A stretch of DNA of 64,000 nucleotides. It comes from Sphingomonas sp. AOB5. Its GTDB lineage: Bacteria > Pseudomonadota > Alphaproteobacteria > Sphingomonadales > Sphingomonadaceae. Below, one piece after another: positions 1 through 64,000 of the stretch. The notes under the pieces were generated by a model. It worked only from the letters and a program-made list of their open reading frames with translations, had not been told where the DNA came from and searched no databases. The stretch covers positions 1 through 64,000 of the forward strand of contig NZ_JARNTV010000020.1 in the NCBI RefSeq assembly GCF_029433115.1. The letters are read 5' to 3'. The first letter of the stretch is position 1. Every line of letters begins with the position of its first letter. The position numbers were made by a program, and so were the translations under genes.

Positions 1-271
1 CTGTTGGGCTCCGGCGGAGCCGCGCAACGCTTTGCGCTGCAAGAGATCTGCGGTCGCCGCGCGGAGCGCGGCGGCGTTGACCTCCGGCGTCGATCTGGCG
101 GGTGGGCGTCGCTACCCTATGGTCCCGCCGCGGCGTGCCGCAACCCCGGCGTTGCCGGGGTCTTCCACTACGTTGCAGCCCTGCGGGTGCAGCCCGCCTC
201 TGCCGGCGGGACCGTCGGTTCGCTCCTGCCGCCTACCCGCCATTCCGGCGCCGGTTGCGGTGTTTGAAGGA
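1..271. other. Hairpin-rich non-coding leader
   Basis: No convincing gene is seen here; long open frames cross it but lack protein-like composition. The stretch packs perfect short inverted repeats: GGCTCC/GGAGCC at 7-21, GCGCAA/TTGCGC at 22-37, CGCCGCGC/GCGCGGCG at 55-73, ACCCCGGC/GCCGGGGT at 143-161 and CCCGCC/GGCGGG at 193-210. The 193-197 segment can also pair with 183-187, giving mutually exclusive folds. It precedes the small sigma-like gene and may be its leader or part of a structured element that begins outside the window. Confidence 0.5.
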
Positions 272-571
272 GTGAAGAAGATAGGCGTCACGCAGATTGC
301 CGCGCCAGATTTCCCCAAACGCAGCCCTGAGGACGCCTTCGGTGAGGAAGCTGATCCCGCGACGTTGAAGCGGCTGGCGCGCGCGGTGCGCAAGCTGCCC
401 CGGTTGCAGCGTGAAATCTTCCTCGCCGCCCGGCTCGACGACATGGATTATGTCGAGATCGCCGAGCGCACTGGCCTCAGTGTCCGCGAGGTGGAGCGAC
501 ACATTGCAAAGGCGCTGGTGAGCATCGTCCGCCGCATGGACAGGCAACCCGGGCGCTGGTGGCGTCGATGA
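272..571 (+). CDS. Small sigma-70 region 4-like helix-turn-helix protein
   Basis: A 99-residue protein whose C-terminal half resembles sigma factor region 4: the hydrophobic pattern LPRLQREIFLAARLDD is followed by an HTH (EIAERTGLSVREVERHI). No region 2 is present, so it cannot act as a complete sigma factor; it may be a DNA-binding regulator. The GTG start at 272 is chosen because GAAGGA lies directly before it and the open frame upstream is low-complexity hairpin DNA. Proteins of this type are commonly found beside sphingomonad conjugation genes, which fits traA downstream. The target is unknown. Confidence 0.6.
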   Translation: MKKIGVTQIAAPDFPKRSPEDAFGEEADPATLKRLARAVRKLPRLQREIFLAARLDDMDYVEIAERTGLSVREVERHIAKALVSIVRRMDRQPGRWWRR

Positions 572-639
572 CCGCGACCTCGCCGGGGTTTGATCCGGCG
601 AGGTTTGCGCTTGCCCCGCCAAGGGCTAGGAGTGCGATA

Positions 640-1542
640 ATGAAGACCGATCTCGACCATCTTCCCAGCCAGAAGCAACGCGAATTGCAGCACGTAGTGC
701 GTGTGCTGTTCGAGGAGTTCGAGCGCGAGATCGGCTTGGCGACGCAGCCCTGGAAGAAGCGCGGGCGCATCCTCAAGGTCGTTCTCTACGGCAGCTACGC
801 GCGTGGCGACTGGGTCGATGATGCAGTCGGTGGCTACAAGTCCGACTATGATATCCTGGTCGTCGTAAACGACACGAAGCTGACCGATCCCATTGAATAT
901 TGGGGCAAGGCGGACGACCGGCTCATGCGCGACGCTACGATCAACGAAGCCCTAAGCGCGCCGGTCAATTTCATCGTCCACGATCTGGCCGATGTGAACG
1001 ATCAACTCACGCACGGGCGACCATTCTTTGTCGATATCGCGCAGCAAGGGATCGCGCTGTACGAGGCCGAGGGATTTGAGCTGACAACGCCGCGTGTGCT
1101 TCCGCCGGGGGAAGCGCTGGCGGAGGCCGAAACGCATTTCAATCGCTGGTTTTCGAGCGCTTCGGATTTCGTCCGGCTCGCGCAGATGGCCACCAGCGAG
1201 AAGATGGCCAACAAAGCCGCATTCCTGCTGCATCAAGCAGCCGAGCAACTCTACCACTGCACGCTTTTAACGCTGACGCTTTATAGCCCCAAGTCCCACA
1301 GATTGAACTTTCTGAGGTCACACGCAGAGGAGGTCGCAAGCGATCTAATTGCTGCATGGCCCCGCTCCGACAAGGTGAGCCGACGCCGTTTCGAATTTTT
1401 GCGACAAGCCTATGTGAACGCGCGCTACTCGCCGCATTACGAGATCAGCGATGAGGAATTGAACTGGCTCGGCGAGCGCGTCGCCGAGTTGCAGGCGCTG
1501 GTCAAAGCGGTGTGTGAGAAGCGGCTCGCGCCGCGCGACTAA
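640..1542 (+). CDS. Nucleotidyltransferase-HEPN fusion protein
   Basis: A 300-residue two-domain protein. The N-terminal half has the minimal nucleotidyltransferase signature GSYARGD (51-57) followed by the acidic pair D69/D71 in SDYDILVV, which binds metal and nucleotide in this family. The C-terminal half is helical with a HEPN-like R262-x3-H266 motif near the end. Separate MNT and HEPN proteins commonly form toxin-antitoxin pairs in which the transferase modifies the HEPN RNase; here both sit on one chain. The start at 640 is preceded by AGGAG with good spacing. An upstream in-frame ATG at 559 overlaps the sigma-like gene. The role is inferred: self-neutralising RNase, defence or element maintenance. 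Confidence 0.75.
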   Translation: MKTDLDHLPSQKQRELQHVVRVLFEEFEREIGLATQPWKKRGRILKVVLYGSYARGDWVDDAVGGYKSDYDILVVVNDTKLTDPIEYWGKADDRLMRDATINEALSAPVNFIVHDLADVNDQLTHGRPFFVDIAQQGIALYEAEGFELTTPRVLPPGEALAEAETHFNRWFSSASDFVRLAQMATSEKMANKAAFLLHQAAEQLYHCTLLTLTLYSPKSHRLNFLRSHAEEVASDLIAAWPRSDKVSRRRFEFLRQAYVNARYSPHYEISDEELNWLGERVAELQALVKAVCEKRLAPRD

Positions 1543-1563
1543 GCCGCGCGGCGCTCGTATTCA

Positions 1564-2070
1564 TCAGGCAGATTTTGCCGCGCGCGGAGCGCGCTTTGGC
1601 CTATCGGCCGTCGGCTTTGCCGCCGCCGCCTTCGCGGCGCGGCCCTTACTGCCCAGACCGATCTTGTGTGCCATCGCGCGGCGCTGCTCCGAATAGCTTG
1701 CGGCGACCATCGGATAGTCAGCCTTGAGATTATAGCGCTCGCGATACTGCTCGGGGGTGAGGCCATGACCTGATAGATGGCGGCGCAGCGTCTTGTAAGG
1801 CTTGCCATCGATCAGCGAGATGATGTGATCTTTCGAGGCGAGCGACTTACGCACCGTTACGGCTGGCGTATATTCCTGCGCGGGCGCGACATCTTCGCTG
1901 GCATCGGCAGGCGCAGACGTTGCGCCCGCGAGCTCGGTCACCGTCGCGTGCATCGTGCGCAGGAATGCTGGCACGTCTTCGGCCGATACGCGGTTGTTCT
2001 GATTGCCCAGCCAGGCAATCGTAAGCTCAGCGGCGAGCTCGACCGCGTTCAAGGAATTCTCTTCAGACAT
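1564..2070 (-). CDS. MucR/Ros family transcriptional regulator lacking zinc cysteine
   Basis: A 168-residue protein with the Ros/MucR fold around residues 80-145 (DGKPYKTLRRHLSGHGLTPE, then QYRERYNL). In zinc-binding relatives a cysteine lies in the CLEDG segment; here the same place reads SLIDG, so the first zinc ligand is missing. Zinc-free MucR homologues that still bind DNA are known in rhizobia. The tail is Ala/Lys/Pro rich. It is transcribed toward the HEPN gene. It may regulate transfer genes or host surface genes; the target is not visible from sequence. Confidence 0.8.
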   Translation of the reverse strand: MSEENSLNAVELAAELTIAWLGNQNNRVSAEDVPAFLRTMHATVTELAGATSAPADASEDVAPAQEYTPAVTVRKSLASKDHIISLIDGKPYKTLRRHLSGHGLTPEQYRERYNLKADYPMVAASYSEQRRAMAHKIGLGSKGRAAKAAAAKPTADRPKRAPRAAKSA

Positions 2071-2180
2071 TTTCGACCCTTCGGAGTTGATACCAGCGCC
2101 TATGACGCCGTTCGTAGTTGTTTCCCCCCGTTGTTAAGGGCCATGTGCCGCGCAAGTTTCGAAATCAACTGCCGAGATGC

Positions 2181-2528
2181 TTAACCATCGGCAGTTCCGT
2201 TAAATGCACGCTGCCCGCGCCGCCGCCAGAGGATTAGCGTCTGCTCGCGATGCTCGCTCCGCAATGTCGCGGCACTTTCGACCATCAGGCCGAAAATCAC
2301 GGCGCGATCGTCATCGGTAAGATCAACCAACCCTGCTTTGACGACGAGGCCGCCCAACTCAATTAGATGTCGCGTTCGCCCGCGGCGCTTCGCGATCCAA
2401 TCCCTTCGGTCGGTTCGAGCGCGCAACGCTTCAAGGCGATTGCGCGCTGCCGTTGCCCGACGCAGCGCTGCCAGAATGTTCGCCAGCGCTTCCACCAGGC
2501 CGTGCCGTCCGTTGAAAGAAGGCGGCAC
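2181..2528 (-). CDS. traD: Conjugal transfer protein TraD (Ti-type)
   Basis: A small basic protein of up to 115 residues with the TraD pattern: an N-terminal Arg-rich helix (RRATAARNRLEALRARTDRRDW), a middle ELGGLVVKAGL segment and a helical C-terminus. TraD is an accessory protein of the Ti/RP4-like DNA transfer system of unclear biochemistry. It follows traC and overlaps its 3' end in another frame. The start is uncertain: GTG at 2528 gives a 98-nt overlap and GTG at 2495 a 65-nt overlap. Neither has a clear ribosome site, so translation may be coupled to traC. Confidence 0.65.
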   Translation of the reverse strand: MPPSFNGRHGLVEALANILAALRRATAARNRLEALRARTDRRDWIAKRRGRTRHLIELGGLVVKAGLVDLTDDDRAVIFGLMVESAATLRSEHREQTLILWRRRGQRAFNGTADG

Positions 2529-2733
2529 CCCGCTTGCGCCAGCTCTCCTTTGCGTTCGACTCCTTGTTCTCGACGCCAGCCAGCAGAAGGCCGGCCAGTT
2601 GCTCGATTGGCAGCGCGTCGGCGCCGGTCGCGATGACCAGTTCGCCGAGCTGTTGCAGCTTGCGATCTTTGAGGTGTTTGGCCCTGTCTGTCAGCGCCTT
2701 CAGTTCAGCATCGAAATCGCGGGGTTTGCGCAT
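2431..2733 (-). CDS. traC: Conjugal transfer protein TraC (Ti-type)
   Basis: A 100-residue protein with typical TraC sequence: MRKPRDFDAELKALTDRAK, then LQQLGELVIATGADAL and a GAAFFQ segment near residue 78. TraC is an accessory relaxosome/primase-like factor encoded divergently from traA on Ti-type elements. The ATG at 2733 is preceded by GAGGA at the right distance; an upstream in-frame extension of 11 residues is rejected. The divergent traC-traA layout with oriT between them matches Agrobacterium Ti plasmids. Confidence 0.75.
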   Translation of the reverse strand: MRKPRDFDAELKALTDRAKHLKDRKLQQLGELVIATGADALPIEQLAGLLLAGVENKESNAKESWRKRGAAFFQRTARPGGSAGEHSGSAASGNGSAQSP

Positions 2734-2830
2734 GGTGCAGTCCTCAGTTGAGCATTGAGGCCGCACCAGTTATCGAGCCGTTCGATAAGCTGCAATGCGT
2801 TGAAATCATTTGGGACTTCGCAATCCCGAG

Positions 2831-2876
2831 AAAGATTGAATCTTTTGAGGGCGCGCTTATACGTCGTGCCGACGTA
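2831..2876. other. oriT: Origin of transfer (oriT) with nick region, IncQ/Ti type
   Basis: The bottom strand at 2860-2848 reads ATAAGCGCGCCCT, close to the IncQ/RSF1010 nick consensus TAAGTGCG/CCCT and to the Ti plasmid nick region. By analogy, cleavage would fall between 2852 and 2851 on the bottom strand. It is flanked by a perfect inverted repeat TACGTCG-tgc-CGACGTA (2860-2876) and by a second one, AAAGAT/ATCTTT (2831-2845). The location between divergent traC and traA is where Ti plasmids carry oriT. Motif and position are seen; nicking is inferred. Confidence 0.8.
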
Positions 2877-2904
2877 GCTCTTTAGGTGTAATTGGATTGC
2901 CGTC

Positions 2905-5802
2905 ATGGCGATCTACCATTTCTCGGCTAAAGTCATCTCGCGCGCTGACGGTTCGAGCGCGCTGGCCTCCGCAGCGTACCGCTCGGCTTCGCGGCTGCAT
3001 GACCAGCGGCTCGACCGGCATCACGACTTCTCGAACAAGGCAGGCGTCGTTCACGCCGAAGTGATGCTGCCGGATGGCGCCCCCGAGCATCTCTCAGACC
3101 GCGAAAAGCTGTGGAACGAGGTCGAGGCAGCCGAGAAGCGGATCGACGCCCAGCTCGCTCGCGAGATCGAGTTCGCGATCCCGCGCGAGATGACCAAGGA
3201 CCAGGGCATTGAGCTAGCCCGCGAATTCGCGCGCCACGAGTTCGTCGATCGAGGCATGATCGCCGATCTGAACGTGCATTGGGATATCGGCGCCGACGGT
3301 GAGGCCAAGCCGCACGCGCATGTGATGCTGACGATGCGCGAGGTTGGCGACGACGGCTTCGGACAGAAGAATCGCGACTGGAATCGAACGGACCTGCTGG
3401 AGAAATGGCGCGAGCGCTGGAGCGAGCACGTCAACCAGCGGCTCGCTGAAGTCGATATCGATGCACGGATCGATCATCGTCCGCTTGAGGCGCAGGGCAT
3501 CGACCTGGAGCCCCAGCACAAGATCGGCCCTGCGGCGTCGCGCATGGCGGCGAAGGGACTGGAGTCCGAACGGCTCGCCGAGCATCTCGAAATCGCTCGC
3601 GCAAATGGCGACAGGATCATTGCCAATCCGAACATCGGGCTCGACGCCATCACCCACCAGCAGGCAACCTTCACCACGCGGGATCTCGCGCGGTTCATCC
3701 ATCGACATAGCGACGGCAAAGAGCAGTTCGATGAGGCGATGAGCGCCGTCCGGACGTCGCCTGACCTGGTGATCCTGGGCAGAGACGGACTCGGTGAGCA
3801 AAGGTTCACGTCGCGCGAGATGATCGAAACCGAGCAGCGGCTGGAGCGCGCCGCGCTTCGCCTCGCCGACCGCTCGGATCATAGCCTCCCGGCAGCGGCG
3901 ATGGACAGAGCCATTGATGCCGCCGGGAGTGACGGCCTCATTCTCGGGGGGGAGCAGAAGGCCGCTCTTGGCCACATAACCGGCCCTCGCGATCTGGCGA
4001 TAGTCACAGGGTACGCCGGGACCGGCAAATCAGCCATGCTGAGCGTTGCGCGCGATGCATGGAACCTCGCGGGCTACGAGATTCAGGGACTCGCCTTATC
4101 CGGCATCGCCGCCGAGAATCTTGAAAGCGGATCGGGCATCGCCTCACGCACCATCGCATCGATCGAGCTTCAATGGGATCAGGGCCGCAACTTGCTGACC
4201 CCGAACCATGTGCTGGTGGTCGACGAAGCCGGAATGATCGGCACGCGCCAGATGGATCGCGTCATCTCCGAAGCGGAGAAGCGCGGCGCCAAGGTTGTGC
4301 TGGTCGGCGACCCCGAACAGCTCCAGGCGATCGAGGCGGGTGCCGCATTCCGCTCGGTTGCCGAGCGGCATGGCAGCGTCGAGATCACTGAGGTCCGCCG
4401 CCAGCATGAGAACTGGCAGCGCGATGCCACGCGGCATCTTGCGACTGAGCGGACGGGTGAAGCGATCCAGGCTTATCACGAGCATGACGCCGTGCATGCC
4501 GCCTCGACGCGGGACGAGGCTCGCTATGCGCTGATCGATTGCTGGGACCGCGACCGCATCGCCGATCCGGACGCCTCGCGCATCATCCTCACGCATACGC
4601 GCGATGAAGTGCAGGCGTTGAATGTCGCCGCGCGTGATCGGCTCCGGACCGCTGGTGCGCTCGGCGAGGATGTCACCATCGCCACCGAGCGCGGAGCGCG
4701 CGATTTTGCGGCCGGCGACCGGATCATGTTCCTCAAGAACGAGCGCAGCCTCGGCGTGAAGAACGGAACGCTCGGGACCGTGGAGAGCGCCAGCGCGGTG
4801 CGGATGGCGGTGCAGCTCGACGATGGCCGCTCGGTCGCGTTCGACATCAAGGACTATGTCCAGATCGATCACGGCTATGCCGCCACGATCCACAAGGCGC
4901 AGGGCATGACCGTCGATCGAACTTATGTTCTGGCGACGCCGGGGATGGACCGCCATTCGGCCTATGTCGCGTTGTCGCGTCATCGTGACCGCATCGATCT
5001 CCATTATGGGCAGGACGACTTCGCGGATCAGGGCAGACTTGCCCGCACGCTGTCACGCGACCGCGCCAAGGAAATGGCAAGCGACTATGCCCATGAGCCG
5101 GAACGCCAGTTTGCAGAGCGTCGCGGCATCACCTTCCGTGAGCGCGTTGCCGACCTGGTCCGGCAGGTGCCGGAAAAGGTACGGGGCATGTTCGAGGGAC
5201 TGCGGCTCCCGGTTGCGCGACCGATGGAGGCAGCCAGATCGGCCGACAACGAAGCGCGTCAGCGACGCAGAAATATCGTTCGGCGGCATGCCCGCGCGGT
5301 CGTCAACATCTTCGAGAGATTCGATAAGGGACGTCCCATCGACGCCGGCCAGGTGCAGGAAATCCGCGAAGCGCGCAAAGACCTGAACGCGCTACGCGAG
5401 CACGCCTCCACGGACCTTGAGACTGCCTACAAGAAGGACCCGTCGCTCGCCGGGGAAGCCGCCGGTGGCAACTTTACACGCGCGATGCGGGCAATACAGC
5501 TTGAAGCCGAGATCCGCACAAATCCGACGCTGCGTGCTGACCGGTTCGTAGAGCGCTGGACCAGCCTCAGCGGTCAGGCCGATCGTGCTTATGTGACGGG
5601 CGACATTGCGGGCCGTAAATCAGCGCAAAACGAGATGGCCGGGATGGCAAAGAGCCTCGAACGCGATCCGCAGCTGGAATCGCTTCTCGCCGCGCGGAAG
5701 GTCGAGCTGGGCATCTCCATCGACACTGGGCGCAGGCTCGGCGCAGAACTTGCCTTCAATTACGGGATCAATTTCGACCGCGGGCGGGGCCTTAGCCGTT
5801 GA
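2905..5802 (+). CDS. traA: Ti-type conjugative relaxase-helicase TraA
   Basis: A full-length 965-residue MobQ/TraA relaxase. The N-terminal MobA/MobL domain has candidate catalytic Tyr25 and the metal-binding histidines H125, H137 and H139 (PHAHVML). A RecD/TraI-like helicase follows: Walker A GYAGTGKS (370-377), Walker B VVDEAG (439-444), GDPEQLQAI, and the UvrD-C segment TIHKAQGMT with YVALSRHRD. The C-terminal 200 residues are a charged helical tail. TraA nicks oriT, binds the 5' end covalently and unwinds the transferred strand. It lies 28 nt after the oriT hairpin. No type IV secretion genes are in the window, so mating-pore genes must lie upstream or be supplied in trans. Confidence 0.93.
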   Translation: MAIYHFSAKVISRADGSSALASAAYRSASRLHDQRLDRHHDFSNKAGVVHAEVMLPDGAPEHLSDREKLWNEVEAAEKRIDAQLAREIEFAIPREMTKDQGIELAREFARHEFVDRGMIADLNVHWDIGADGEAKPHAHVMLTMREVGDDGFGQKNRDWNRTDLLEKWRERWSEHVNQRLAEVDIDARIDHRPLEAQGIDLEPQHKIGPAASRMAAKGLESERLAEHLEIARANGDRIIANPNIGLDAITHQQATFTTRDLARFIHRHSDGKEQFDEAMSAVRTSPDLVILGRDGLGEQRFTSREMIETEQRLERAALRLADRSDHSLPAAAMDRAIDAAGSDGLILGGEQKAALGHITGPRDLAIVTGYAGTGKSAMLSVARDAWNLAGYEIQGLALSGIAAENLESGSGIASRTIASIELQWDQGRNLLTPNHVLVVDEAGMIGTRQMDRVISEAEKRGAKVVLVGDPEQLQAIEAGAAFRSVAERHGSVEITEVRRQHENWQRDATRHLATERTGEAIQAYHEHDAVHAASTRDEARYALIDCWDRDRIADPDASRIILTHTRDEVQALNVAARDRLRTAGALGEDVTIATERGARDFAAGDRIMFLKNERSLGVKNGTLGTVESASAVRMAVQLDDGRSVAFDIKDYVQIDHGYAATIHKAQGMTVDRTYVLATPGMDRHSAYVALSRHRDRIDLHYGQDDFADQGRLARTLSRDRAKEMASDYAHEPERQFAERRGITFRERVADLVRQVPEKVRGMFEGLRLPVARPMEAARSADNEARQRRRNIVRRHARAVVNIFERFDKGRPIDAGQVQEIREARKDLNALREHASTDLETAYKKDPSLAGEAAGGNFTRAMRAIQLEAEIRTNPTLRADRFVERWTSLSGQADRAYVTGDIAGRKSAQNEMAGMAKSLERDPQLESLLAARKVELGISIDTGRRLGAELAFNYGINFDRGRGLSR

Positions 5803-6000
5803 AGCGACGATAGTCTCCGTCGTGCCCCAAATCGGTTGTTGAGCGCATTCCGAACTCATCCGACTAGGTTTCCCCATTCCATTCGCCAATACGACCACGA
5901 CGATTGGAACAGCACGCTCTGCGGCTTATCGCCGACTGCTATCGCTCGATGCTGACTGCTACGTCGGCGAAAGCAGCCATAGTGTGGTAACCACCCGCAC

Positions 6001-7308
6001 ATGACTGCCGAACAAATTATCACCCTGCTGGTCCTGGCAGCCGTCGTCGCAGCGCTCATCTGGGACAAGGTCCGCGCTGACGTCGTTGCACTGGCAGGTG
6101 CCGCGGTCCTGCTGATCAGCGGGGCAGTCCGACCCAGCGAAGTCCAGGGCGCCTTTGGGAGCCCGGCGATCGTCACGCTCGCCTCTCTATTCGTGATCGC
6201 GCACGCGATGGAACTCTCGGGGTTGCTCGACCTTCTGATTCGTCGTGCCGTCCTGGTCTGCCGGCGAACCGGGGCGGCCGGACTTTGGGTGCTGATCGGC
6301 TTGTGCGGCGGCGCCTCTTCCTTCCTCAACAACACGCCCATCGTGGTGCTGTCGGCCCCGGTCGTGCGCGATGTCGCGACCTCGCTGAAACTCGACCCCA
6401 AGCAGTTCCTGATGCCGCTTTCCTATGTCGCCGTTCTCGGAGGGTGCTGCACCTTGATCGGAACCTCAACCAACCTCCTTGTCGACGACATGGCGAGATC
6501 CTCGGGGCAGCCGCCGTTTGGAATCTTTGAAATCACGCCGGTCGGCCTGATCGTGGCGCTCGCGGGCGGGCTCTATCTGCTTGTTTTCGCGCGTCTGCTG
6601 AAGGGGCAAACCGAGCCCAGCCCCCAGCGATCAATCCAACATCATGTTACCCACCTGGATGTTGCCGGTGATTCGGTGGGCGATGCGACTGACTTTGCGG
6701 TGGAGCGTCCGTTGGCTCCGTTCAAGGCGGTGGCCTCGGTGCTCGTGTTCTTGGGCGTCGTCACCCTTGCCGCGTTCAATGTCGCGCCGATCGCCGCCGC
6801 CGCTTTTGCCGGAGCCGTGCTCCTCATTCTCATCCGTGTTATCCGGCCCGAGGAAGCCTATGGCGGCCTTCGGCCCGAAATCCTTATGCTCATAGCCGGC
6901 ATGGTCGTGCTCGGCATCGCGCTCGAACAAACCGGTCTCGCGGCCGCGGCGACCGACCGGCTGATCGGGTCGGTCGGGGGCTTCGGGCCGCTTGTCGCCC
7001 TTGTCCTTCTTTACGGTGCGACCATGCTGCTCACCGAACTTCTATCCAACGCGACGGTGGCGGTGCTGGTGACTCCCGTTGCAGTGGCGCTTGCCGAAAG
7101 CCTCGGCGTGAGCCCACGGCCGTTTCTGGTCGCCGTCATGGTTGCGGGAAGTGCCGCTTTCGCAACGCCTTTCGGCTACCAGACCAATGTCCTGGTCTAT
7201 CAAATGGGGGGGTATCGCTACCTCGACTTCGTCAAGATCGGGCTCCCGCTGAACATCATCACCTGGATCGTCGCCGTCGCGACCATCCCCTGGTTCTTCC
7301 CGTTCTAG
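6001..7308 (+). CDS. SLC13/DASS-type membrane permease, short form
   Basis: A 435-residue polytopic protein with about ten to twelve membrane segments in two halves. Each half carries a family hallmark: NNTPIVVLSAP with GTSTNLLVDD in the first, and SNATVAVLVTPVAVAL with FATPFGYQTN in the second. SLC13 permeases move anions such as dicarboxylates, sulfate or phosphate with sodium or protons. Many bacterial relatives of about 590 residues carry two cytoplasmic TrkA-C domains between the halves; here only a short linker of about 45 residues (near 200-245) remains. A short inverted repeat GTGGT-a-ACCAC (5984-5994) sits just before the start. The ribosome site is weak, so the start is moderately certain. 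The substrate cannot be told. Confidence 0.8.
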   Translation: MTAEQIITLLVLAAVVAALIWDKVRADVVALAGAAVLLISGAVRPSEVQGAFGSPAIVTLASLFVIAHAMELSGLLDLLIRRAVLVCRRTGAAGLWVLIGLCGGASSFLNNTPIVVLSAPVVRDVATSLKLDPKQFLMPLSYVAVLGGCCTLIGTSTNLLVDDMARSSGQPPFGIFEITPVGLIVALAGGLYLLVFARLLKGQTEPSPQRSIQHHVTHLDVAGDSVGDATDFAVERPLAPFKAVASVLVFLGVVTLAAFNVAPIAAAAFAGAVLLILIRVIRPEEAYGGLRPEILMLIAGMVVLGIALEQTGLAAAATDRLIGSVGGFGPLVALVLLYGATMLLTELLSNATVAVLVTPVAVALAESLGVSPRPFLVAVMVAGSAAFATPFGYQTNVLVYQMGGYRYLDFVKIGLPLNIITWIVAVATIPWFFPF

Positions 7309-7329
7309 CGCAAACCGTAGCCGCCGGCT

Positions 7330-8709
7330 TCACGCCGGGATCGGAACAGCCATTAGTGCCTTGGTAAAGCGTTTGCGCCACCAGATCACGTCCTCGTCGC
7401 GGACATTCTCGAACATCGGCCGCCACCGCGCGATCCGCTCCTCGCGCGACATCGCCAGCGCCCGCTCGATCGCGTCGGCGATGTCGTCGGGACTGTACGG
7501 ATTGACCAAGAGTGCGTTGCCGAGCTGCGCGGCCGCACCGGCGAACTGCGAGAGGATAAGCACCCCGGGGTCCTCGGGGTCCTGAGCCGCGACATATTCC
7601 TTGGCGACGAGATTCATCCCGTCACGGAGCGGGGTGACGAGGCCGATCCGGGCGGCGCGATAGACGCCGGCGAGCATGTCGCGCGAAAAGCCCTGATTGA
7701 CGTAGCGCAGCGGCACCCAATCGATATCGGCAAAGGCGCCGTTAATCCGTCCCGACAGCGCATCGAGCTGTGCGCGGATGTCCTGATAGCTCTGCACCTG
7801 CGCCCGGGAAGGCGGGGCGATCTGTAGCAGATAGACGTTGGAATGGGCGTCGGGATGGGTCTCGAGATAGCGCTGATAGCCATTGAAGTGCTCCTCCAAC
7901 CCCTTGGAATAGTCGAGCCGGTCGACCCCAACGATCAGGCTGCGCCCGATCGAACTTTCGACCATCCGGGCATGCGTCGTCCTCGCCTGTGAGCTGCCGG
8001 CGCTGGCGACGAACTCCTTCGCATCGATCCCGATCGGGCAGGCGATAGCGCGGATCGTTCGCCCGCCAACGGTGATGTGTTCATTCTTGCCGATTGATCC
8101 GCCCATCTCGCTGATAACATAATCGTGAAAGGTCTCGAGCCACTCGTCGGACTGGAATCCGATAACGTCATAGGCGAACAGCGCCTCCACCAACCGGCGA
8201 TGTTCAGGCAGCGCCGTGAGCAGCCGCGTCGGCGGCCACGGGATATGGAGGAAGAAGCCGATCCGGTTGGTCAGCCCGCGCTGGCGGAGCACCCAGCCGA
8301 GCGGGATCATATGATAGTCGTGCACCCAGATCAGATCATCAGGCTGGATGTGCGGTCCGATGACGTCGCCGAACACGCGATTGACCCGCTCATAGCCGCC
8401 CTGAAAATCGCGTTCGAATTCGGTCAGCCCGAGCCGGTAGTGGAATAAAGGCCACAAGGTGCGGTTGGCATAGCCATCATAATATTCCTCGACATCCTGT
8501 TCGGGCAGATCGATCGTAGCCGAGGTGACGCCGTCATAGGTCTCGAACTTGAGCTCGCCCGTCTCGCCCGTGTCCCCCGACCAGCCGAACCAGATTCCGT
8601 CCGCCTCGCGCAGCGCCGCGGTCAGCGCGACGGCTAGCCCGCCCTGCGCGCCGGGCTGGTCGGCGGTCGGCGCGGAGACGCGGTTCGAGATGACGATGAG
8701 CCTGCTCAT
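7330..8709 (-). CDS. otsA: Trehalose-6-phosphate synthase OtsA
   Basis: A 459-residue GT20 enzyme that makes trehalose-6-phosphate from UDP-glucose and glucose-6-phosphate. Recognisable stretches are the N-terminal SRLIVISNRVSAP, the acceptor loop WVHDYHMIPLG, HIPWPP, VDRLDYSKGLEEH and the C-terminal TPLRDGMNLVAKEYVAAQ, all in family order and at full length. It is the last gene of the operon otsB-GH15-otsA on the minus strand and overlaps the GH15 stop by 4 nt (ATGA). The start at 8709 is chosen over an upstream frame extension inside the GH15 gene. Trehalose is a compatible solute, and the module matches the osmotic theme of the region. Confidence 0.95.
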   Translation of the reverse strand: MSRLIVISNRVSAPTADQPGAQGGLAVALTAALREADGIWFGWSGDTGETGELKFETYDGVTSATIDLPEQDVEEYYDGYANRTLWPLFHYRLGLTEFERDFQGGYERVNRVFGDVIGPHIQPDDLIWVHDYHMIPLGWVLRQRGLTNRIGFFLHIPWPPTRLLTALPEHRRLVEALFAYDVIGFQSDEWLETFHDYVISEMGGSIGKNEHITVGGRTIRAIACPIGIDAKEFVASAGSSQARTTHARMVESSIGRSLIVGVDRLDYSKGLEEHFNGYQRYLETHPDAHSNVYLLQIAPPSRAQVQSYQDIRAQLDALSGRINGAFADIDWVPLRYVNQGFSRDMLAGVYRAARIGLVTPLRDGMNLVAKEYVAAQDPEDPGVLILSQFAGAAAQLGNALLVNPYSPDDIADAIERALAMSREERIARWRPMFENVRDEDVIWWRKRFTKALMAVPIPA

Positions 8710-10487
8710 CGGATCGAGCTCCACGGCTTGCTCAACAGGACTGCGCAATTGATCAGGCCGACCAGCGAGTATGTCTGCGGGTAATTTCCCCATAGCTCGC
8801 CGGTCATCGGATCGATGTCCTCGGAGAGCAGTCCCGCAGCTGTGCGCCGGCTCAGCATTTCCTCGAACAAGGCCCGCGCGTCGGTGCTGCGGCCGGTGGA
8901 ATGCAGCGCCTCGATCAACCAGAAGGTGCAGACGTTGAAAGCGGTCTCGGGCGATCCAAAATCATCCTCGGTGGCATAGCGCAGCATGTGCGAGCCGCGC
9001 CGGAGTCCCGCTTCGATCGCGTCGAGCGTATCGAGGAAGCGTGGATCGTCGATCGACAGGAACTTGATCTCGAGCAGTTGCAGGACGCTCGCATCGAGGT
9101 CGTCGCCAGCGAAGGTTGCCGACATCCGCCGCGTCTCGGGCCGCCATGCAGCCTCCTCGATCCGCGCGCGGATCTGGTCGGCCCGCTCGCGCCAGAACGC
9201 GCTGCGCTCGGGCAGATCTAGTGCCTGGGCGGCGTTGGCAAGCCTGTCGCAGGCGGCCCAGCACATGGCTGAAGAATAGGTATGCACGCTCTGCCGCGTG
9301 CGCAGTTCCCACAGGCCCGCGTCCGGATGGTCGTGATGCTCCCATGCGCGCTCGCCGACGCGTTCAAGCGATTCGAAATCCTCGACACCGGCCATGCGGA
9401 ACAGCCGCTGGTCGAAGAACGCCTGGGTGTTCGACAACACGATCTGGCCATAGGCATCGTGCTGGACCTGCTCATAGGCCTGGTTGCCGACGCGGACCGG
9501 CCCCATGCCGCGATAGCCCGGCAGGTCCGGGGCAGTACGTTCTGGCAGCTGGGCTTCGCCAAGTACGCCGTAGAGCGGCTGGATATGCCCGCCCCGGGCA
9601 TTGTCGACGATGTTGCGGAGATAGACGAGATAGCCCTCGAGAACATCCAGCGCGCCGAGACGGTTGAGCGCCTGGACGGTATAATAGGCGTCGCGGATCC
9701 AGCAGTAGCGATAGTCCCAGTTGCGCTGCGAGCCGGCATGCTCGGGGATCGACGTGGTCAGCGCGGCCACGATCGCACCAGTCTCTTCGTGCTGGCACAA
9801 CTTGAGGGTGATCGCGGCGCGAATGACCGCGTCCTGCCACTCGAAGGGAACAGCGAGGCCGCGAACCCATTCCTGCCATTCCGCAGCGGTGCTCGCGAGC
9901 ATCGCGTCGAGCGTGCCCGCGACGTCGCCGGCGAAGCTCTCGTCTGGGCCGAGAAAGAAGTGCAGCGTGCCCTCGAGGCGGAAGGGGCGCTCCTCATGGA
10001 CGAAGCCTACCGGCGCCGTCGTGGTCAGCCGCAGGGTCATCGAGTCGGTCTGGTAGCGGATGTGGTTCGACCCGCCGATCCTCTGCGCGCATTCACCGCC
10101 CCAGCCGCAGGTCGGTCGGAGCCGGACCCGGATCCGTGGGGAGCCGCTCAGCGGCCGGACGATGCGCGCGAAAGCGACCGGCCGGTAGTGGCGACCGAGG
10201 CGACGAAAATAGGGACAGAAATCGATGACCTCGATGGCGTTGCCCATCGCGTCGGTGTGGCGGGTAACGAGAATTGGGGTGTTGCGACGATATTCCTGCT
10301 CGACCGAAATGCCGTCCTCCAGCTCGATATCCCAATAGCCTGCATCGGCCTCGCCGCCGAGCAAAGCAGAGAATAACGGATCGCCGTCGACGCGCGGAAC
10401 GCATGCCCAGACGAACCGACCTGAGCGGTCGATCAGAGCGCTTACCTGGCAATTGCCGACCGGCCAGAGATCGAGGTTAGCGGTCAT
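8706..10487 (-). CDS. Glycoside hydrolase family 15 protein (glucoamylase/trehalase type)
   Basis: A 593-residue GH15 protein. The N-terminal beta-sandwich (PVGNCQVSALIDRSGRFVW) is followed by an alpha/alpha barrel with NWDYRYCWIRDAYYTVQAL near the middle and NYPQTYSLVGLINCAVLLS at the C-terminus, all typical of this family. Relatives hydrolyse starch oligosaccharides or trehalose. Being translationally coupled between otsB and otsA (4-nt overlaps on both sides), it probably adjusts trehalose or maltodextrin pools. Such otsB-GH15-otsA arrangements are common in alphaproteobacteria. The substrate is inferred from context only. Confidence 0.9.
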   Translation of the reverse strand: MTANLDLWPVGNCQVSALIDRSGRFVWACVPRVDGDPLFSALLGGEADAGYWDIELEDGISVEQEYRRNTPILVTRHTDAMGNAIEVIDFCPYFRRLGRHYRPVAFARIVRPLSGSPRIRVRLRPTCGWGGECAQRIGGSNHIRYQTDSMTLRLTTTAPVGFVHEERPFRLEGTLHFFLGPDESFAGDVAGTLDAMLASTAAEWQEWVRGLAVPFEWQDAVIRAAITLKLCQHEETGAIVAALTTSIPEHAGSQRNWDYRYCWIRDAYYTVQALNRLGALDVLEGYLVYLRNIVDNARGGHIQPLYGVLGEAQLPERTAPDLPGYRGMGPVRVGNQAYEQVQHDAYGQIVLSNTQAFFDQRLFRMAGVEDFESLERVGERAWEHHDHPDAGLWELRTRQSVHTYSSAMCWAACDRLANAAQALDLPERSAFWRERADQIRARIEEAAWRPETRRMSATFAGDDLDASVLQLLEIKFLSIDDPRFLDTLDAIEAGLRRGSHMLRYATEDDFGSPETAFNVCTFWLIEALHSTGRSTDARALFEEMLSRRTAAGLLSEDIDPMTGELWGNYPQTYSLVGLINCAVLLSKPWSSIR

Positions 10488-11245
10488 GATGCGATCTCCG
10501 ACAGCCATTCGCGCACGGCGGCCGGATCCGGCAGTCCGAACCTGGCCGCAGTTTCACGGGGCTGGCCGACGAGCACACCTACACCACCCAGCCCAAGCGC
10601 TGCTTCGAACGCCGCCTCGTCGGTGATATCGTCGCCGATGAACAAAGGCAGGGTGCCGGTCATGGGCGGTTGGCGCATCAGCCGGCGCACTGCGCTTCCC
10701 TTGTCGCCGCCCGGGCAGCGCAACTCGACCATCATCTTTCCGGGCTGCAAGGCCAGGCCGGTGTCGCGCGCGATAGACTCCGCAAGCGCGTACGCATCGG
10801 TCTCGGCGCCAGGAGCGAGCCGGAAATGCAATGCCATCCCGAGACTCTTCATCTCGAGGGCCACCCCGTCGCGCTCGGCGGCGAAGGCTCCGAAGCGAAC
10901 AGCGGCCGTATCCAGTGCGGCGGGCCGTTCGGGTGCCTCTAACACGCCGCGCCAGCGATACTCGCACCCGTGGCTGCCGGTGAGGGCGATCGCGTGCGCG
11001 ACGGGACCGAGGATCAAGTCGAGTTGCGCCAGCGATCGGCCGCTGACGATCGCGACCCGTCCGTCGAGGCGTGCACTCAGCCGGAGCAACAGCCCACGCA
11101 GATCATCGTCGGCAACGACAGCGTCGGGCCGGTCGACGAGATCCAGCAGGGTTCCATCAAGGTCGAGCAGCAAGCTGGCACCGGCAGCCAGCGAAGGGGT
11201 CGGGAGTGGTAGAGCAATGCGAGTATCGAGCGAAATAACTGCCAC
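10484..11245 (-). CDS. otsB: Trehalose-6-phosphate phosphatase OtsB
   Basis: A HAD-superfamily phosphatase of about 253 residues: motif I LLLDLDGTLLD, motif II VAIVSGR, and the GDDITDEAAF acidic motif near the C-terminus. It removes phosphate from trehalose-6-phosphate to release trehalose. It is the first gene of the operon and its stop overlaps the GH15 start by 4 nt. The start is uncertain: GTG at 11245 keeps the family length, while the frame stays open to 11371. An EcfG-type promoter lies about 50 nt upstream, suggesting induction by the general stress response encoded at 49-53 kb. Confidence 0.9.
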   Translation of the reverse strand: MAVISLDTRIALPLPTPSLAAGASLLLDLDGTLLDLVDRPDAVVADDDLRGLLLRLSARLDGRVAIVSGRSLAQLDLILGPVAHAIALTGSHGCEYRWRGVLEAPERPAALDTAAVRFGAFAAERDGVALEMKSLGMALHFRLAPGAETDAYALAESIARDTGLALQPGKMMVELRCPGGDKGSAVRRLMRQPPMTGTLPLFIGDDITDEAAFEAALGLGGVGVLVGQPRETAARFGLPDPAAVREWLSEIAS

Positions 11246-11297
11246 CTGTTGTCTAAGTGTCGATGTAGCCGCGCCCGCCCATGCGGCCTGCAAGGGG

Positions 11298-11322
11298 AAC
11301 CGGCACCGGCTTGCGGGGTTCC
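11298..11322 (-). promoter_or_regulatory. Candidate EcfG promoter of the trehalose operon
   Basis: Read on the minus strand: GGAAC (11322-11318), a 17-nt spacer, then GTT (11300-11298), matching the alphaproteobacterial EcfG pattern GGAAC-N17-GTT. It ends 53 nt before the chosen otsB start. The site is symmetric: the plus strand also reads GGAAC-N17-GTTCC over 11296-11322, so it could work in both directions, although no plus-strand gene follows closely. Confidence 0.55.
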
Positions 11323-11367
11323 GTAACCGAACCCGTTCAGTCGTGATCGAGCATCGTCGCGGGCGGC

Positions 11368-11688
11368 TCAAATCAGCCGCTCCGGGCCAATTGCGAGGCA
11401 GTTCAGATAGGGTCCGTCCTCGGCGCCGATCAGGACCGCGCGATCTTCGTCCTGGGCAAAGGCGACAGTGTCGGAACCGTAGCGCGGTCCGAGGGAAAAG
11501 GACCGTCTCGTAAGCGGGTAGCGATGGTTTCGAGTGACCACCGTCGCCCGTTCCCCTTCAACGCGAACAGAGAAGGTGATGCCATGGGCACATTGATAGG
11601 TGCGCACGACCTCGGCCTGCGCCCCGGTGTCGCTGCTGTCCCCACTGAATGCCGCGAGGACCGCAATATTTAGAAGAACGTCGAACAT
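11368..11688 (-). CDS. MliC/PliC-like lysozyme inhibitor domain protein
   Basis: A 106-residue protein with a short hydrophobic N-terminus (FDVLLNIAVLAAF) and a domain like MliC inhibitors of C-type lysozyme: YQCAHGITFSVRV, a central ATVVTRNHRYPL strand, GPRYGSDTVAFAQ, and a C-terminal LNC cysteine that would pair with the first. Family members protect periplasmic peptidoglycan from lysozyme. No lipobox cysteine follows the hydrophobic segment, so it would be periplasmic rather than lipid-anchored. It lies upstream of otsB on the same strand but is separated by the candidate EcfG promoter. The match is by pattern and moderately certain. Confidence 0.55.
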   Translation of the reverse strand: MFDVLLNIAVLAAFSGDSSDTGAQAEVVRTYQCAHGITFSVRVEGERATVVTRNHRYPLTRRSFSLGPRYGSDTVAFAQDEDRAVLIGAEDGPYLNCLAIGPERLI

Positions 11689-11879
11689 GCACGCGCCTCG
11701 ACCACCCGGTGCGGGCGAAGAAGCCGTAGAGGCAAAACGGGTACGCACGTTACTATAGGATTTATATGCATGGACCTTTCACGTTCCGGCGCCCTACTCC
11801 GTCCGGACAGCGAGCGCGGTAGCCCACGCTATCCCGCAAGGGTCCCCGGTCTTCCGAAAGGATGCGTTCCTGACTCACC

Positions 11880-11918
11880 ACGGCGGCGAGGCCGTGCTTT
11901 CGAGCACGGCCCCGCCGT
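11880..11918. repeat. Strong inverted repeat with TTCG tetraloop
   Basis: GGCCGTGCT (11890-11898), the tetraloop TTCG, then AGCACGGCC (11903-11911) form a perfect 9-bp stem. An outer stem ACGGCGG/CCGCCGT (11880-11886 with 11912-11918) extends it across a one-sided bulge. It ends 33 nt before the histidine kinase start. It may be a leader structure affecting expression of the two-component operon or a stabilising 5' hairpin. No U-run follows, so a simple terminator is unlikely. Confidence 0.6.
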
Positions 11919-11951
11919 CGCGGACCAGCAGCGGGGATTCGCGCGTCGCTC

Positions 11952-13445
11952 ATGACCATCGAAGCAACCATCGCCGAGGCGAAACCTCACTTGCGCCCCA
12001 GGCTCCAGCAGGCGCTGGTGGCGGCGCTTGTCGTGACATTGTCGACGCTGGGAGCCATGGTCGCCAAGGCGCTGATAGGCCCTGTCGCCGCGGCTCTCAT
12101 CTTCGTGCTGGGCATTACCGTCGCCGGCGCACTCGGTGGGGTCGTCGCTGCTCTTGTCGCCTCCTTTGCGGCTTTCCTTCTGTATAACTTCTTCCTGACC
12201 GACCCTGCCTTCAGCTTCAGGTTCGCGACGAGCCGCGACATCGCTCCGCTCATTATCTTCAATCTGTGTGGCCTAGTCGCCGGCGTGCTCGCGGGTCGGC
12301 TCAAGGACCATGCCAAGGCGGCACAGCGCAGCAATCTGCAGCTGGAGAATCTTCTGGAGCTCAGCCGCACCCTGCAGGCAGCCGTTCGACAGCAGGATGT
12401 CGTCGCTGCGGTTGCCACGGCGGCATATCATCTTGTCGGCGCAAAAATCTCGCTGTTCCGCCACACGTCCGAAGTGCTGGAACCGATCGATGCCCCGCCG
12501 CATGACCCGGAATGGCAGGCGCTGGCCATGCGGGCGCTGGCCGCAGATTCAGCGGCGCTGGAGGAGGACGGACGGATCACTCGCAGGCTCGAGGGGAGCG
12601 ATGGCAATCTTGGCGTGATGGTGATCGAGGTGTTCCGCCCCGGTAAGCTCGACGCCAACTTCATCGATGCCCTGGCCAATATGATAGCCCTGGCGCTCGA
12701 ACGCGCCGCGCTGTCCGAGACGATCGCGGAAAGCCGCGCATTGGTCCGTGCCGAAGAGCTGAAGACTGCGCTGCTCGCGTCGGTAAGCCATGATTTCAGA
12801 ACCCCGCTTGCCGCGATAAGCGCTTCGGCCTCGAGCCTGATCACGTATCGCGACCAGCTGGACGAACCCACTTCAGCGGGCCTGCTTCGCAGCATCGTCG
12901 CGGAATGCGAGCGCCTCAATCGGTACACTGCCAACCTGCTTGAGATGAGCCGCCTTGAAGCAGGCGGCGGTCTGGCCGGCTTGCAAACCTTGAGCGTCGC
13001 CGAGATGGTCGGCGCCGCGATCAAGCGCGTTCGCCCTCGCGCGGGCGAGCGCACCATCCGCCGCTGCGACGAGAATGACGTCTTGGTGAGCGCCAACGCC
13101 GCGTTGTTCGAACTGGTCCTGCTCAACGTGCTCGACAATGCGATCCGCTACAGCAGCGACAAGAGCTCGATCATCATCACGATCGAGCGCGTCCATGATC
13201 GTTGCAATCTAACGGTGGCGGACGAGGGGATCGGCATCCCGCCGGACGATCTCGAGCGCGTTTTCACTCGGTTCCATAGGGTATCACGCACCGAATCCGC
13301 GCCGCGCGGCAGCGGCCTCGGCCTCGCGATCGCTAAAGGATTTGTCGAAGCGCTCGGCGGCACTATCGAAGCGCGCGTACCCGGTGTCGGCAATGCAGGG
13401 ACGCGGATCATCATCTCGCTGCCCGCGACCGGGGAGGAAGTGTAA
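11952..13445 (+). CDS. KdpD-like sensor histidine kinase without KdpD N-terminal domain
   Basis: A 497-residue kinase. The N-terminus holds a DUF4118-type four-helix membrane domain (about residues 18-115), then a GAF-like region (about 140-255), a HisKA box with phospho-acceptor SHDFRTPLAAI, and an ATPase domain with N-box NVLDNAIRYS, DEGIGIP and GSGLGLAIAKG. This is the C-terminal half of KdpD; the cytoplasmic KdpD/Usp sensor module is absent. Its stop overlaps the response regulator start (TAATG). No kdpFABC genes are in the window, so the output is probably not the Kdp pump alone. The signal may be ionic or osmotic stress, by analogy with KdpD. Confidence 0.88.
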   Translation: MTIEATIAEAKPHLRPRLQQALVAALVVTLSTLGAMVAKALIGPVAAALIFVLGITVAGALGGVVAALVASFAAFLLYNFFLTDPAFSFRFATSRDIAPLIIFNLCGLVAGVLAGRLKDHAKAAQRSNLQLENLLELSRTLQAAVRQQDVVAAVATAAYHLVGAKISLFRHTSEVLEPIDAPPHDPEWQALAMRALAADSAALEEDGRITRRLEGSDGNLGVMVIEVFRPGKLDANFIDALANMIALALERAALSETIAESRALVRAEELKTALLASVSHDFRTPLAAISASASSLITYRDQLDEPTSAGLLRSIVAECERLNRYTANLLEMSRLEAGGGLAGLQTLSVAEMVGAAIKRVRPRAGERTIRRCDENDVLVSANAALFELVLLNVLDNAIRYSSDKSSIIITIERVHDRCNLTVADEGIGIPPDDLERVFTRFHRVSRTESAPRGSGLGLAIAKGFVEALGGTIEARVPGVGNAGTRIIISLPATGEEV

Positions 13446-14140
13446 TGGCCCACATCCTGCTGATCGACGACGAGCCTTCGCTGGTGGCGGTGCTCGAACC
13501 GGTGCTGGGCGCCGCAGGCTATCGCGTCACCGCCGCGGGCGATGGCGCATCGGCGATCTGGCGGTCCGGCAGCGAGCAGCCTGACGTCATTCTGCTCGAT
13601 CTTGGTCTTCCCGACATGGACGGCAAGGACGTCATCCGCAACATTCGCGCGACGAGCAGCGTCCCGATTATCATCATCTCCGCGCGGCACCAGGAGGGCG
13701 AGAAGGTCGCTGCGCTCGATGAAGGCGCGGACGACTATGTCAACAAGCCGTTCGAAATTGGAGAACTGATGGCGCGCGTTCGCGCCGCGCTTCGCCGCAG
13801 TTCGAGCCTTCGCCTCCAGCCTGCCGCCTATAGCGGTGGCGGGCTTCACATCGACTTTGCGGAGCGCAGGGTCACGGTCGGCGGCGAGCAGGTCCGGCTT
13901 TCGCCCAAGGAGCACGATCTCCTGGTCGCCCTAGCGCTGAGCGCCGGTCAGGTGGTGACGCACAAACGTCTGCTTGCCGCCGGTTGGGGGCCCGAAGGCG
14001 CGGACAGCCAGTACCTCAGGGTCTATATTGGCCTGCTGCGGCAGAAGATCGAGGAAGACCCCGCCGAGCCAAGGCTTATCCTCACCGAGCCTGGCGTCGG
14101 CTATCGACTCGTCGCGCCCGAGTCGGCTGACGGAGCATGA
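13445..14140 (+). CDS. OmpR/KdpE-family response regulator
   Basis: A 231-residue regulator with a receiver domain (acidic pocket IDDE, phospho-acceptor in ILLDLGLPDMDG, conserved Lys in VNKPF) and a C-terminal winged helix (LSPKEHDLLVALALSAGQVVTHKRLL, ending in LTEPGVGYRLV). The sequence is closest to KdpE. It overlaps the kinase gene by 1 nt and the pirin-like gene by 4 nt, so the three form a tightly coupled operon. Its targets are unknown; neighbouring ion transport genes such as nhaA are reasonable candidates, but no binding site was identified. Confidence 0.88.
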   Translation: MAHILLIDDEPSLVAVLEPVLGAAGYRVTAAGDGASAIWRSGSEQPDVILLDLGLPDMDGKDVIRNIRATSSVPIIIISARHQEGEKVAALDEGADDYVNKPFEIGELMARVRAALRRSSSLRLQPAAYSGGGLHIDFAERRVTVGGEQVRLSPKEHDLLVALALSAGQVVTHKRLLAAGWGPEGADSQYLRVYIGLLRQKIEEDPAEPRLILTEPGVGYRLVAPESADGA

Positions 14141-14835
14141 TCGAAGCGCGACCGCGCTCGTCACTCGGCGCAACCTCTTTGGACGGCGTTGAGTCCGCCC
14201 ATCACTTCTGCTTTGCCGGATATCACGCCGTCGGCCGCGAAGGCTGGGGGGCCTTGAGTGTCCTCAATTATGTAACGCTCGCGCCACGCGCGGCGTTGCG
14301 TCCGCAACCGATCGACGGTGTGGAGCTGATCACGGTCGTGCGGAAGGGTGTCATCGCCCACGCCGGCAGCCTTGGAGGCAATTGCCGCACGGTTGCAGGC
14401 GAGGTCCAGCTGATCAGCCCAGGTCCGGGTATGACCCATGCCGACATCAATCCGTCGGCGAGGCCGGCGGAATATGTGGAGATCCGCATCCGCAGCCAAT
14501 CGCCAGGTGATCGAGCGCAGCGCCGGTCGGTCGCCTTTCCTGCGCGCAGTCATAGCGGTCATCTGCTGACACTCGCTAGCGGTTTCGCCGAGGACCGGCC
14601 CGCGCCCTCGCTTACCGCGCCAGCACGCGTCCTCGGGGGCCGCATTTCGCCGGGGGACAGGCTAGACTATGTCTTGGAGTCCGACCGGCTCGTCTATCTG
14701 GTGGCGCTTAGCGGCTGCGTGGAAGTCAACGGGGTACCGATCGACACGCACGCAGGCGCGGCGGTCGCCGATGAGACCTTGCTGCGAATCGAGGCCGGAC
14801 GGGCTGCCGAGATCCTGTTTATTGAAACCCGCTAG
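14137..14835 (+). CDS. Pirin-like (YhaK-type) bicupin protein with degenerate metal site
   Basis: A 232-residue protein that aligns by pattern with pirins: AHHFCFAGYH, GALSVLNYVTLAPRA, VELITVVRKGVIAHAGSLGG, and GEVQLISPGPGMTHADIN. In metal-binding pirins the third strand reads THPHRDMEIIT; here it reads RPQPIDGVELIT, so the first two histidine ligands are lost, and the HSE motif has become HAD. It is therefore likely a regulatory or redox-sensing protein rather than a metal-dependent quercetinase-type enzyme. The 4-nt overlap with the response regulator suggests it acts with the two-component system. Confidence 0.75.
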   Translation: MIEARPRSSLGATSLDGVESAHHFCFAGYHAVGREGWGALSVLNYVTLAPRAALRPQPIDGVELITVVRKGVIAHAGSLGGNCRTVAGEVQLISPGPGMTHADINPSARPAEYVEIRIRSQSPGDRAQRRSVAFPARSHSGHLLTLASGFAEDRPAPSLTAPARVLGGRISPGDRLDYVLESDRLVYLVALSGCVEVNGVPIDTHAGAAVADETLLRIEAGRAAEILFIETR

Positions 14836-14953
14836 CCGAAGAGCGAGTTCGCCCGCAAAGCTCGCGATTGTAGATGCCGATCTTCGAGGGACACGACCGG
14901 TCCCGCCGCGTTGCGCCGGTCGACTATCCTGCTTCATCTGCTAGGGTGCTGAC

Positions 14954-15778
14954 ATGAGCCACGCAGACCCCGCCGGCATGACCCCTGGTGGCGCTCGGGA
15001 CATCGCTGCTCTCGTCGCGCTGCTGCTGACGGCCGGGTGCGGACAGCCCACCGAAGCGCCAGGCAGCGACGCCCCGGTCAATTCCGGTTCCGTGGAGAGC
15101 ATCGTTCCGCCGCCTCCTGCGCCGCTCCCACCCCTCGACCGCGCCGGATTGCTTGCCGCAGCCTCTGAAGCGGCGGACGCGACTGCCGCTAGTCGACCCC
15201 TTCCGGAAGGGAATCGCGCGCTGATTGGAAGGTCGTTTCAAATCCGACTGCCCTTCGGCTGTTCCGGTCCGATGACCGAGCCGTTATCGACCTGGGCTGG
15301 GTGGAGCTACGATCCCAACGCGGGCTCGCTGAAGCTCAGCGCAAGCAATCAGTTTGTCGATCTCCCTGCATGGCTCCCTTCTGTCACTGGCGACCAGCAG
15401 ATCGATGCCGCTGAAGGGTTCTGGATCGAGCGGCCCTGGACCAGCTCGGAAGCCTGCTCACAGGGCGAACAGCCCGGTGCCGCCGACCCATTGCGCCGAA
15501 CCCTGGGGGTCGTTCAGTTCTTTGAACCCGATGCGCCGCGAACGATCCAGCGCGGCGCGAGGCCCTACACGGCAACCAAGAAGCTGGAGACGCCACCCGA
15601 AGGCGTTACCTATCGGCTTGCCTTGAGCGGACGTATCGTCGGGTTCGCCGACCGCCAGCCGGTCAAATGCTGGAACGAAGCGGATCGCCTCCCGCCCGTC
15701 TGCCTAATCTCCGTGGAGATCAGCCGCACCGCCTTCGAAAACTCCAATGGCGACATTTTGTCGGAGTGGCGCCGCTAG
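14954..15778 (+). CDS. Predicted lipoprotein of unknown function
   Basis: A 274-residue exported protein. A hydrophobic segment ending in the lipobox LLTAGC (cysteine near residue 32) predicts lipid anchoring, then a Pro-rich linker (VPPPPAPLPP) and a globular domain with several cysteines (FGCSGP, SEACSQ, VKCWNE, PVCLI) that could form disulfides. No family was recognised. It starts 118 nt after the pirin-like gene, preceded by AGGGTG. Function unknown; the neighbourhood suggests an envelope stress role. Confidence 0.65.
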   Translation: MSHADPAGMTPGGARDIAALVALLLTAGCGQPTEAPGSDAPVNSGSVESIVPPPPAPLPPLDRAGLLAAASEAADATAASRPLPEGNRALIGRSFQIRLPFGCSGPMTEPLSTWAGWSYDPNAGSLKLSASNQFVDLPAWLPSVTGDQQIDAAEGFWIERPWTSSEACSQGEQPGAADPLRRTLGVVQFFEPDAPRTIQRGARPYTATKKLETPPEGVTYRLALSGRIVGFADRQPVKCWNEADRLPPVCLISVEISRTAFENSNGDILSEWRR

Positions 15779-15899
15779 CGCTCGCGAAGTTGCGCAAGCG
15801 GCGACCATTCAGGTTTATGGCCTCAGTTGCTGTGGCCTTGGCAGAAGCGTCGGTTTCCCGCCTGACGCAGCAAGTACGGCACCCGCCACCGCATTGCGT

Positions 15900-16271
15900 T
15901 TATCGCTTGGCGCCGCGCGCGATCTGTAGCTCGATACGCTTGAGCTCCCGCATGATCTGGTTGGCGTGGATCGGCGCCGCGACGCCAAGCTTTACCGCGA
16001 GGGACGCAAGCAGCAACACCGCCGCCGGGAAACCCCAGCGAAGTTGGGTGACCGGATCGCTCGCTTCAAAGAACCCCCACGCCGCCCAGACGCCGGCAAG
16101 GAATAGCAGCGTCTGCCCGACCATCATGAAGGTCACCATCCACCCCATGCCGGCGCCGAACAGTCCCATCGCGCGCTCGACGAACCCTGGTTCGTCGCCA
16201 ATGCTGCGCAGCAGCTCGCGCTCCTCAGCGTCGAGCGCCTCATCGATCAATTCGTCCACGTTACGCATCAT
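15900..16271 (-). CDS. DUF6768-type two-helix membrane protein
   Basis: A 123-residue protein with an acidic N-terminus (DELIDEALDAEERELL), two hydrophobic helices (about 43-67 and 80-98) and a basic C-terminal helix. This matches the pattern of proteins encoded directly after ECF-type sigma factors and classed as DUF6768. It overlaps the sigma factor stop by 4 nt. A membrane-bound regulatory partner (anti-sigma-like) is plausible from the gene pairing, but no zinc anti-sigma motif is present. Confidence 0.7.
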   Translation of the reverse strand: MMRNVDELIDEALDAEERELLRSIGDEPGFVERAMGLFGAGMGWMVTFMMVGQTLLFLAGVWAAWGFFEASDPVTQLRWGFPAAVLLLASLAVKLGVAAPIHANQIMRELKRIELQIARGAKR

Positions 16272-16810
16272 GCTTCTCCTTCGAGCGCCGCGCGCAATTT
16301 GCGCCGCGCATGCATCAGGCGGGTCTTGACCGTGCCCGCTGGCACGTCGAGCGCCACCGCCACTTCGGCGACGCTCATCTCATCGAAATGGAACAGCGCG
16401 ATCGCGGCGCGCTGTTCGGGCGGCAATGTCCGGATCGCCGATCGCAGGCGCTCGCTATCCGTCGCGCCGCCGATTAGCGGCTCCGGAGGCATGACTGGTT
16501 CGGCGGCCAGTGCATTTCCAACCTCGCGCTGACGCTGGATATCCCGCACCGCGCCGGCACAACGCCGCGAAGTGATCCGGTAAGCCCAAGCCGGGAATGC
16601 GCGATCGTCGCGCAACCGTTGTAGCCCGCGCAGGATCTCAATCCAGCTGTCCTGGACCGCGTCGCGTGCGCGCTCGGGATCGCCGGTCAGGCGGGTCGCA
16701 TGGGCGAGCAGCCGCTTGTGCCAACGATGCACCAGCAACGCGCGAGCCTTGTGACCGCCCGATTTCGCAGCGGCGACGAGATACTCATCCAGGATACGAT
16801 CATTCGCCAC
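16268..16810 (-). CDS. ECF-type RNA polymerase sigma factor
   Basis: A 180-residue sigma-70 family protein. Region 2 spans about residues 25-85 (ARDAVQDSWIEILRGLQRLRD, WAYRITSRRC) and region 4 the C-terminus (LPPEQRAAIALFHFDEMSVAEVAVALDVPAGTVKTRLMHARRKLR). The GTG at 16810 is preferred over two adjacent GTG codons because GGGAAG lies 8 nt upstream. It is translationally coupled to the DUF6768 membrane protein and divergent from nhaA. It is distinct from the EcfG encoded at 49.4 kb. The inducing signal is unknown. Confidence 0.85.
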   Translation of the reverse strand: MANDRILDEYLVAAAKSGGHKARALLVHRWHKRLLAHATRLTGDPERARDAVQDSWIEILRGLQRLRDDRAFPAWAYRITSRRCAGAVRDIQRQREVGNALAAEPVMPPEPLIGGATDSERLRSAIRTLPPEQRAAIALFHFDEMSVAEVAVALDVPAGTVKTRLMHARRKLRAALEGEA

Positions 16811-16958
16811 CACCACGTCTTCCCGCTCGATCTGGTGATAAGGTGCGCCGATTGTATGTGCCGGTTCAATCGGCGCGAAAATTGTCCGGCGGGTTATTGT
16901 TTGGGAACACGCAGCTGCGGCGTTCCATTGAGGCCAAGCGACCGTTAGAAGGTGGCCG

Positions 16959-18251
16959 ATGACCAAAATTCATTCGGCGAAGCCCCGGCCATCGGCATTA
17001 CGAACCTTTCTCACGAGTGAGGCAACCGGCGGCGTTCTGCTGATGGCGGCGGCGGCTTTGGCCATGCTCGTGGCCAATTCACCATTGGCGCACGACTATC
17101 ATGATTTGCTGCATTTGCCGGTGAGCCCGGCGCTGACACCCAAGCTTGGGCCGATGACGCCGCATCTGTGGATCAACGACGGGCTGATGGCCGTATTTTT
17201 CCTGCTCGTCGGACTCGAGATCAAACGCGAGTTCGTCGATGGGCGCCTGTCGACATGGTCGAGACGCACGCTGCCCGCGATCGCAGCGGGCGCGGGGATG
17301 GCGGTGCCGGCGCTGATCTATCTGCTTACCGCAGGAGGCGTTCCGGCGCTTCGCGACGGCTGGGCAATCCCGGCCGCCACCGACATCGCCTTCGCGATCG
17401 GTGTCCTCGCGCTGCTTGGGAGCCGCGCTCCTACTTCGTTGAAGCTTTTTCTGACCACGGTCGCGATCGTTGACGATCTCGGCGCGGTCGCGATCATCGC
17501 GTTCTTCTATACTGCGGAGATAAATCTTGCCGCGCTGGCGGCGGCAGCGGCGATCCTCTTGGGAATGTGGCTACTTGGCCGCTTCGGCGTCCGGCGGCTG
17601 CCCCTGTTTCTGGTCTTGGCTGCGATGCTTTGGTACGCGGTCTTGCTCTCGGGCGTTCACGCCACCGTCGCAGGCGTGCTGGCCGCGATCATGATCCCGC
17701 TCAAGCCGACACCTGGCGCGCCGGATTCGGGAGAATCGCCGCTGCATCGGCTCGAGCATGCCCTGTCGCCGATCGTCGCGTTCGCCATCGTCCCGATCTT
17801 CGGCTTCGCGAACGCTGGCGTTTCGCTCGAAGGCGTCGCGCTCGCCGACGTGCTGGCGCCGCTTCCGCTCGGTATCGCCGCGGGGCTGTTTGTCGGCAAG
17901 CAGCTCGGGATATTCGGTGCGATTCTCCTGTGCGTGCGCCTTGGGTTCAGCACGCGCCTGCGCGGTGCAACTTGGCTCCAGATATACGGCGTCTCACTGC
18001 TTTGCGGGATCGGCTTCACGATGAGCCTCTTCATCGGCGCTCTCGCATTCCCCGCAAATGCCGAGCTGATTGAAGAGGCAAAGATAGGCGTCCTGCTCGG
18101 CTCGATCCTGTCGGCGGTCACTGGCTATGTGGTCCTGCGGCTCGCGCCGCCCCATCCCGGCCATATGGAGGAAGAGCGGCTGGAAGCGGCAGAAATCGAG
18201 AATGATGAAGATGCCGCTTGCACTGTGGAGCCCGCAGACCCCGTTCGATGA
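16959..18251 (+). CDS. nhaA: Na+/H+ antiporter NhaA
   Basis: A 430-residue antiporter. It has the N-terminal LTSEATGGVLLM segment, the transport-site aspartates in AATDIAFAIG and TVAIVDDLGAVAII, and the terminal FTMSLFIGALAF helix, all in family order. It exports sodium in exchange for protons and supports growth at high salt and alkaline pH. The C-terminus carries an acidic extension of about 35 residues. It is divergent from the ECF sigma gene with a 148-nt intergenic region. Confidence 0.95.
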   Translation: MTKIHSAKPRPSALRTFLTSEATGGVLLMAAAALAMLVANSPLAHDYHDLLHLPVSPALTPKLGPMTPHLWINDGLMAVFFLLVGLEIKREFVDGRLSTWSRRTLPAIAAGAGMAVPALIYLLTAGGVPALRDGWAIPAATDIAFAIGVLALLGSRAPTSLKLFLTTVAIVDDLGAVAIIAFFYTAEINLAALAAAAAILLGMWLLGRFGVRRLPLFLVLAAMLWYAVLLSGVHATVAGVLAAIMIPLKPTPGAPDSGESPLHRLEHALSPIVAFAIVPIFGFANAGVSLEGVALADVLAPLPLGIAAGLFVGKQLGIFGAILLCVRLGFSTRLRGATWLQIYGVSLLCGIGFTMSLFIGALAFPANAELIEEAKIGVLLGSILSAVTGYVVLRLAPPHPGHMEEERLEAAEIENDEDAACTVEPADPVR

Positions 18252-18312
18252 GCTGAAAGCCAAGGCCGGGGCGCCAGCGCCACGAGTTTCGCATTCGGTC
18301 GGCGCCACTGCC

Positions 18313-18819
18313 TCAGCTCCGCACCGAGCGAAGCGCGGTCAGTTCGCCTTCGCCTCCGTGCGAAATGACGCTCATGTTGCCGTCGGTCTCGAGAACCACT
18401 GCGGCAACTGCCTCCAGCCGCCCATGCCCTGCATTTCGCACGGCTGCGTCGATCTCGGACGCCGTGATTCGCTCCTTGGCCATCGCGTCGAAGCGAAATT
18501 GTCCATTCTCTAGCAGCAGGCGCGGTTCGGAGCGAACAAGCCTTCGGAACACGCCGCTGGATATAGAGAGGCGAGAAACCAGCCACTGCAGGAGCGCCAG
18601 CATGCAGAACGCGAGAATTCCCTCGGCCAGCGCGACATCCTTGGCGAGAAGGATTGTAGCCAGCGTAGAGCCCAGCGCTACGGTCACCACCAGGTCGAAG
18701 GCGTTGAGCTTGGCGAGCGACCGCTTGCCAGCCACGCGCAGAGTGAGCACGATTGCGGTGTAGGCGAGCAGCGACATCGTCGCCACTCTCAGCAAGCCAT
18801 GAAAGTCGTCGAAGAACAT
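18313..18819 (-). CDS. DUF421 (YetF-like) membrane protein
   Basis: A 168-residue protein with three N-terminal membrane helices (about 10-90) and a cytoplasmic tail. Family marks are RVAGKRSLAKLNAFDLVVTVALGS and LLENGQFRFDAMAKERIT. YetF-type proteins are widespread but poorly characterised and are often found with envelope and stress genes. It is convergent with nhaA (61 nt apart). No enzyme residues can be assigned. Confidence 0.85.
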   Translation of the reverse strand: MFFDDFHGLLRVATMSLLAYTAIVLTLRVAGKRSLAKLNAFDLVVTVALGSTLATILLAKDVALAEGILAFCMLALLQWLVSRLSISSGVFRRLVRSEPRLLLENGQFRFDAMAKERITASEIDAAVRNAGHGRLEAVAAVVLETDGNMSVISHGGEGELTALRSVRS

Positions 18820-18873
18820 GTAGATCGAACCCTTGCCAAGAGGCGCTAGTCTCGTACCGATGGAGTTCGCTCC

Positions 18874-19335
18874 TCAGTCCGGATCGTACTTTCCAGTGAG
18901 CGGTGCGCTGGCGACAAGGACCACAAGCACCCCGCCTGCGAGCAACGCGGCCAGCCACAGCATTCCCACGCCGCAGATCAAGCCGATCGCCCCCGCCGCC
19001 CAGATCGAGGCGGCCGAGCCGGCGCCCTTCACATAATTCTCTTGGCGGAACATGGCGCCTGCACCGAGAAACCCGATGCCGGTGATTACGCCGGCAAAGA
19101 TGCGGCTCGGTCCGACATCGACCTGGGGATCGGAGGTCCGCGCGGCCAGTTCCATGATCGCCAAAGCCAGCGTGCAGGCGGCGAGCGCTACGATGACGAA
19201 TGGACGAAAGTCGATCGGCTTGCGTCGCAGGAAGCGGTCGAGACCGATCAGCAATGGCAGCAGCATCGCGGCGCCGATGCGCAGCAAGGCCTCGGCCCAG
19301 GAAATATGGATGGGAGAAAAGGTGCCAGCTTCCAT
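18874..19335 (-). CDS. MgtC/SapB-family membrane protein
   Basis: A 153-residue protein with four to five membrane helices and the MgtC hallmarks LIGLDRFLRRKPI, ARIFAGVITGIGFLGAG-like (here SRIFAGVITGIGFLGAGAMFRQ) and AASIWAAGAIGLICGVGMLW. The soluble C-terminal domain of Salmonella MgtC is absent, as in SapB-type members. MgtC relatives modulate magnesium and acid tolerance and ATP synthase activity. The start is at 19335, after a strong AGGAGG. It lies 13 nt after the DUF2254 gene and is probably co-transcribed. Confidence 0.85.
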   Translation of the reverse strand: MEAGTFSPIHISWAEALLRIGAAMLLPLLIGLDRFLRRKPIDFRPFVIVALAACTLALAIMELAARTSDPQVDVGPSRIFAGVITGIGFLGAGAMFRQENYVKGAGSAASIWAAGAIGLICGVGMLWLAALLAGGVLVVLVASAPLTGKYDPD

Positions 19336-19348
19336 GGCGATCCCCCTC

Positions 19349-20635
19349 CTAGTGTCGCGCCGGGATCGAAGGCCCAGTCCAGTGCGCGAGATAAGCCGCT
19401 CGCACGCACTCAAGATCGGCCTCGAAGGTCATGGCCTGCTCGGAGCGAGCCATCGCGTCGGCGGCGCGGTACGCGAGCAGTCCGCGCACCCAGGGGGCCA
19501 TGTCGGCTAACTCGCCGAGCGACCGCTGCAACTTGATCGCCACCTCGACCAGGGCCGCGCCATCGCGGGCGATTGGCCGGACAAGGTCGTCGAAGAGATC
19601 GCCGACGAACAAGCTGGGCAGCCGGACCTTTGCGTCGAAGGCGGGCTTGGACCTGCCCTCTTCCAGGAAGGCGGCCATGACCCGGACGCCCGATCCGAGC
19701 ACCGCGATCGCGGTTCCGGGATCGTTGACTGCAGGAGAAAGCGCCCGCGACGCGATCTCGGAGAGAACGATCAAACCCAGACGTGGATCATGATCGAACT
19801 GACGGTGATGATCGAAGGTGAAGGCCGCGCGGATTTCCGCCTCGGTTCGGGAATCGGCGCGATCTAGCGACGCGATCGCCCGCCCGGTCGTCACGAATGT
19901 GCCCGGCAGAACATGCACGTCGATCGCGCAATCCAGGCGGCCGGCCAGGTCCTCAAGAGCACCGAGATCGAGATGGGTGACGTAACCGATCCTGTCGGCC
20001 AGGACGGGATGCTTGTGCGGGCTTGGAGCGCTCGTCACCGGAGCGGTGCTGAGGCTATAGCCCGATCGGTCGGTTGCCGCCCGGATCACCGTTTCGAGCC
20101 GGTCGATGGTGCTACCTACCCTGCCGAAGCTGGACAGGTGCCCGATCCAGCGCAGAAGGGTGACGACGATGACGGCAATGACGATGATCGTGCCGACGAA
20201 AAGGATCACGCGACCCGATGTTCCATAGATCCCGGTCGATAGCGCGCAGATCCCGACGATCGCGAAAAGAAACGCTCCAAGGAACGTCGACAAGGCATTT
20301 TGTGCGGTGGAATCCTCGACCAGCAGCTGCGTCGCGCGCGGGGTTATCGTGCTGTTGACGCCGGCGAACACCGATACCATCGCGGTGAGCGAGAAGGTCG
20401 TCACCGCCAACATGCTCGACGCGAGGATCGTCAGAATGTTGTCGACTGCTTCAGAGCCGATCTTGGTGCTGATCTCATAGGGTATATAGGGGGCGATGAA
20501 CGCGGCCAGCAGCGCAAGCGCCACCGAGAACACCGAGAAGAGCGCGGCGCGGAACCAGATCTGGCGCAGGACCAGCCCCAACACCCATAGCCATCGTGAC
20601 GACATTCGGGATCCCCGCCGCGCGCCGCCGCTCAT
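19349..20635 (-). CDS. DUF2254 membrane protein
   Basis: A 428-residue protein with four predicted membrane helices in the first 170 residues (FRAALFSVFSVALALLAAFIA and FVGTIIVIAVIVVTLL among them) and a large soluble C-terminal part (SRALSPAVNDPGTAIAVLGS is a family mark). Its function is unknown; relatives occur beside envelope and ion-transport genes. The ATG at 20635 overlaps the L,D-transpeptidase stop by 4 nt; a second ATG at 20605 would also be reasonable. It forms an operon with the transpeptidase upstream and MgtC downstream. Confidence 0.8.
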   Translation of the reverse strand: MSGGARRGSRMSSRWLWVLGLVLRQIWFRAALFSVFSVALALLAAFIAPYIPYEISTKIGSEAVDNILTILASSMLAVTTFSLTAMVSVFAGVNSTITPRATQLLVEDSTAQNALSTFLGAFLFAIVGICALSTGIYGTSGRVILFVGTIIVIAVIVVTLLRWIGHLSSFGRVGSTIDRLETVIRAATDRSGYSLSTAPVTSAPSPHKHPVLADRIGYVTHLDLGALEDLAGRLDCAIDVHVLPGTFVTTGRAIASLDRADSRTEAEIRAAFTFDHHRQFDHDPRLGLIVLSEIASRALSPAVNDPGTAIAVLGSGVRVMAAFLEEGRSKPAFDAKVRLPSLFVGDLFDDLVRPIARDGAALVEVAIKLQRSLGELADMAPWVRGLLAYRAADAMARSEQAMTFEADLECVRAAYLAHWTGPSIPARH

Positions 20636-22236
20636 GGGGCGATATCAATTTCATCGCTGCGCACGCGGGCCTCACGGCGGTCGGGGAAGCCCAGCGCCTT
20701 GGCGATCGGGGCGTTCCATCCGTACGGATCGGTACGGAAGGCCAGATCGCCCTGAAGATCGATGAACACGTTCTGATACAGGAGTCTGACGGGTATGGGC
20801 GTGGCGAGTGCCACGAAGCGTTGCTGGCCGCCGGCTTGCGCCGCCTGCCACTCTGCCTCCACGCCCTGGTCCTGCGCCAGCAGCCTTGCAAATCCCAGTG
20901 CATCCTCGACCCGCACGCAGCCGTGACTGCGATGGCGCTGGCTGCGCGCGAACAGCGCCGGCGCGGAGGTGTCGTGCAGATAGATTGCGTGGCCGTTATG
21001 CATATCGAACTTGACCAGACCAAGGGCATTGCCCGGTCCGGGGCCCTGCACGATCCAGCCGTTCCTCAAGGTCATATTGTGCCGCCGCAGATAGGCGCGC
21101 CCGACATGGGCGAGCTCGCCGCGCTGGATCGATTTGGGAACCGTCCAGGTTGGATTGGCGACGAGCCGGTAGATAGGCGACTGGAGCGCCGGTGTCTCGG
21201 TGCCGGGCTTGCCGACGATGACGCGGCGCGAATCGATCATCTTGCCGTCGCGATAATAATAGAGGCGTGATGCCGCCGTGTTGACGTCGATCCTCGTCGC
21301 GGGTGCGGTGCGCTGCAGCCAGCGCCGGCGCTCGAGAGCGACTGCTATCGCCCGGGCGCGGTCTCCAGGACCCAGATTGAGCACAGCAAGTGTGTTCGGC
21401 CCGACCACCCCATCGGCGGCGATGCCATAGTCGCGCTGAAGGCGCTCAACCGCTTCCGCGATCTCCCTGGTGTAGAGGGTGGAGACGGGCACGCTTTCCG
21501 GCACGGCGCCCGTCGGCGTCGTCGGTGCGTCGAGATACTCATCGTCGATAAGCTGATCGACGATGATGGGGACGCGGCTATCCGAGCCTCCCACCCTGAT
21601 GATTCCCTCGCCGATCCTCGGCGGGCGCGCATCCTGCCGCTCGGCCCTGAAGTCCAGATAGGCTCGCGAGAGGCGCATATATTCCTCGTCACGGGGAGCC
21701 AGTGCCGCCAGCCATTCGCGCAGATCGCCACGAGCGATCGCCGCTGCGAGACCTGCGGCGACATCGACTTCGACGCGCGGCAGCGTGTAGATCTGGTGCA
21801 GCGTGGCGGGATCGACAATCCCGCGCGCCAGCGCATCGCCATAGCGCAAGGCGGCTTCGGTATAGGCCAGTTCGTCCTCAGCCGCTCCGCGAGGCTCGCC
21901 AGCGCGATCTAGGAACGAGACAAGGTCCAGTCCGTGACGGCTCCGATCGGCGAGCGCGGCTTCGAGCGCTGCCCTGGATGCGTCGTCCCACACTGCACGC
22001 CAGCCGACTGCTTCATAGAAGTCCCGAACTCGCCCGCTTGCCGCCCGATGCAGAGATTCCGCCGAGACGCTGGCCGACAAGTCATGCGACGCGCCCCGCT
22101 GGTGAAGCAGCGAGGCGCCCGCTGCGCCGTCAAGGCGCGACGCCGGTATGACGAGCGACCCGATAAGCAGGGCGGCTATCGAGAGGAGGCGACCCCTTGG
22201 GGTACGCGCGCCGCCCGGGCGGACAAAGTCGAGCAT
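20632..22236 (-). CDS. L,D-transpeptidase, YcbB (LdtD) family
   Basis: A 534-residue periplasmic enzyme. It has an N-terminal signal or anchor (LLSIAALLIGSLVIPAS), a scaffold region, a peptidoglycan-binding helix pair (LQRDYGIAADGVVGPNTLAVLN) and a YkuD catalytic domain with SHGCVRVEDA holding the nucleophilic cysteine. YcbB enzymes make 3-3 crosslinks in peptidoglycan, which strengthen the wall under stress and can confer beta-lactam tolerance. It is the first gene of an operon with DUF2254 and MgtC. The small lipoprotein gene ends 8 nt upstream and is probably in the same unit. Confidence 0.9.
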   Translation of the reverse strand: MLDFVRPGGARTPRGRLLSIAALLIGSLVIPASRLDGAAGASLLHQRGASHDLSASVSAESLHRAASGRVRDFYEAVGWRAVWDDASRAALEAALADRSRHGLDLVSFLDRAGEPRGAAEDELAYTEAALRYGDALARGIVDPATLHQIYTLPRVEVDVAAGLAAAIARGDLREWLAALAPRDEEYMRLSRAYLDFRAERQDARPPRIGEGIIRVGGSDSRVPIIVDQLIDDEYLDAPTTPTGAVPESVPVSTLYTREIAEAVERLQRDYGIAADGVVGPNTLAVLNLGPGDRARAIAVALERRRWLQRTAPATRIDVNTAASRLYYYRDGKMIDSRRVIVGKPGTETPALQSPIYRLVANPTWTVPKSIQRGELAHVGRAYLRRHNMTLRNGWIVQGPGPGNALGLVKFDMHNGHAIYLHDTSAPALFARSQRHRSHGCVRVEDALGFARLLAQDQGVEAEWQAAQAGGQQRFVALATPIPVRLLYQNVFIDLQGDLAFRTDPYGWNAPIAKALGFPDRREARVRSDEIDIAP

Positions 22237-22243
22237 GACGAAC

Positions 22244-22528
22244 CTATCGGACTGCCGGCGCTTCGTTCGCGACGATTGCGTCCCGCTGCTCCTGGGTCAT
22301 CGCCGCGACGTTTCGGCCCGCAGCGTCAATCGCATCGGCACGCTCGTCGCCGCCTTCGCGGATTCGCCTGGCCTGATCCTTCAGCTCCTCGGCCTGCTTC
22401 TCTAGCGCGGCGGCGCGCGCCTCCGCGGCGTTCTCGACCCGGGCGGCAAGCTTGTCGGCAGGGGATTGATTGCAGCCCGCGACGGCGAGTGCGCACAACG
22501 TGGCACATAGGATTGTTACGGATTTCAT
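22244..22528 (-). CDS. Small coiled-coil lipoprotein
   Basis: A 94-residue protein: a signal peptide with lipobox LAVAGC (cysteine about residue 19), then an Ala/Glu/Arg-rich helix (residues 28-63) likely to form a coiled coil. Its size and composition recall Lpp-like structural lipoproteins, but no family was assigned. It ends 8 nt before the L,D-transpeptidase start. Pairing with a transpeptidase that can attach lipoproteins to peptidoglycan is suggestive, but no C-terminal lysine typical of Lpp is present. Confidence 0.65.
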   Translation of the reverse strand: MKSVTILCATLCALAVAGCNQSPADKLAARVENAAEARAAALEKQAEELKDQARRIREGGDERADAIDAAGRNVAAMTQEQRDAIVANEAPAVR

Positions 22529-22616
22529 GGGTGGGGTCCTTTGGATGGGGCACGGGTGCGGCGAAGGATTGGATGCGTCGGGATGTTTGCCCGTTGCTTG
22601 ACAGCAGGCTCGCCGG

Positions 22617-22811
22617 TCATTGCGCGTTTCGGGCGCGCTCGGATTCCGGTTTGATTTCCTCGTCGGCGGCCGGGGGAGTATCCTCGGCGAGGGGATCCGG
22701 GTCGGCGCGTGCCGGCCCCCCGTCGAGGTTGACGCGGCCAATGCTCATCAGGAACCAGACTACCAGTCCCAGCGAAGCCAGAAGCCCGATCAATATGCCG
22801 GCGCCGTTCAT
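22617..22811 (-). CDS. Small single-pass membrane protein
   Basis: A 64-residue protein: one N-terminal membrane helix (AGILIGLLASLGLVVWFLMSI) and an acidic, Pro-rich cytoplasmic or periplasmic tail. A GGGAG sequence lies 10 nt before the ATG. It is the first gene of a same-strand run leading to the lipoprotein and L,D-transpeptidase. No family was recognised; size and composition fit an envelope accessory protein. Confidence 0.55.
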   Translation of the reverse strand: MNGAGILIGLLASLGLVVWFLMSIGRVNLDGGPARADPDPLAEDTPPAADEEIKPESERARNAQ

Positions 22812-23131
22812 TGGATTTTGCTCCCATTGTCTTGTCGCGCTCGGCCACGCCTGCGAACCGGTCAGCTCGCGAACCTGTGGCTCGGGCCGATTTCGCTGCC
22901 GAGCGCATTCGATCGATCTCGCTCCACGAGCCGCCGAAAACAGGCGCCGGCCTGGCCGTGCTTCCCAGCGCCGAGCGCTACGGACATGGTTACGGAGACC
23001 GCCGAGGAATATTCAGCTTGCCGGCCGAAGAATGGCCGCCACGCTCGACCCGAGCAGGGATGGGGCAATCAGGCCGCAGCGTCCATGCATAGGAATCCTA
23101 TAGGAACGCGCTCACGGCTTCGCTGGCTTTG
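22812..23131. other. Intergenic stretch without a supported gene
   Basis: About 320 nt between the MscS gene end and the small membrane protein start. Open frames on both strands have no protein-like character. An odd palindrome ATAGGA-a-TCCTAT lies at 23089-23101 and could be a regulator site for the minus-strand genes. Nothing else was seen. Confidence 0.5.
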
Positions 23132-24205
23132 CTAGGCGCCCTGAGGGCCAGGTTGCTCGAAGCTCAGCGCACCGCGCCGGCGGACAATCGCCTCGGGCAT
23201 GGTGTCGCGGATGAACGCAAGCAATGCTTCGCGAATCTCACAGCGCAAGTCGAATGCGGTGGACGCATCCTTGGCGGTCATCAGCCCCCGAACCTCGATC
23301 GCCTCAGGCTTGGCGTCGGTCACCTGGAGGTTGCAGAACCGGCCGTCCCAGCGAGGGTTCGCCTTGACCAATTGTTCTAGCTGGTCGCGAAGCCGGGGCA
23401 CATCTGCTGCGGGATCCAGATACCAGAAGACGCTACCGAGGATCTGGCTCGTCTGACGCGTCCAGTTCTGGAAGCTCTCCTCTAGAAATTTGGAGACCGG
23501 CACCACCAGACGCCGCTCGTCCCAGACCTTCACAACGACATAGGTCAGCCGGATTTCCTCGATCCTTCCCCATTCGCCATCGATGATGACCACGTCGTCA
23601 AGACGGATCGGCTCGGTAAAGACCATCTGCAGGCCGCCGATCAAATTCTTGAGTGCCGGTTGGGCGGCGGCGCCGACCGCGAGTGCGGCGAGGCCGGCCG
23701 AGGCGATCAGGGTAACGCCGATGTTGCGGACGCTGGGAATTGACATCAGCATCATGCAGAATGTCGCAAGCAGCAAGACGAAGACGCCGATGCGGTGAAG
23801 GATGTCGGCGCGTGTCCGGCGCCGACGCGCCTGTAGATTGTCAGGCGCGCTGATGTCGGCGCGCGCCTTGATCAGGTCGGCCGCGACGCCGAATACCGAG
23901 ATCGCCATCCATCCGACAAGCGCGGGGAATGCGAGGCCGGCAACCCGGCTCCAGGCGCTTGCGCCGAGCTCGCCGAGTGCGAGGCCGGGCTGGATCGCCG
24001 ACAGCGCAAATGCGACCAGCATCCAGCGGACCGGGGTGTGGAGGCGCCGAACCACAATATCGTCTGTCGTGGTGGCGGTCTTGGCAGCCGCACTTCGCAC
24101 GACCTTCATCAGCAACCAGTGCAGCACAAGAGCTGCGGTTATCGCGGCGGCAACAAGTGTCAGGCTCGTTAGCCATGCGGGAAAGGCGGCAGCGAACCGC
24201 TCCAT
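23132..24205 (-). CDS. MscS-family mechanosensitive channel
   Basis: A 357-residue channel: three to five membrane helices in the first 200 residues, a pore helix rich in Ala/Gly (LIASAGLAALAVGAAAQPALKN), then the MscS beta domain (PIRLDDVVIIDGEWGRIEEIRLTYVVVKVWDERRLVVP) and an alpha/beta cytoplasmic vestibule. It releases solutes during sudden hypo-osmotic shock. The ATG at 24205 follows GAAGGAG at good spacing; an upstream frame extension is rejected. It complements trehalose synthesis and NhaA, as a pressure release after solute accumulation. Confidence 0.9.
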   Translation of the reverse strand: MERFAAAFPAWLTSLTLVAAAITAALVLHWLLMKVVRSAAAKTATTTDDIVVRRLHTPVRWMLVAFALSAIQPGLALGELGASAWSRVAGLAFPALVGWMAISVFGVAADLIKARADISAPDNLQARRRRTRADILHRIGVFVLLLATFCMMLMSIPSVRNIGVTLIASAGLAALAVGAAAQPALKNLIGGLQMVFTEPIRLDDVVIIDGEWGRIEEIRLTYVVVKVWDERRLVVPVSKFLEESFQNWTRQTSQILGSVFWYLDPAADVPRLRDQLEQLVKANPRWDGRFCNLQVTDAKPEAIEVRGLMTAKDASTAFDLRCEIREALLAFIRDTMPEAIVRRRGALSFEQPGPQGA

Positions 24206-24533
24206 GATCTGCTCCTTCGATTTTGGACTTGGGTTTCGAACCGCGTGGCCCGGGCGATTGGTTCCGCGGCAGCGTCCTTTGAACACCTGGCGGTCAAGGG
24301 CTACCGCCATCTGCGCCAAGCGAAAGATCTATCGAACCCTCAACTGCGATTCGCACGCTCTCGCGGTCTCGACTGAGATAGTCACAAGGATCGAATAGCC
24401 AGATCAACGTTGGAGTTGGTACATCCACCGACATTGGGTCTGCACAGTATCCGGCGGTAAGTGGGACCGCAAATGGGACCCAGTTCGCGGATTCTGAAAC
24501 TGTCCTTGAAGAACAGAGGGTTAGCAGGAGACT
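24206..24533. other. Intergenic boundary zone beside tRNA-Ser
   Basis: About 330 nt with no supported gene between the MscS start and the tRNA 3' end. A direct repeat TGGGACC occurs at 24462-24468 and 24474-24480 (12-nt pitch). The segment is less GC-rich than its surroundings. If the region to the left is an integrated element, the attachment junction would be at the tRNA end of this stretch. No integrase fragment could be recognised. Confidence 0.45.
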
Positions 24534-24623
<90 letters not shown>

Positions 24624-24760
24624 GCGAGGTCATGTGATGCGTCCCTGCGGATGCACCGGTCGATTTGAGCGGGCGCCTCTAGCGCAATGATTCTGGGCAC
24701 ACAAGGCCTGCTTCGCGCTGTTTGCTTGTAGAGCGTCGCAGACGCACTAGATTAACACTT

Positions 24761-25141
24761 ATGAACCTGTCCGCGACTCCAGACCTTCCGCTTGATCCCG
24801 GCGTGCCGATGCCGCCCGTCGCCACCGCGCGCTTCGCGATCGGAGATGTGGTGAAGCACCGGCTGTTCGATTTCCGCGGCGTGATCTTCGACGTCGATCC
24901 GGTCTTCGCCAATACCGAGGAATGGTATGAGGCGATTCCCGAGGACGTGCGCCCGCGCAAGGACCAGCCCTTCTACCATCTCCTCGCCGAGAACGCCGAA
25001 TCGAGCTATGTCGCTTATGTCAGCCAGCAGAATCTGGTGACCGACGACAGCGGCGAACCGGTCGATCACCCCGCCATCGCCGAGATGTTCGATGGCGATG
25101 ACGAGGGCCGTTACCATCTGAAGCCCGCTCTTCGGCACTAG
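24761..25141 (+). CDS. hspQ: Heat shock protein HspQ
   Basis: A 126-residue protein with the HspQ/YccV core from residue 24 onward: ARFAIGDVVKHRLFDFRGVIFDVDPVF, then EEWYEAIPEDVRPRKDQPFYHLLAE and SYVAYVSQQNLV. HspQ binds hemimethylated DNA in vitro and acts as a specificity enhancer of the Lon protease. The ATG at 24761 is chosen; a start 39 nt upstream gives an unlikely Arg-rich extension. A CTTG at 24725-24728 may belong to a heat-shock promoter, but the match downstream is weak. Confidence 0.85.
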   Translation: MNLSATPDLPLDPGVPMPPVATARFAIGDVVKHRLFDFRGVIFDVDPVFANTEEWYEAIPEDVRPRKDQPFYHLLAENAESSYVAYVSQQNLVTDDSGEPVDHPAIAEMFDGDDEGRYHLKPALRH

Positions 25142-25151
25142 TTTTTGCGCC

Positions 25152-25228
25152 GCACCGGCCCGCTCCCCCACCCGGCCACCCATAGAGTAAACTTCCGTTG
25201 GGTGGCCGGGTGGGGGAGCAGGCCGGTG
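25152..25228. terminator. Very long inverted repeat after hspQ
   Basis: GCACCGGCC (25152-25160) pairs with 25221-25229, and the 20-nt arm at 25162-25181 pairs perfectly with 25200-25219, with one mismatch between. The result is a stem of about 29 bp with an 18-nt loop. It lies just after the hspQ stop. It probably ends hspQ transcription, though no T-run follows and its size exceeds a normal terminator. A second smaller repeat CCGTCAT/ATGACGG follows at 25229-25249. Confidence 0.7.
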
Positions 25229-25357
25229 CCGTCATTCGATGGATGACGGAATTAAGGCATTTTGGGTTGACTTGAACGGCCTCCTCCCTTAGCTGCGCCC
25301 TTCCTCCTGCCGGGGTAGACCCTGGCGGGCACATGCATTTGGTTAGAGAAGAGACCC

Positions 25358-25741
25358 ATGTTCGCTATCGTGCGCACGGGCGGCAAGCAGTATCGCGTTG
25401 CCGCAGGAGACAAGATCGTCGTCGAGAAGCTCGACGGTGAAGCCGGCTCGTCGATTTCGCTCACCGACATCCTGCTCGCAGGTGAAGGTTCGGAGCTGAA
25501 GTCGGTCGAAGGCCTCACGGTCTCGGCTGAAATCATCGCGCAGGCGAAGGCGGACAAGGTCATCGTCTTCAAGAAGCGCCGTCGCCACAACTATCGTCGT
25601 CGCAACGGCCATCGCCAGCAGCACACGATCCTGAAGATCACCGCAATCGGTGCCCAGGAAGAGAAGAAGAAGGCCGCGCCGAAGGCGAAGAAGGCCGACG
25701 CTCCCGTTGCCGAGGCTGCCGCCCCGGCCACCGAAGCGTAA
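25358..25741 (+). CDS. rplU: 50S ribosomal protein L21
   Basis: A 127-residue protein. The L21 domain fills residues 1-102 ([20 protein letters not shown], then [20 protein letters not shown]). A C-terminal Lys/Ala-rich extension of about 25 residues is typical of alphaproteobacteria. L21 binds 23S rRNA. It is in an operon with rpmA 18 nt downstream. A TTGACT hexamer lies near 25265 and may be part of its promoter. Confidence 0.97.
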
Positions 25742-25759
25742 GCACGAGGAGCACGGACA

Positions 25760-26029
25760 ATGGCACATAAGAAAGCAGGCGGTTCTTCGCGCAACGGTCG
25801 CGACTCTGCTGGCCGCCGCCTCGGCGTGAAGAAGTTCGGCGGCGAAGCCGTCGTCGCGGGCAACATCATCATCCGTCAGCGCGGTACCAAAGTGTATCCG
25901 GGCGTGAACGTTGGCATGGGCAAGGACCATACCCTCTTCGCGCTGACCGACGGTCGCGTAACCTTCAACAAGGGCAAGCTCGGCCGCAAGTTCGCTTCGG
26001 TCGAGATGATTGCGGAAGCAGCCGAATAA
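25760..26029 (+). CDS. rpmA: 50S ribosomal protein L27
   Basis: An 89-residue protein starting directly with [16 protein letters not shown], so no N-terminal processing peptide of the Firmicutes type is present. The conserved middle reads [15 protein letters not shown] and [12 protein letters not shown]. The N-terminal tail of L27 reaches the peptidyl transferase centre. It is co-transcribed with rplU and preceded by GAGGAG-like sequence. Confidence 0.97.
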
Positions 26030-26090
26030 CATCGGGCAGCCAGCCGGGTTGCCCACCAGGGTGACCCGGGTTCGCAACGAACCAGCTGAA

Positions 26091-26123
26091 AAGGGAGACG
26101 GGTCGCCCCGGCTCCCTTTTTTT
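26091..26123 (+). terminator. Rho-independent terminator of rplU-rpmA
   Basis: AAGGGAG (26091-26097) and CTCCCTT (26112-26118) flank a GC-rich 14-nt loop and run into a T-stretch (26117-26123). It lies 61 nt after the rpmA stop. Confidence 0.85.
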
Positions 26124-26200
26124 CATGCTCCCTCCCCTGCGGTGTCTCCGCCCCGTCATCCGACGCGGGCAAAGGCGCGCCGAATACGAGGAGAGTGGTC

Positions 26201-26758
26201 ATGTTCGTGCGTACACAGCGACTGACATTGCGGCCGGGCTGGATCGAGGATGCCCCCGAACTCGCCCGCGCGATCAACCATTGGGAAGTGTGCTCGAAGC
26301 TCGAGACCGCCCCCTGGCCCTATAGCCAGCTCGACGCCGAGGATTTCCTCGGCCGGATGAGCGTGTCCAGCGACGCGTTCTTCCTGATCTGCGCGCATGA
26401 GGGCGGCGTGACGCGTCTCGTCGGCGGCATGGGCGTGCATGCGAAGGGCAATGACGAACATGAGCTGGGCTACTGGCTGATGCCGGATGCCTGGGGCCGC
26501 GGCTATGCGACCGAGGCCGGCATGGGCGTGGTCCGCCTGGCCCGCGAATCGCTGCGGCTGAAGCGGCTGGTCGCCGGCCACTTCATCGACAACCCCGCCT
26601 CGGGCAAGGTGCTGCGCAAGCTCGGCTTTCGCCCCACCGGCCGGATCGTCCAGCGCGAATCGCGCGCACGCAGCGGCCAGACGCCCTGCGCGATGTTCGA
26701 ACTCGATCTCTGTTCGGAAGCAGCCGACAACGACCCGCGAACCCGAATGGCGGCTTGA
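26201..26758 (+). CDS. GNAT acetyltransferase, RimJ/RimL type
   Basis: A 185-residue N-acetyltransferase. It opens with TQRLTLRPGWIEDAPELARAINH, as in ribosomal-protein acetyltransferases, and carries the acetyl-CoA loop region in ELGYWLMPDAWGRGYATEAGMGVV, then NPASGKVLRKLGFRPTG. The ATG at 26201 follows GAGGAG at 7 nt. The substrate is unknown; relatives acetylate N-termini, amino acids or small amines. Confidence 0.88.
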   Translation: MFVRTQRLTLRPGWIEDAPELARAINHWEVCSKLETAPWPYSQLDAEDFLGRMSVSSDAFFLICAHEGGVTRLVGGMGVHAKGNDEHELGYWLMPDAWGRGYATEAGMGVVRLARESLRLKRLVAGHFIDNPASGKVLRKLGFRPTGRIVQRESRARSGQTPCAMFELDLCSEAADNDPRTRMAA

Positions 26759-26763
26759 GGCTT

Positions 26764-26796
26764 GGAGAGCCCCTCCTCTTCAGGGAGGGGCTCTCC
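26764..26796 (+). terminator. Terminator hairpin after GNAT gene
   Basis: GGAGAGCCCCTCC (26764-26776) and GGAGGGGCTCTCC (26784-26796) form a perfect 13-bp stem with a 7-nt loop directly after the GNAT stop. A second C-rich/G-rich repeat follows at about 26813-26841. The two could serve both convergent genes. Confidence 0.75.
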
Positions 26797-26865
26797 ATGG
26801 ACGCAAAAAAGACCCCTCCCCGTTACCGGAAAGGGGGAGGAGGTGCCTCGTCTAGTCCGTGATGT

Positions 26866-27714
26866 TCAGGCGGCCGCGGCAACCGCCGCCGCATAGTCGC
26901 TCTCGGCCTTGCCGATCAGCGCGCGGTCGTCATGGTTCCACGGGTGGAAGCCCGGCAGGAAGAAGGCGATCCAGCCCGGCACGATCTTGCGCAGCAGGCC
27001 CGGCGAGCCGACCAGATACCAGGCGAGACGGCCCCATGCCTTCGGTCCGGAAATGCCGTCCTGCCGCAGCAGATCGAGCGTGCCTTCGATGCGATGCTTC
27101 CAGAATTTCACCGAAATCACCAGCATCATCAGCGACTTGATCTTCCAGCGCTGCCAGCGCGACCAGTCGCGCGTGGCGTGCATCCAGGTGTCGTACGCCA
27201 CACCCTTGTGTTCGACCTCCTCGATCGCGTGCCAGCGCCACATCGCCGCGCTTTCGGCATCGGCGCCGGCCATCATCTTCGGATTGCGCAGGATCTCGGC
27301 GGCGAGGATCGCGGTATAATGTTCCAGCGCCATCGTCGCAGCGAGGCTGGCGATCTTGGGCCGCTGCGCGGCTTCGGCCAACACCTGATCGATCCGCGCC
27401 TCCAGCCGGGTCACGTCATATCCGGCATCGGTCACGCACTTGTTGAACGCCACATGCTCGCGGCTGTGCATCACTTCCTGCTGCACAAAGGCACGGATTT
27501 CCTGCGCCAGCTTGGGCGGAACCCCCTCGCGAAACGCCTTCACGCTCTCGATGAAGAACGCCTCGCCCTTGGGAAAGGTGACCGACAGCGCATTCATGAA
27601 CGCCGAGGCGATCGGATCGCCACCCAGCCACCAGCGCGCCTGCTCGTTACCGCGCCCGAAGCGACGGTCACGCGGGGTGATCGTCAGGTCCGCGGGAGTT
27701 TTTGCTTCCACCAC
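26866..27714 (-). CDS. Predicted metal-dependent hydrolase (PF10118-type, ferritin-like)
   Basis: A 282-residue helical protein with three E/H clusters expected for a di-iron centre: QQEVMHSREH, MALEHYTAI and WHAIEEVEHKGVAYD. This is the pattern of the family annotated as predicted metal-dependent hydrolase (COG3687). Members may act as membrane-associated oxidases or hydrolases; the substrate is not established. It is divergent from a TetR gene with only 54 nt between start codons, so that regulator probably controls it. Confidence 0.8.
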   Translation of the reverse strand: MVEAKTPADLTITPRDRRFGRGNEQARWWLGGDPIASAFMNALSVTFPKGEAFFIESVKAFREGVPPKLAQEIRAFVQQEVMHSREHVAFNKCVTDAGYDVTRLEARIDQVLAEAAQRPKIASLAATMALEHYTAILAAEILRNPKMMAGADAESAAMWRWHAIEEVEHKGVAYDTWMHATRDWSRWQRWKIKSLMMLVISVKFWKHRIEGTLDLLRQDGISGPKAWGRLAWYLVGSPGLLRKIVPGWIAFFLPGFHPWNHDDRALIGKAESDYAAAVAAAA

Positions 27715-27764
27715 GCGATTTCTCCACTAAGCCTTGATTCCACTGGGGCATAGAACTTACTTAC

Positions 27765-27776
27765 ATTGATGTCAAT
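27765..27776. promoter_or_regulatory. Candidate TetR operator
   Basis: ATTGA-TG-TCAAT is a 5-bp inverted repeat overlapping the TetR start codon (27769) in the short divergent region shared with the di-iron hydrolase gene. Autoregulation through such a site is typical for TetR proteins. The repeat is short, so chance occurrence is possible. Confidence 0.3.
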
Positions 27777-28365
27777 AACAACAACACGTCGCCGTCTGTC
27801 ACCCGAGGAATCCCGTGACGCCGCACTGGAAGCCGCCCGCGAGCTGCTGCTCGAGGATGGGCCGCAAGCCGTCACGCTCAAGGCGGTCGCTGCGAAGATC
27901 GGGCGGACGCACGCCAATCTGCTCCACCATTTCGGCTCGGCCGCGGGGCTGCAAAAGGCGCTCGTCGCCAGTCTCGCCGAGGGCGTCACCGCCAAGATCG
28001 GCGAAGCAATCCTTCGTGCGCGAGAGACCGACCATAATCCACGCGAAGTGGTCGACCTGACGTTCGACGCGTTCGACAAGGGTGGTGCGGGCGCGCTGGC
28101 CAGCTGGATGATCCTCAGCGGCAATCACGACGTGCTCGATCCGATCCTCGAGGCGATCCAGAAGCTGGTCGACATGATCGCCAAGGATCATGACCATGAG
28201 GGTCTGTCGCTGCAGGAGGAAACGCTCCAGCTGGTGCTGACCGCGATGGGCGACGCCCTGCTCGGCGCGCCGATGGCCAAGGCGCTGGGCCTGCCCCGCG
28301 AAACCGCGCGCGATCTGGCGACGAAGGCGATGATGCAGGCGCATCTGCACCCGGAACACAAATGA
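27769..28365 (+). CDS. TetR-family transcriptional regulator
   Basis: A 198-residue protein: an N-terminal HTH (AALEAARELLLEDGPQAVTLKAVAAKIGRTHANLLHHFGS, residues about 18-58) and a helical ligand-binding C-terminus. The ATG at 27769 is preferred to TTG at 27766. It is divergent from the di-iron hydrolase and overlaps the next gene by 4 nt. It probably represses the hydrolase until a lipophilic ligand binds; this is inferred from gene arrangement. Confidence 0.85.
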   Translation: MSITTTRRRLSPEESRDAALEAARELLLEDGPQAVTLKAVAAKIGRTHANLLHHFGSAAGLQKALVASLAEGVTAKIGEAILRARETDHNPREVVDLTFDAFDKGGAGALASWMILSGNHDVLDPILEAIQKLVDMIAKDHDHEGLSLQEETLQLVLTAMGDALLGAPMAKALGLPRETARDLATKAMMQAHLHPEHK

Positions 28366-28739
28366 TCCTGCTGGCGGCGCTGGCCTTGGCCCAGACCGCC
28401 CCCTGCCCTGTGCCGTCCCATTGGCGGAGGATCAGTGCCACCGAAGCGGTGCAAAGCGGCGCGACACGGGTCGATATCGTTCGCGACGGCGCGCTGTGGA
28501 ACGGCGCTTGGCTCGGCGAGGCCCGGTTGCGCGATTATTCGCATCGCATGCTGAAGGACTATGCCGATATGCAGCTGGTGCGCGATCACAGCGCGCCGCT
28601 GATCGTGCTGAACGTCCGGAACCTCTCCTGCGGCACAGTGCGCCGTTATGCCGATATGATCGACAAGGCAGGCGGCTGCATACCGACATATTGCGCGATC
28701 GCGTCGCTTCCCCCCCGGCAGACAAGCCGGCGGCGCTGA
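28362..28739 (+). CDS. Small secreted protein of unknown function
   Basis: A 125-residue protein with a short signal-like start (ILLAALALAQTAPC) and a compact domain containing RLRDYSHRMLKDYADMQLVRDHSAPLI-type alternating sequence and four cysteines (PCP, LSC, GGC, TYC). The later part (PLIVLNVRNLSCGTVRRYADMIDKAGG) loosely recalls the periplasmic domain of ExbD/TolR proteins. The start overlaps the TetR stop by 4 nt, so the two are co-translated. Function unknown. Confidence 0.6.
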   Translation: MILLAALALAQTAPCPVPSHWRRISATEAVQSGATRVDIVRDGALWNGAWLGEARLRDYSHRMLKDYADMQLVRDHSAPLIVLNVRNLSCGTVRRYADMIDKAGGCIPTYCAIASLPPRQTSRRR

Positions 28740-28771
28740 TCCCGGTTCTATTTCGCAGCCTTTTCGTATAG

Positions 28772-29836
<1,065 letters not shown>

Positions 29837-29888
29837 AGCATTTCGCGGTCAGCTTGGGCCTCCACCCGATGATTCGACAGGAGGATGC

Positions 29889-30659
29889 GTGAGTCTTGGC
29901 AGTCTGTTTCGCCGTTGGTTCGGCGGGAAACCCGCCCCGTCCCCTGCCCCCGTCCCGGCGACGCCTTCCGCTGCGGACGAATCCTTCGATGCACGGCTAC
30001 GCTTCTGGGAAGCCATCGGAACGGTCGAGTCCGATGTCATCAGCCATCTGATCAGCCCGGGCCTGATGGGTGGCCCCGCCTGGCCGACCACGCGGCAGGC
30101 CTATCGCGTGATCCGCCGCGCGAACGGCGCCACGATCCTCGCCACCGATGGTCTGTCCGATCCGTTCGACGATGGCGCCGATGGCAATGGCTATGGCATG
30201 GAAGTCTTCATCGAATGCGCCGACCTTCCGCCCGAGCTGGCCGGAACGCCCGGCGATGTGACGCCGCTTCAGAAAAGCTGGATGTTCGCCCTGCTCAGCC
30301 ATGTCGCCGGGATCGTCGCCAGCAATGGCGGGATCGTGCCGCTGCTCGATCGCTATGGCGGCCTGTTGTCGATGGAGCTTCCGGGTGTCTCGGAGTCCGG
30401 CACGATCCAGTCGCAGATTCCCGAGCATTATGTCACCGCGGACGATGTGTTGGGCGTGCTGATCGGGGGACCCGCGCCGGATTTCTCGAACGTGATCCCC
30501 GGCATGCCGCTTTCGCCGGTCCGCGCGGTGCCGATCGTGCTGCTGACCGCGGGCGAGCTGGCCGAGGTCCGGGCGGGCGACGAGACCACGCGACTGGCCG
30601 TCGCCGACGCGTTGGCAAAGCAGCCCTATACCCATGTCAACAGGGACTCGCTCGTCTAG
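29889..30659 (+). CDS. Uncharacterised protein, possible SUFU-like domain
   Basis: A 256-residue soluble protein. The N-terminus is Pro-rich (residues 14-30), followed by a globular domain with YGMEVFIECADLPPEL, a helix LQKSWMFALLSHVAGIVAS and a C-terminal VPIVLLTAGELAEVRAGDE. The order of these elements resembles bacterial suppressor-of-fused domain proteins, whose role is unknown. The GTG at 29889 is supported by CAGGAGGA just upstream; earlier in-frame starts lie inside obgE. Confidence 0.5.
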   Translation: MSLGSLFRRWFGGKPAPSPAPVPATPSAADESFDARLRFWEAIGTVESDVISHLISPGLMGGPAWPTTRQAYRVIRRANGATILATDGLSDPFDDGADGNGYGMEVFIECADLPPELAGTPGDVTPLQKSWMFALLSHVAGIVASNGGIVPLLDRYGGLLSMELPGVSESGTIQSQIPEHYVTADDVLGVLIGGPAPDFSNVIPGMPLSPVRAVPIVLLTAGELAEVRAGDETTRLAVADALAKQPYTHVNRDSLV

Positions 30660-30698
30660 GGCTTGGGTGTCGCCCCGCGCACGGCTAAGAGCCGCTCC

Positions 30699-31838
30699 AT
30701 GACCGCGCGCGCCAACCCCAAGGACATGACCCTGTTCGCGCCCGCCGCGTGCCCGCGGCTGATCGTGAAGGTCGGCTCGGCGCTACTGGTCGATCGCGAG
30801 GGACAGGTGCGCCGCGACTGGCTCGCCGGGCTGGTCGCGGACCTGACCGAACGGGTGCAGGCGGGACAGCAGATCGCGATCGTCTCGTCGGGTGCGATCG
30901 CGCTGGGCGCGCGGCGACTAAAGCTGCCCAAGGGCGGCCGCGCCAGCCTTGAGGACGCGCAGGCCGCGGCGGCCACCGGCCAGATCGCGCTTTCCGGCGT
31001 CTGGGCCGAACTGCTCCACGCACAGGGACTGACCGCGGCGCAGATCCTCGTCACGCTCGACGATCTCGAGGATCGCCGCCGCTACCTCAACGTCTCGGCC
31101 ACGCTCGACCGTCTGCTGAAGCTCGGCGTGGTACCGGTGATCAACGAGAATGACTCGGTCGCGACCGAGGAGATCCGCTTCGGCGACAATGACCGCCTCG
31201 CCGCTCGCGTGGCCAGCGCGGCGGGCGCGGATGGCGTGATCCTGCTCTCCGATGTCGACGGACTGTACGACAGCAACCCGACCACCAACCCGGGCGCAAC
31301 GCTGATCCCGCTGGTCGAGAAGCTCGACGCGCGGATCGAGGCGATGGCCGATAGCGGCTCGGCATCGGGCATGGGATCGGGCGGGATGGTCTCGAAGATC
31401 GAAGCCGCGCGGATCGCGATCAGCGCCGGTGCACACCTCGCCATCGCCACCGGAAAGGTGGATCATCCGCTGGCGCGGCTGGCCGAGGGCGGGACGATCT
31501 TCCTCGCGAAACAGAACGCGCGCGCGCGCAAGGCCTGGCTGCGCGGCGGGCTGACCGCCAAGGGCATGATCCATATCGATGCCGGCGCGGTGAATGCGCT
31601 GAAGCAGGGCCGCAGCCTGCTCTCGGCTGGCGCAACCCGGGTGGAAGGCCGCTTCGCGCGCGGCGACCTGATCGTGGTGGTCGGCCCTGACGGCACACAG
31701 CTCGCGCGCGGTCTGGCCGAATACGACCATAGCGACGCCCATCGCATCACCGGCAAACGCAGCGAGGAACTGGCCGACATCCTCGGCTATGCCCCGCGCG
31801 CGGCACTGGTGCATCGCAGCCATATGGCGCTGCTGTGA
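30699..31838 (+). CDS. proB: Glutamate 5-kinase ProB
   Basis: A 379-residue enzyme that phosphorylates glutamate in the first step of proline synthesis. The amino acid kinase domain covers residues 15-270 (LIVKVGSALLVD, IVSSGAIALG, PVINENDSVATEEIRFGDND, GSGGMVSKIEAARIA) and a PUA domain the C-terminus (INAGAVNAL-like: IDAGAVNALKQGRSLL). It has a 4-nt GTGA overlap with the reductase gene that begins the sphingolipid run. Proline is also an osmolyte. Confidence 0.96.
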   Translation: MTARANPKDMTLFAPAACPRLIVKVGSALLVDREGQVRRDWLAGLVADLTERVQAGQQIAIVSSGAIALGARRLKLPKGGRASLEDAQAAAATGQIALSGVWAELLHAQGLTAAQILVTLDDLEDRRRYLNVSATLDRLLKLGVVPVINENDSVATEEIRFGDNDRLAARVASAAGADGVILLSDVDGLYDSNPTTNPGATLIPLVEKLDARIEAMADSGSASGMGSGGMVSKIEAARIAISAGAHLAIATGKVDHPLARLAEGGTIFLAKQNARARKAWLRGGLTAKGMIHIDAGAVNALKQGRSLLSAGATRVEGRFARGDLIVVVGPDGTQLARGLAEYDHSDAHRITGKRSEELADILGYAPRAALVHRSHMALL

Positions 31839-32740
31839 GCGTCCTCGCCATCACCGGCGGCACCGGCTTTGTCGGTGGTCGCCTGATCGCGGAGGCGCTG
31901 GCGGGCGGCCACGCGATCCGCGCGCTCACCCGGCGTGAACAGGCCGCGCGCGAGGGGATCGAATGGATCCCCGGCGACCTGAACGACAAGCCTGCCCTCG
32001 CCCGGCTGTGCGAAGGCGCGGATGCGGTCATCCATGTCGCGGGCGTGGTCAACGCGCCCGACCGCGCAGGCTTCGCCAAGGGCAATATCGAAGGCACGGC
32101 GAACATGATCGCGGCAGCCGAAGGTGCCGGCGCCAAACGCTTCGTCCATGTCTCGTCGCTGGCGGCCCGCGAGCCGCAAATGTCGGACTATGGCTGGTCC
32201 AAGGCCGAAGGCGACAAGCTGGTGCAGGCCTCGTCGCTCGACTGGTCGATCGTCTGCCCGCCCGCCATTTACGGCCCCGGCGATATGGAGATGCTCGAGC
32301 TGTTCCGGCTGGCGAAGCGCGGCCTTGCACTGACCCCGCCCGCCGGACGCATGTCGGTGATCGAAGTTGGCGATCTCGCGCGGCTGCTGCTGGCGCTCGC
32401 CCTCACCGACGCACCTGGCCTGAGCCTCGACGCCGATGACGGCACCGAGGGCGGCTGGAGCCACAAGGATTTCGGCCGCGCGATCGGCACGGCGCTGGGC
32501 AAGCGCGTCGCCGCGATCGCCCTGCCCCGCATGATCCTGATGGCCGGCGCGCATCTCGACCGGCTGGTCCGCGGCAAGGGCGCGAAGCTGACGCCCGACC
32601 GGGTTGCCTATTTCTGCCACGAGGACTGGGTGATCGATCCCGCACGCCGCCCGCCAGAGAATCTGTGGAAACCGCAGGTGCCGACCGAAGAAGGGCTGGC
32701 AGCGACGGCAGCATGGTATCGCTCGCAAGGACTGCTATAG
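31835..32740 (+). CDS. cerR: CerR-like NAD(P)-dependent reductase (3-keto-sphingoid/ceramide reductase)
   Basis: A 301-residue extended SDR protein. The nucleotide-binding motif is TGGTGFVG (7-14) and the catalytic pair Y119/K123 sits in YGWSK. In Caulobacter an SDR of this type encoded beside spt (CerR) reduces the 3-keto group during ceramide synthesis. Here the gene lies immediately before an acyl carrier protein and spt, the same partnership, which is the main reason for the call. The GTG start overlaps proB by 4 nt. Annotation as a generic NAD-dependent epimerase would be the conservative alternative. Confidence 0.75.
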   Translation: MSVLAITGGTGFVGGRLIAEALAGGHAIRALTRREQAAREGIEWIPGDLNDKPALARLCEGADAVIHVAGVVNAPDRAGFAKGNIEGTANMIAAAEGAGAKRFVHVSSLAAREPQMSDYGWSKAEGDKLVQASSLDWSIVCPPAIYGPGDMEMLELFRLAKRGLALTPPAGRMSVIEVGDLARLLLALALTDAPGLSLDADDGTEGGWSHKDFGRAIGTALGKRVAAIALPRMILMAGAHLDRLVRGKGAKLTPDRVAYFCHEDWVIDPARRPPENLWKPQVPTEEGLAATAAWYRSQGLL

Positions 32741-32807
32741 CGCCGTCAACAAGCCGCCGCATTTGCTTGGCAGTGCGGCCCTGCACTCACGAAAACAGGG
32801 AAATTCC

Positions 32808-33050
32808 GTGACCGACCGCGCCGCAATCTTCGAAACCGTCACCGCGCAGATCGAGCCTTTCAACAAAAAGGGCGTCGCGCTGACCGATTCCACCACCTTC
32901 GCCGGCGATCTCGAATGGGACAGCCTGACCGTGATGGATTTCGTCGCCGCGATCGAGGACGAGTTCGACATCATCATCACGATGAACATGCAGGCCGAGA
33001 TCGAGAATATCGGTCAGCTGGTCGATGCCGTGGCCAAGCTGAAGGGCTGA
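32808..33050 (+). CDS. acpR: Sphingolipid-linked acyl carrier protein
   Basis: An 80-residue acyl carrier protein with the 4'-phosphopantetheine attachment serine S39 in WDSLTVMDF. It probably delivers the long-chain acyl group to serine palmitoyltransferase, whose gene starts 8 nt downstream. Sphingomonads and Zymomonas carry a dedicated carrier next to spt. The GTG at 32808 follows CAGGGA; an upstream ATG-type extension of 15 residues is rejected. It differs from the general FabF-linked AcpP by context and by a more hydrophobic helix II. Confidence 0.85.
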   Translation: MTDRAAIFETVTAQIEPFNKKGVALTDSTTFAGDLEWDSLTVMDFVAAIEDEFDIIITMNMQAEIENIGQLVDAVAKLKG

Positions 33051-33058
33051 GCGGCGCC

Positions 33059-34312
33059 ATGACCGACAGCATCCAGACGCCGGACGCACCTGCCCCCGCC
33101 GAGGCGCATGACCGCGATCTGATGAGCAAGTTCGACGGCCTGATCGCCGAGCGGCAGATGCTGCTCGACAGCGGGGTCACCGATCCCTTCGCCATCGTGA
33201 TGGAGAAGGTGAAGTCGCCGACCGAGGCTGTCATCAAGGGCAAGGACACGATCCTGCTCGGCACCTATAATTATATGGGCATGACGTTCGATCCGGACGT
33301 GATCCAGGCCGGCAAGGATGCGCTCGACCAGTTCGGCAGCGGCACCAATGGCAGCCGCATGCTCAACGGCACGTTCCGCGACCATATGGAAGTCGAGCAG
33401 GCGCTGCGCGACTTCTACGGCACCACCGGCGCGATCGTGTTCTCGACCGGATACATGGCCAATCTGGGCATGATCTCCACGCTGGCCGGCAAGGGGGATT
33501 ACATCATCCTCGACGCCGATAGCCACGCGTCGATCTATGACGGCTGCAAGCAGGGTTATGCGGAAATCGTCCGTTTCCGCCACAACTCGGTCGAGGATCT
33601 CGACAAGCGCCTTGGCCGCCTGCCCAAGGAAGCCGGCAAGCTGGTCGTTCTCGAGGGCGTCTATTCGATGCTGGGCGATATCGCCCCGCTCGACCAGATG
33701 GTCGCGGTCGCGAAGAAGCACGGCGCGATGGTGCTCTCCGACGAAGCGCATTCGATGGGCTTTTTCGGCCCCAACGGCCGCGGCGTCTATGAAGCGCAGG
33801 GTTGCGAAGGCGATGTCGATTTCATCGTCGGCACCTTCTCCAAGTCGGTCGGCACGGTCGGCGGCTTCTGCGTGTCGAACCACCCGAAGTTCGAGGCGAT
33901 CCGCCTCGCCTGCCGCCCCTATATCTTCACTGCATCGCTGCCCCCATCGGTGGTGGCGACCGCGGCGATGTCGATCCGCAAGCTGATGCATGCGCACAAC
34001 AAGCGCGCGCATCTGTGGGAAAATGCCCGCACGCTGCATGGCGGGCTGAAGGCGATGGGCTTCGAGCTGGGCACCGAGAATCCCGACAGCGCGATCATCG
34101 CGGTGATCCTGAAGGATCAGGAACAGGCAGTGATGATGTGGCAGGCGCTGCTGGATGGCGGCCTGTACGTCAACATGGCCCGCCCGCCCGCGACTCCCGC
34201 AGGCACCTTCCTGCTGCGCTGCTCGCTGTGCGCCGAGCATACGAGCGAGCAGATCGAACAGGTGCTGGGCATGTTCAAGGCGGCCGGCCAGGCGACCGGC
34301 GTCATCGCCTAG
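33059..34312 (+). CDS. spt: Serine palmitoyltransferase Spt
   Basis: A 417-residue PLP enzyme of the alpha-oxoamine synthase family that condenses serine with a palmitoyl group to 3-ketodihydrosphingosine, the first step of sphingolipid synthesis. Key residues match the Sphingomonas enzyme with an offset of three: H156 (ADSHASIY), D228 and H231 (SDEAHSMG), and the PLP lysine K262 ([12 protein letters not shown]). The late [13 protein letters not shown] segment holds the substrate-carboxylate arginine. It is soluble and homodimeric in this group, unlike the membrane-bound eukaryotic enzyme. Sphingomonads make glycosphingolipids in place of, or besides, LPS, so the gene is central. Confidence 0.97.
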
Positions 34313-34344
34313 ACCCGGACGGGCGCCTGCCCTAGAATTGCTGC

Positions 34345-36273
34345 ATGAGCGAAACCGGCGCATCTGACGAAGCCCCGGTCCGGCAAACGGACTGGCGGAT
34401 GGTGCTGCTCGGGGTGCTGGCATTGGTCGGCACCGGCGTGCTGGTCGTGCTGCTCAACCTGCAGGCGACCACCGATCGCGAGCGTGACGCTGCGCTGGAC
34501 CGGCAGGCGCGGACCTATGAGGTCATCATCCGCGCGGGCCAGCTTTCCAGCGCGATGGCCGACGCCGAAGCCTCGCTCGGCCGCTATGTGGTGAGCGGCG
34601 ATGCGGCGGTGGGGCGGCAATTCGCCGACAAATGGGCGCAGGCGAACGAGCATCTCAACCGGCTGACGATCCAGATCGGCGGCGATCCGGCACAGCAGAT
34701 CCGCATGGCCAAGCTGCGTGCTGCGTTCGCGACGCGGGGTAAGGAACTGGGCACGACTTCAGGCTACACCGTCCACAAGCGCAACCGCGACGCGCTGGGC
34801 AGCTATTACCAGAACAGCGCCACCCTCGCCCGGGCCGAGACCGAACTGGTGCTGCGTGAGATCGTGGACAATGAGCGCGCGCGCCTGCTCGAACGCAAGG
34901 GCGACACCGCCAAGCTGGTGGCAAGTTCGCACCTTGCCACCAACGTGCTGGGGCTGTTCGGCCTGCTGGTGGTCGGCGGATCGATCCTGCTCGGCTGGAT
35001 GACCGTTCAGGCCTCGGCCGGGCGCGCCGAAGCCGATGCCGATGCGGACGCCGAACGGGTCCGCGCCGCAGAACTGCAGCAGGCCGTGGACGCCGCAACC
35101 GGGCAGTTGCGCGAAGAAATGCGCGAGCGCGAACAGGCCGAGGCACAGCTTCGCCAGGTACAGAAGATGGAAGCCGTCGGCCAGCTCACCGGCGGCATCG
35201 CCCATGATTTCAACAACATGCTGGCGGTCACGCTCGGCGGGCTGGAACTCGCCAAGCGGCACCTGACGACCGGCGGTCCCGACGCACAGAAGCATATCGA
35301 GAATGCCATGGAAGGCGCCAACCGCGCCGCGGCGCTCACCCGCCGCCTGCTGGTCTTCTCGCGCGAGGAAGCCCTGCTGCCCAGCGCGATCGAGGCGGGG
35401 CCGGTAATCCAGGGCATGTCGGACCTGTTCGACCGGACGCTGGGCGGCGCGATCGAAGTCGAGACGAAGGATTCCGGGCTTGGCTGGACGGTGTTCGCCG
35501 ACAAGCATCAGCTCGAAAATGCGCTGCTGAACCTTGCGGTGAACGCGCGCGATGCGATGAACGGTCGCGGTACCCTCAGCTTCGCTACGGGCGGACGGAC
35601 GCTGAAGCGCAAGGAAGTCGGCGAAGCGGCGGCGGGCGAATATGTGACCATCGCCGTCTCAGACACCGGCAGCGGCATGACGCCCGAGGTGCTGGAGCGT
35701 GTGTTCGAACCCTTTTTCACCACCAAGCCCGTCGGCAAGGGAACCGGCCTGGGCCTCAGCCAGATCTTCGGTTTCGTGCGCCAGTCGGGCGGCGAGATCG
35801 GCATCGATACGGTGCTGGGCGAAGGCACCACCGTGACGCTCTATCTGCCGCGTCATCAGGGCGAGGCCGATGCGCCGGTCGCCAGCGAAGCCGCACTCGA
35901 CCCCGATGCCCCGACACAGGCGCTGGATATCCTGGTGGTGGAGGATGATCCGCGAGTCCTCTCCGCAACGATGAGCGCGCTGACCGAACTCGGGCACCGG
36001 CCGCTGGCGTGCGACGATCCGATGCATGCCGAAACCTGTCTCGACCGGATGGACTCGGTCGACCTGATCCTGACCGACGTGCTGATGCCCGGCCGCACCG
36101 GCCCCGAAATGATCGCGGCACTGGGCGAGCGGATCGCGGGAATCCCGGTACTCTACGTCACCGGCTATGCCGGCGAAGCGGATGCCAGCGCGTTCGGCGG
36201 GCACATGGTGCTGCGCAAGCCCTTCACAATGTCCGCACTGGCGAAGGCGGTGGAAGGTTCAACTCGCGGCTGA
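34345..36273 (+). CDS. Hybrid sensor histidine kinase with CHASE3 domain
   Basis: A 642-residue protein. It has a membrane helix (17-38), a CHASE3-type periplasmic helical sensor (about 40-190), a second helix (about 195-220), a coiled-coil linker, a HisKA box (GQLTGGIAHDFNNMLAVTLGG) and an ATPase domain (NLAVNARDAM, DTGSGM, GTGLGLSQ). A C-terminal receiver follows, with DILVVEDDPR and phospho-Asp in LILTDVLMPGRTG. No DNA-binding partner is adjacent. It starts 32 nt after spt. Its 3' end overlaps a convergent gene by 50 nt. Confidence 0.9.
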   Translation: MSETGASDEAPVRQTDWRMVLLGVLALVGTGVLVVLLNLQATTDRERDAALDRQARTYEVIIRAGQLSSAMADAEASLGRYVVSGDAAVGRQFADKWAQANEHLNRLTIQIGGDPAQQIRMAKLRAAFATRGKELGTTSGYTVHKRNRDALGSYYQNSATLARAETELVLREIVDNERARLLERKGDTAKLVASSHLATNVLGLFGLLVVGGSILLGWMTVQASAGRAEADADADAERVRAAELQQAVDAATGQLREEMREREQAEAQLRQVQKMEAVGQLTGGIAHDFNNMLAVTLGGLELAKRHLTTGGPDAQKHIENAMEGANRAAALTRRLLVFSREEALLPSAIEAGPVIQGMSDLFDRTLGGAIEVETKDSGLGWTVFADKHQLENALLNLAVNARDAMNGRGTLSFATGGRTLKRKEVGEAAAGEYVTIAVSDTGSGMTPEVLERVFEPFFTTKPVGKGTGLGLSQIFGFVRQSGGEIGIDTVLGEGTTVTLYLPRHQGEADAPVASEAALDPDAPTQALDILVVEDDPRVLSATMSALTELGHRPLACDDPMHAETCLDRMDSVDLILTDVLMPGRTGPEMIAALGERIAGIPVLYVTGYAGEADASAFGGHMVLRKPFTMSALAKAVEGSTRG

Positions 36274-36856
36274 TCCGCCAATGAATATCGGGCGACTTGC
36301 AGCCCTTGCGCGGCAGCCCCACCGTCTTGCCGTCCGAGGCGCGGGTGACCTGCACCTCGCGCATCTTCCACGGCCAGATCTCGACCAGATCGCCGTTCGC
36401 CATCTCGTAATAGAGGACCATGATGCCGGAGCCGTGCGTATAGTCGGGCAATCCCCACAGCTGGTGGGCGGTACCCATCATCGCGAAGCACAGGTCGAGT
36501 TGCTCGATATAGCGTGTCCTGGCGCGGGGATTGTCGTGGAACAGCGTCTCGCTGGTGCCATCGGGACGGTATCGCTTCGCCGTGACCAGCCGGTGCGGCG
36601 CCTCGGGGTTGAACAACAGGTGTAGTTCACCGCCGCCGCGGGTCGGGTACAGGCGCCAGTTCCAGTCGCGGAACGACGTATCGCCCCAGCGCGCCACTGC
36701 CTGATCGCGCGTCAGGTCCGCATTCAATATCAGGCCGTCCATCGCGATCCGCGAAATCCGCGCCGGCCAGTCTTCCGGTTTGAGACTGGTCTGCGCCGCG
36801 ACGGGCATCGCGAAACAGAGCGCGAGCCCCAGCGTCATCAGCGTGCGGATCGGCAT
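36224..36856 (-). CDS. Secreted protein of unknown function
   Basis: A 210-residue protein with a signal peptide (TLMTLGLALCFAMPVAAQ). The mature part is rich in aromatic residues, with WRLYPTRGGGELHLLFNPE and MVLYYEMANGDLVEIWPWKMREVQV. No family was recognised. Its 3' end overlaps the hybrid kinase gene by 50 nt in convergent orientation. It is divergent from lptF with 158 nt between. Confidence 0.6.
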   Translation of the reverse strand: MPIRTLMTLGLALCFAMPVAAQTSLKPEDWPARISRIAMDGLILNADLTRDQAVARWGDTSFRDWNWRLYPTRGGGELHLLFNPEAPHRLVTAKRYRPDGTSETLFHDNPRARTRYIEQLDLCFAMMGTAHQLWGLPDYTHGSGIMVLYYEMANGDLVEIWPWKMREVQVTRASDGKTVGLPRKGCKSPDIHWRISRELNLPPPSPVRTL

Positions 36857-37014
36857 CGGATCGCGTCTCCCCTCACCAACAGCCTAACGCCGATTGCATT
36901 CGGCGCAACTTTGCTGCTGACGCCCCGCGGAACCACCGGTATAGCCATTGCGCTTACTCCTTCGCGGTGCCAACGCCGCGGAACCCAACGACAAAAAGGC
37001 CCACGCCAGAGCGC

Positions 37015-38214
37015 ATGAATTCGATCGATCGCTATATGGCGCGGCTGATCGCGGTGCCGCTCATTTCTACGCTGGTCATCTCGGCGATGCTGCTGGTCCT
37101 CGACCGCATGCTGCGCCTGTTCGACTTCGTGGCGACCGAGGGCGGGCCGGTGAGCGTCGTGTGGCGCATGCTCGCCAATCTGCTGCCCGAATATCTGGGT
37201 CTCGGCATACCGATCGGCCTGATGCTCGGCATCCTGCTGGCATTCCGCAGGCTGGCCACTTCGTCCGAGCTGGACGTGCTGCGCGCGGTGGGGATGAGCT
37301 ATGGCCGGTTGCTGCGCGTGCCCTTCATGTTCGCCTTCGCGCTTGCCGCGCTGAACCTGGCGATCGTCGGCTTCATCCAGCCCAAGGCGCGCTACAATTA
37401 CGAGCAGCTCCGCTTCGAACTGCGCACCGGGGCGCTGGGCGCGTCGATCAAGGTCGGTGAGTTCACCAGCTTCGGCAGCCGCATGACCCTGAGGATCGAG
37501 GACAGCAAGGACAGCGGCCGCGCGCTTTCCGGCATCTTCGTCCACTTCAAAAGCCCCAAGGGCTGGTACACGATCACTGCGGAGCGTGGCACCTTTCTAC
37601 GCACCGACAATCCCGACGAGATCGTGTTCCAGCTGACCAACGGCAAGCTGATCCAGAAGAGCGAGGATTCACCGGTCCCGCGCGTGTTGAGCTTCAACGT
37701 CCACAATCAGCCGATCGCGCTGCCCAAATACGAGAATTTCCGCGTCCGCGGCGCAGGCAATCTCGAACGGACCCTGCCGGAGTTGGCGAAGATCGGCAGC
37801 AATCCGAAGGAAGAAACGGTGAAACGCGAGACGAGCCGCGCTGCCTTCCACTTCCGCGTCGCCGAAGTCGCGTCGATGTTCCTGCTGCCGTTCCTCGCGG
37901 TCGCGCTGGGCGTGCCGCCGAAGCGATCGACATCCGCGCTGGGCGTGTTCCTGTCGATCATCATGATCGTGACCTATCACAAGATAAACGAGTATGGGCA
38001 GGCGATCGGCAGCCTTGGGCGGATCGATCCGATCATCGCCTTGTGGGTGCCCTTCGCGCTGTTCGCGGCGCTGACCTTCTGGATGTATTACCAGATCGCG
38101 CACGTCCCCGGCGGCCAGCCGATCGGCGCGCTGGAGAAGGCGTTCGAGAAGGCGTTGAAGGCGATCACCAGCCGCCTGCCCGGCCGGCGGCGGAAGAATG
38201 AGGCGACGGCATGA
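37015..38214 (+). CDS. lptF: LPS export system permease LptF
   Basis: A 399-residue permease of the LptB2FG transporter: six membrane helices (three near the N-terminus, three near the C-terminus) around a periplasmic beta-jellyroll. Family marks include IDRYMARLIAVPL, RRLATSSELDVLRAVGMSYGRLLRVP and ALGVPPKRSTSALG. It extracts lipid from the inner membrane for export. The ATG at 37015 is chosen over a start 48 nt upstream. It overlaps lptG by 4 nt. In sphingomonads the exported cargo may include glycosphingolipid, which is inference. Confidence 0.93.
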   Translation: MNSIDRYMARLIAVPLISTLVISAMLLVLDRMLRLFDFVATEGGPVSVVWRMLANLLPEYLGLGIPIGLMLGILLAFRRLATSSELDVLRAVGMSYGRLLRVPFMFAFALAALNLAIVGFIQPKARYNYEQLRFELRTGALGASIKVGEFTSFGSRMTLRIEDSKDSGRALSGIFVHFKSPKGWYTITAERGTFLRTDNPDEIVFQLTNGKLIQKSEDSPVPRVLSFNVHNQPIALPKYENFRVRGAGNLERTLPELAKIGSNPKEETVKRETSRAAFHFRVAEVASMFLLPFLAVALGVPPKRSTSALGVFLSIIMIVTYHKINEYGQAIGSLGRIDPIIALWVPFALFAALTFWMYYQIAHVPGGQPIGALEKAFEKALKAITSRLPGRRRKNEATA

Positions 38215-39308
38215 ACTTCGCCAATTTCTTCCCGTCGCGGACAATCTCGCTCTACATGGCGAAGATGTTCGTCATCCGCACCTTCGCCATTCTTGGGGCG
38301 CTGGTGCTGATCCTTCAGGCGCTCGACCTGCTGAGCGAATCCGGCAAGATCCTTGCGGTGGCGGGCAATGGCGACACCGAGGTGTGGCGCTATATCGGCA
38401 TGCGTACGCCGCAGATCATCGAGACGTTCCTGCCCTTCTCGGTCCTGCTCGGCACGATCCTGACCCTGTCGCAGCTCAACCAGAACAGCGAAGTGATCGC
38501 GATGAAGGCCGGCGGGCTTTCTGCGCATCAGGTGCTGGCGCCGCTGATGGTGGCGGGACTGGTGGTCGCAGCGATCTCGTTCACCTTCAACGAGCGCGTG
38601 GTCGCGCGGGCCACCGCGACGCTGACCCAGTGGAAGAAGGTCGACTACGGCCCCCTGCCCATCGATCGTGGCGACCGCACCAATGTGTGGGTCCGCGATG
38701 GCGATCATCTGATCGAAGTGGAATCGATCAAGGGCCGCGGCGATGCGGCGCAGCTGACCGGCATCACCGTCAACGAACGCAAGAACCAGAGCCTCGTCTC
38801 GATCATCACCGGCAGCACCGGGCGGCGCGACGGCAATGGCTGGCGGATCGAGAATGCGCAGCGTTTCGACGTGGCCAGCGGCAATTTGACCAAGCTTGGA
38901 TCGGTCGTCGTGGCCAATGGCGTGCGACCCGATCAGTTCACCCTGTCGACCGTGGATGCCGACGGGCTGTCCTTCACCGCGCTGGCCGAGGCGATCGACG
39001 ATTTGAAGCTGGCCGGGCGGCCGACACAGGCGCTCGAAGGATCGCTGTGGCACAAATTCTCCGGCCCGCTCTCGGCGGTGCTGATGCCGCTGCTGGGTGC
39101 AGTCGCGGCGTTCGGCCTCGCGCGTTCGGGCAAGCTGTTCGTGCGCGCGGTGATCGGAATGGCGCTCGGCTTCCTCTATTTCGTCGCCGACAATTTCGCG
39201 ATCGCGATGGGCAATCTTGGCGCCTATCCGCCGATCATCGCCGCATGGGGCCCATTCTGGCTGTTCCTGGCGATCGGCGAAGCGGTGCTGCTGCGGACCG
39301 AGGAATAG
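38211..39308 (+). CDS. lptG: LPS export system permease LptG
   Basis: A 365-residue partner of LptF with the same layout: TISLYMAKMFVIRTFAILG at the start, the NQNSEVIAMKAGGLSAHQVLAPL coupling helix, a periplasmic domain and a terminal helix group (FYFVADNFAIAMGNLGAYPP-like). It is translationally coupled to lptF. Its stop codon abuts the stop of the convergent phosphatase gene with no base between, so there is no room for a separate terminator. Confidence 0.93.
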   Translation: MNFANFFPSRTISLYMAKMFVIRTFAILGALVLILQALDLLSESGKILAVAGNGDTEVWRYIGMRTPQIIETFLPFSVLLGTILTLSQLNQNSEVIAMKAGGLSAHQVLAPLMVAGLVVAAISFTFNERVVARATATLTQWKKVDYGPLPIDRGDRTNVWVRDGDHLIEVESIKGRGDAAQLTGITVNERKNQSLVSIITGSTGRRDGNGWRIENAQRFDVASGNLTKLGSVVVANGVRPDQFTLSTVDADGLSFTALAEAIDDLKLAGRPTQALEGSLWHKFSGPLSAVLMPLLGAVAAFGLARSGKLFVRAVIGMALGFLYFVADNFAIAMGNLGAYPPIIAAWGPFWLFLAIGEAVLLRTEE

Positions 39309-39650
39309 TCAGTCCGCGGGCCTTGCCGATGGCAAGTGACGCGCCATTCGCGCCTCGAGCAGATCGATCAGTTCCGGGTCCATGAATTCATAGTCGTCGG
39401 GAATATCCAGACAGACGATATGCTTGCCGTGCAGGTGCCGCCCGAAGCGCTTCTGCAACTTGTTGCGGTGCGTACGCTCCATCACGACGATGATGTCCGC
39501 CCAAGCAAGCTCCTCTGGCGTGACCGGATTCTCGGCATCGTGATTGGTGCCGGCGGATGACACCTCGATATCGGTCCGCGACGCGAAAACCTGTTCGGCC
39601 GTAGGGCTGCGCAGCTTGTTCTGGCTGCAGATGAACAGGAATCGCTTCAG
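39309..39650 (-). CDS. Low-molecular-weight protein-tyrosine-phosphatase-like protein with CTG start
   Basis: A protein of about 113 residues. The phosphatase P-loop CSQNKLRSPT (C-x5-R-S) lies at residues 7-16, and a later WADIIVVMERTHRNKL and CLDIPDDYEFMDPELIDLLEARM complete a short LMW-PTP-like fold without the usual DPY tail motif. There is no ATG, GTG or TTG that keeps the P-loop unless the frame is extended deep into the desaturase gene. The CTG at 39650 overlaps the desaturase TGA (CTGA), as ATGA junctions do, and gives the family N-terminus. Expression is therefore probably coupled to the desaturase. Confidence 0.75.
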   Translation of the reverse strand: MKRFLFICSQNKLRSPTAEQVFASRTDIEVSSAGTNHDAENPVTPEELAWADIIVVMERTHRNKLQKRFGRHLHGKHIVCLDIPDDYEFMDPELIDLLEARMARHLPSARPAD

Positions 39651-40753
39651 CGGCGATCGATCATCGTGCTGCGGGCGATCTTGCCGACCAGCCCGGGGAG
39701 GCCCGGATAGCTCGCCTTGTGGTAGGGCGAACCGGTTTCCAGCGACGCAGACAGGCGGCGATGCGCCGCACCCAGATTGTGATAAGGCACGCTGGGCAGC
39801 AGATGGTGCAGCGCGTGGTAACGCAGGCCGACCGGCGCCCACAGCATCGGGAGCAGCGCGGGCGGCGGCACGTTGACGCTGTCGAGATACTGGGCGGTGA
39901 CCGTCATCGCCTCCCCCTCATTCTCCCAAAGATGCGCGACCAGCGTGCGGATCTGGTTGATCACTGTCGTAACCGAGACGATGGCGAGGAAGATCAGAAA
40001 CGCCTTCACCGGGATGATACCGGTGACGAGCAGCGCGATCAGCGCAATCGCCCAGATGCTCGCACCCGCCTCCATCGCCAGCCATTCGGCGCGGAAGCGG
40101 CCTTCCGGCATGCGGCGGCGATAGGATGGGTTGATGACCAGTCCCGAATAACGCTCGACGACATGCTTGCGCAGCGCCGGGATCACCAGCGACAGCGGCG
40201 AGAGGATCGCATAGCGGATCAGCAGCCCGATCGGCGCCAGCACCGCGACGAGCACGAACATCGGCAGCGTCCAAGGCTTCATCAGCGCGAGCGGCAGATA
40301 TTCGGGATCCTCCACCGTGCCATATTTGGTGCGGGCGTGATGGTGGACGTGCACATCCTCATACATGAAGGACGGCACCATCAGCGGGATGCCGACCAGC
40401 ATGTTCCAGCCGACGCGGAAACCCGGCACCGAATGCGGCTTCATGTGCGAAATCTCGTGGATGAAGCTGACCGCACGATACAGCGCGAGCGCCGAGACGA
40501 GGCCGGCGATCAGGCCGAGCGCCAGTCCGTTCGCAGTGATCGCGATCGCCAGCGCGCCATAGCCGATCACGACCGACGCGATCAGGTCGCCCCAATAGAC
40601 GGCGGGGCGATAGGCGGCGAGGTCGCGCGCCATTTCGGCCGCAGCGCGCAGCATCGCCTTGTCGTCGGCAATCCGCGGCGCAACCGCCTTCGCGGGCACC
40701 GCTTCGGCCTCACGGCGATCGAGGGCAATCGAACTGTTCATGGTGTGTGCCAT
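39647..40753 (-). CDS. Membrane fatty acid desaturase
   Basis: A 368-residue integral membrane di-iron desaturase or hydroxylase. The three histidine boxes are HEISHMKPH, HVHHHARTKYG and HALHHLLPSVPYH, separated by paired membrane helices. The exact reaction cannot be told; acyl chains or the sphingoid base are possible targets given the neighbours. The ATG at 40753 is chosen; ATG at 40741 is an alternative. It is divergent from the ceramide synthase candidate with 128 nt between starts. Confidence 0.88.
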   Translation of the reverse strand: MAHTMNSSIALDRREAEAVPAKAVAPRIADDKAMLRAAAEMARDLAAYRPAVYWGDLIASVVIGYGALAIAITANGLALGLIAGLVSALALYRAVSFIHEISHMKPHSVPGFRVGWNMLVGIPLMVPSFMYEDVHVHHHARTKYGTVEDPEYLPLALMKPWTLPMFVLVAVLAPIGLLIRYAILSPLSLVIPALRKHVVERYSGLVINPSYRRRMPEGRFRAEWLAMEAGASIWAIALIALLVTGIIPVKAFLIFLAIVSVTTVINQIRTLVAHLWENEGEAMTVTAQYLDSVNVPPPALLPMLWAPVGLRYHALHHLLPSVPYHNLGAAHRRLSASLETGSPYHKASYPGLPGLVGKIARSTMIDRR

Positions 40754-40881
40754 TGCTCCGAGATAGTGGCTACATGGTGGCATGAACAGGGTAGCGGCCT
40801 TCCGCATTGTTCCGGATCAAAGCGCTTGACACTGCGCGGTCCACGCAGGACTTCCGCGTCATCCATGAAAGGGGTCAGCTC

Positions 40882-42039
40882 TTGGCCAACGCAGCGCTTT
40901 CCATTCGTCCCGTTTCCACCAAGGCCGACACCAAGGCCTTCATCGAAGTCGCCTACCGCATCAATGCGGGCGATCCCAACTGGGTGCCGCCGCTGCGAAG
41001 CGAAGTCGCCGCCACGATCAGCCCGGAGAAGAATGGCTGGTTCGCCCATGCCGAGGCGCAGCTGTTCCTGGCCGAGCGCGGCGGGAAGGTCGTTGGCCGG
41101 ATCTCGGCGCATCTCGATTTCCTCGCGCTGGAAATGGCGCCCGAACAGGGTTTCGGCCCCGGCACCGGCTTTTGGGGCATGTTCGAGGCCGAGGACGAAA
41201 ACACCGCCAAGGCGCTGGTCAACACCGCCGAACAATGGCTGCGCAACAAGGGGATGACCCGCGCGATCGGCCCGGTGAGCCTTTCGATCTGGGAGGAGCC
41301 CGGCCTGCTGGTGAAGGGTCACGATCATCCGCCAACCGTGCTGATGGGCCATCATCTGGCGCATTATCAGGGCTGGATCGAAGCGATGGGCTATACCAAG
41401 GCCAAGTCGCTCTACACCTATGAGCTGGACGTCACGAAGAACTTCCCGCCGCTGATCCAGCGCATCGTCGATATGGGCGAGCGCAACCCGAAGATTCGCG
41501 TGCGCGAGATCGACAAGGATAATTTCGACAAGGAAGCCAAGATCATCGTCGATATCCTGAACGACGCATGGTCTGACAATTGGGGCTTCGTGCCGCTGAC
41601 CCAGCGCGAGGTGGACGATGTCGGCACCAAGCTGAAGCCGCTGGTGCGCAAGGAGATGATCCGCGTCGCCGAGCTGGAAGGCGAACCGGTGGCGTTCATG
41701 ATCGCCCTGCCCGATCTCAACGAGCCGCTGAAGCCGCTCAAGGGATCGCTGTTGCCATTCGGCTGGCTGAAGCTGCTGCTGTGGCTGCGCAAGCCGGTGT
41801 CGCGCACCGCGCGCGTGCCGCTGATGGGCGTGGTGAAGCGCCTGCAATCCTCGCGCATGGCGAGCCAGCTGGCCTTCATGATGATCGAATATATCCGCCG
41901 GGCATCGGTGGCCAAATATGGCGCGCAACGCGGTGAGGTTGGCTGGATCCTGGAGGACAATCAGGGAATGGTGGCGATCGCCGACGCGATCGAGAGCCAT
42001 ATCAACCGCGAATATATCATCTACCAGAAGCCGCTCTGA
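40882..42039 (+). CDS. Bacterial ceramide synthase-like GNAT protein (bCerS/YghO family)
   Basis: A 385-residue protein with a GNAT-like fold. The pattern YRINAGDPNWVPPLRSEV, then FGPGTGFWGMFEAEDE, LRNKGMTRAIGPVSLSI and EEPGLLVKGHDHPPTVLMGH is that of the YghO/bCerS family. In Caulobacter a member of this family N-acylates the sphingoid base to form ceramide. Together with the CerR-like, carrier and Spt genes at 31.8-34.3 kb it would complete the pathway. The TTG at 40882 follows AAAGGGG at 7 nt and is the best start. Without context it would be labelled a generic N-acetyltransferase. Confidence 0.72.
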   Translation: MANAALSIRPVSTKADTKAFIEVAYRINAGDPNWVPPLRSEVAATISPEKNGWFAHAEAQLFLAERGGKVVGRISAHLDFLALEMAPEQGFGPGTGFWGMFEAEDENTAKALVNTAEQWLRNKGMTRAIGPVSLSIWEEPGLLVKGHDHPPTVLMGHHLAHYQGWIEAMGYTKAKSLYTYELDVTKNFPPLIQRIVDMGERNPKIRVREIDKDNFDKEAKIIVDILNDAWSDNWGFVPLTQREVDDVGTKLKPLVRKEMIRVAELEGEPVAFMIALPDLNEPLKPLKGSLLPFGWLKLLLWLRKPVSRTARVPLMGVVKRLQSSRMASQLAFMMIEYIRRASVAKYGAQRGEVGWILEDNQGMVAIADAIESHINREYIIYQKPL

Positions 42040-42056
42040 CACGCGGCGTGTCCGCG

Positions 42057-42093
42057 CCCGGCCGCCCGTAATACGCTACGGCGGGCGGCCGGG
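42057..42093. terminator. Terminator hairpin between convergent genes
   Basis: CCCGGCCGCCCG (42057-42068) pairs perfectly with CGGGCGGCCGGG (42082-42093) across a 13-nt loop. It sits between the stop of the ceramide synthase candidate and that of the small exported protein and may serve both. No long T-run follows. Confidence 0.65.
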
Positions 42094-42105
42094 GCGAACG
42101 GCCGA

Positions 42106-42381
42106 TCAGTTCGCGCTGCGCGCACCGATCGGATCGAAACCGTCTTCCGAAATCCACTGATCGCGGGTCTTGCACAGGCGGCGCTGCAGGCGGCTGCCGA
42201 CCTGATCGGTGGTGATGCAGTAGCGATTGGACTTCTTGGCGGTCGGCGCGGTGGCCTCGTCCTGCGACGAGCGGACGGGGACCGGATCACGCGAGGCGGC
42301 GGTGGCGGGGGCGACCGAACCAAGCACCAGCGCGACAGCTGCAGCGACGGCCGACGAACGACCCATCTGAATCTTGGACAT
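42106..42381 (-). CDS. Small exported protein of unknown function
   Basis: A 91-residue protein with a signal peptide (SSAVAAAVALVLGSVAPATA) and a short mature part holding RYCITTDQVGSRLQRRLCKTRDQW. The two cysteines probably form a disulfide. Similar small periplasmic proteins with a C-x14-C pattern are frequent in sphingomonads; none has a known role. The ATG at 42381 is chosen over an upstream extension. Confidence 0.65.
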   Translation of the reverse strand: MSKIQMGRSSAVAAAVALVLGSVAPATAASRDPVPVRSSQDEATAPTAKKSNRYCITTDQVGSRLQRRLCKTRDQWISEDGFDPIGARSAN

Positions 42382-42501
42382 TGCGAATACTCCTCTACTT
42401 CCCGAACAAGGCAGGCTTTCCGCCAACCCGAGCAATGCATTGCATGGGCCGTGCCAGAGTCGATAAATGAGGAATTTCAGATATTTAGTTTCGGTAGCAC
42501 A

Positions 42502-42520
42502 ATAGCACCGGTGCTATAAT
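42502..42520. promoter_or_regulatory. 16-bp perfect palindrome overlapping a TATAAT box
   Basis: ATAGCACCGGTGCTAT (42502-42517) is a perfect palindrome. TATAAT follows at 42515-42520 on the plus strand, sharing three bases. A half copy TAGCAC precedes it at 42495-42500. The surrounding 130 nt are strikingly AT-rich for this genome. This looks like a dimeric regulator site for the minus-strand small exported protein, or for a plus-strand transcript antisense to xth. Confidence 0.45.
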
Positions 42521-42568
42521 ACAGTAAAACACGCCAACATTTAGTATATAGTGCGATTAGCAATATAC

Positions 42569-43342
42569 TCAGCGAAGGCTAACCCAGGTCGGCGCGTGAT
42601 CGCTGGCCTTCTCCCGCCCGCGATACTCCTTGTCGACGCCTGCCCCGGTCATCCGGTCGGCTGCCTGCGGGCTGAGCAGCAGGTGATCGATGCGGAAGCC
42701 GGCATCGCGCTGCCAGGCGCCGGCCTGATAGTCCCAGAAGGTCCAGATGCCGCCCGACGGGAAGCGCGTACGCAGGCTGTCGGTCCAGCCCTGTGCCAGC
42801 AGCGCACGGTACCGATCGCGCGATTCAGGCTGCATCAGTGCGTCTTCGGCCATTGCCCGAACCGAGAAAGTGTCGTCGTCGTTGGGAATGACATTATAGT
42901 CGCCCGCCAGCACCACAGGGCGCTCCTCCGCGAGCAGCGCCCGCGCACGATCGGCCAGCCGCTCCATCCATTTAAGCTTATAGTCGAACTTGGGGCCAGG
43001 CTGCGGATTGCCGTTGGGCAGATAGATGGAAGCGACGATCAGATCGCCGACTTCGCATTCGATATAGCGGCTATGCTCGTCCTCGGGATCGCCGGCGAGG
43101 CCGCGCTGGCGCTCGACGGGTTGCTGCCCGCGGGCGAGGATCGCAACCCCGTTGAAACCCTTCTGCCCGTGATAGACGGCACCATAGCCCGCAGCCTCGA
43201 TCTCCTTCGTCGGGATCGTGTCGTCGGAGCTTTTCAGTTCCTGCAGGCAGACAATGTCCGGCTTGGCCTCGTTCAGATACTCGACCAGACGCTCGAGACG
43301 CGCCTTGATGCCGTTCACATTGTACGTGACGATGCGCGGCAA
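42569..43342 (-). CDS. xth: Exodeoxyribonuclease III
   Basis: A 257-residue AP endonuclease/3'-5' exonuclease of the base excision repair pathway. Motifs: ITYNVNGIKARL-type start (here IVTYNVNGIKARL), CLQELKSSD with the metal-binding Glu, LAGDYNVIPND, and the terminal SDHAPTW. It lies 4 nt after the ErpA/IscA-type gene on the minus strand and is likely co-transcribed with it. Confidence 0.94.
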   Translation of the reverse strand: MPRIVTYNVNGIKARLERLVEYLNEAKPDIVCLQELKSSDDTIPTKEIEAAGYGAVYHGQKGFNGVAILARGQQPVERQRGLAGDPEDEHSRYIECEVGDLIVASIYLPNGNPQPGPKFDYKLKWMERLADRARALLAEERPVVLAGDYNVIPNDDDTFSVRAMAEDALMQPESRDRYRALLAQGWTDSLRTRFPSGGIWTFWDYQAGAWQRDAGFRIDHLLLSPQAADRMTGAGVDKEYRGREKASDHAPTWVSLR

Positions 43343-43346
43343 GGGA

Positions 43347-43688
43347 TCAGACCGCGAAGCTGGAGCCGCAACCGCACCCGGCCGCCGCGTTGGGATTGGT
43401 CACCTTGAACGCCGCGCCGCCCAGCGATTCCGCATAGTCGACGCTGGAGCCGCGCACGAGATCGAGGCTGATCGAATCCACCACCAGCTTCACGCCATCG
43501 GTCTCGACCTGGACGTCATCGCCCTCGATGCCGTCTGCGAAACCGAACTTGTACTGAAAGCCCGAACAGCCCCCGCCCTCGACCGAGAGGCGCAGGATGG
43601 CAGGCTTGCCGGTCTTGGCCGAAATCGCCGCGACACGCGCCGCGGCGGCGGGGGTCAGCGCGATCTCGGGCTGTGTGATCGTGGTCAT
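43347..43688 (-). CDS. erpA: A-type iron-sulfur carrier (ErpA/IscA family)
   Basis: A 113-residue carrier with the three cluster ligands C41 (GGCSGFQY), C105 and C107 (CGCGSSF). It passes Fe-S clusters to target proteins. The ATG at 43688 is used; the upstream extension MPSHAYLHS is unlikely. ErpA and IscA cannot be separated confidently by sequence alone here; the isolated location away from an isc or suf cluster favours ErpA. Confidence 0.85.
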   Translation of the reverse strand: MTTITQPEIALTPAAAARVAAISAKTGKPAILRLSVEGGGCSGFQYKFGFADGIEGDDVQVETDGVKLVVDSISLDLVRGSSVDYAESLGGAAFKVTNPNAAAGCGCGSSFAV

Positions 43689-43755
43689 GGAGTGGAGATA
43701 GGCGTGGGAGGGCATGGAGGCAATGTCGCCCTCGCCTTCAGGCCCATAAACGACG

Positions 43756-43779
43756 GGGGCGGCCTCTATGGACCGCCCC
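43756..43779. terminator. Hairpin between M23 peptidase and erpA genes
   Basis: GGGGCGG (43756-43762) and CCGCCCC (43773-43779) form a 7-bp GC stem with a 10-nt loop. It lies just after the M23 peptidase stop on the minus strand and is probably its terminator. Confidence 0.55.
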
Positions 43780-43807
43780 TCGCTCCCTCTCCGAACCGTG
43801 AAAAAGC

Positions 43808-45001
43808 TCAGTTGCCCTTGGCGGGTCCGCCCATGGCGGTGCCGGTCTGGCGATCCTGGATCGCGACCAGATACTCACCGTCCTGCAGGAACGGGATCGG
43901 GTTGACCGCCTTACCGTCGACGCGGACTTCATAGTGAAGGTGGCTGCCGGTCGAACGGCCGGTCGAGCCCATCAGGCCGATCAGCTGGCCGCGCTTCACG
44001 CGGGTGTTCGCCGGAACGATGATCTTCGAAAGATGGCCATAGCGGGTCTGGATGCCGCGGCCGTGATTGATCTCGACCAGATTGCCGTAGCCGCCATAGC
44101 GGCCCGAGCGGCCGACGACGCCATCGGCGGTCGCATAGATCGGGGTGCCGATCGCGCCGGGGATATCCACGCCGGCATGCATCGCGGCGGTGCCGCGGAA
44201 CGGATCGGAACGCACGCCAAAGCTGCTGGTGAACTGGATATTGTCGACCGGCTGCATCGAAGGGATCGAAATCACGGTCTGCTCGAGCGTATCGAGACGG
44301 CGCCAGGTGACGAAGAGCGAGCGGAACTGCGCATCGGCTTCGGCGGTCGCAGCGCCCTCGTCGTTATCGACTTCCTCGAACGGGCCGCCCATGCCGCCCT
44401 GCACGATGGCCGGAACGTAGCGATTGGGGTCGAGGCCGAGGCGGCGGATCTGCGCCGCGGTCTGTTCGAACCGGGCTTCGCCGGTGGCGCGGGCCTGAGC
44501 TGCGAGAACGACCTGACGGGCTTCGAGCTTGCGCAGCGGCTCGAGCACTTCCTCGGTCAGCGCGCTGGTCTTGAGATGGGTGTCGGAGGGGATTTCACGG
44601 GTGACCTTGGAACGGTCGCCCTCGCCGGTGGCGGTCAGCTTGATCAGTTCCTGGCGGGCTTCGACGCGATCGGCGTGGATCTTGGCGGCCTGCTTGGCGG
44701 CTTCGACGTCCGCCTGCATCTGATCGACCTGGGCGCGCATCTTTTCCATCTGCGCTTCGGGGGTCGATGCCTCGCCGGTAATGCCGCTCAGCGAGACGAC
44801 GCCGACCATCGCCTGAGCGACGCCATAGCTGGAGAAGACGATCGCGATGCCGGCGACGCCAGCCAGCACAGCCTGGGTACGGCCGGCGATGCTGAAGCGG
44901 CGCAGATCGCGGCCGTCATGGAAAATGAAATCGCGCGTCGTGAAGAATTCGCGGAACCGGGCGCCGAGAGACGCGTTCTTGTTGTTCGAAGCGTTAGCCA
45001 T
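43808..45001 (-). CDS. M23-family peptidase with membrane anchor and coiled coil
   Basis: A 397-residue protein: a cytoplasmic N-terminus, one membrane helix (about 45-70), a long coiled coil (QMEKMRAQVDQMQADVEAAKQAA and on) and a C-terminal LytM/M23 domain with zinc motifs HAGVDIP and HLHYEVRVDG. M23 enzymes cut peptide crosslinks in peptidoglycan. Both zinc motifs are intact, so it may be catalytic rather than an EnvC-type activator. The ATG at 45001 is preceded by GGGGAA. Confidence 0.88.
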   Translation of the reverse strand: MANASNNKNASLGARFREFFTTRDFIFHDGRDLRRFSIAGRTQAVLAGVAGIAIVFSSYGVAQAMVGVVSLSGITGEASTPEAQMEKMRAQVDQMQADVEAAKQAAKIHADRVEARQELIKLTATGEGDRSKVTREIPSDTHLKTSALTEEVLEPLRKLEARQVVLAAQARATGEARFEQTAAQIRRLGLDPNRYVPAIVQGGMGGPFEEVDNDEGAATAEADAQFRSLFVTWRRLDTLEQTVISIPSMQPVDNIQFTSSFGVRSDPFRGTAAMHAGVDIPGAIGTPIYATADGVVGRSGRYGGYGNLVEINHGRGIQTRYGHLSKIIVPANTRVKRGQLIGLMGSTGRSTGSHLHYEVRVDGKAVNPIPFLQDGEYLVAIQDRQTGTAMGGPAKGN

Positions 45002-45122
45002 GTTTCCCCGGCAACCCCAAAACAGCAAACGCGCCAGTTAGCGACCCGGCGTTTGCCCTAAATCTCGAATGTCTCGACTGCAGCCCCTCCGCGCCGTGAC
45101 CGCGATTGTGTGACTGATTCAA

Positions 45123-45914
45123 TCATCTGTCGGCAAGAGGCTGGTAGTATTTGCGGGTCAGACCGGCTGACTCGCGCGCCGAGTCGTTGAACGGAGCCTT
45201 AATCAAACCCCTGTAATAGCGCGTTACTAGGTGTTGCCACGTAGCCTCCGGCTCCAGCTTTTCCGCACTGCACACCGATTCGAACCAGCGTGTTCCGGCA
45301 CGGACATGATGGACTTCATCGTCCAGAATCCGCGTCAATATGCGCGCTGTCGTGGAATCGCCGACCGCCGAAAAGCGTTCGATCGTGGCCGGCGTGACAT
45401 CGAGTCCCCTGGCTTCCAGCACCATCGGCACCACCGCGATCCGGCCGAGTACGTCGTTCGCAGTTGCAGCAGCGGCGTCCCACAGCCCGTCATGCGCGGG
45501 AAGCGCACCATAATGGCTGCCGAGCGCGACGAGTCGCCGTTCCAGCAGCGCGAAATGGATCGCCTCCTGCGCGCCGACCCGCATCCAGTCATCGGCAAAG
45601 GCGCGCGGGAACGCTTCGCCGAACCGCCCGGCCATGTCGAAAGCCAGGTCGATCGCGGCAAATTCGATATGGGCGAGCGCGTGGATCAGCGCGATGCGGC
45701 CATGCTCAGAACCCTTGCCGCGCTTCGGCATGCGATTGGGTGGCAGCAGTTCGGGGCGATCCGGACGTGCGGGCCGATCCGGCATCGCGACGTCGAAGCG
45801 ATGATCGAGCCGCCCGAGCCGCCAATCCAGCGCAGCCGCACGCGCCGCCTTCACCTTGGCACGCGGCTCCGCGGTCGTGAGGACGGTGCGGCAGGCCTGG
45901 GCAAGACTGGTCAT
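45123..45914 (-). CDS. DUF455 ferritin-like protein
   Basis: A 263-residue helical protein with ferritin-like E/H sets: ALAHIEFAAIDLAFDM, GAQEAIHFALLERRL and ILDDEVHHVRAGTRWFE. DUF455 members are predicted di-iron oxidoreductases related to MiaE-type enzymes; the substrate is unknown. It ends a minus-strand run after glnE and the peroxiredoxin gene (31 nt gap). Start ATG at 45914. Confidence 0.82.
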   Translation of the reverse strand: MTSLAQACRTVLTTAEPRAKVKAARAAALDWRLGRLDHRFDVAMPDRPARPDRPELLPPNRMPKRGKGSEHGRIALIHALAHIEFAAIDLAFDMAGRFGEAFPRAFADDWMRVGAQEAIHFALLERRLVALGSHYGALPAHDGLWDAAAATANDVLGRIAVVPMVLEARGLDVTPATIERFSAVGDSTTARILTRILDDEVHHVRAGTRWFESVCSAEKLEPEATWQHLVTRYYRGLIKAPFNDSARESAGLTRKYYQPLADR

Positions 45915-45945
45915 GATCGTACGGCCTGCGCCCGCGAATTGCGGG

Positions 45946-46416
45946 TCAGCGAGTGAGTTCGCGAACCGATTCCAGCACTTCGATGGCGTGTCCGGGCACC
46001 TTCACCCGGCGCCACGAGCGGAACAGCTTGCCTTCGGAATCGAACAGGAAGGTCGAGCGATCGATGCCCATATATTTCTTGCCGTAGAGCTGTTTCTCGA
46101 CCCACACGCCGAACGCCTGCATCGCGCTGTCGTCGGTGTCGGTCGCCAGCGGCACGGTCAGATCGTATTTCGAGATGAATTTCTGGTGCTTGATCGCATT
46201 GTCCTTCGACACGCCCAGGACCGACGCGCCCAGCGCCTCGAACTCGGGCATCAGCGCCGAGAAATCCTGTGCTTCACGGGTGCAGCCCGAGGTGTCGTCC
46301 TTGGGATAGAAATAGAGGATGAACGGGTGGCCGACATGGTCGCGCAGCGCGATGTTGCCGCCGCCGGTGCTTGCCAGCTCGATCGCCGGGATCTTGTCAC
46401 CTTCCTCGATTGCCAT
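45946..46416 (-). CDS. bcp: BCP/PrxQ-type peroxiredoxin lacking the usual resolving cysteine
   Basis: A 156-residue thiol peroxidase. The peroxidatic cysteine C45 sits in DTSGCTREAQDF. In E. coli BCP a resolving cysteine follows at position 50; here residue 50 is Gln and no other cysteine is seen in the protein, so it is a 1-Cys form that needs an external thiol. The rest (FYPKDDTSGCT, LGVSKDNAIKHQKF, YGKKYMGIDRSTFLFD) is standard. The ATG at 46416 lies 11 nt after the glnE stop, so the two share a transcript. Confidence 0.9.
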   Translation of the reverse strand: MAIEEGDKIPAIELASTGGGNIALRDHVGHPFILYFYPKDDTSGCTREAQDFSALMPEFEALGASVLGVSKDNAIKHQKFISKYDLTVPLATDTDDSAMQAFGVWVEKQLYGKKYMGIDRSTFLFDSEGKLFRSWRRVKVPGHAIEVLESVRELTR

Positions 46417-46427
46417 CTGCGTCTTCC

Positions 46428-49106
46428 TCAACTCCGGGCGCGGATCGCGGCCCAGCATGCGCGCACCTCCTGCCGGACCCGGTCCAGCTCCGCAACCACC
46501 TCGTCCCAAGTCTCGACGCCGACAGCGCGCGCGACCAGCGGGCGGGTGGCCGGCGAAGGCGGCTGGCTGTCGGGCGCGACGAGGCGTAACGTGACCAGCA
46601 GGCGCGTGAGGAAATCATGCGCGCCGAGCATGCCGGGTGCGAGATGCCCTTCCCTAACCAGTGCATCGATCGCATCGGGCAAATAGGAAGCGAAGGCGGT
46701 GCGGTGCTTGAGCTGGAGCGTATGGACCGCGAACTCCAGATCGACGAGCCCGCCGTCGAGCAGCTTGGCGTCGAGCGGCCCCTTCGCCGGTTTATGGGTC
46801 GCCATCTCCTCCCGCATCTTGCCCGCTTCCGCGATGACGTCGCGGTCCGGGCGCTTGCCGCCCAGCACCTCGGCGATCACCGCGGCAACCTGAGTACGCG
46901 CTTCAGGCGAACCGAACACCGGCCGGGCACGGGTCAGCGCCATATGCTCCCAGGTCCAGGCATCTTCCTCCTGATAGCGGCGGAAGCCGTCGAGCGAGAC
47001 CGACAGCGGCCCTTGCGCGCCAGAGGGACGCAGGCGGGTATCGACTTCGTAGAGCGGGCCGGACGCAGTCGGCACCGACAACGCGCCGGTGATCCGCTGG
47101 CTGAGCCGATTGTAATAGGTGACCGCGCCGAGCGGCTTCGCGCCGTCGCTCTCGGCCATGTGATCGCCGGTGAACAGGAAGATCAGGTCGAGGTCAGAGG
47201 CGTGGGTCAGCGCCTGACCACCCAGCCTGCCGAGCGCCAGGATCACCAGCTCGCTGCCGGGGACGCGGCCATGCGCGATCTCGAACTCGTCGATCGTGGC
47301 CCGCGCCAGCGTCTCGATCGCGGCTTCGGCAACACGGGCATAGCCTGCGGACACGGTGAGCGGATCGCTGGCGCCCGCGACCACCTGAGTGCCCAGTGCG
47401 AACCGTTTCTCGTTCACCAGCCGGCGGACATGATCGAGCTGCCACTGATAGTCCCCGCCCCGCTCGCGCCGGCGCATCTCGGCAACGAGATCGGCAACGC
47501 TTGCGACCGGCTTGAGCGCACTCGCGTCGATCAATCCATCGAGCAGTTCGGCGCGCCGGCCCAGCGCATCGGCCAGCGTCGGCGCGTGGCACAGGATGGC
47601 GCTCATCAGACGGGCCAGCGCGGGCTGGGCCTCGAGCAGGCGGAAGAAGTTGATCGCGCTGGGCAGCTTCGCCAGCATCGCGTCGAACCGGGCGATGGCA
47701 TGCGCCGGATCGGGCGCCTCTCCCATCGCCTGGATCAGTCCGGGCAGCACCGATTCGAGCGCCTCGCGTGCCGTGGAAGTGCGCAGCGCGGGGTAGCCGC
47801 CGCCGCGCCACGTCTCGATCAGGCGCAGCGCATTGGCGGGGTCCGGGAAGCCCGCCTCCGCCAGCCGTTGTTGCAGCGTATCCGTATCGCCCGAAAGCCG
47901 CTCCGATCCGTCTCCGGCGAGATCGTCATAGACCCGGCCCACGCGATCGACATGCGGGCGGAGCGAGGCGATCAGCGCGTCGGTATCGCACCCGTCCAGC
48001 GCCGCGACATTGGCCAGCGCGGCGGGATCGGCCGGCAAGCTGTGGGTCTGGCGATCGTCGACCATCTGCAAGCGATGCTCGACGGTGCGGAAGCGTTCAT
48101 AGGCGGCGATCAGCGCCGACGCATTCTCGGGATCGATCCACCCCGCCCCGGCCAGCGCCGCCAGCGCGTCGCGGGTCGCGGGCGCCCTCAGCGCGGGATC
48201 GCGACCGCCATGGATGAGCTGGTGGATCTGCGCATAGAATTCGACTTCGCGGATACCGCCGCGGCCGCGCTTCAGGTCGTAACCCGGGCCGAACGCCTGC
48301 CCCTGCGCATGGTGATCGCGGATGCGGCGGCTGATGTCGTGGATCTCGCCGATCGCCCCGAAATCGAGCGCGCGGCGCCACACGAACGGACGGATCGCTT
48401 CGAGGAAATAGGCCCCCAGCCCCGCATCGCCGCCGCACGCGCGGGACCGGATGAAGGCGGCACGCTCCCATGGCAGCGCCTGGGACTCGTAGTAGGAGAT
48501 CGCCGCCTCGACCGGCAGCACGATCGGAGTGACCTCGGGCGAAGGCCGGAGGCGCAGGTCGACGCGCAGCACATAGCCGTCCGCATCGCGTGCCTGAAGC
48601 AGTTCGACCATGCGGCGGCCGATGCGGACCGCGGCTTCGCCCGACTCTTCGCGCGGTTTGAGCGGCAAGGTCTCGGGATCGAAGATCAGGATCGGATCGA
48701 TGTCCGACGAATAGTTCAGCTCGCGGCTGCCCAGCTTGCCGAGGCCGATCGCGGCGAAGCCCACAGGCTCGGCGTCAGGCGTGCGCTCAAGGATCGCGGC
48801 GCGGATCGCGCGGTCGACCGCGGAGTCTGCGAAGTCGCTCAGCAGGTTCGTGACGCGGGTCAGGCCGTAGCGGCCGGACAGATCGCCGATGGCCACCAGC
48901 AGCGCCAGCCGGCGGCGTTCCAAGCGCAAACGCCGGGCCGCCGGCAGATCGCCCTCGACCCGCGCCGCGGCGGCCGGATCGTCCAGCGCGGCCTCGAGTC
49001 CTTCGACAAGCGCCGGTTCGCGATCGAGCAGGTTGGTCAAAAATGGCGAATGGCTGCGAATTCGCGCAATTATGTCACACAGCGGAATAAGTTCTGATGT
49101 TTCCAT
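46428..49106 (-). CDS. glnE: Bifunctional glutamine synthetase adenylyltransferase/deadenylase GlnE
   Basis: An 892-residue protein with two nucleotidyltransferase halves. The deadenylase half carries LGSRELNYSSDIDPILIFD; the adenylylase half carries LGRLGGQALTHASDLDLIFLF. A regulatory linker lies between. It switches glutamine synthetase off and on in response to PII protein. Length is slightly below the 940 residues of E. coli GlnE, mostly at the N-terminus. It is divergent from nepR with 73 nt between start codons. Confidence 0.95.
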   Translation of the reverse strand: METSELIPLCDIIARIRSHSPFLTNLLDREPALVEGLEAALDDPAAAARVEGDLPAARRLRLERRRLALLVAIGDLSGRYGLTRVTNLLSDFADSAVDRAIRAAILERTPDAEPVGFAAIGLGKLGSRELNYSSDIDPILIFDPETLPLKPREESGEAAVRIGRRMVELLQARDADGYVLRVDLRLRPSPEVTPIVLPVEAAISYYESQALPWERAAFIRSRACGGDAGLGAYFLEAIRPFVWRRALDFGAIGEIHDISRRIRDHHAQGQAFGPGYDLKRGRGGIREVEFYAQIHQLIHGGRDPALRAPATRDALAALAGAGWIDPENASALIAAYERFRTVEHRLQMVDDRQTHSLPADPAALANVAALDGCDTDALIASLRPHVDRVGRVYDDLAGDGSERLSGDTDTLQQRLAEAGFPDPANALRLIETWRGGGYPALRTSTAREALESVLPGLIQAMGEAPDPAHAIARFDAMLAKLPSAINFFRLLEAQPALARLMSAILCHAPTLADALGRRAELLDGLIDASALKPVASVADLVAEMRRRERGGDYQWQLDHVRRLVNEKRFALGTQVVAGASDPLTVSAGYARVAEAAIETLARATIDEFEIAHGRVPGSELVILALGRLGGQALTHASDLDLIFLFTGDHMAESDGAKPLGAVTYYNRLSQRITGALSVPTASGPLYEVDTRLRPSGAQGPLSVSLDGFRRYQEEDAWTWEHMALTRARPVFGSPEARTQVAAVIAEVLGGKRPDRDVIAEAGKMREEMATHKPAKGPLDAKLLDGGLVDLEFAVHTLQLKHRTAFASYLPDAIDALVREGHLAPGMLGAHDFLTRLLVTLRLVAPDSQPPSPATRPLVARAVGVETWDEVVAELDRVRQEVRACWAAIRARS

Positions 49107-49179
49107 TCTAATCAGCGCTCTTTGGCGGGAATTTGCTCTGCATCAAGAAACAAATCGGAAACTCGACCGTTTTACCTGC

Positions 49180-49359
49180 ATGAAACGCCCTGCATCTTCT
49201 CCTGATGAAGCGCCCGGTTACCGGGTGCAAGCACCGCGACAGGGCGATGCCATCGGGCTGGCGCTGCGCGATGCCTATGAGCAGGATCTGGGCCTCCCCG
49301 AAGACATGGCCGCGATGCTCCGGCGACTGAACGGCGCCACCACCCGTCAGTACGGCTAA
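49180..49359 (+). CDS. nepR: NepR-family anti-sigma factor, first copy
   Basis: A 59-residue protein with the NepR core IGLALRDAYEQDLGLPEDMAAML followed by RRLN, preceded by a disordered Pro-rich start. NepR binds EcfG and blocks it until phosphorylated PhyR takes its place. It is convergent with ecfG, and a shared terminator lies between them. A second copy lies at 51486. No EcfG-type promoter was found in front of this copy, unlike the second. Confidence 0.8.
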   Translation: MKRPASSPDEAPGYRVQAPRQGDAIGLALRDAYEQDLGLPEDMAAMLRRLNGATTRQYG

Positions 49360-49388
49360 GACCAGCTTCCCAACGACAGATACGAAAA

Positions 49389-49425
49389 CGCCGCCATTCC
49401 CGAAGGAACAGCGGCGCTTCTTTTT
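49389..49425. terminator. Bidirectional terminator between nepR and ecfG
   Basis: CGCCGC (49389-49394) pairs with GCGGCG (49411-49416), with an inner TTCC-cgaa-GGAA stem. TTTTT follows on the plus strand (49421-49425) and AAAA precedes (49385-49388), giving a T-run on the minus strand too. It can end both convergent genes. Confidence 0.85.
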
Positions 49426-49437
49426 GGGTCCTGCGGA

Positions 49438-50094
49438 TCAGCGTTCGCGGCTGAGATCGTCGACTTCGCCCATGATCGTGTCGAGCGCGCTCTTGCCGCC
49501 AGGATTGGCCGGGTGCGACTGGCGCGAGGGAAGCTGGCCCTCGCTCAGCAACTGCTCGAGCGCGACGCGACCGCGTGCCACGCGGCTCTTGATCGTGCCG
49601 ACGGCAACGCCGCAAATCTCGGCTGCTTCCTCATAGGCAAAGCCGCCTGCGCCGACCAGGATCAGCGCCTCGCGCTGCGGCTGGGGCAGATGGAGCAACG
49701 CGCGTTGCATGTCGGTCAGCTCGATATGCCGGTCCTGGCTGGCGGGCGCCGCAAGGATGCGGTCCGCGACCAGATCGTCCCACTCGCCCTTGAAGCGCGC
49801 GCGGCGCATTTGGCTGAGATAGAGATTGCGCAGGATGATGAAGGTCCAGGCCCGCATGTTGGTGCCGGCCTGGAACCGCTTGCGCGCGGCCCATGCCTTC
49901 AGCAGCGTTTCCTGCACCAGATCGTCGGCGGTATCGCGATTTCCCGACAGCGAGCGGCCAAAGGCGCGCAGATGCGGGATGACGATCGCAAGCTGTTGCT
50001 TGAATTCGGGATCGGAAAGCGAGACGTGCTCCACCGGAGCCTCGTCGTGCGATCCTTCCTCAGCTGAATCATCCGTATGTTCGGATTCAGTCAT
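49438..50094 (-). CDS. ecfG: General stress response sigma factor EcfG
   Basis: A 218-residue ECF sigma factor. Region 2: LVQETLLKAWAARKRFQAGTNMRAWTFIILRNLYLSQMRR. Region 4: LPQPQREALILVGAGGFAYEEAAEICGVAVGTIKSRVARGR. The acidic N-terminus (TESEHTDDSAEEGSHDE) is longer than usual. The context with phyR and nepR defines it as EcfG, which recognises GGAAC-N17-GTT promoters. The ATG at 50094 follows ACGGGGT. An upstream in-frame start at 50172 is considered less likely. Confidence 0.93.
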   Translation of the reverse strand: MTESEHTDDSAEEGSHDEAPVEHVSLSDPEFKQQLAIVIPHLRAFGRSLSGNRDTADDLVQETLLKAWAARKRFQAGTNMRAWTFIILRNLYLSQMRRARFKGEWDDLVADRILAAPASQDRHIELTDMQRALLHLPQPQREALILVGAGGFAYEEAAEICGVAVGTIKSRVARGRVALEQLLSEGQLPSRQSHPANPGGKSALDTIMGEVDDLSRER

Positions 50095-50190
50095 TAGACC
50101 CCGTTCATTGATACGCGCCGCAAAGCGGCTGTGATTGGAGATAGGGCGCGCGACAGCGCTTGCCAATTGCATCGATCAACCTCCGCCGGG

Positions 50191-50328
50191 CTAGGCGTAG
50201 AGGATGATGGCAAAGGCGATAATGACGAGGACCAGCCCGAAACCCAGCACGTAGCGCGTCACATGGGGTGTCGCGCCCGCGCGGGCATCTTCGGTGTCCA
50301 GGTGAATGGGTTCGTTGTTCTCAGCCAT
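50191..50328 (-). CDS. 45-residue single-pass membrane microprotein in the stress locus
   Basis: A 45-residue protein between phyR and ecfG on the same strand: an acidic N-terminus (AENNEPIHLDTEDARAG) and one C-terminal helix (YVLGFGLVLVIIAFAIILYA). It ends two residues after the helix, so the N-terminus is probably cytoplasmic. A GGGGT precedes the ATG with short spacing. Composition and placement support a real gene. It may be a membrane partner or target of the general stress response; the function is unknown. Confidence 0.6.
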   Translation of the reverse strand: MAENNEPIHLDTEDARAGATPHVTRYVLGFGLVLVIIAFAIILYA

Positions 50329-50338
50329 ACCCCATCAA

Positions 50339-50395
50339 CCCACGAAAACCGTTTTGGGTCCGTATCATATGGAACCCGAGACGATTTTTCGTGGG
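50339..50395 (-). terminator. Inverted repeat after phyR
   Basis: CCCACGAAAA (50339-50348) and TTTTCGTGGG (50386-50395) are perfect inverted arms 37 nt apart. An inner GGGTCC/GGAACCC pair brings them closer. It begins 11 nt after the phyR stop on the minus strand and ends 10 nt before the microprotein ATG. It may end phyR transcription or stabilise the upstream message. Confidence 0.5.
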
Positions 50396-50405
50396 CTGGA
50401 TGCGG

Positions 50406-51209
50406 TCAGCCGTTGGCGGGAACCGTTGCCTGATCGAAGAACAGCGCCTGCGCGATGGTGGTCTTCACCGTCTCGCGCTGGAAGGGCTTGGTGATCAGGA
50501 AGGTGGGTTCCGGACGCTCGCCGGTGAGCAGGCGTTCGGGGAAGGCGGTGATGAAGATCACCGGCACGCTGAACTCGGCGAGGATGTCCTTCACCGCGTC
50601 GATGCCCGAGCTGTCATCGGCCAGCTGGATATCGGCGAGCACCAGGCCCGGCCGCTCTTCCATCGCCAGCGCGACCGCTTCGTCACGGGTAACGGCGACA
50701 CCGGTCACTTCATGGCCCATGTCGCGAACGATGGTTTCCAGATCCATCGCGATCAGCGGCTCGTCCTCGATCACCAGCACGCGCGTGCGCGTCTGCGATT
50801 CGATTTCGGAGATGGCGTCGGCGACCAGACCCGAGACGTCGTTAGAATCCTTGCCGATCAGATAGCCGGTATCCTCGATGCTGAAGCCTTCCATCGCGGT
50901 GAGCAGCAGCGCCTGACGCGACAGCGGCGCGAGACGGGCGAGACGCTTGCGCGCGATCGCTTCCGGCTCGCTCGGCTGATCCTCGCCCGAATCGCTCTCT
51001 TCGAGATGGGTGGTCTGCCAGATCGCCTGGAAGGTACGATACAGACCCAGCCGCGGTTCGATGTCGCGCGGAAATTCTTCCGGTGCTGCCACGATCGCCT
51101 CGAGCGAGGCGCGGACATAGCGGTCGCCCTCACCCTGGCTTCCGGTAAGCGCGCGCGCGTAGCGGCGAAGGAACGGCAGGTGCGGTGCGAGTTGCTGACC
51201 AAGCGACAT
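50406..51209 (-). CDS. phyR: General stress response regulator PhyR
   Basis: A 267-residue regulator. The N-terminal half mimics an ECF sigma factor (regions 2 and 4, residues 5-140) but cannot bind DNA productively. The C-terminal receiver has the acidic pocket IEDE (147-150), phospho-acceptor D193 in LADIQLADDSSG, and K241 in ITKPF. The FITAFPE segment (219-225) is a FATGUY-type motif typical of PhyR receivers. On phosphorylation it captures NepR and releases EcfG. The ATG at 51209 gives the normal family length. It is divergent from nepR2-phyP. Confidence 0.95.
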   Translation of the reverse strand: MSLGQQLAPHLPFLRRYARALTGSQGEGDRYVRASLEAIVAAPEEFPRDIEPRLGLYRTFQAIWQTTHLEESDSGEDQPSEPEAIARKRLARLAPLSRQALLLTAMEGFSIEDTGYLIGKDSNDVSGLVADAISEIESQTRTRVLVIEDEPLIAMDLETIVRDMGHEVTGVAVTRDEAVALAMEERPGLVLADIQLADDSSGIDAVKDILAEFSVPVIFITAFPERLLTGERPEPTFLITKPFQRETVKTTIAQALFFDQATVPANG

Positions 51210-51319
51210 AAGCGATTGTTTCTCCCTCGGAACGTTCCGGCTTGTCGCGCCGGCGAACCGTCTTTGCAAATGTTTCGTGCGGACCGAAGGATACCCCCCG
51301 CGGTTTTCGCATCGCATGT

Positions 51320-51344
51320 GGAACAAACGACGCGCTCTTTGGTT
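51320..51344 (+). promoter_or_regulatory. Candidate EcfG promoter of nepR2-phyP
   Basis: GGAAC (51320-51324), 17-nt spacer, GTT (51342-51344) on the plus strand, matching the EcfG pattern. It lies about 140 nt before the second nepR gene, within the phyR-nepR2 divergent region. Autoregulation of this locus by EcfG is common in alphaproteobacteria. Confidence 0.5.
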
Positions 51345-51485
51345 TCATCGCATAAGCCGCTTCGTGTGGCTTTCGCACCGCCGGGCACTTGCGTCCGGCG
51401 GCGTTAATTATATTTTCCGGTCGCGCTTGCGGCCGGGGATGGTCGACAATAGTCCGGGGGAATGGTGCGTTCCGCAAATGATCCG

Positions 51486-51632
51486 ATGAAGAAAACGCCA
51501 TCAAACAAGGGCGGAGGCGGAAGCGATCGCACCGGTAAAGCGGTGGGAGACGCCTTGCGCGAAGCCTATGACGAGGCAATCGGCGAGGCGATTCCGGCAG
51601 AAATGCTCGATCTGCTGAAGAAGCTCGACTAG
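51486..51632 (+). CDS. NepR-family anti-sigma factor, second copy
   Basis: A 48-residue NepR: a short basic, Gly-rich start then the core VGDALREAYDEAIGEAIPAE ending in MLDLLKKLD. It lacks the C-terminal tail of the first copy. It lies 9 nt before the phyP-like gene and is co-transcribed with it, and is divergent from phyR, as nepR is in several alphaproteobacteria. This copy may be the feedback-controlled one, since an EcfG-type promoter precedes it. Confidence 0.8.
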   Translation: MKKTPSNKGGGGSDRTGKAVGDALREAYDEAIGEAIPAEMLDLLKKLD

Positions 51633-51641
51633 CCCTTCATA

Positions 51642-53216
51642 ATGGAAAAGCTGGATCTTCCGCCGCTAGGCCAAGGGCCGGCGGCGGCGTTTGCGCGCAT
51701 GCCGACGGGCGCGAAGGTATTCCTGATTCTGGTGGGCGCCCTGCTCCCGCTCGCGCTGATCGCGCTGTTCACCACGCTCCAGACCACCCGCAGCGCTGAC
51801 GAGGAAGCGCGCGCGCGGCTGAATGCCGTGGTCAAGGAAAGCTCCGGCGTGCTGGCCAATGTGCTGGCCAATCATGTCGGCGAGTTGCGCGAAGGCCTTG
51901 CGGCGCTGGAACGCGACCGCGGCGATGCGCCGAGTTGCACCCGGCTGGCCGGGGCCTTTGCGTCGCTCTCCGAAGGCGGGACACGGTTCGCGATCACCGA
52001 CGGCCGCGGCGCGGTGCTGTGCGGCCAGCGGCTCGCGATCACCGGCGTGGCGGTGCTGAAGCCGGGCGAAGTCGATGCCGCGCTGGTCGACAAGGGGCTG
52101 GCGCTGCGGGTCGGCGGGCAGTCCGGCGCCAGTGCCACCGCTTATTATCCCGTCGCCGCGCTGGCCACGCTCGGCCGCCCCAGCGGCTTTGTTCCCGAAT
52201 ATGGTTCGGCGCTGGTCAAGGCCGATGGCGGATCGCTGACGTTGCGTACGCTCGGGGATGGCCCCCTTACCCGCCGCGAGACGATGCGTGCGCAGCTCGG
52301 CGTCGACGATCTGATCCTGCAGATGTCGATGCCGGGCGCGCCGATCGCGTCGCCGCTGATGATCGCCACCGTGCTGCTGGTGCTGATGTGGATCGCCGCC
52401 TCGGCGATCGGCTGGTTCGTGGTCGACCGGCTGCTGATCCGCCCGCTGCGCCGCCTGCGCCGCGTGGTGCGCGCCTATCAGCCGGGCGAAGTGATCGACC
52501 CCGCATTTTATGGCCACCTGCCCGCCGCCGAGATTCGCGAGCTGGGCGACACGTTCCGCGACATCAGCCGTACCGTGCAGCTTCACGAAGCCGATCTCGC
52601 CGAGGGACTGGTGCGCCAGACGCGGCTGACCCGCGAAGTGCATCACCGGGTGAAGAACAATCTGCAGGTCATTTCCAGCCTGATCAATTTCCACGCGCGC
52701 GGCGCCAAGGGGCCGGAAGCGAGCGAGGCCTACGCCTCGATCCAGCGCCGGGTCGACGCGCTCGCCGTGGTCCATCGGCACCATTATGCCGAGATGGAGG
52801 AAAATCGCGGGATCGAGCTGCGCCCGGTGATCGGCGAACTGGCATCGAACATCCGCGCCACCGCCCCGCCTCAAGCCGCCGGGATCGGCATCACGCTGGA
52901 AGTCGATCCGCTGCTGGTGACGCAGGATACCGCGGTCGCAGTCGCCTTCCTGATCACCGAGATCGTCGAGCTGGCGATCACCTGCAATCCGGCAGCACAG
53001 GTCCGCATCTCCGCCAAGGCGCTGCCCGAGGGCGACCGGGCGGTGGTGCGGGTCAGCTCACCGGCGCTGGTCGACAGCACCGAGCTGCAGACGTTCCTCG
53101 AGAACCGCTATTCGCGCGTGATGACCGGCCTTGCGCGGCAGCTGCGTACCCAGCTTCATCACGATCCGCTGACCGGTGCCTATGAGGCAAGTATCGCCGT
53201 AAACGGACGCCCCTGA
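51642..53216 (+). CDS. phyP: PhyP-like HisKA_2 sensor protein with degenerate ATPase domain
   Basis: A 524-residue membrane sensor. It has helix 1 (about 25-45), a periplasmic domain (46-240), helix 2 (about 243-265), a HAMP-like linker, and an HisKA_2 box EVHHRVKNNLQVISSLI with candidate His335. The ATPase part is degenerate: the N-box reads LITEIVELAITCNP without the usual EL-x2-NA-K pattern, and no DxGxG box is seen. In Sphingomonas the PhyP protein at this locus acts as a phosphatase of PhyR and negative regulator. The loss of ATP-binding motifs here agrees with phosphatase rather than kinase activity. Confidence 0.8.
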   Translation: MEKLDLPPLGQGPAAAFARMPTGAKVFLILVGALLPLALIALFTTLQTTRSADEEARARLNAVVKESSGVLANVLANHVGELREGLAALERDRGDAPSCTRLAGAFASLSEGGTRFAITDGRGAVLCGQRLAITGVAVLKPGEVDAALVDKGLALRVGGQSGASATAYYPVAALATLGRPSGFVPEYGSALVKADGGSLTLRTLGDGPLTRRETMRAQLGVDDLILQMSMPGAPIASPLMIATVLLVLMWIAASAIGWFVVDRLLIRPLRRLRRVVRAYQPGEVIDPAFYGHLPAAEIRELGDTFRDISRTVQLHEADLAEGLVRQTRLTREVHHRVKNNLQVISSLINFHARGAKGPEASEAYASIQRRVDALAVVHRHHYAEMEENRGIELRPVIGELASNIRATAPPQAAGIGITLEVDPLLVTQDTAVAVAFLITEIVELAITCNPAAQVRISAKALPEGDRAVVRVSSPALVDSTELQTFLENRYSRVMTGLARQLRTQLHHDPLTGAYEASIAVNGRP

Positions 53217-53296
53217 CGCGAGATAAGCCGAGGTTTCGGCCTGAAATAGCTGGAAATACTCCGGAAAAAATAATTCAAAATTTTTTTGAAAAATAC

Positions 53297-53321
53297 GGAA
53301 CCCCGGAGCGCATTGACCGTT
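53297..53321 (+). promoter_or_regulatory. EcfG-type promoter downstream of phyP
   Basis: GGAAC (53297-53301), 16-nt spacer and CGTT (53318-53321), a perfect fit to the EcfG consensus. The preceding 40 nt are AT-rich. Transcription would begin near 53327-53330 and run into the two-hairpin segment ending at 53430. This is the best EcfG site in the window. Confidence 0.75.
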
Positions 53322-53326
53322 TTACA

Positions 53327-53430
53327 CTTCGGATAGTGACCTTTTGCCCCCCCGCTCTCGCTATCCAAGACATGGGCCCGGAAGCGTCAACCCTCCCCCC
53401 CCCGGTGACGCTTCCGGGCCTAACACTTTT
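53327..53430 (+). ncRNA. Candidate stress-induced small RNA with two C-rich loops
   Basis: The segment has no coding potential and two hairpins. Hairpin 1: GGATAG (53331-53336) pairs with CTATCC (53361-53366), loop containing seven consecutive C (53347-53353). Hairpin 2: GGCCCGGAAGCGTCA (53375-53389) pairs perfectly with 53406-53420, loop containing nine consecutive C (53395-53403), followed by TAACACTTTT. The second is a strong rho-independent terminator. C-rich loops in alphaproteobacterial small RNAs can pair with G-rich Shine-Dalgarno sequences. A perfect EcfG promoter lies 6 nt upstream. It may belong to the Rfam suhB or another known family, which could not be checked. Confidence 0.65.
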
Positions 53431-53548
53431 CCAGACCATCGATATCCGATCCGCCGTTCCGGGCTGCGCTTTCGTTCGCTCGCGGAACGATTTGGCGCGT
53501 CCGGGCTTTCTCCTCCCGACCGTTTCAACGGATCAGTGGAGACAAGAC

Positions 53549-53683
53549 ATGCGTAAGATCCTGACCCTCGCCGCGCTCGGCTGCGCGTTCGCCATTTCGG
53601 CCTGCAACACCATCGAAGGCGTCGGTCGCGACGTTTCGTCGGCAGGCGATACCGTCGCCCGGACCGCCGACGACGCCAAGTGA
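53549..53683 (+). CDS. Entericidin A/B-like small lipoprotein
   Basis: A 44-residue lipoprotein: signal peptide with lipobox AISAC (cysteine 19) and a mature 26-residue part NTIEGVGRDVSSAGDTVART that matches entericidins. Entericidins are small membrane lipoproteins induced by stress in stationary phase, thought to form an antidote/toxin pair in E. coli. It may be transcribed by read-through of the upstream EcfG promoter or from its own. A longer in-frame ORF from 53336 would cross the terminator hairpin and is rejected. Confidence 0.8.
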   Translation: MRKILTLAALGCAFAISACNTIEGVGRDVSSAGDTVARTADDAK

Positions 53684-53694
53684 GGTAATGAATG

Positions 53695-53721
53695 GCCCCT
53701 CCCCGCACGGGAGGGGCTTTT
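53695..53721 (+). terminator. Terminator of entericidin-like gene
   Basis: GCCCCTCCC (53695-53703), loop CGCAC, GGGAGGGGC (53709-53717) and TTTT (53718-53721). It begins 12 nt after the stop codon. Confidence 0.9.
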
Positions 53722-53725
53722 CGCG

Positions 53726-54496
53726 TCAGGCCTCGGACTCGACCCGGCTCTCGCGCCGATTGCGGGTGAACTTGATGGCCACCAGCGCGAGGAAATAGAG
53801 ACAGCAGAGCGGTATCGCGAGCAGCAGCTGCGAACCGACATCCGGCGGGGTCAGCACCGCGGCGATCCCGAAGGCACCAACCACGGCATAGCGCCACGCG
53901 CCCTTGAGCTGTTCGTAGGTTACGATGCCGGCATGCTCAAGCAGCATCAGCAGCACCGGCAGCAGGAACGACAGCCCGAAGCCGAAGATGAACTGCATCA
54001 CGAACTTCAGATAGTCGTTTACGTCGGGCAGCGGCGTCTGGGTGACGCCAGTATCGCCCACTTGCCCCTGGAAGCTCAGCAGGAATTTCAACGCGGTCGG
54101 GATCGCGATGAAATAGGCCATCGCGGCGCCCGCGGCGAACAGCACCGGGGTCGCCAACAGGAATGGTAATAGCGCGCGCTTTTCCTTGCGATACAGGCCA
54201 GGCGCGACGAACTGCCACAGCTGATTGGCCACCACCGGAAAAGCGATCATCAGCGCCGCAAAGAAGGCGATCTTGATCTCGACGAGGAAGCCGCCGAACA
54301 CCTGCGTATTGATGATCGTCAGCTGGCCCGCGGCCTTTAGCGGGGCGACCAGAATCGCGAAGATGGATCGCGCGAAATACAGGCTGCCGGCAAATGCCAC
54401 CGCAAGCGCGAGGACGGACCAGAGCAGGCGGCGGCGCAGTTCGATCAGGTGATCGAGCAGCGGAGCTTGCGTGTCGTCGATCTCCGCGCCGCTCAC
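53726..54496 (-). CDS. tatC: Sec-independent protein translocase TatC
   Basis: A 256-residue protein with six membrane helices. It has the N-terminal LDHLIELRRRLLWS segment that recognises the twin-arginine signal, a conserved Glu in the first periplasmic-face region, and the FGFGLSFLLPVLL helix. It overlaps tatB by 4 nt. In sphingomonads the order tatA-tatB-tatC here is standard. A candidate Tat substrate (DUF1501) is encoded at 61.7 kb. Confidence 0.96.
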   Translation of the reverse strand: MSGAEIDDTQAPLLDHLIELRRRLLWSVLALAVAFAGSLYFARSIFAILVAPLKAAGQLTIINTQVFGGFLVEIKIAFFAALMIAFPVVANQLWQFVAPGLYRKEKRALLPFLLATPVLFAAGAAMAYFIAIPTALKFLLSFQGQVGDTGVTQTPLPDVNDYLKFVMQFIFGFGLSFLLPVLLMLLEHAGIVTYEQLKGAWRYAVVGAFGIAAVLTPPDVGSQLLLAIPLCCLYFLALVAIKFTRNRRESRVESEA

Positions 54497-55017
54497 GACG
54501 CTGCCTTTGCGCGCGGCTTGCGGGTCTTCGGCTTGGGCGCTTCGATCGTTGCACCGGCCTTCGGCGCCGATTCGGGAGCTTCGATCAGGTCGCTGGTCTT
54601 GGGCTTGCGTGCCCGCGGCTTGGCCTTGGGCTTCACTTCGGGTTCCGGAGCGGGCTCGGCTTCCCAGCTGTCCTTGATAACCGGTTGCTCGGTCATCAAG
54701 GCCCCGCGATCGAGCGGATCGGCGGCCAGCGCCTGCTGTTCGGGCGAGAGATAGGTCTGCGGCGCGGGCAGCGACTGGGTGGGCGGATGATCGCGCATGA
54801 TCCGCTCATTTTCCTCGGCCCACTGCTTCTGCAGGTCGGCGAGTTCGGATTCGCGGATCATCGTGTCGATGCCGCTGCGGAACTGGCGCGCGACTCCGCG
54901 CGCGCGGCCGATCCACTTGCCGACCACGCGCATCGCCTTGGGCAGATCCTTGGGGCCGATCACAAGCAGCGCCACGACGGCCACCAACAGCAATTCGGTA
55001 GGCGCGACGTCCAACAT
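54493..55017 (-). CDS. tatB: Sec-independent protein translocase TatB
   Basis: A 174-residue protein: one N-terminal helix (TELLLVAVVALLVIGPKDLPKAM, with the hinge Gly-Pro), an amphipathic helix (RVVGKWIGRARGVARQFRSG) and a long Pro/Lys/Ala-rich tail. The tail is longer than in E. coli and typical of alphaproteobacteria. TatB partners with TatC in signal binding. Confidence 0.94.
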   Translation of the reverse strand: MLDVAPTELLLVAVVALLVIGPKDLPKAMRVVGKWIGRARGVARQFRSGIDTMIRESELADLQKQWAEENERIMRDHPPTQSLPAPQTYLSPEQQALAADPLDRGALMTEQPVIKDSWEAEPAPEPEVKPKAKPRARKPKTSDLIEAPESAPKAGATIEAPKPKTRKPRAKAAS

Positions 55018-55081
55018 GAAAGACTGCTATCCGATCATTCGTGTCCGGGGCGGCTAAGGCAGCACACCCCGGCAGGGAGGC

Positions 55082-55315
55082 TTACTGCTTCTCGGCAGTC
55101 CGCGCAGCTTCGGTCTCGACGGTGGGGGCCGGAGCCGCCTTGCCTTCGATCTGGGTCGGAGCGGCCTTGGCTTCGTCTTCCTCGGCCATGCCCTTCTTGA
55201 AGTTCTTCACGCCCTTCGCGACGTCACCCATCATCGCCGAAAAGCGACCGCCGCCCAGCAGCAGGATGGCGATGCCGCCGAACAACAACCAATGCATCAG
55301 GCTAAAGCCGCCCAT
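55082..55315 (-). CDS. tatA: Sec-independent protein translocase TatA
   Basis: A 77-residue protein: N-terminal helix LMHWLLFGGIAILLLGGGRFSAMMG, an amphipathic helix (DVAKGVKNFKKGMAEE) and a flexible tail. TatA oligomers form the translocation pore. It lies 64 nt upstream of tatB in the same direction. Confidence 0.95.
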   Translation of the reverse strand: MGGFSLMHWLLFGGIAILLLGGGRFSAMMGDVAKGVKNFKKGMAEEDEAKAAPTQIEGKAAPAPTVETEAARTAEKQ

Positions 55316-55411
55316 GGCAAATTCTCCTTGATTCCGGCCCTATCTAAGGCGCGGACCCTGTTCCAGCAATGCGTGATTACCCTGTTCGGGATGGCACGAG
55401 TGCGATGCGCC

Positions 55412-56017
55412 CTATTCGTCGTCGGTTACAGTTTCGATTTCGGCCTCCGCCGCCTCTTCCCCGGCCTCCAGCGTCTCGAACGCGAGATCGACCGGATCGA
55501 GCAGGCCGGCGGCACGCAGATCATCGATCCCGGGCAGATCGCGGCGGCTCGCCAGCCCGAAATGGGTGAGGAAGCCGGGCGTGGTAGCATAGGTCAGAGG
55601 CCGCCCGGGCACCTCGCGGCGACCGGCGGGGCGGACCCAGCCTGCCTCCATCAGCACGTCGATCGTGCCCTTGCTGATCTGCACGCCGCGGATCGCCTCG
55701 ATCTCGGCGCGGGTCACCGGTTCGTGATAGGCGATAATCGCCAGCGTCTCGATGCCCGCACGGCTGAGCTTGCGGCTCTCCTCGCGGTCGCGGCGCAGCA
55801 GATGGGCAAGGTCTGCGGCGGTCTGGAAGTGCCAGCGGTCACCGCGCCGGACGATCTCGACCCCGCGCCCGGCATAGATGCCCTCCAGCTCGGCCAGCGC
55901 CGAACGGACATCGGCTTCAGCCCCGACATGCGCACGGATCTCGTCCACGCTCAGCGGATGCTCGGCAGCGAACAGCACCGCCTCGACCGCGCGGGAAAGA
56001 TCGTCGGGTCCGGTCAT
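55412..56017 (-). CDS. scpB: Segregation and condensation protein B
   Basis: A 201-residue winged-helix protein. Marks: AVEAVLFAAEHPLSVDEIRAHV, SRAGIETLAIIAYHEPVTRAEIEAIRGV and YATTPGFLTHFGL. It joins ScpA and SMC in chromosome condensation. The ATG at 56017 overlaps the scpA stop by 4 nt. The acidic C-terminal 40 residues vary in the family. Confidence 0.94.
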   Translation of the reverse strand: MTGPDDLSRAVEAVLFAAEHPLSVDEIRAHVGAEADVRSALAELEGIYAGRGVEIVRRGDRWHFQTAADLAHLLRRDREESRKLSRAGIETLAIIAYHEPVTRAEIEAIRGVQISKGTIDVLMEAGWVRPAGRREVPGRPLTYATTPGFLTHFGLASRRDLPGIDDLRAAGLLDPVDLAFETLEAGEEAAEAEIETVTDDE

Positions 56018-56748
56018 GCCTCGGCAGCCTTGAGATAGAGCGGCGCGAAGGCCGATTTCTGGCGCAGTTCCACCCTGCCCTGCTTGGCCAGTTCCAGCGC
56101 CGCGACGAAGGACGAGGCGAGCGCCGACTTGCGATAGGTGCCGCTCGCGCCTTCGGGCAGGAAGGTCTCGATGGTCGACCATTCGATCCGCGTGCCGACC
56201 AGCCGCGCGACACGTTCGATCGCTTCGTCGAGCGTCATCACGTCGCGCACCGCGACGACATGCATCACCGGGCGGGTGCGGGCGCTGATCCGGCCATAGG
56301 CGGCGATCAGATCGTAAATCTCGGCTTCCCAGCGCGCCTTGCGCAGGACCCGCAGGCCCTCGGGCTGGCCACGGAAGAAGACGTCGCGGCCGGTACGGTC
56401 GCGGGCGGTGAGGCGTGCGCCGGCTTCGCGCATGGCGTTGAGGCGTTCGAGACGGAGTTGCAGGCGAAGCGCCAGTTCCTCGGGGCTCGGTGTCTCCTCG
56501 GGGTTGCGCGGGAGTAGCAGCGCGGACTTGAGGTACGCCAGCCAAGCCGCCATCACGAGATAGTCGGCGGCGATCTCGAGCTTCAGCTCACGCGCCTGCT
56601 CGATGAAGGTGATGTACTGATCGACCAGTTCGAGGATCGAGATGGCGCGCAGATCGACCTTCTGGCTCCGCGCAAGCGTCAGCAACAGGTCGAGCGGGCC
56701 TTCCCACCCGTCGATATCGATCCTGAGCGCTTCGGCGGCGTCTTCCAT
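56014..56748 (-). CDS. scpA: Segregation and condensation protein A
   Basis: A 244-residue kleisin. Marks: GWEGPLDLLLTLARSQKVDLRAISILELVDQYI near the N-terminus and the C-terminal winged helix (SFVAALELAKQGRVELRQ). It bridges SMC heads. It lies 21 nt after nagZ in a minus-strand run nagZ-scpA-scpB that is common in alphaproteobacteria, leading to tatABC. Confidence 0.95.
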   Translation of the reverse strand: MEDAAEALRIDIDGWEGPLDLLLTLARSQKVDLRAISILELVDQYITFIEQARELKLEIAADYLVMAAWLAYLKSALLLPRNPEETPSPEELALRLQLRLERLNAMREAGARLTARDRTGRDVFFRGQPEGLRVLRKARWEAEIYDLIAAYGRISARTRPVMHVVAVRDVMTLDEAIERVARLVGTRIEWSTIETFLPEGASGTYRKSALASSFVAALELAKQGRVELRQKSAFAPLYLKAAEA

Positions 56749-56769
56749 GAGCGAAGTTAAGCAGGTCCG

Positions 56770-57777
56770 TCAGGCGAGCGCCAGCAGGGCGTCACGCTTC
56801 GCGATCAGCTCCGCATAGTCGGCCGCCTCGCATCCGCCCGCGACCGTCGCCATCGCGCGATCGAGCCGGGTCAGGCATTCCGGGGTGGCGTCAGGCAGCA
56901 GGCCCGCGATCTCGATCATCTCGTCCATCCGCGCCCAGCAATCGAGCACCACGTCGCAACCCGCCGCGAGCGCCTTCGTGGCTTTCTCACCCGGCGTGCC
57001 GCTGAGCGCCTTCATGTCGATATCGTCGGTCATCAGCAGCCCGTCGAAGCCGATCCGGCCGCGGATGATGTCGCCCACCACCTTAGACGAGAGCGTCGCG
57101 GGGTTCTCCGCGTCCCAGGCTTCGAACACGACATGACAGGTCATGCCCATCGGCGCGCCGGCATTGCTGGCGAACGGCTCGATATCGAGTTCGAGCTGGG
57201 CGGCATCGACCTTCACGCGGGGCAGTTCGAGATGGCTGTCCACCACCGCGCGGCCATGGCCGGGCATATGCTTGACCACGCCGACGACCCCGCCGCGGCG
57301 CAGGCCCTCGACACAGGCCTGGCCCAGAGCCGCAACGCGCATCGGCTCACCGCCGAACGCGCGGTCGCCGATGGCGACGGTCACTTCGGGCTGAGCCACG
57401 TCGAGCAAGGGCGCGCAATCGACGTTCACGCCGACTTCGGCGAGCATCATGCCCAGCGCCTGATAATTGGCGCGAGCCGCCTCGATCGCGGAGACCGGCG
57501 CGGTGTCATACAGCGGGCCGAACGCGGCGCCTGCCGGGAAGGCAGGCCATTCGGGCGGGACCATGCGGCTGACCCGGCCGCCTTCCTGATCGATCAGGAT
57601 CGGCACGTCGTTACGGCCGGACAGCTCACGCAGGCTGTCGGTCAGCGCCTTCATCTGCGCACGGTCGCCGCAGTTGCGCTTGAACAGGATATAGCCGAGC
57701 GGATCGGCGTCGCGGAAGAAATCGCGTTCTTCCGGGGTCAGTTCGAGACCGGAGACGCCGAAGATTACGGGCTTCAT
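56770..57777 (-). CDS. nagZ: Beta-N-acetylhexosaminidase NagZ
   Basis: A 335-residue GH3 enzyme of peptidoglycan recycling. Marks: IDQEGGRVSRM, the KHMPGHGRAVVDSHLELPRV loop with the catalytic His/Asp, and LLMTDDIDMKAL with the nucleophilic aspartate. It removes GlcNAc from anhydro-muropeptides; products can signal beta-lactamase induction. It lies 41 nt after the SPOR protein gene. Confidence 0.94.
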   Translation of the reverse strand: MKPVIFGVSGLELTPEERDFFRDADPLGYILFKRNCGDRAQMKALTDSLRELSGRNDVPILIDQEGGRVSRMVPPEWPAFPAGAAFGPLYDTAPVSAIEAARANYQALGMMLAEVGVNVDCAPLLDVAQPEVTVAIGDRAFGGEPMRVAALGQACVEGLRRGGVVGVVKHMPGHGRAVVDSHLELPRVKVDAAQLELDIEPFASNAGAPMGMTCHVVFEAWDAENPATLSSKVVGDIIRGRIGFDGLLMTDDIDMKALSGTPGEKATKALAAGCDVVLDCWARMDEMIEIAGLLPDATPECLTRLDRAMATVAGGCEAADYAELIAKRDALLALA

Positions 57778-57818
57778 GCCCTCCGCTCTAACCCAGCCGA
57801 TCCAACTTCAGAAGGGGT

Positions 57819-58547
57819 TCAATTCGCGACGTAGCAGCTTGCCCGGCCGGCCTGCAGCTTCGCGCAGACTTCCTTGGCCTGGGTGTTGCTGCCGGTGTTG
57901 ACCCGCAGGCGATAGACCGGCTTGCCGTCCTTCTCGCCACGCTCGATCGAACGGCCGAGCGGCGCGAGCATCGGGAAGCGGCGCGAGAGATCGGACCATG
58001 CCGCCTCGGCCCCCTGCTGATCGGGGAAGGCGCCAAGCTGGATCAGCGAACCTGCACCGGCGCCAGAAGCCGGGGCCTGGACCGGAGCGCCCGGCGCGCG
58101 AGCCTTGAGGTCGCCGCCGCTCTGCGGCACCGCGACCGTGGCGGTCTTCGTGCCCGAGACCGAACCATTTGCCGGAGCCGCGACCTTCTGGCCGTCGATC
58201 GGGGTTTCGGGGCCGGCATTGGTATCGACCGCAGCATTGGTCGTCGTGCCCTCACCGGTGGCAAAGGCGGCACCGCCCTCGCCTTCGACCTTCATGCCGC
58301 CGGCATCGTCAGGCTTGACCTTGTAGTCGCCCTCGGCGGCTTCGATGAGTTGTCCGTTGCCGGCCAGCCCCTGCTGGGTCTGATACCACCAGGCACCAAA
58401 GACGATCGCGCCCACCACGGCCAGCGCGAGGATGATCAGCAGCAGGATCCGCCAGATCGACGGGCCCTCGCGATAATCCTCCTCGACCGATTCCAGCCAG
58501 GGGAGGCGGTCATCGTCACCGAAGCCGGCCTCCGAACGCTTACTCAT
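57819..58547 (-). CDS. SPOR-domain membrane protein
   Basis: A 242-residue protein: short cytoplasmic start, one helix (SIWRILLLIILALAVVGAIVFGAWW), a long low-complexity linker, and a C-terminal SPOR domain (SLIQLGAFPDQQGAEAAWSDLSRRFP to ASCYVA). SPOR domains bind denuded peptidoglycan at the septum. It starts 4 nt after argS. The ATG at 58547 is selected; a 19-residue extension lies within argS. Confidence 0.9.
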   Translation of the reverse strand: MSKRSEAGFGDDDRLPWLESVEEDYREGPSIWRILLLIILALAVVGAIVFGAWWYQTQQGLAGNGQLIEAAEGDYKVKPDDAGGMKVEGEGGAAFATGEGTTTNAAVDTNAGPETPIDGQKVAAPANGSVSGTKTATVAVPQSGGDLKARAPGAPVQAPASGAGAGSLIQLGAFPDQQGAEAAWSDLSRRFPMLAPLGRSIERGEKDGKPVYRLRVNTGSNTQAKEVCAKLQAGRASCYVAN

Positions 58548-58551
58548 TTTC

Positions 58552-60276
58552 CTACATCTCCTGGACGGCTTCCACGCCCATGATTCCCAATCCGTTCCGC
58601 ACAACCTGCCCGATGGCGCGCGCCAAATAAAGCCGCGCGCACGTTAACCTTACCTGATCGGCCAAGACGAAACGGCGCTCCGGATTGTCGTTCCCAAGAT
58701 TGTAGAGCGAATGGAACTCGGCTGCCAAGTCATAGAGATAGAAGGCAATACGATGCGGCTCACGCGCGGCGGCCGCAGAATCGACGACGCGCGGGAACTG
58801 CGCGGCGACCTTCGCCACCGCCAACTCGCGTGTATCAAGCAGAGACAGGTCCACATCGGGACACTCGATCCCCGCTTCCTGAGCCTTGCGTTGCATCGAG
58901 TTCACCCGCGCATGGGCATACTGGACGTAGAAAACCGGGTTCTCCTTCGACGTCTCCAGCACCTTGGCGAAGTCGAAATCCATCTGCGCATCGGCCTTGC
59001 GGGTGAGCATGGTGAAGCGGACGACGTCCTTGCCCACTTCCTCGACCACATCGGCGAGGGTGACGAAATTGCCCGAGCGCTTCGACATCTTCACCGGCTC
59101 GCCTGCACGCAGCAGGCGAACCATCTGGACCAGCTTCACGTCGAACTTGGTCTTGCCGCCGGTCAGCGCGGCGACGGCGGCGACGATCCGCTTCACCGTG
59201 CCGGCATGGTCGGCGCCCCAGATGTCGATCAGCTGATCGGCCGATTGCGCCTTCTGGTAATGATAGGCGAGATCGGCGCCGAAATAGGTCCAGCTGCCGT
59301 TCGACTTCTTGATCGGGCGATCCTGATCGTCGCCAAATTGCGTCGAGCGGAACAGCGGCAGCTCGACCGGTTCCCAATCGTCGGGCAGCTCGCCCTTGGG
59401 TGCTTCGAGCACGCCGTCATAGACCAGCCCCTGCTCACGCAGCCACTTCTCGGCAGCCTCGGGCTTGCCCTCGGCCTGAAGCTCGGCCTCCGACGAGAAC
59501 AGGTCGTGATGGATGCCGAGCTGCCCAAGATCGTGCTTGATGAGCACCAGCATCGCCGCGACCGCGGTCTTGCGGAACAGGATCAGCCACTTGCTCTCGT
59601 CCGCGCCGACGAACTTGTCGCCATATTCGGCAGCGAGCGCCTGCCCGACCGGCTTCAGATAGTCGCCGGGGTACAGCCCTTCCGGGATCTCGCCGATATC
59701 CTCGCCCAGCGCCTCGCGGTAGCGCAGGTGCGCCGAGCGGGCGAGCGTGTCGACCTGACCGCCCGCGTCGTTGACATAATATTCGCGCACCACCTTGTGG
59801 CCGATGAATTCGAGCAGGCTGGCCAGCGCATCGCCGACCACCGCGCCGCGGCAATGGCCCATATGCATCGGGCCCGTAGGGTTCGCCGAGACATATTCGA
59901 CATTGACCGTAACGCCCTCACCCACGCCCGAGCGGCCATAGCCGCCGCCCATGTCGAGGATCGCGGTCAGCTCGTTGCGCCACGCATCTTCGTTCAGCGT
60001 CAGGTTGATGAAGCCGGGACCGGCGACCGATACCGCCGTGACTTCGCCGATCTTCTCCAGCTCGGCGACCAGCTTTTCGGCCAGCGCGCGCGGGTTTGTG
60101 CCCGCCGGCTTGGCAAGGACCATCGCGGCGTTGGTGGCGAGATCGCCATGGCTGGGATCGCGCGGCGGCTCGACCGTGACCGCGCGTCGCTCCAGCCCCG
60201 CCGGCAGATCGCCCGATGCGACAAGGGCATCGAGCGCGGCGTCGAGATGGGCAGCGAAACGGGTGTAGAGCGTCAT
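58552..60276 (-). CDS. argS: Arginyl-tRNA synthetase
   Basis: A 574-residue class I enzyme. It has the N-terminal additional domain, the HIGH-like motif ANPTGPMHMGHCRGAVVGD, KMSKS motif VKMSKRSGNFVTL and the anticodon-binding C-terminus ending in RNGLGIMGVEAVQEM. The argS-SPOR-nagZ-scpAB order is a known alphaproteobacterial arrangement. Upstream, 60277-60566 (290 nt) holds no supported gene. Confidence 0.97.
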   Translation of the reverse strand: MTLYTRFAAHLDAALDALVASGDLPAGLERRAVTVEPPRDPSHGDLATNAAMVLAKPAGTNPRALAEKLVAELEKIGEVTAVSVAGPGFINLTLNEDAWRNELTAILDMGGGYGRSGVGEGVTVNVEYVSANPTGPMHMGHCRGAVVGDALASLLEFIGHKVVREYYVNDAGGQVDTLARSAHLRYREALGEDIGEIPEGLYPGDYLKPVGQALAAEYGDKFVGADESKWLILFRKTAVAAMLVLIKHDLGQLGIHHDLFSSEAELQAEGKPEAAEKWLREQGLVYDGVLEAPKGELPDDWEPVELPLFRSTQFGDDQDRPIKKSNGSWTYFGADLAYHYQKAQSADQLIDIWGADHAGTVKRIVAAVAALTGGKTKFDVKLVQMVRLLRAGEPVKMSKRSGNFVTLADVVEEVGKDVVRFTMLTRKADAQMDFDFAKVLETSKENPVFYVQYAHARVNSMQRKAQEAGIECPDVDLSLLDTRELAVAKVAAQFPRVVDSAAAAREPHRIAFYLYDLAAEFHSLYNLGNDNPERRFVLADQVRLTCARLYLARAIGQVVRNGLGIMGVEAVQEM

Positions 60277-60566
60277 TGCGGTTCCAATGGTTGCGTGGAA
60301 GCCGCGCCCTTAGCGGATGCGGGATGGCGAAGCAAAGCGGCGCTCGTGCTCCGGGGCCGGGCAATGCGAAGGCGTTTCCGCCGATCGGGGTGATCGGCGA
60401 ATGTCACAAGAGTCACAATCGCTGCGCGTGCGCCGCGCCTGCCCGGGCACGCCCGCACGCGAATGGTCGCGATGGGGCGCCCCGCATCGAGGACGATGCA
60501 GGAGAATGGATGCCGGGGAGTGTTCGAAGCTTCGGGAAAATCATCTAGAACAAAATGAGAACTTTG

Positions 60567-61181
60567 TCAAGGCTTTTTGGTGCCGAGCCGCTTTGCCCAG
60601 TCGATCCGGGTGAGCGCGACCAGCCCCGCCAGCATGACGATCTGGAGGGCGATGCCCCAGGGACTGGTGAAGCCTTCGGCGAAGATGTCGCCCATGTCGG
60701 ATTGCTTGAGCGTCCGCGCACCGAAAGCGTAGATGGTGTAGGAAACCGTCCGGCCGAGGAAGAAGGCCGCGGTAAAGCTCAGCAGCGGAATCCGCGCCAG
60801 CCCGACCGCCATGAACAGCTGCCCCGAGGGTAGCGGCGACAGCGCGAACAGGCCGAGGCCGATCCAGACATTGTGCTTGCGGCTCTGGATCGCTTCGCGG
60901 GCGGCCTCGAGATTGGCCTGCATCTTCTTGGAGAGCTTTCCCGAGAACAGCCGCGCGCCATAGGCCAGACTGAGCCGCCCGAGCGCGGAGGCCGTCGCCG
61001 CGACCGCGACCAGTGCCCAGATCGGGAGATCGTGGTTCAGCTCGAAGAAGACGATGATCGACCAGGTCGGCGGGCCGAATGCGGGGAGCAGGTTCACGCC
61101 GAAGACGATGGCGAACAGGGACAGCAGGACCATCGCCCTGTGGTGCGGGGAAATGGGCGTGGGTGCAAGGGGATGGGTCAA
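60567..61181 (-). CDS. VTT/DedA-like membrane protein of unknown function
   Basis: A 204-residue protein with five to six membrane helices. It contains LLPAFGPPTWSIIVFF and LSPLPSGQLFMAVGLARIPLLSFTAAFFLGRTVSYTIY, patterns recalling VTT/SNARE-associated DedA proteins. Some relatives transport lipids or affect proton balance. The call rests on helix pattern and is tentative; a parallel open frame on the same strand (60541-61218) is rejected because it lacks hydrophobic structure. Confidence 0.6.
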   Translation of the reverse strand: MTHPLAPTPISPHHRAMVLLSLFAIVFGVNLLPAFGPPTWSIIVFFELNHDLPIWALVAVAATASALGRLSLAYGARLFSGKLSKKMQANLEAAREAIQSRKHNVWIGLGLFALSPLPSGQLFMAVGLARIPLLSFTAAFFLGRTVSYTIYAFGARTLKQSDMGDIFAEGFTSPWGIALQIVMLAGLVALTRIDWAKRLGTKKP

Positions 61182-61240
61182 GGATCAGCCGCGCTGGCGC
61201 AGCGAATGCCGCCATCATAGCCGCTACGAGTGAAATGCCC

Positions 61241-61639
61241 TCAAGCGCGTAGCGACGCGAACCAACTTTGCGCGAATTCTTCCTGATTTCGAACCGACGC
61301 AGGGATCACGTCGTGCCCTTCGTCGAATATGTTCACCAAGTCCGATGCCTGTTCACCGGTTTCGATTTTGTAGGCCGTCAATCCAAGTCCCATGTCGCGT
61401 GACATTCCAGACGGCCATACCTTGAGACTGGCACCATAGCAGAACGGAATTAGACCCATCGGCTCGAGCACGCGCTGCCTGATCAACTGAAGCGCATGAA
61501 AGAAATCGGGCGCATCGACGATATGCGTTTCGCCCCGCACGACGCAGGTCAGTCGGCAATCGTCCCCCTCATCATCGGTAGCAAATGATACCGCCTCGTC
61601 ATCATCGCCACCGATCACGAACACCGAATAGGCTTCCAA
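61241..61639 (-). CDS. Orphan acidic protein of unknown function
   Basis: A 132-residue soluble acidic protein (VFVIGGDDDEAVSFATDDEGDD near the N-terminus; CYGASLKVWPSGMSRDMGLGL in the middle). The gene has visibly lower GC than its neighbours and uses codons rare around it, suggesting recent acquisition. Size and acidity resemble immunity proteins of contact-dependent toxins, but no toxin gene is adjacent. No family was recognised. Confidence 0.55.
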   Translation of the reverse strand: MEAYSVFVIGGDDDEAVSFATDDEGDDCRLTCVVRGETHIVDAPDFFHALQLIRQRVLEPMGLIPFCYGASLKVWPSGMSRDMGLGLTAYKIETGEQASDLVNIFDEGHDVIPASVRNQEEFAQSWFASLRA

Positions 61640-61669
61640 AGCCGCCTCCCCCTTGGAAATCCTCCAATA

Positions 61670-62824
61670 CTAAACCCTAGCCAGTCCGTCGATCAGCTTG
61701 GCGCGCTGGGCTTCGGGGAACAGGGCGGCCATCGCGCGGGTGCCGTCGACGCCGTAATGGCCAGCGACGGCGCTGCCGATCACGGTGTCGAGGCCGAGCG
61801 TGGGCTTGAGATCGCGCCCTTCGTACAGCGCGGCATCGCTCAGGCCCGGCCAGTCGGCGATCACCCGGCCGCCATTTACCGCGCCGCCCATCAGCATCGC
61901 CATCGATCCGGTACCGTGATCTGTGCCACCGGTGCCGTTGACCTTCACCGTGCGGCCGAATTCGGTGGCGACGACGACCATCGTATCCTTCCACAGCGGC
62001 CCGAGGCCCGCCTTCAGCGCGCCGATCATCCCGTCGAGACCGCGAAGCTGGGTGCCAAGGCGGCCGCGTTGCTGGGCATGGGTGTCCCAGCCGCCGGTTT
62101 CGATCATCGCGATGCGCGAGCCATTATCGGCGGCCAGCAGCTTGGCCGAAAGCGTGCCCAGCGCGATGGCGTTGCGGCCATTATCGGCGGCGAGATCGCT
62201 GGTGACCATCCGCGTGGCGGTGGCCTGTTCCCATGCCGCGTGGAGCTGGGGATCGTCCTGATACATGGACGAGACGCGCATCAGCAGATCGTCCGACGCA
62301 TCGGGCAAGGCGCTTGGGGCATAGCTGGCGACCTCGACCTTGCCGCGCAGCGCCATCGGCACGGTCGCGGCGATGGCGATCGCCCGGGCCTCATCGGGCG
62401 GCAGCAGCGAGAGCATGCGGTTCAGCCAGCCGGTCTTGACCTGATAGGCCGCGGTGCCACCGGTCTCGAGCACATTCTGTCCGTCGAAATGCGAGCGGTC
62501 GCGATAGGGCGAGGCGACGGCGTGGAAGAACATTGCCTCCTTCGCCGCATAGAGTCCGGCGACATTGGTCATGTTCGGGTGAAGCGCGAACATCGAATCG
62601 AGCTTCGGCGCCGACGCGAAATCCTCGGCCAGCGCGCCGCGCTGACGCACGAAGGCGGGATCGCCGACCGGAGCGAGCGTACCGAGACCATCGGCCGCGC
62701 CGCGCTGGATGATGAAGACGAAACGCCGGTTGGTGGGCGCTGCTGCGAACACCGCCGTGCCGCCCAGGCTGGTGGCAAGGACGACCGTGCCGGCGGCAGT
62801 GACGAAAGTGCGACGATTCAGCAT
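61670..62824 (-). CDS. DUF1501 protein with twin-arginine signal
   Basis: A 384-residue protein of the DUF1501 (sulfatase-like) family. It begins MLNRRTFVTAAGTVVLATSLG, a Tat signal with RR at positions 4-5. The body holds FIIQRGAADGLGTLAPVGDP, VATEFGRTVKVNGTGGTDHGTGS and a metal-site pattern TGGWDTHAQQ. Its function is unknown; it is almost always found beside DUF1800, as here (4-nt gap). It would be exported by the TatABC system encoded at 53.7-55.3 kb. Confidence 0.9.
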   Translation of the reverse strand: MLNRRTFVTAAGTVVLATSLGGTAVFAAAPTNRRFVFIIQRGAADGLGTLAPVGDPAFVRQRGALAEDFASAPKLDSMFALHPNMTNVAGLYAAKEAMFFHAVASPYRDRSHFDGQNVLETGGTAAYQVKTGWLNRMLSLLPPDEARAIAIAATVPMALRGKVEVASYAPSALPDASDDLLMRVSSMYQDDPQLHAAWEQATATRMVTSDLAADNGRNAIALGTLSAKLLAADNGSRIAMIETGGWDTHAQQRGRLGTQLRGLDGMIGALKAGLGPLWKDTMVVVATEFGRTVKVNGTGGTDHGTGSMAMLMGGAVNGGRVIADWPGLSDAALYEGRDLKPTLGLDTVIGSAVAGHYGVDGTRAMAALFPEAQRAKLIDGLARV

Positions 62825-62828
62825 GACC

Positions 62829-64000
62829 TTATCTCCGCATGAATTCGGGGGCGACGAGCATCAGGGCGACGCCCTGGCCGGGGCTTTCGGCGCGGGCGAT
62901 GGCCTGCGTCGTCGAAGGGCTGAGCGCGCCGGGGAAGAGTTCGGCAGCGCGAGCGCGGGCGTCGAGCGTGTCGCGGGTGCGCTGGGCCATACGTTCGGCC
63001 ACCTCGACCCGGCGCATGATCGCATCGGGCCCGGCCCAGCTTGCCGCCACATCGTCCCAGCCCGCGGGCGAACCCGGCTGCCAGACCGGCTGGCCGAGCT
63101 GACGCAACAAATTCTGTGCAGCGAGCGGCTGAAGCTCGCGCGTGCCGAGCGCGCGATAGGAAGCGATGGTCCAGTCCCATGGGGTGCGGAACTTGGCCTG
63201 TTTCGGTTCCCATACCTCGGACGCGTCGATCAGTGTGCGGTACAGTGACGCGAGATCGCCACCGGTGGCGAGGAAATTGCGCTCCAGCTTCGCGACCAAA
63301 GTGGCGGGCGGCTCGTCTCCCGCGAAGTGGCGGGCGATCTTGGTGGCGATGTGCCGCGCGGTGGCGGGGTGGACCGCCAGCATATCGAGCACCGCCGCGG
63401 CCTGCGAATAGCCCTGTTGCGACCATTGCTTGCCCAGGATCGTGCGCGTGCCGGGTTCGTGCAGGCGTTCGGCGAAGACGAAATCACCGGGATTGCCTTC
63501 GACTCCGGCGAAGCGCGCGCCGGGGCCGCGGCCAAGGCCCGAGACGGTCCAGCCGGTCATCGCGCGGGCGAATTCGGTGACGTCGGCCTGGGTATAGACG
63601 GTGCGGACGCCCAGCGTGTGCAGCTCCATGATCTCACGCGCCAGATTCTCGTTCAGGCCGGGCTGTTGCCGGGCCTGACGGCGCTGGGCGAGCTGGCCGG
63701 CGATGGAATTGGGGCCGACCGACTGGGCCTGATCGAGATAGAGCAGCATCGCCGGATGCCGCTCGACCGCGAACAGCATGTCGCGGAACTTGCCCAGCAC
63801 ATGCGGGCGGATCGCGTCGAATTCGAGCTGGCCGGAAAGACCGATCACCGTCAGCTTGTCGGCCGAGACCGCGAAATGGTTCGCCCAGAAATGCACCATC
63901 CGCTCGACGAACGGCGCGGGCGTATCGAGCGAGGCCATGCAACGGGCACCGACCGAGGCGGCATAATAGTCGCGGCCCTGACGGCGGGCGAACTGGCGGG
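62829..64000 (-). CDS. DUF1800 protein (5' end beyond the window)
   Basis: The frame is open to the window edge; at least 390 residues are visible. Family marks: VHFWANHFAVSADK, NENLAREIMELHTLGV, DVTEFARAMTGWTV and a helical C-terminus ending LMLVAPEFMRR. An internal ATG at 63938 lies past conserved sequence, so the true start is upstream of position 64000. DUF1800 and DUF1501 proteins occur as a pair of exported proteins of unknown activity. It precedes DUF1501 by 4 nt. Confidence 0.9.
   Translation of the reverse strand, partial: RQFARRQGRDYYAASVGARCMASLDTPAPFVERMVHFWANHFAVSADKLTVIGLSGQLEFDAIRPHVLGKFRDMLFAVERHPAMLLYLDQAQSVGPNSIAGQLAQRRQARQQPGLNENLAREIMELHTLGVRTVYTQADVTEFARAMTGWTVSGLGRGPGARFAGVEGNPGDFVFAERLHEPGTRTILGKQWSQQGYSQAAAVLDMLAVHPATARHIATKIARHFAGDEPPATLVAKLERNFLATGGDLASLYRTLIDASEVWEPKQAKFRTPWDWTIASYRALGTRELQPLAAQNLLRQLGQPVWQPGSPAGWDDVAASWAGPDAIMRRVEVAERMAQRTRDTLDARARAAELFPGALSPSTTQAIARAESPGQGVALMLVAPEFMRR

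Follow-up and report, generated by a model that had tools for sequence, protein, structure and literature searches.

A stretch of about 100 nucleotides in the general stress response locus of Sphingomonas sp. AOB5, which lies directly downstream of an EcfG-type promoter and folds into two hairpins with C-rich loops, is very probably a real small RNA gene. In Alphaproteobacteria the general stress response is under the control of EcfG, which is studied in sphingomonads among other organisms. The initial annotation of this DNA had proposed such a gene, an observation that we judge to be correct and that promoter, covariation and synteny support at the sequence level. We consider it likely that the gene is transcribed by EcfG into a small RNA of ~100 nt that base-pairs in trans through its C loops and works much as GsrN does in Caulobacter crescentus; within this explanation, we infer the transcription by EcfG, the action in trans, the targets and the direction of regulation. 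A conserved RNA in the EcfG locus would provide a testable post-transcriptional arm, and it raises the question of whether control of the GsrN type was inherited from an ancestor or arose by convergence. The features, in coordinates of the window (the whole 64,000-nucleotide stretch of DNA that was analysed), are as follows.

49438..50094, - strand: ecfG, stress-response sigma factor (two-domain sigma-70 family; Pfam PF04542, PF08281; start codon presumed).
50406..51209, - strand: phyR (Pfam PF22029, PF22233 and PF00072 on the longer reading 50409-51287; start codon presumed).
51462..51632, + strand: nepR (Pfam PF18557, over the cut-off).
51642..53216, + strand: phyP-like HisKA_2/HWE sensor kinase gene (Pfam PF07568, PF07536).
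53297..53321, + strand: EcfG-type promoter GGAAC-N16-CGTT (from the sequence; conserved in same-genus copies and wider loci).
53327..53430, + strand: small RNA gene (probable start 6-7 bases past the -10 box, probable end past the U-rich tail; covariance model and covariation).
53331..53366, + strand: hairpin 1, a 9-bp stem with an 18-base loop containing GCCCCCCCGCUC (both-side changes at all 9 pairs among genera; pairing in 100% of cells).
53347..53353, + strand: C7 run in the 5' loop, proposed base-pairing seed (C-run conservation and computed unpaired probability).
53374..53421, + strand: hairpin 2, a 16-bp stem whose loop, CCCUCCCCCCCCC, is C-rich; probably the terminator and possibly a second, anti-Shine-Dalgarno-like seed (both-side changes at 15 of 16 pairs; pairing in 94.6% of cells).
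53484..53488, + strand: GGAAC -35-like element of the entericidin-like gene, separate from the RNA promoter (GGAAC-N15-17-CATT in 26/30 copies).
53549..53683, + strand: entericidin-like lipoprotein gene of 44 aa (Pfam PF08085, 6.4e-7).
53726..54496, - strand: tatC, the downstream syntenic marker (Pfam PF00902).

Relatives were searched with a query of 511 bases around the RNA. The RNA itself was matched in 35 of 36 same-genus relatives, with identity of up to 97-98%, and is the best-conserved part of the region in this comparison; the entericidin ORF, where matched separately, mostly showed 70-83% identity. The genome itself has a single copy of the RNA. Two alignments were built: A1 comprises the genome's own copy and 29 relatives, 30 in all of the 36 genomes in which the RNA was matched, and A3 comprises the window and 35 (hereafter the wider loci) of 40 loci picked to spread over genera, giving 36 copies in 14 genera. 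The two share eight genomes, the window and seven others.

Pfam confirmed the neighbours given in the initial annotation, which had placed the RNA between the phyP-like and entericidin-like genes of the general stress response locus. This address recurs: 26 of the 35 wider loci have ecfG, phyR and phyP matches upstream of the RNA (nepR was matched in fewer), and in 34 a tatC match follows downstream on the opposite strand. At the other nine loci no stress gene was matched in the stretch fetched; tatC is still there, and the promoter form is seen in eight. A 59-aa ORF at window positions 49180-49356 (+), convergent with ecfG, looks NepR-like by eye and has no Pfam match; at one of the other loci (L100) the best NepR match sits at the corresponding place.

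The promoter reads, from the sequence, as GGAAC at 53297-53301, a 16-base spacer and CGTT at 53318-53321, so that a perfect GGAAC-N16-CGTT does lead directly into the two hairpins, as had been claimed. By itself this string is not significant within the window: GGAAC and CGTT with a spacer of 16-17 occur twice against 0.67 expected, and 12 of 100 shuffles contained two or more. The promoter stands beyond chance because it is conserved in the same-genus copies, all 30 of which have GGAAC-N16-NGTT at the same place (26 CGTT, 4 TGTT in A1) around a spacer that varies while both boxes are kept. A looser form (GGAAC/A, spacer 15-18, N-G/A-TT) was met in 33 of the 35 wider loci, with -10 boxes of CGTT (26 loci), GGTT (3), AGTT (2) and TGTT (2); L068 and L097 are the only exceptions. 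Passages of a Sphingopyxis EcfG paper describe the -10 box as highly flexible (PMC7083833). A-rich tracts that resemble an upstream element stand directly before the -35 element, upstream of 53297 and in many relatives. The second perfect GGAAC-N16-CGTT string of the window is at 44953-44977 (+).

The RNA is strongly structured. A covariance model matched it at 53324-53432 with 125.1 bits, and the fold of 53297-53450 has an energy of -56.3 kcal/mol against -37.1 (sd 3.9) for shuffled sequences, a z of -4.9 that none of 200 shuffles equalled. In hairpin 1, positions 53331-53339 pair with 53358-53366 (nine pairs, one of them G-U), and in hairpin 2, positions 53374-53389 pair with 53406-53421 (15 Watson-Crick pairs and one G-U) around a 16-base loop containing CCC-T-CCCCCCCCC, which is CCC-U-C9 as RNA. 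The loops of seven and nine consecutive C that had been read from the sequence are thus both present, the former at 53347-53353 and the latter in the hairpin 2 loop. The 15-bp terminator stem described at the same time agrees with the 15 Watson-Crick pairs of hairpin 2; its terminating strength is the less certain part of that description, given a tail that is moderately U-rich and a simple terminator scan that found no terminator here, the latter because the scan allows loops of 3-8 only. Among 30 copies the tail past hairpin 2 averages 5.7 T in 12 bases; the 60 bases that follow have 2.4 per 12.

Across the 36 copies of A3 the 5' run consists of 6-9 C in all except L068, which has 4; within A1 it is seven in 23 of 30 copies, and that of L013 is eight. 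Its computed unpaired probability averages 0.86 over the 36 copies (lowest 0.5; window 0.88), so by this computation the C runs are exposed. The 3' half of the RNA contains CCUCC in 27 of 36 copies.

Alignment of the locus across sphingomonads, set beforehand as a refuting test, revealed that promoter and hairpins are both conserved in relatives. In A1, 10 of 25 stem pairs have changed on both sides, compared with 4.6 in shuffles, and 97.3% of cells are paired, values that none of 500 shuffles reached; the number of further pair types was reached by three of 500. In A3, an alignment fitted to the model and hence favouring the structure, both-side changes occur in 24 of 25 pairs (shuffles 11.4), with 96.6% of cells paired, and the 132 both-side cells compare with 28 in shuffles (0/500) and at most 25 with slid partners. 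In some genera (L065-L067 and L071; L299) the whole stem of hairpin 1 has been replaced while the C loop and the promoter were retained. These patterns indicate that promoter and structure are kept by selection.

The same patterns bear on two other readings of the stretch. It could be a mere intrinsic terminator of phyP, its second hairpin decorative and its promoter coincidental, as its location between convergent phyP and tatC in 25 of 35 loci would allow. We regard this as highly improbable: the promoter is present in 30/30 same-genus copies, covariation of the stems leaves intact both the C loop and its distance to the -10 box, the RNA is retained in nine loci without an upstream phyP match, and those weak model matches that truly resemble terminators are without promoter. 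Alternatively, the stretch could be coding sequence, since the ORF list does include one at 53336-53683 that runs in frame into the entericidin gene. The C runs differ by single bases among relatives, an indel pattern that contradicts coding, and the stems covary; we give this reading practically no credence.

The initial annotation had also set a small RNA against transcription that simply reads through into the entericidin-like gene. If so, the two hairpins would be a structured 5' leader that, under EcfG, regulates this gene in cis at the level of translation or stability. Proximity speaks for such a leader, as motif-based detection placed an entericidin-like ORF at most 600 bases downstream of the RNA in 28/30 and 29/35 loci (overlapping sets), and so do the modest U tract of hairpin 2 and the entericidin promoter of the window, which has GGAACG but lacks CATT at that spacing and so is without a clear -10. 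On the other side, the entericidin gene is preceded by a GGAAC-N15-17-CATT of its own in 26 of 30 copies, and the distance from RNA to ORF varies widely. The same motif-based detection found no entericidin-like ORF after the RNA in 2/30 and 6/35 loci, and in five of the latter six a tatC match lies just 28-71 bases away. With the gene having its own element in most copies and the RNA persisting where no ORF is detected, a leader is in general unlikely, and we favour a separate small RNA. In four loci of one genus (L065, L066, L067, L071) the ATG is only 18-22 bases past the RNA, and the RNA there may therefore double as an entericidin leader.

At E <= 0.01, a covariance model built from A1 (R1) matched 85 of the order's 297 genomes, which belong to 17 of 77 genera. 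Five weak matches (genomes G038, G197, G298, G311 and G331; loci L072-L076) are unrelated hairpins without promoter and were dropped. The remaining RNA-bearing genomes, 80 of 297 with E <= 4e-8, all fall within the window's family; those fetched were inspected and the others rest on scores, and one (G263) has a partial copy at a contig end. A second covariance model (R2), run on 40 chosen genomes that were mostly without R1 match, matched 22 at E <= 0.05 and yielded four convincing new copies (L298, L299, L300, L312), two of them in further genera. Since R2 adds copies, the absence of the RNA from many genera of the family is partly due to sensitivity. In a scan of the class, R1 matched 13 of 389 genomes; as candidates for members outside the family, ten class-scan matches proved chance-like, and no GGAAC-type promoter leads into any of them in the same orientation. 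When named genomes were scanned with a pattern, at least 120 stretches matched; the 80 matches listed are chiefly from Sphingomonas, and also from Sphingomicrobium, Sphingosinicella, Stakelama, Hephaestia, Parasphingopyxis and Sphingorhabdus.

Among described RNAs, Rfam offers no family for this one. The proposed check against suhB and other small RNA families was run, and at the gathering score only a tRNA was found in the whole window; the RNA stretch itself had four subthreshold matches, all chance-like (best Scr3202, 29.9 bits against 52, E 0.014) and none of them suhB. The SuhB RNA of Sphingopyxis granuli TFA, likewise a sphingomonad small RNA, differs in that it reportedly concerns catabolite repression of tetralin degradation, going by its title. 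Titles and abstract openings in the literature searched reported no EcfG-dependent small RNA of a sphingomonad; an unnamed entry in a table of a supplement or of a further paper, such as the TFA transcription-start study, is possible. The terms "small RNA" and "sRNA" are absent from the main text of the EcfG papers on Sphingomonas melonis Fr1 and Sphingopyxis granuli TFA (PMC6599016, PMC7083833). Parts of a study of Rhizobiales describe the anti-Shine-Dalgarno RNAs SmelA075 and SmelA099, with conserved CCUCCUCCC loops on variable stems (PMC3927594). The present RNA resembles these in its C-rich, anti-Shine-Dalgarno-like loops on variable stems (CCUCC in 27/36 copies), whereas, as far as that account goes, the Rhizobiales RNAs with CCUCCUCCC loops have three or four hairpins with similar loops instead of two, and the pure C run of the first loop and the EcfG promoter are features of the present RNA.

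The nearest studied RNA is GsrN, which is marked by EcfG-dependent expression and by cleavage into a stable 5' isoform. Passages of the paper on it (PMC5869019) describe GsrN (CCNA_R0081) as a sigma-T-dependent RNA of ~100 nt with a terminator at its 3' end, in which six C in an exposed 5' loop pair with G-rich sites in mRNA leaders; pairing of the C loop with the katG leader was demonstrated by compensatory mutation, and KatG expression is raised. Outside C. crescentus itself, by the same account, ecfG, nepR and phyR are typically close to the predicted homologues, and a figure legend there gives no apparent gsrN-like gene for Erythrobacter litoralis. The sphingomonad RNA shares this anatomy: a near-consensus EcfG/sigma-T promoter lies directly upstream (30/30 copies; looser form in 33/35), an exposed 5' loop has six or more C in 35 of 36 copies, ecfG and phyR are near (26/35 loci, with nepR matched in fewer), and the RNA is likewise ~100 nt with a probable terminator hairpin at the 3' end.

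For a direct comparison we assembled GsrN-like RNAs by an EcfG promoter followed by a C run and GACT, a motif that is the complement of the target sites in Table 1 of PMC5869019 and not the GsrN sequence itself; the loop deduced from those sites is GCCCCCCGACUUGA. An earlier pattern of six C followed by G, which cannot match the C7 of the window, had matched 18 of 389 genomes, close to its reversed control. The C run with GACT was matched in one of 80 genomes and led to a family of GsrN-like RNAs in at least 11 of 40 genomes of one family (exact motif required), that of G691, presumably the Caulobacteraceae. These RNAs, which we take for GsrN homologues, have a phyR match at 9 of 11 loci. The distance from -10 box to C run is 23-27 bases in the sphingomonad RNA and 23-24 in the GsrN-like RNAs, for which promoter and C run were search criteria and the distance was left free between 8 and 38.

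These similarities would be expected if the RNA were a true GsrN orthologue, already present in the common ancestor of the Caulobacteraceae and Sphingomonadaceae and having since lost an inner hairpin, a view that is compatible with our best explanation. Besides the shared distance between -10 box and C run (promoter and C run being common by construction of the search) and the phyR gene that adjoins 9 of 11 GsrN-like loci, the similarity of the 5' segments argues for it, being reached by only one of 1000 column shuffles among ten and sixteen hand-chosen representatives. However, R2 on the GsrN-like loci reached a best E of 1.2e-4 and R3 on the sphingomonad loci one of 0.024, both borderline and both aligning the GsrN-like C loop with hairpin 2, the wrong register, instead of hairpin 1, and the class scan with R1 did not find the GsrN-like locus of G691. 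The GsrN-like loci are, moreover, predicted to have an inner hairpin beside the C loop and a long outer stem, which are absent from the sphingomonad consensus. Membership in the GsrN family is not established because of the missing inner hairpin, the borderline cross-matches in the wrong register and the failure of R1 at G691, and we hold orthology to be possible but rather doubtful. Further differences are that the C run continues with GCUC or GCAG here and with GACUUGA in GsrN, that the terminator loop of the sphingomonad RNA is also C-rich, and that the 21 katG leaders have no G run near the start. By anatomy, promoter and address the RNA is GsrN-like and may be a counterpart of GsrN, with common descent unproven. 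If the two are homologous, a post-transcriptional arm would be an early core part of the alphaproteobacterial stress response; if they are not, two lineages would have independently put a C-run RNA at nearly the same promoter distance in the same kind of locus.

We propose that EcfG makes the ~100-nt RNA under stress, that hairpin 1 presents an unpaired GCCCCCCCG loop, and that hairpin 2 serves as terminator and offers a second C-rich, anti-Shine-Dalgarno-like loop. The C loops would bind a set of mRNAs by pairing at G-rich stretches or ribosome-binding sites, and this may alter their translation or stability, up or down depending on the target. More broadly, the RNA could be a Sphingomonadaceae-wide stress riboregulator with two different pairing loops, a GsrN-like C7 and an anti-Shine-Dalgarno loop, which would give EcfG a post-transcriptional arm with two classes of target; for this wider view our confidence falls somewhat short of even. 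The C-rich loops had been suggested to mask Shine-Dalgarno sequences and so to give the sigma factor a repressing arm. GsrN, the nearest studied RNA, raises KatG, and no conserved target was found here; by analogy, activation, as by GsrN with katG, may be as likely as repression by the putative arm.

No conserved target emerged from the katG leaders, the AGCGGGGGG search or the mreC copies. By analogy with GsrN, katG was considered and is not supported: none of 21 leaders (L279 was left out for its short contig flank) carries a run of at least four G at most 40 bases from the start, and none has a 7-base complement of the C loop within 200 bases of it. G5-G6 runs do occur in four of the 22 leaders that include L279, ~190-325 bases before the profile match. 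A search for AGCGGGGGG ran on 13 genomes, and 20 regions around some of the matches were looked at. In the genome itself and eight of the same genus, AGCGGGGGG at most 28 bases before an ATG was matched 81 times and its reverse 39 times, although this control does not do justice to strand and codon bias. One of the four AGCGGGGGG places in the genome itself is at a clear gene start, that of mreC; a second possible gene start is in a relative (L363). The mreC start (position 1266 of L348) is preceded by AGCGGGGGGAC, which is complementary to the 5' loop. Among 19 same-genus copies (the genome's own and 18 of 20 others with a match, two partial matches being left out), the exact motif is not kept, a G run of five or more near the start is present in seven, the genome's own included, and the computed pairing is energetically no stronger than with reversed leaders. 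The sequences thus suggest that mreC is a patchy lead and not a conserved target.

Hairpins with C-rich loops were also seen elsewhere. Four loci in other genera (L303, L304, L305, L307) have hairpins with CCUCCC-like loops and no EcfG promoter after a peroxiredoxin gene. In all four this gene ends in what reads as one shared AhpC-like C-terminus (Pfam AhpC-TSA was tested on L303 only), and the hairpins could possibly be a 3'UTR-derived RNA. A stretch of two hairpins from another family of the order (L302), for which no EcfG promoter was found, has CCCUCCCCCC in both loops and follows a gene ending in DVKYNF.
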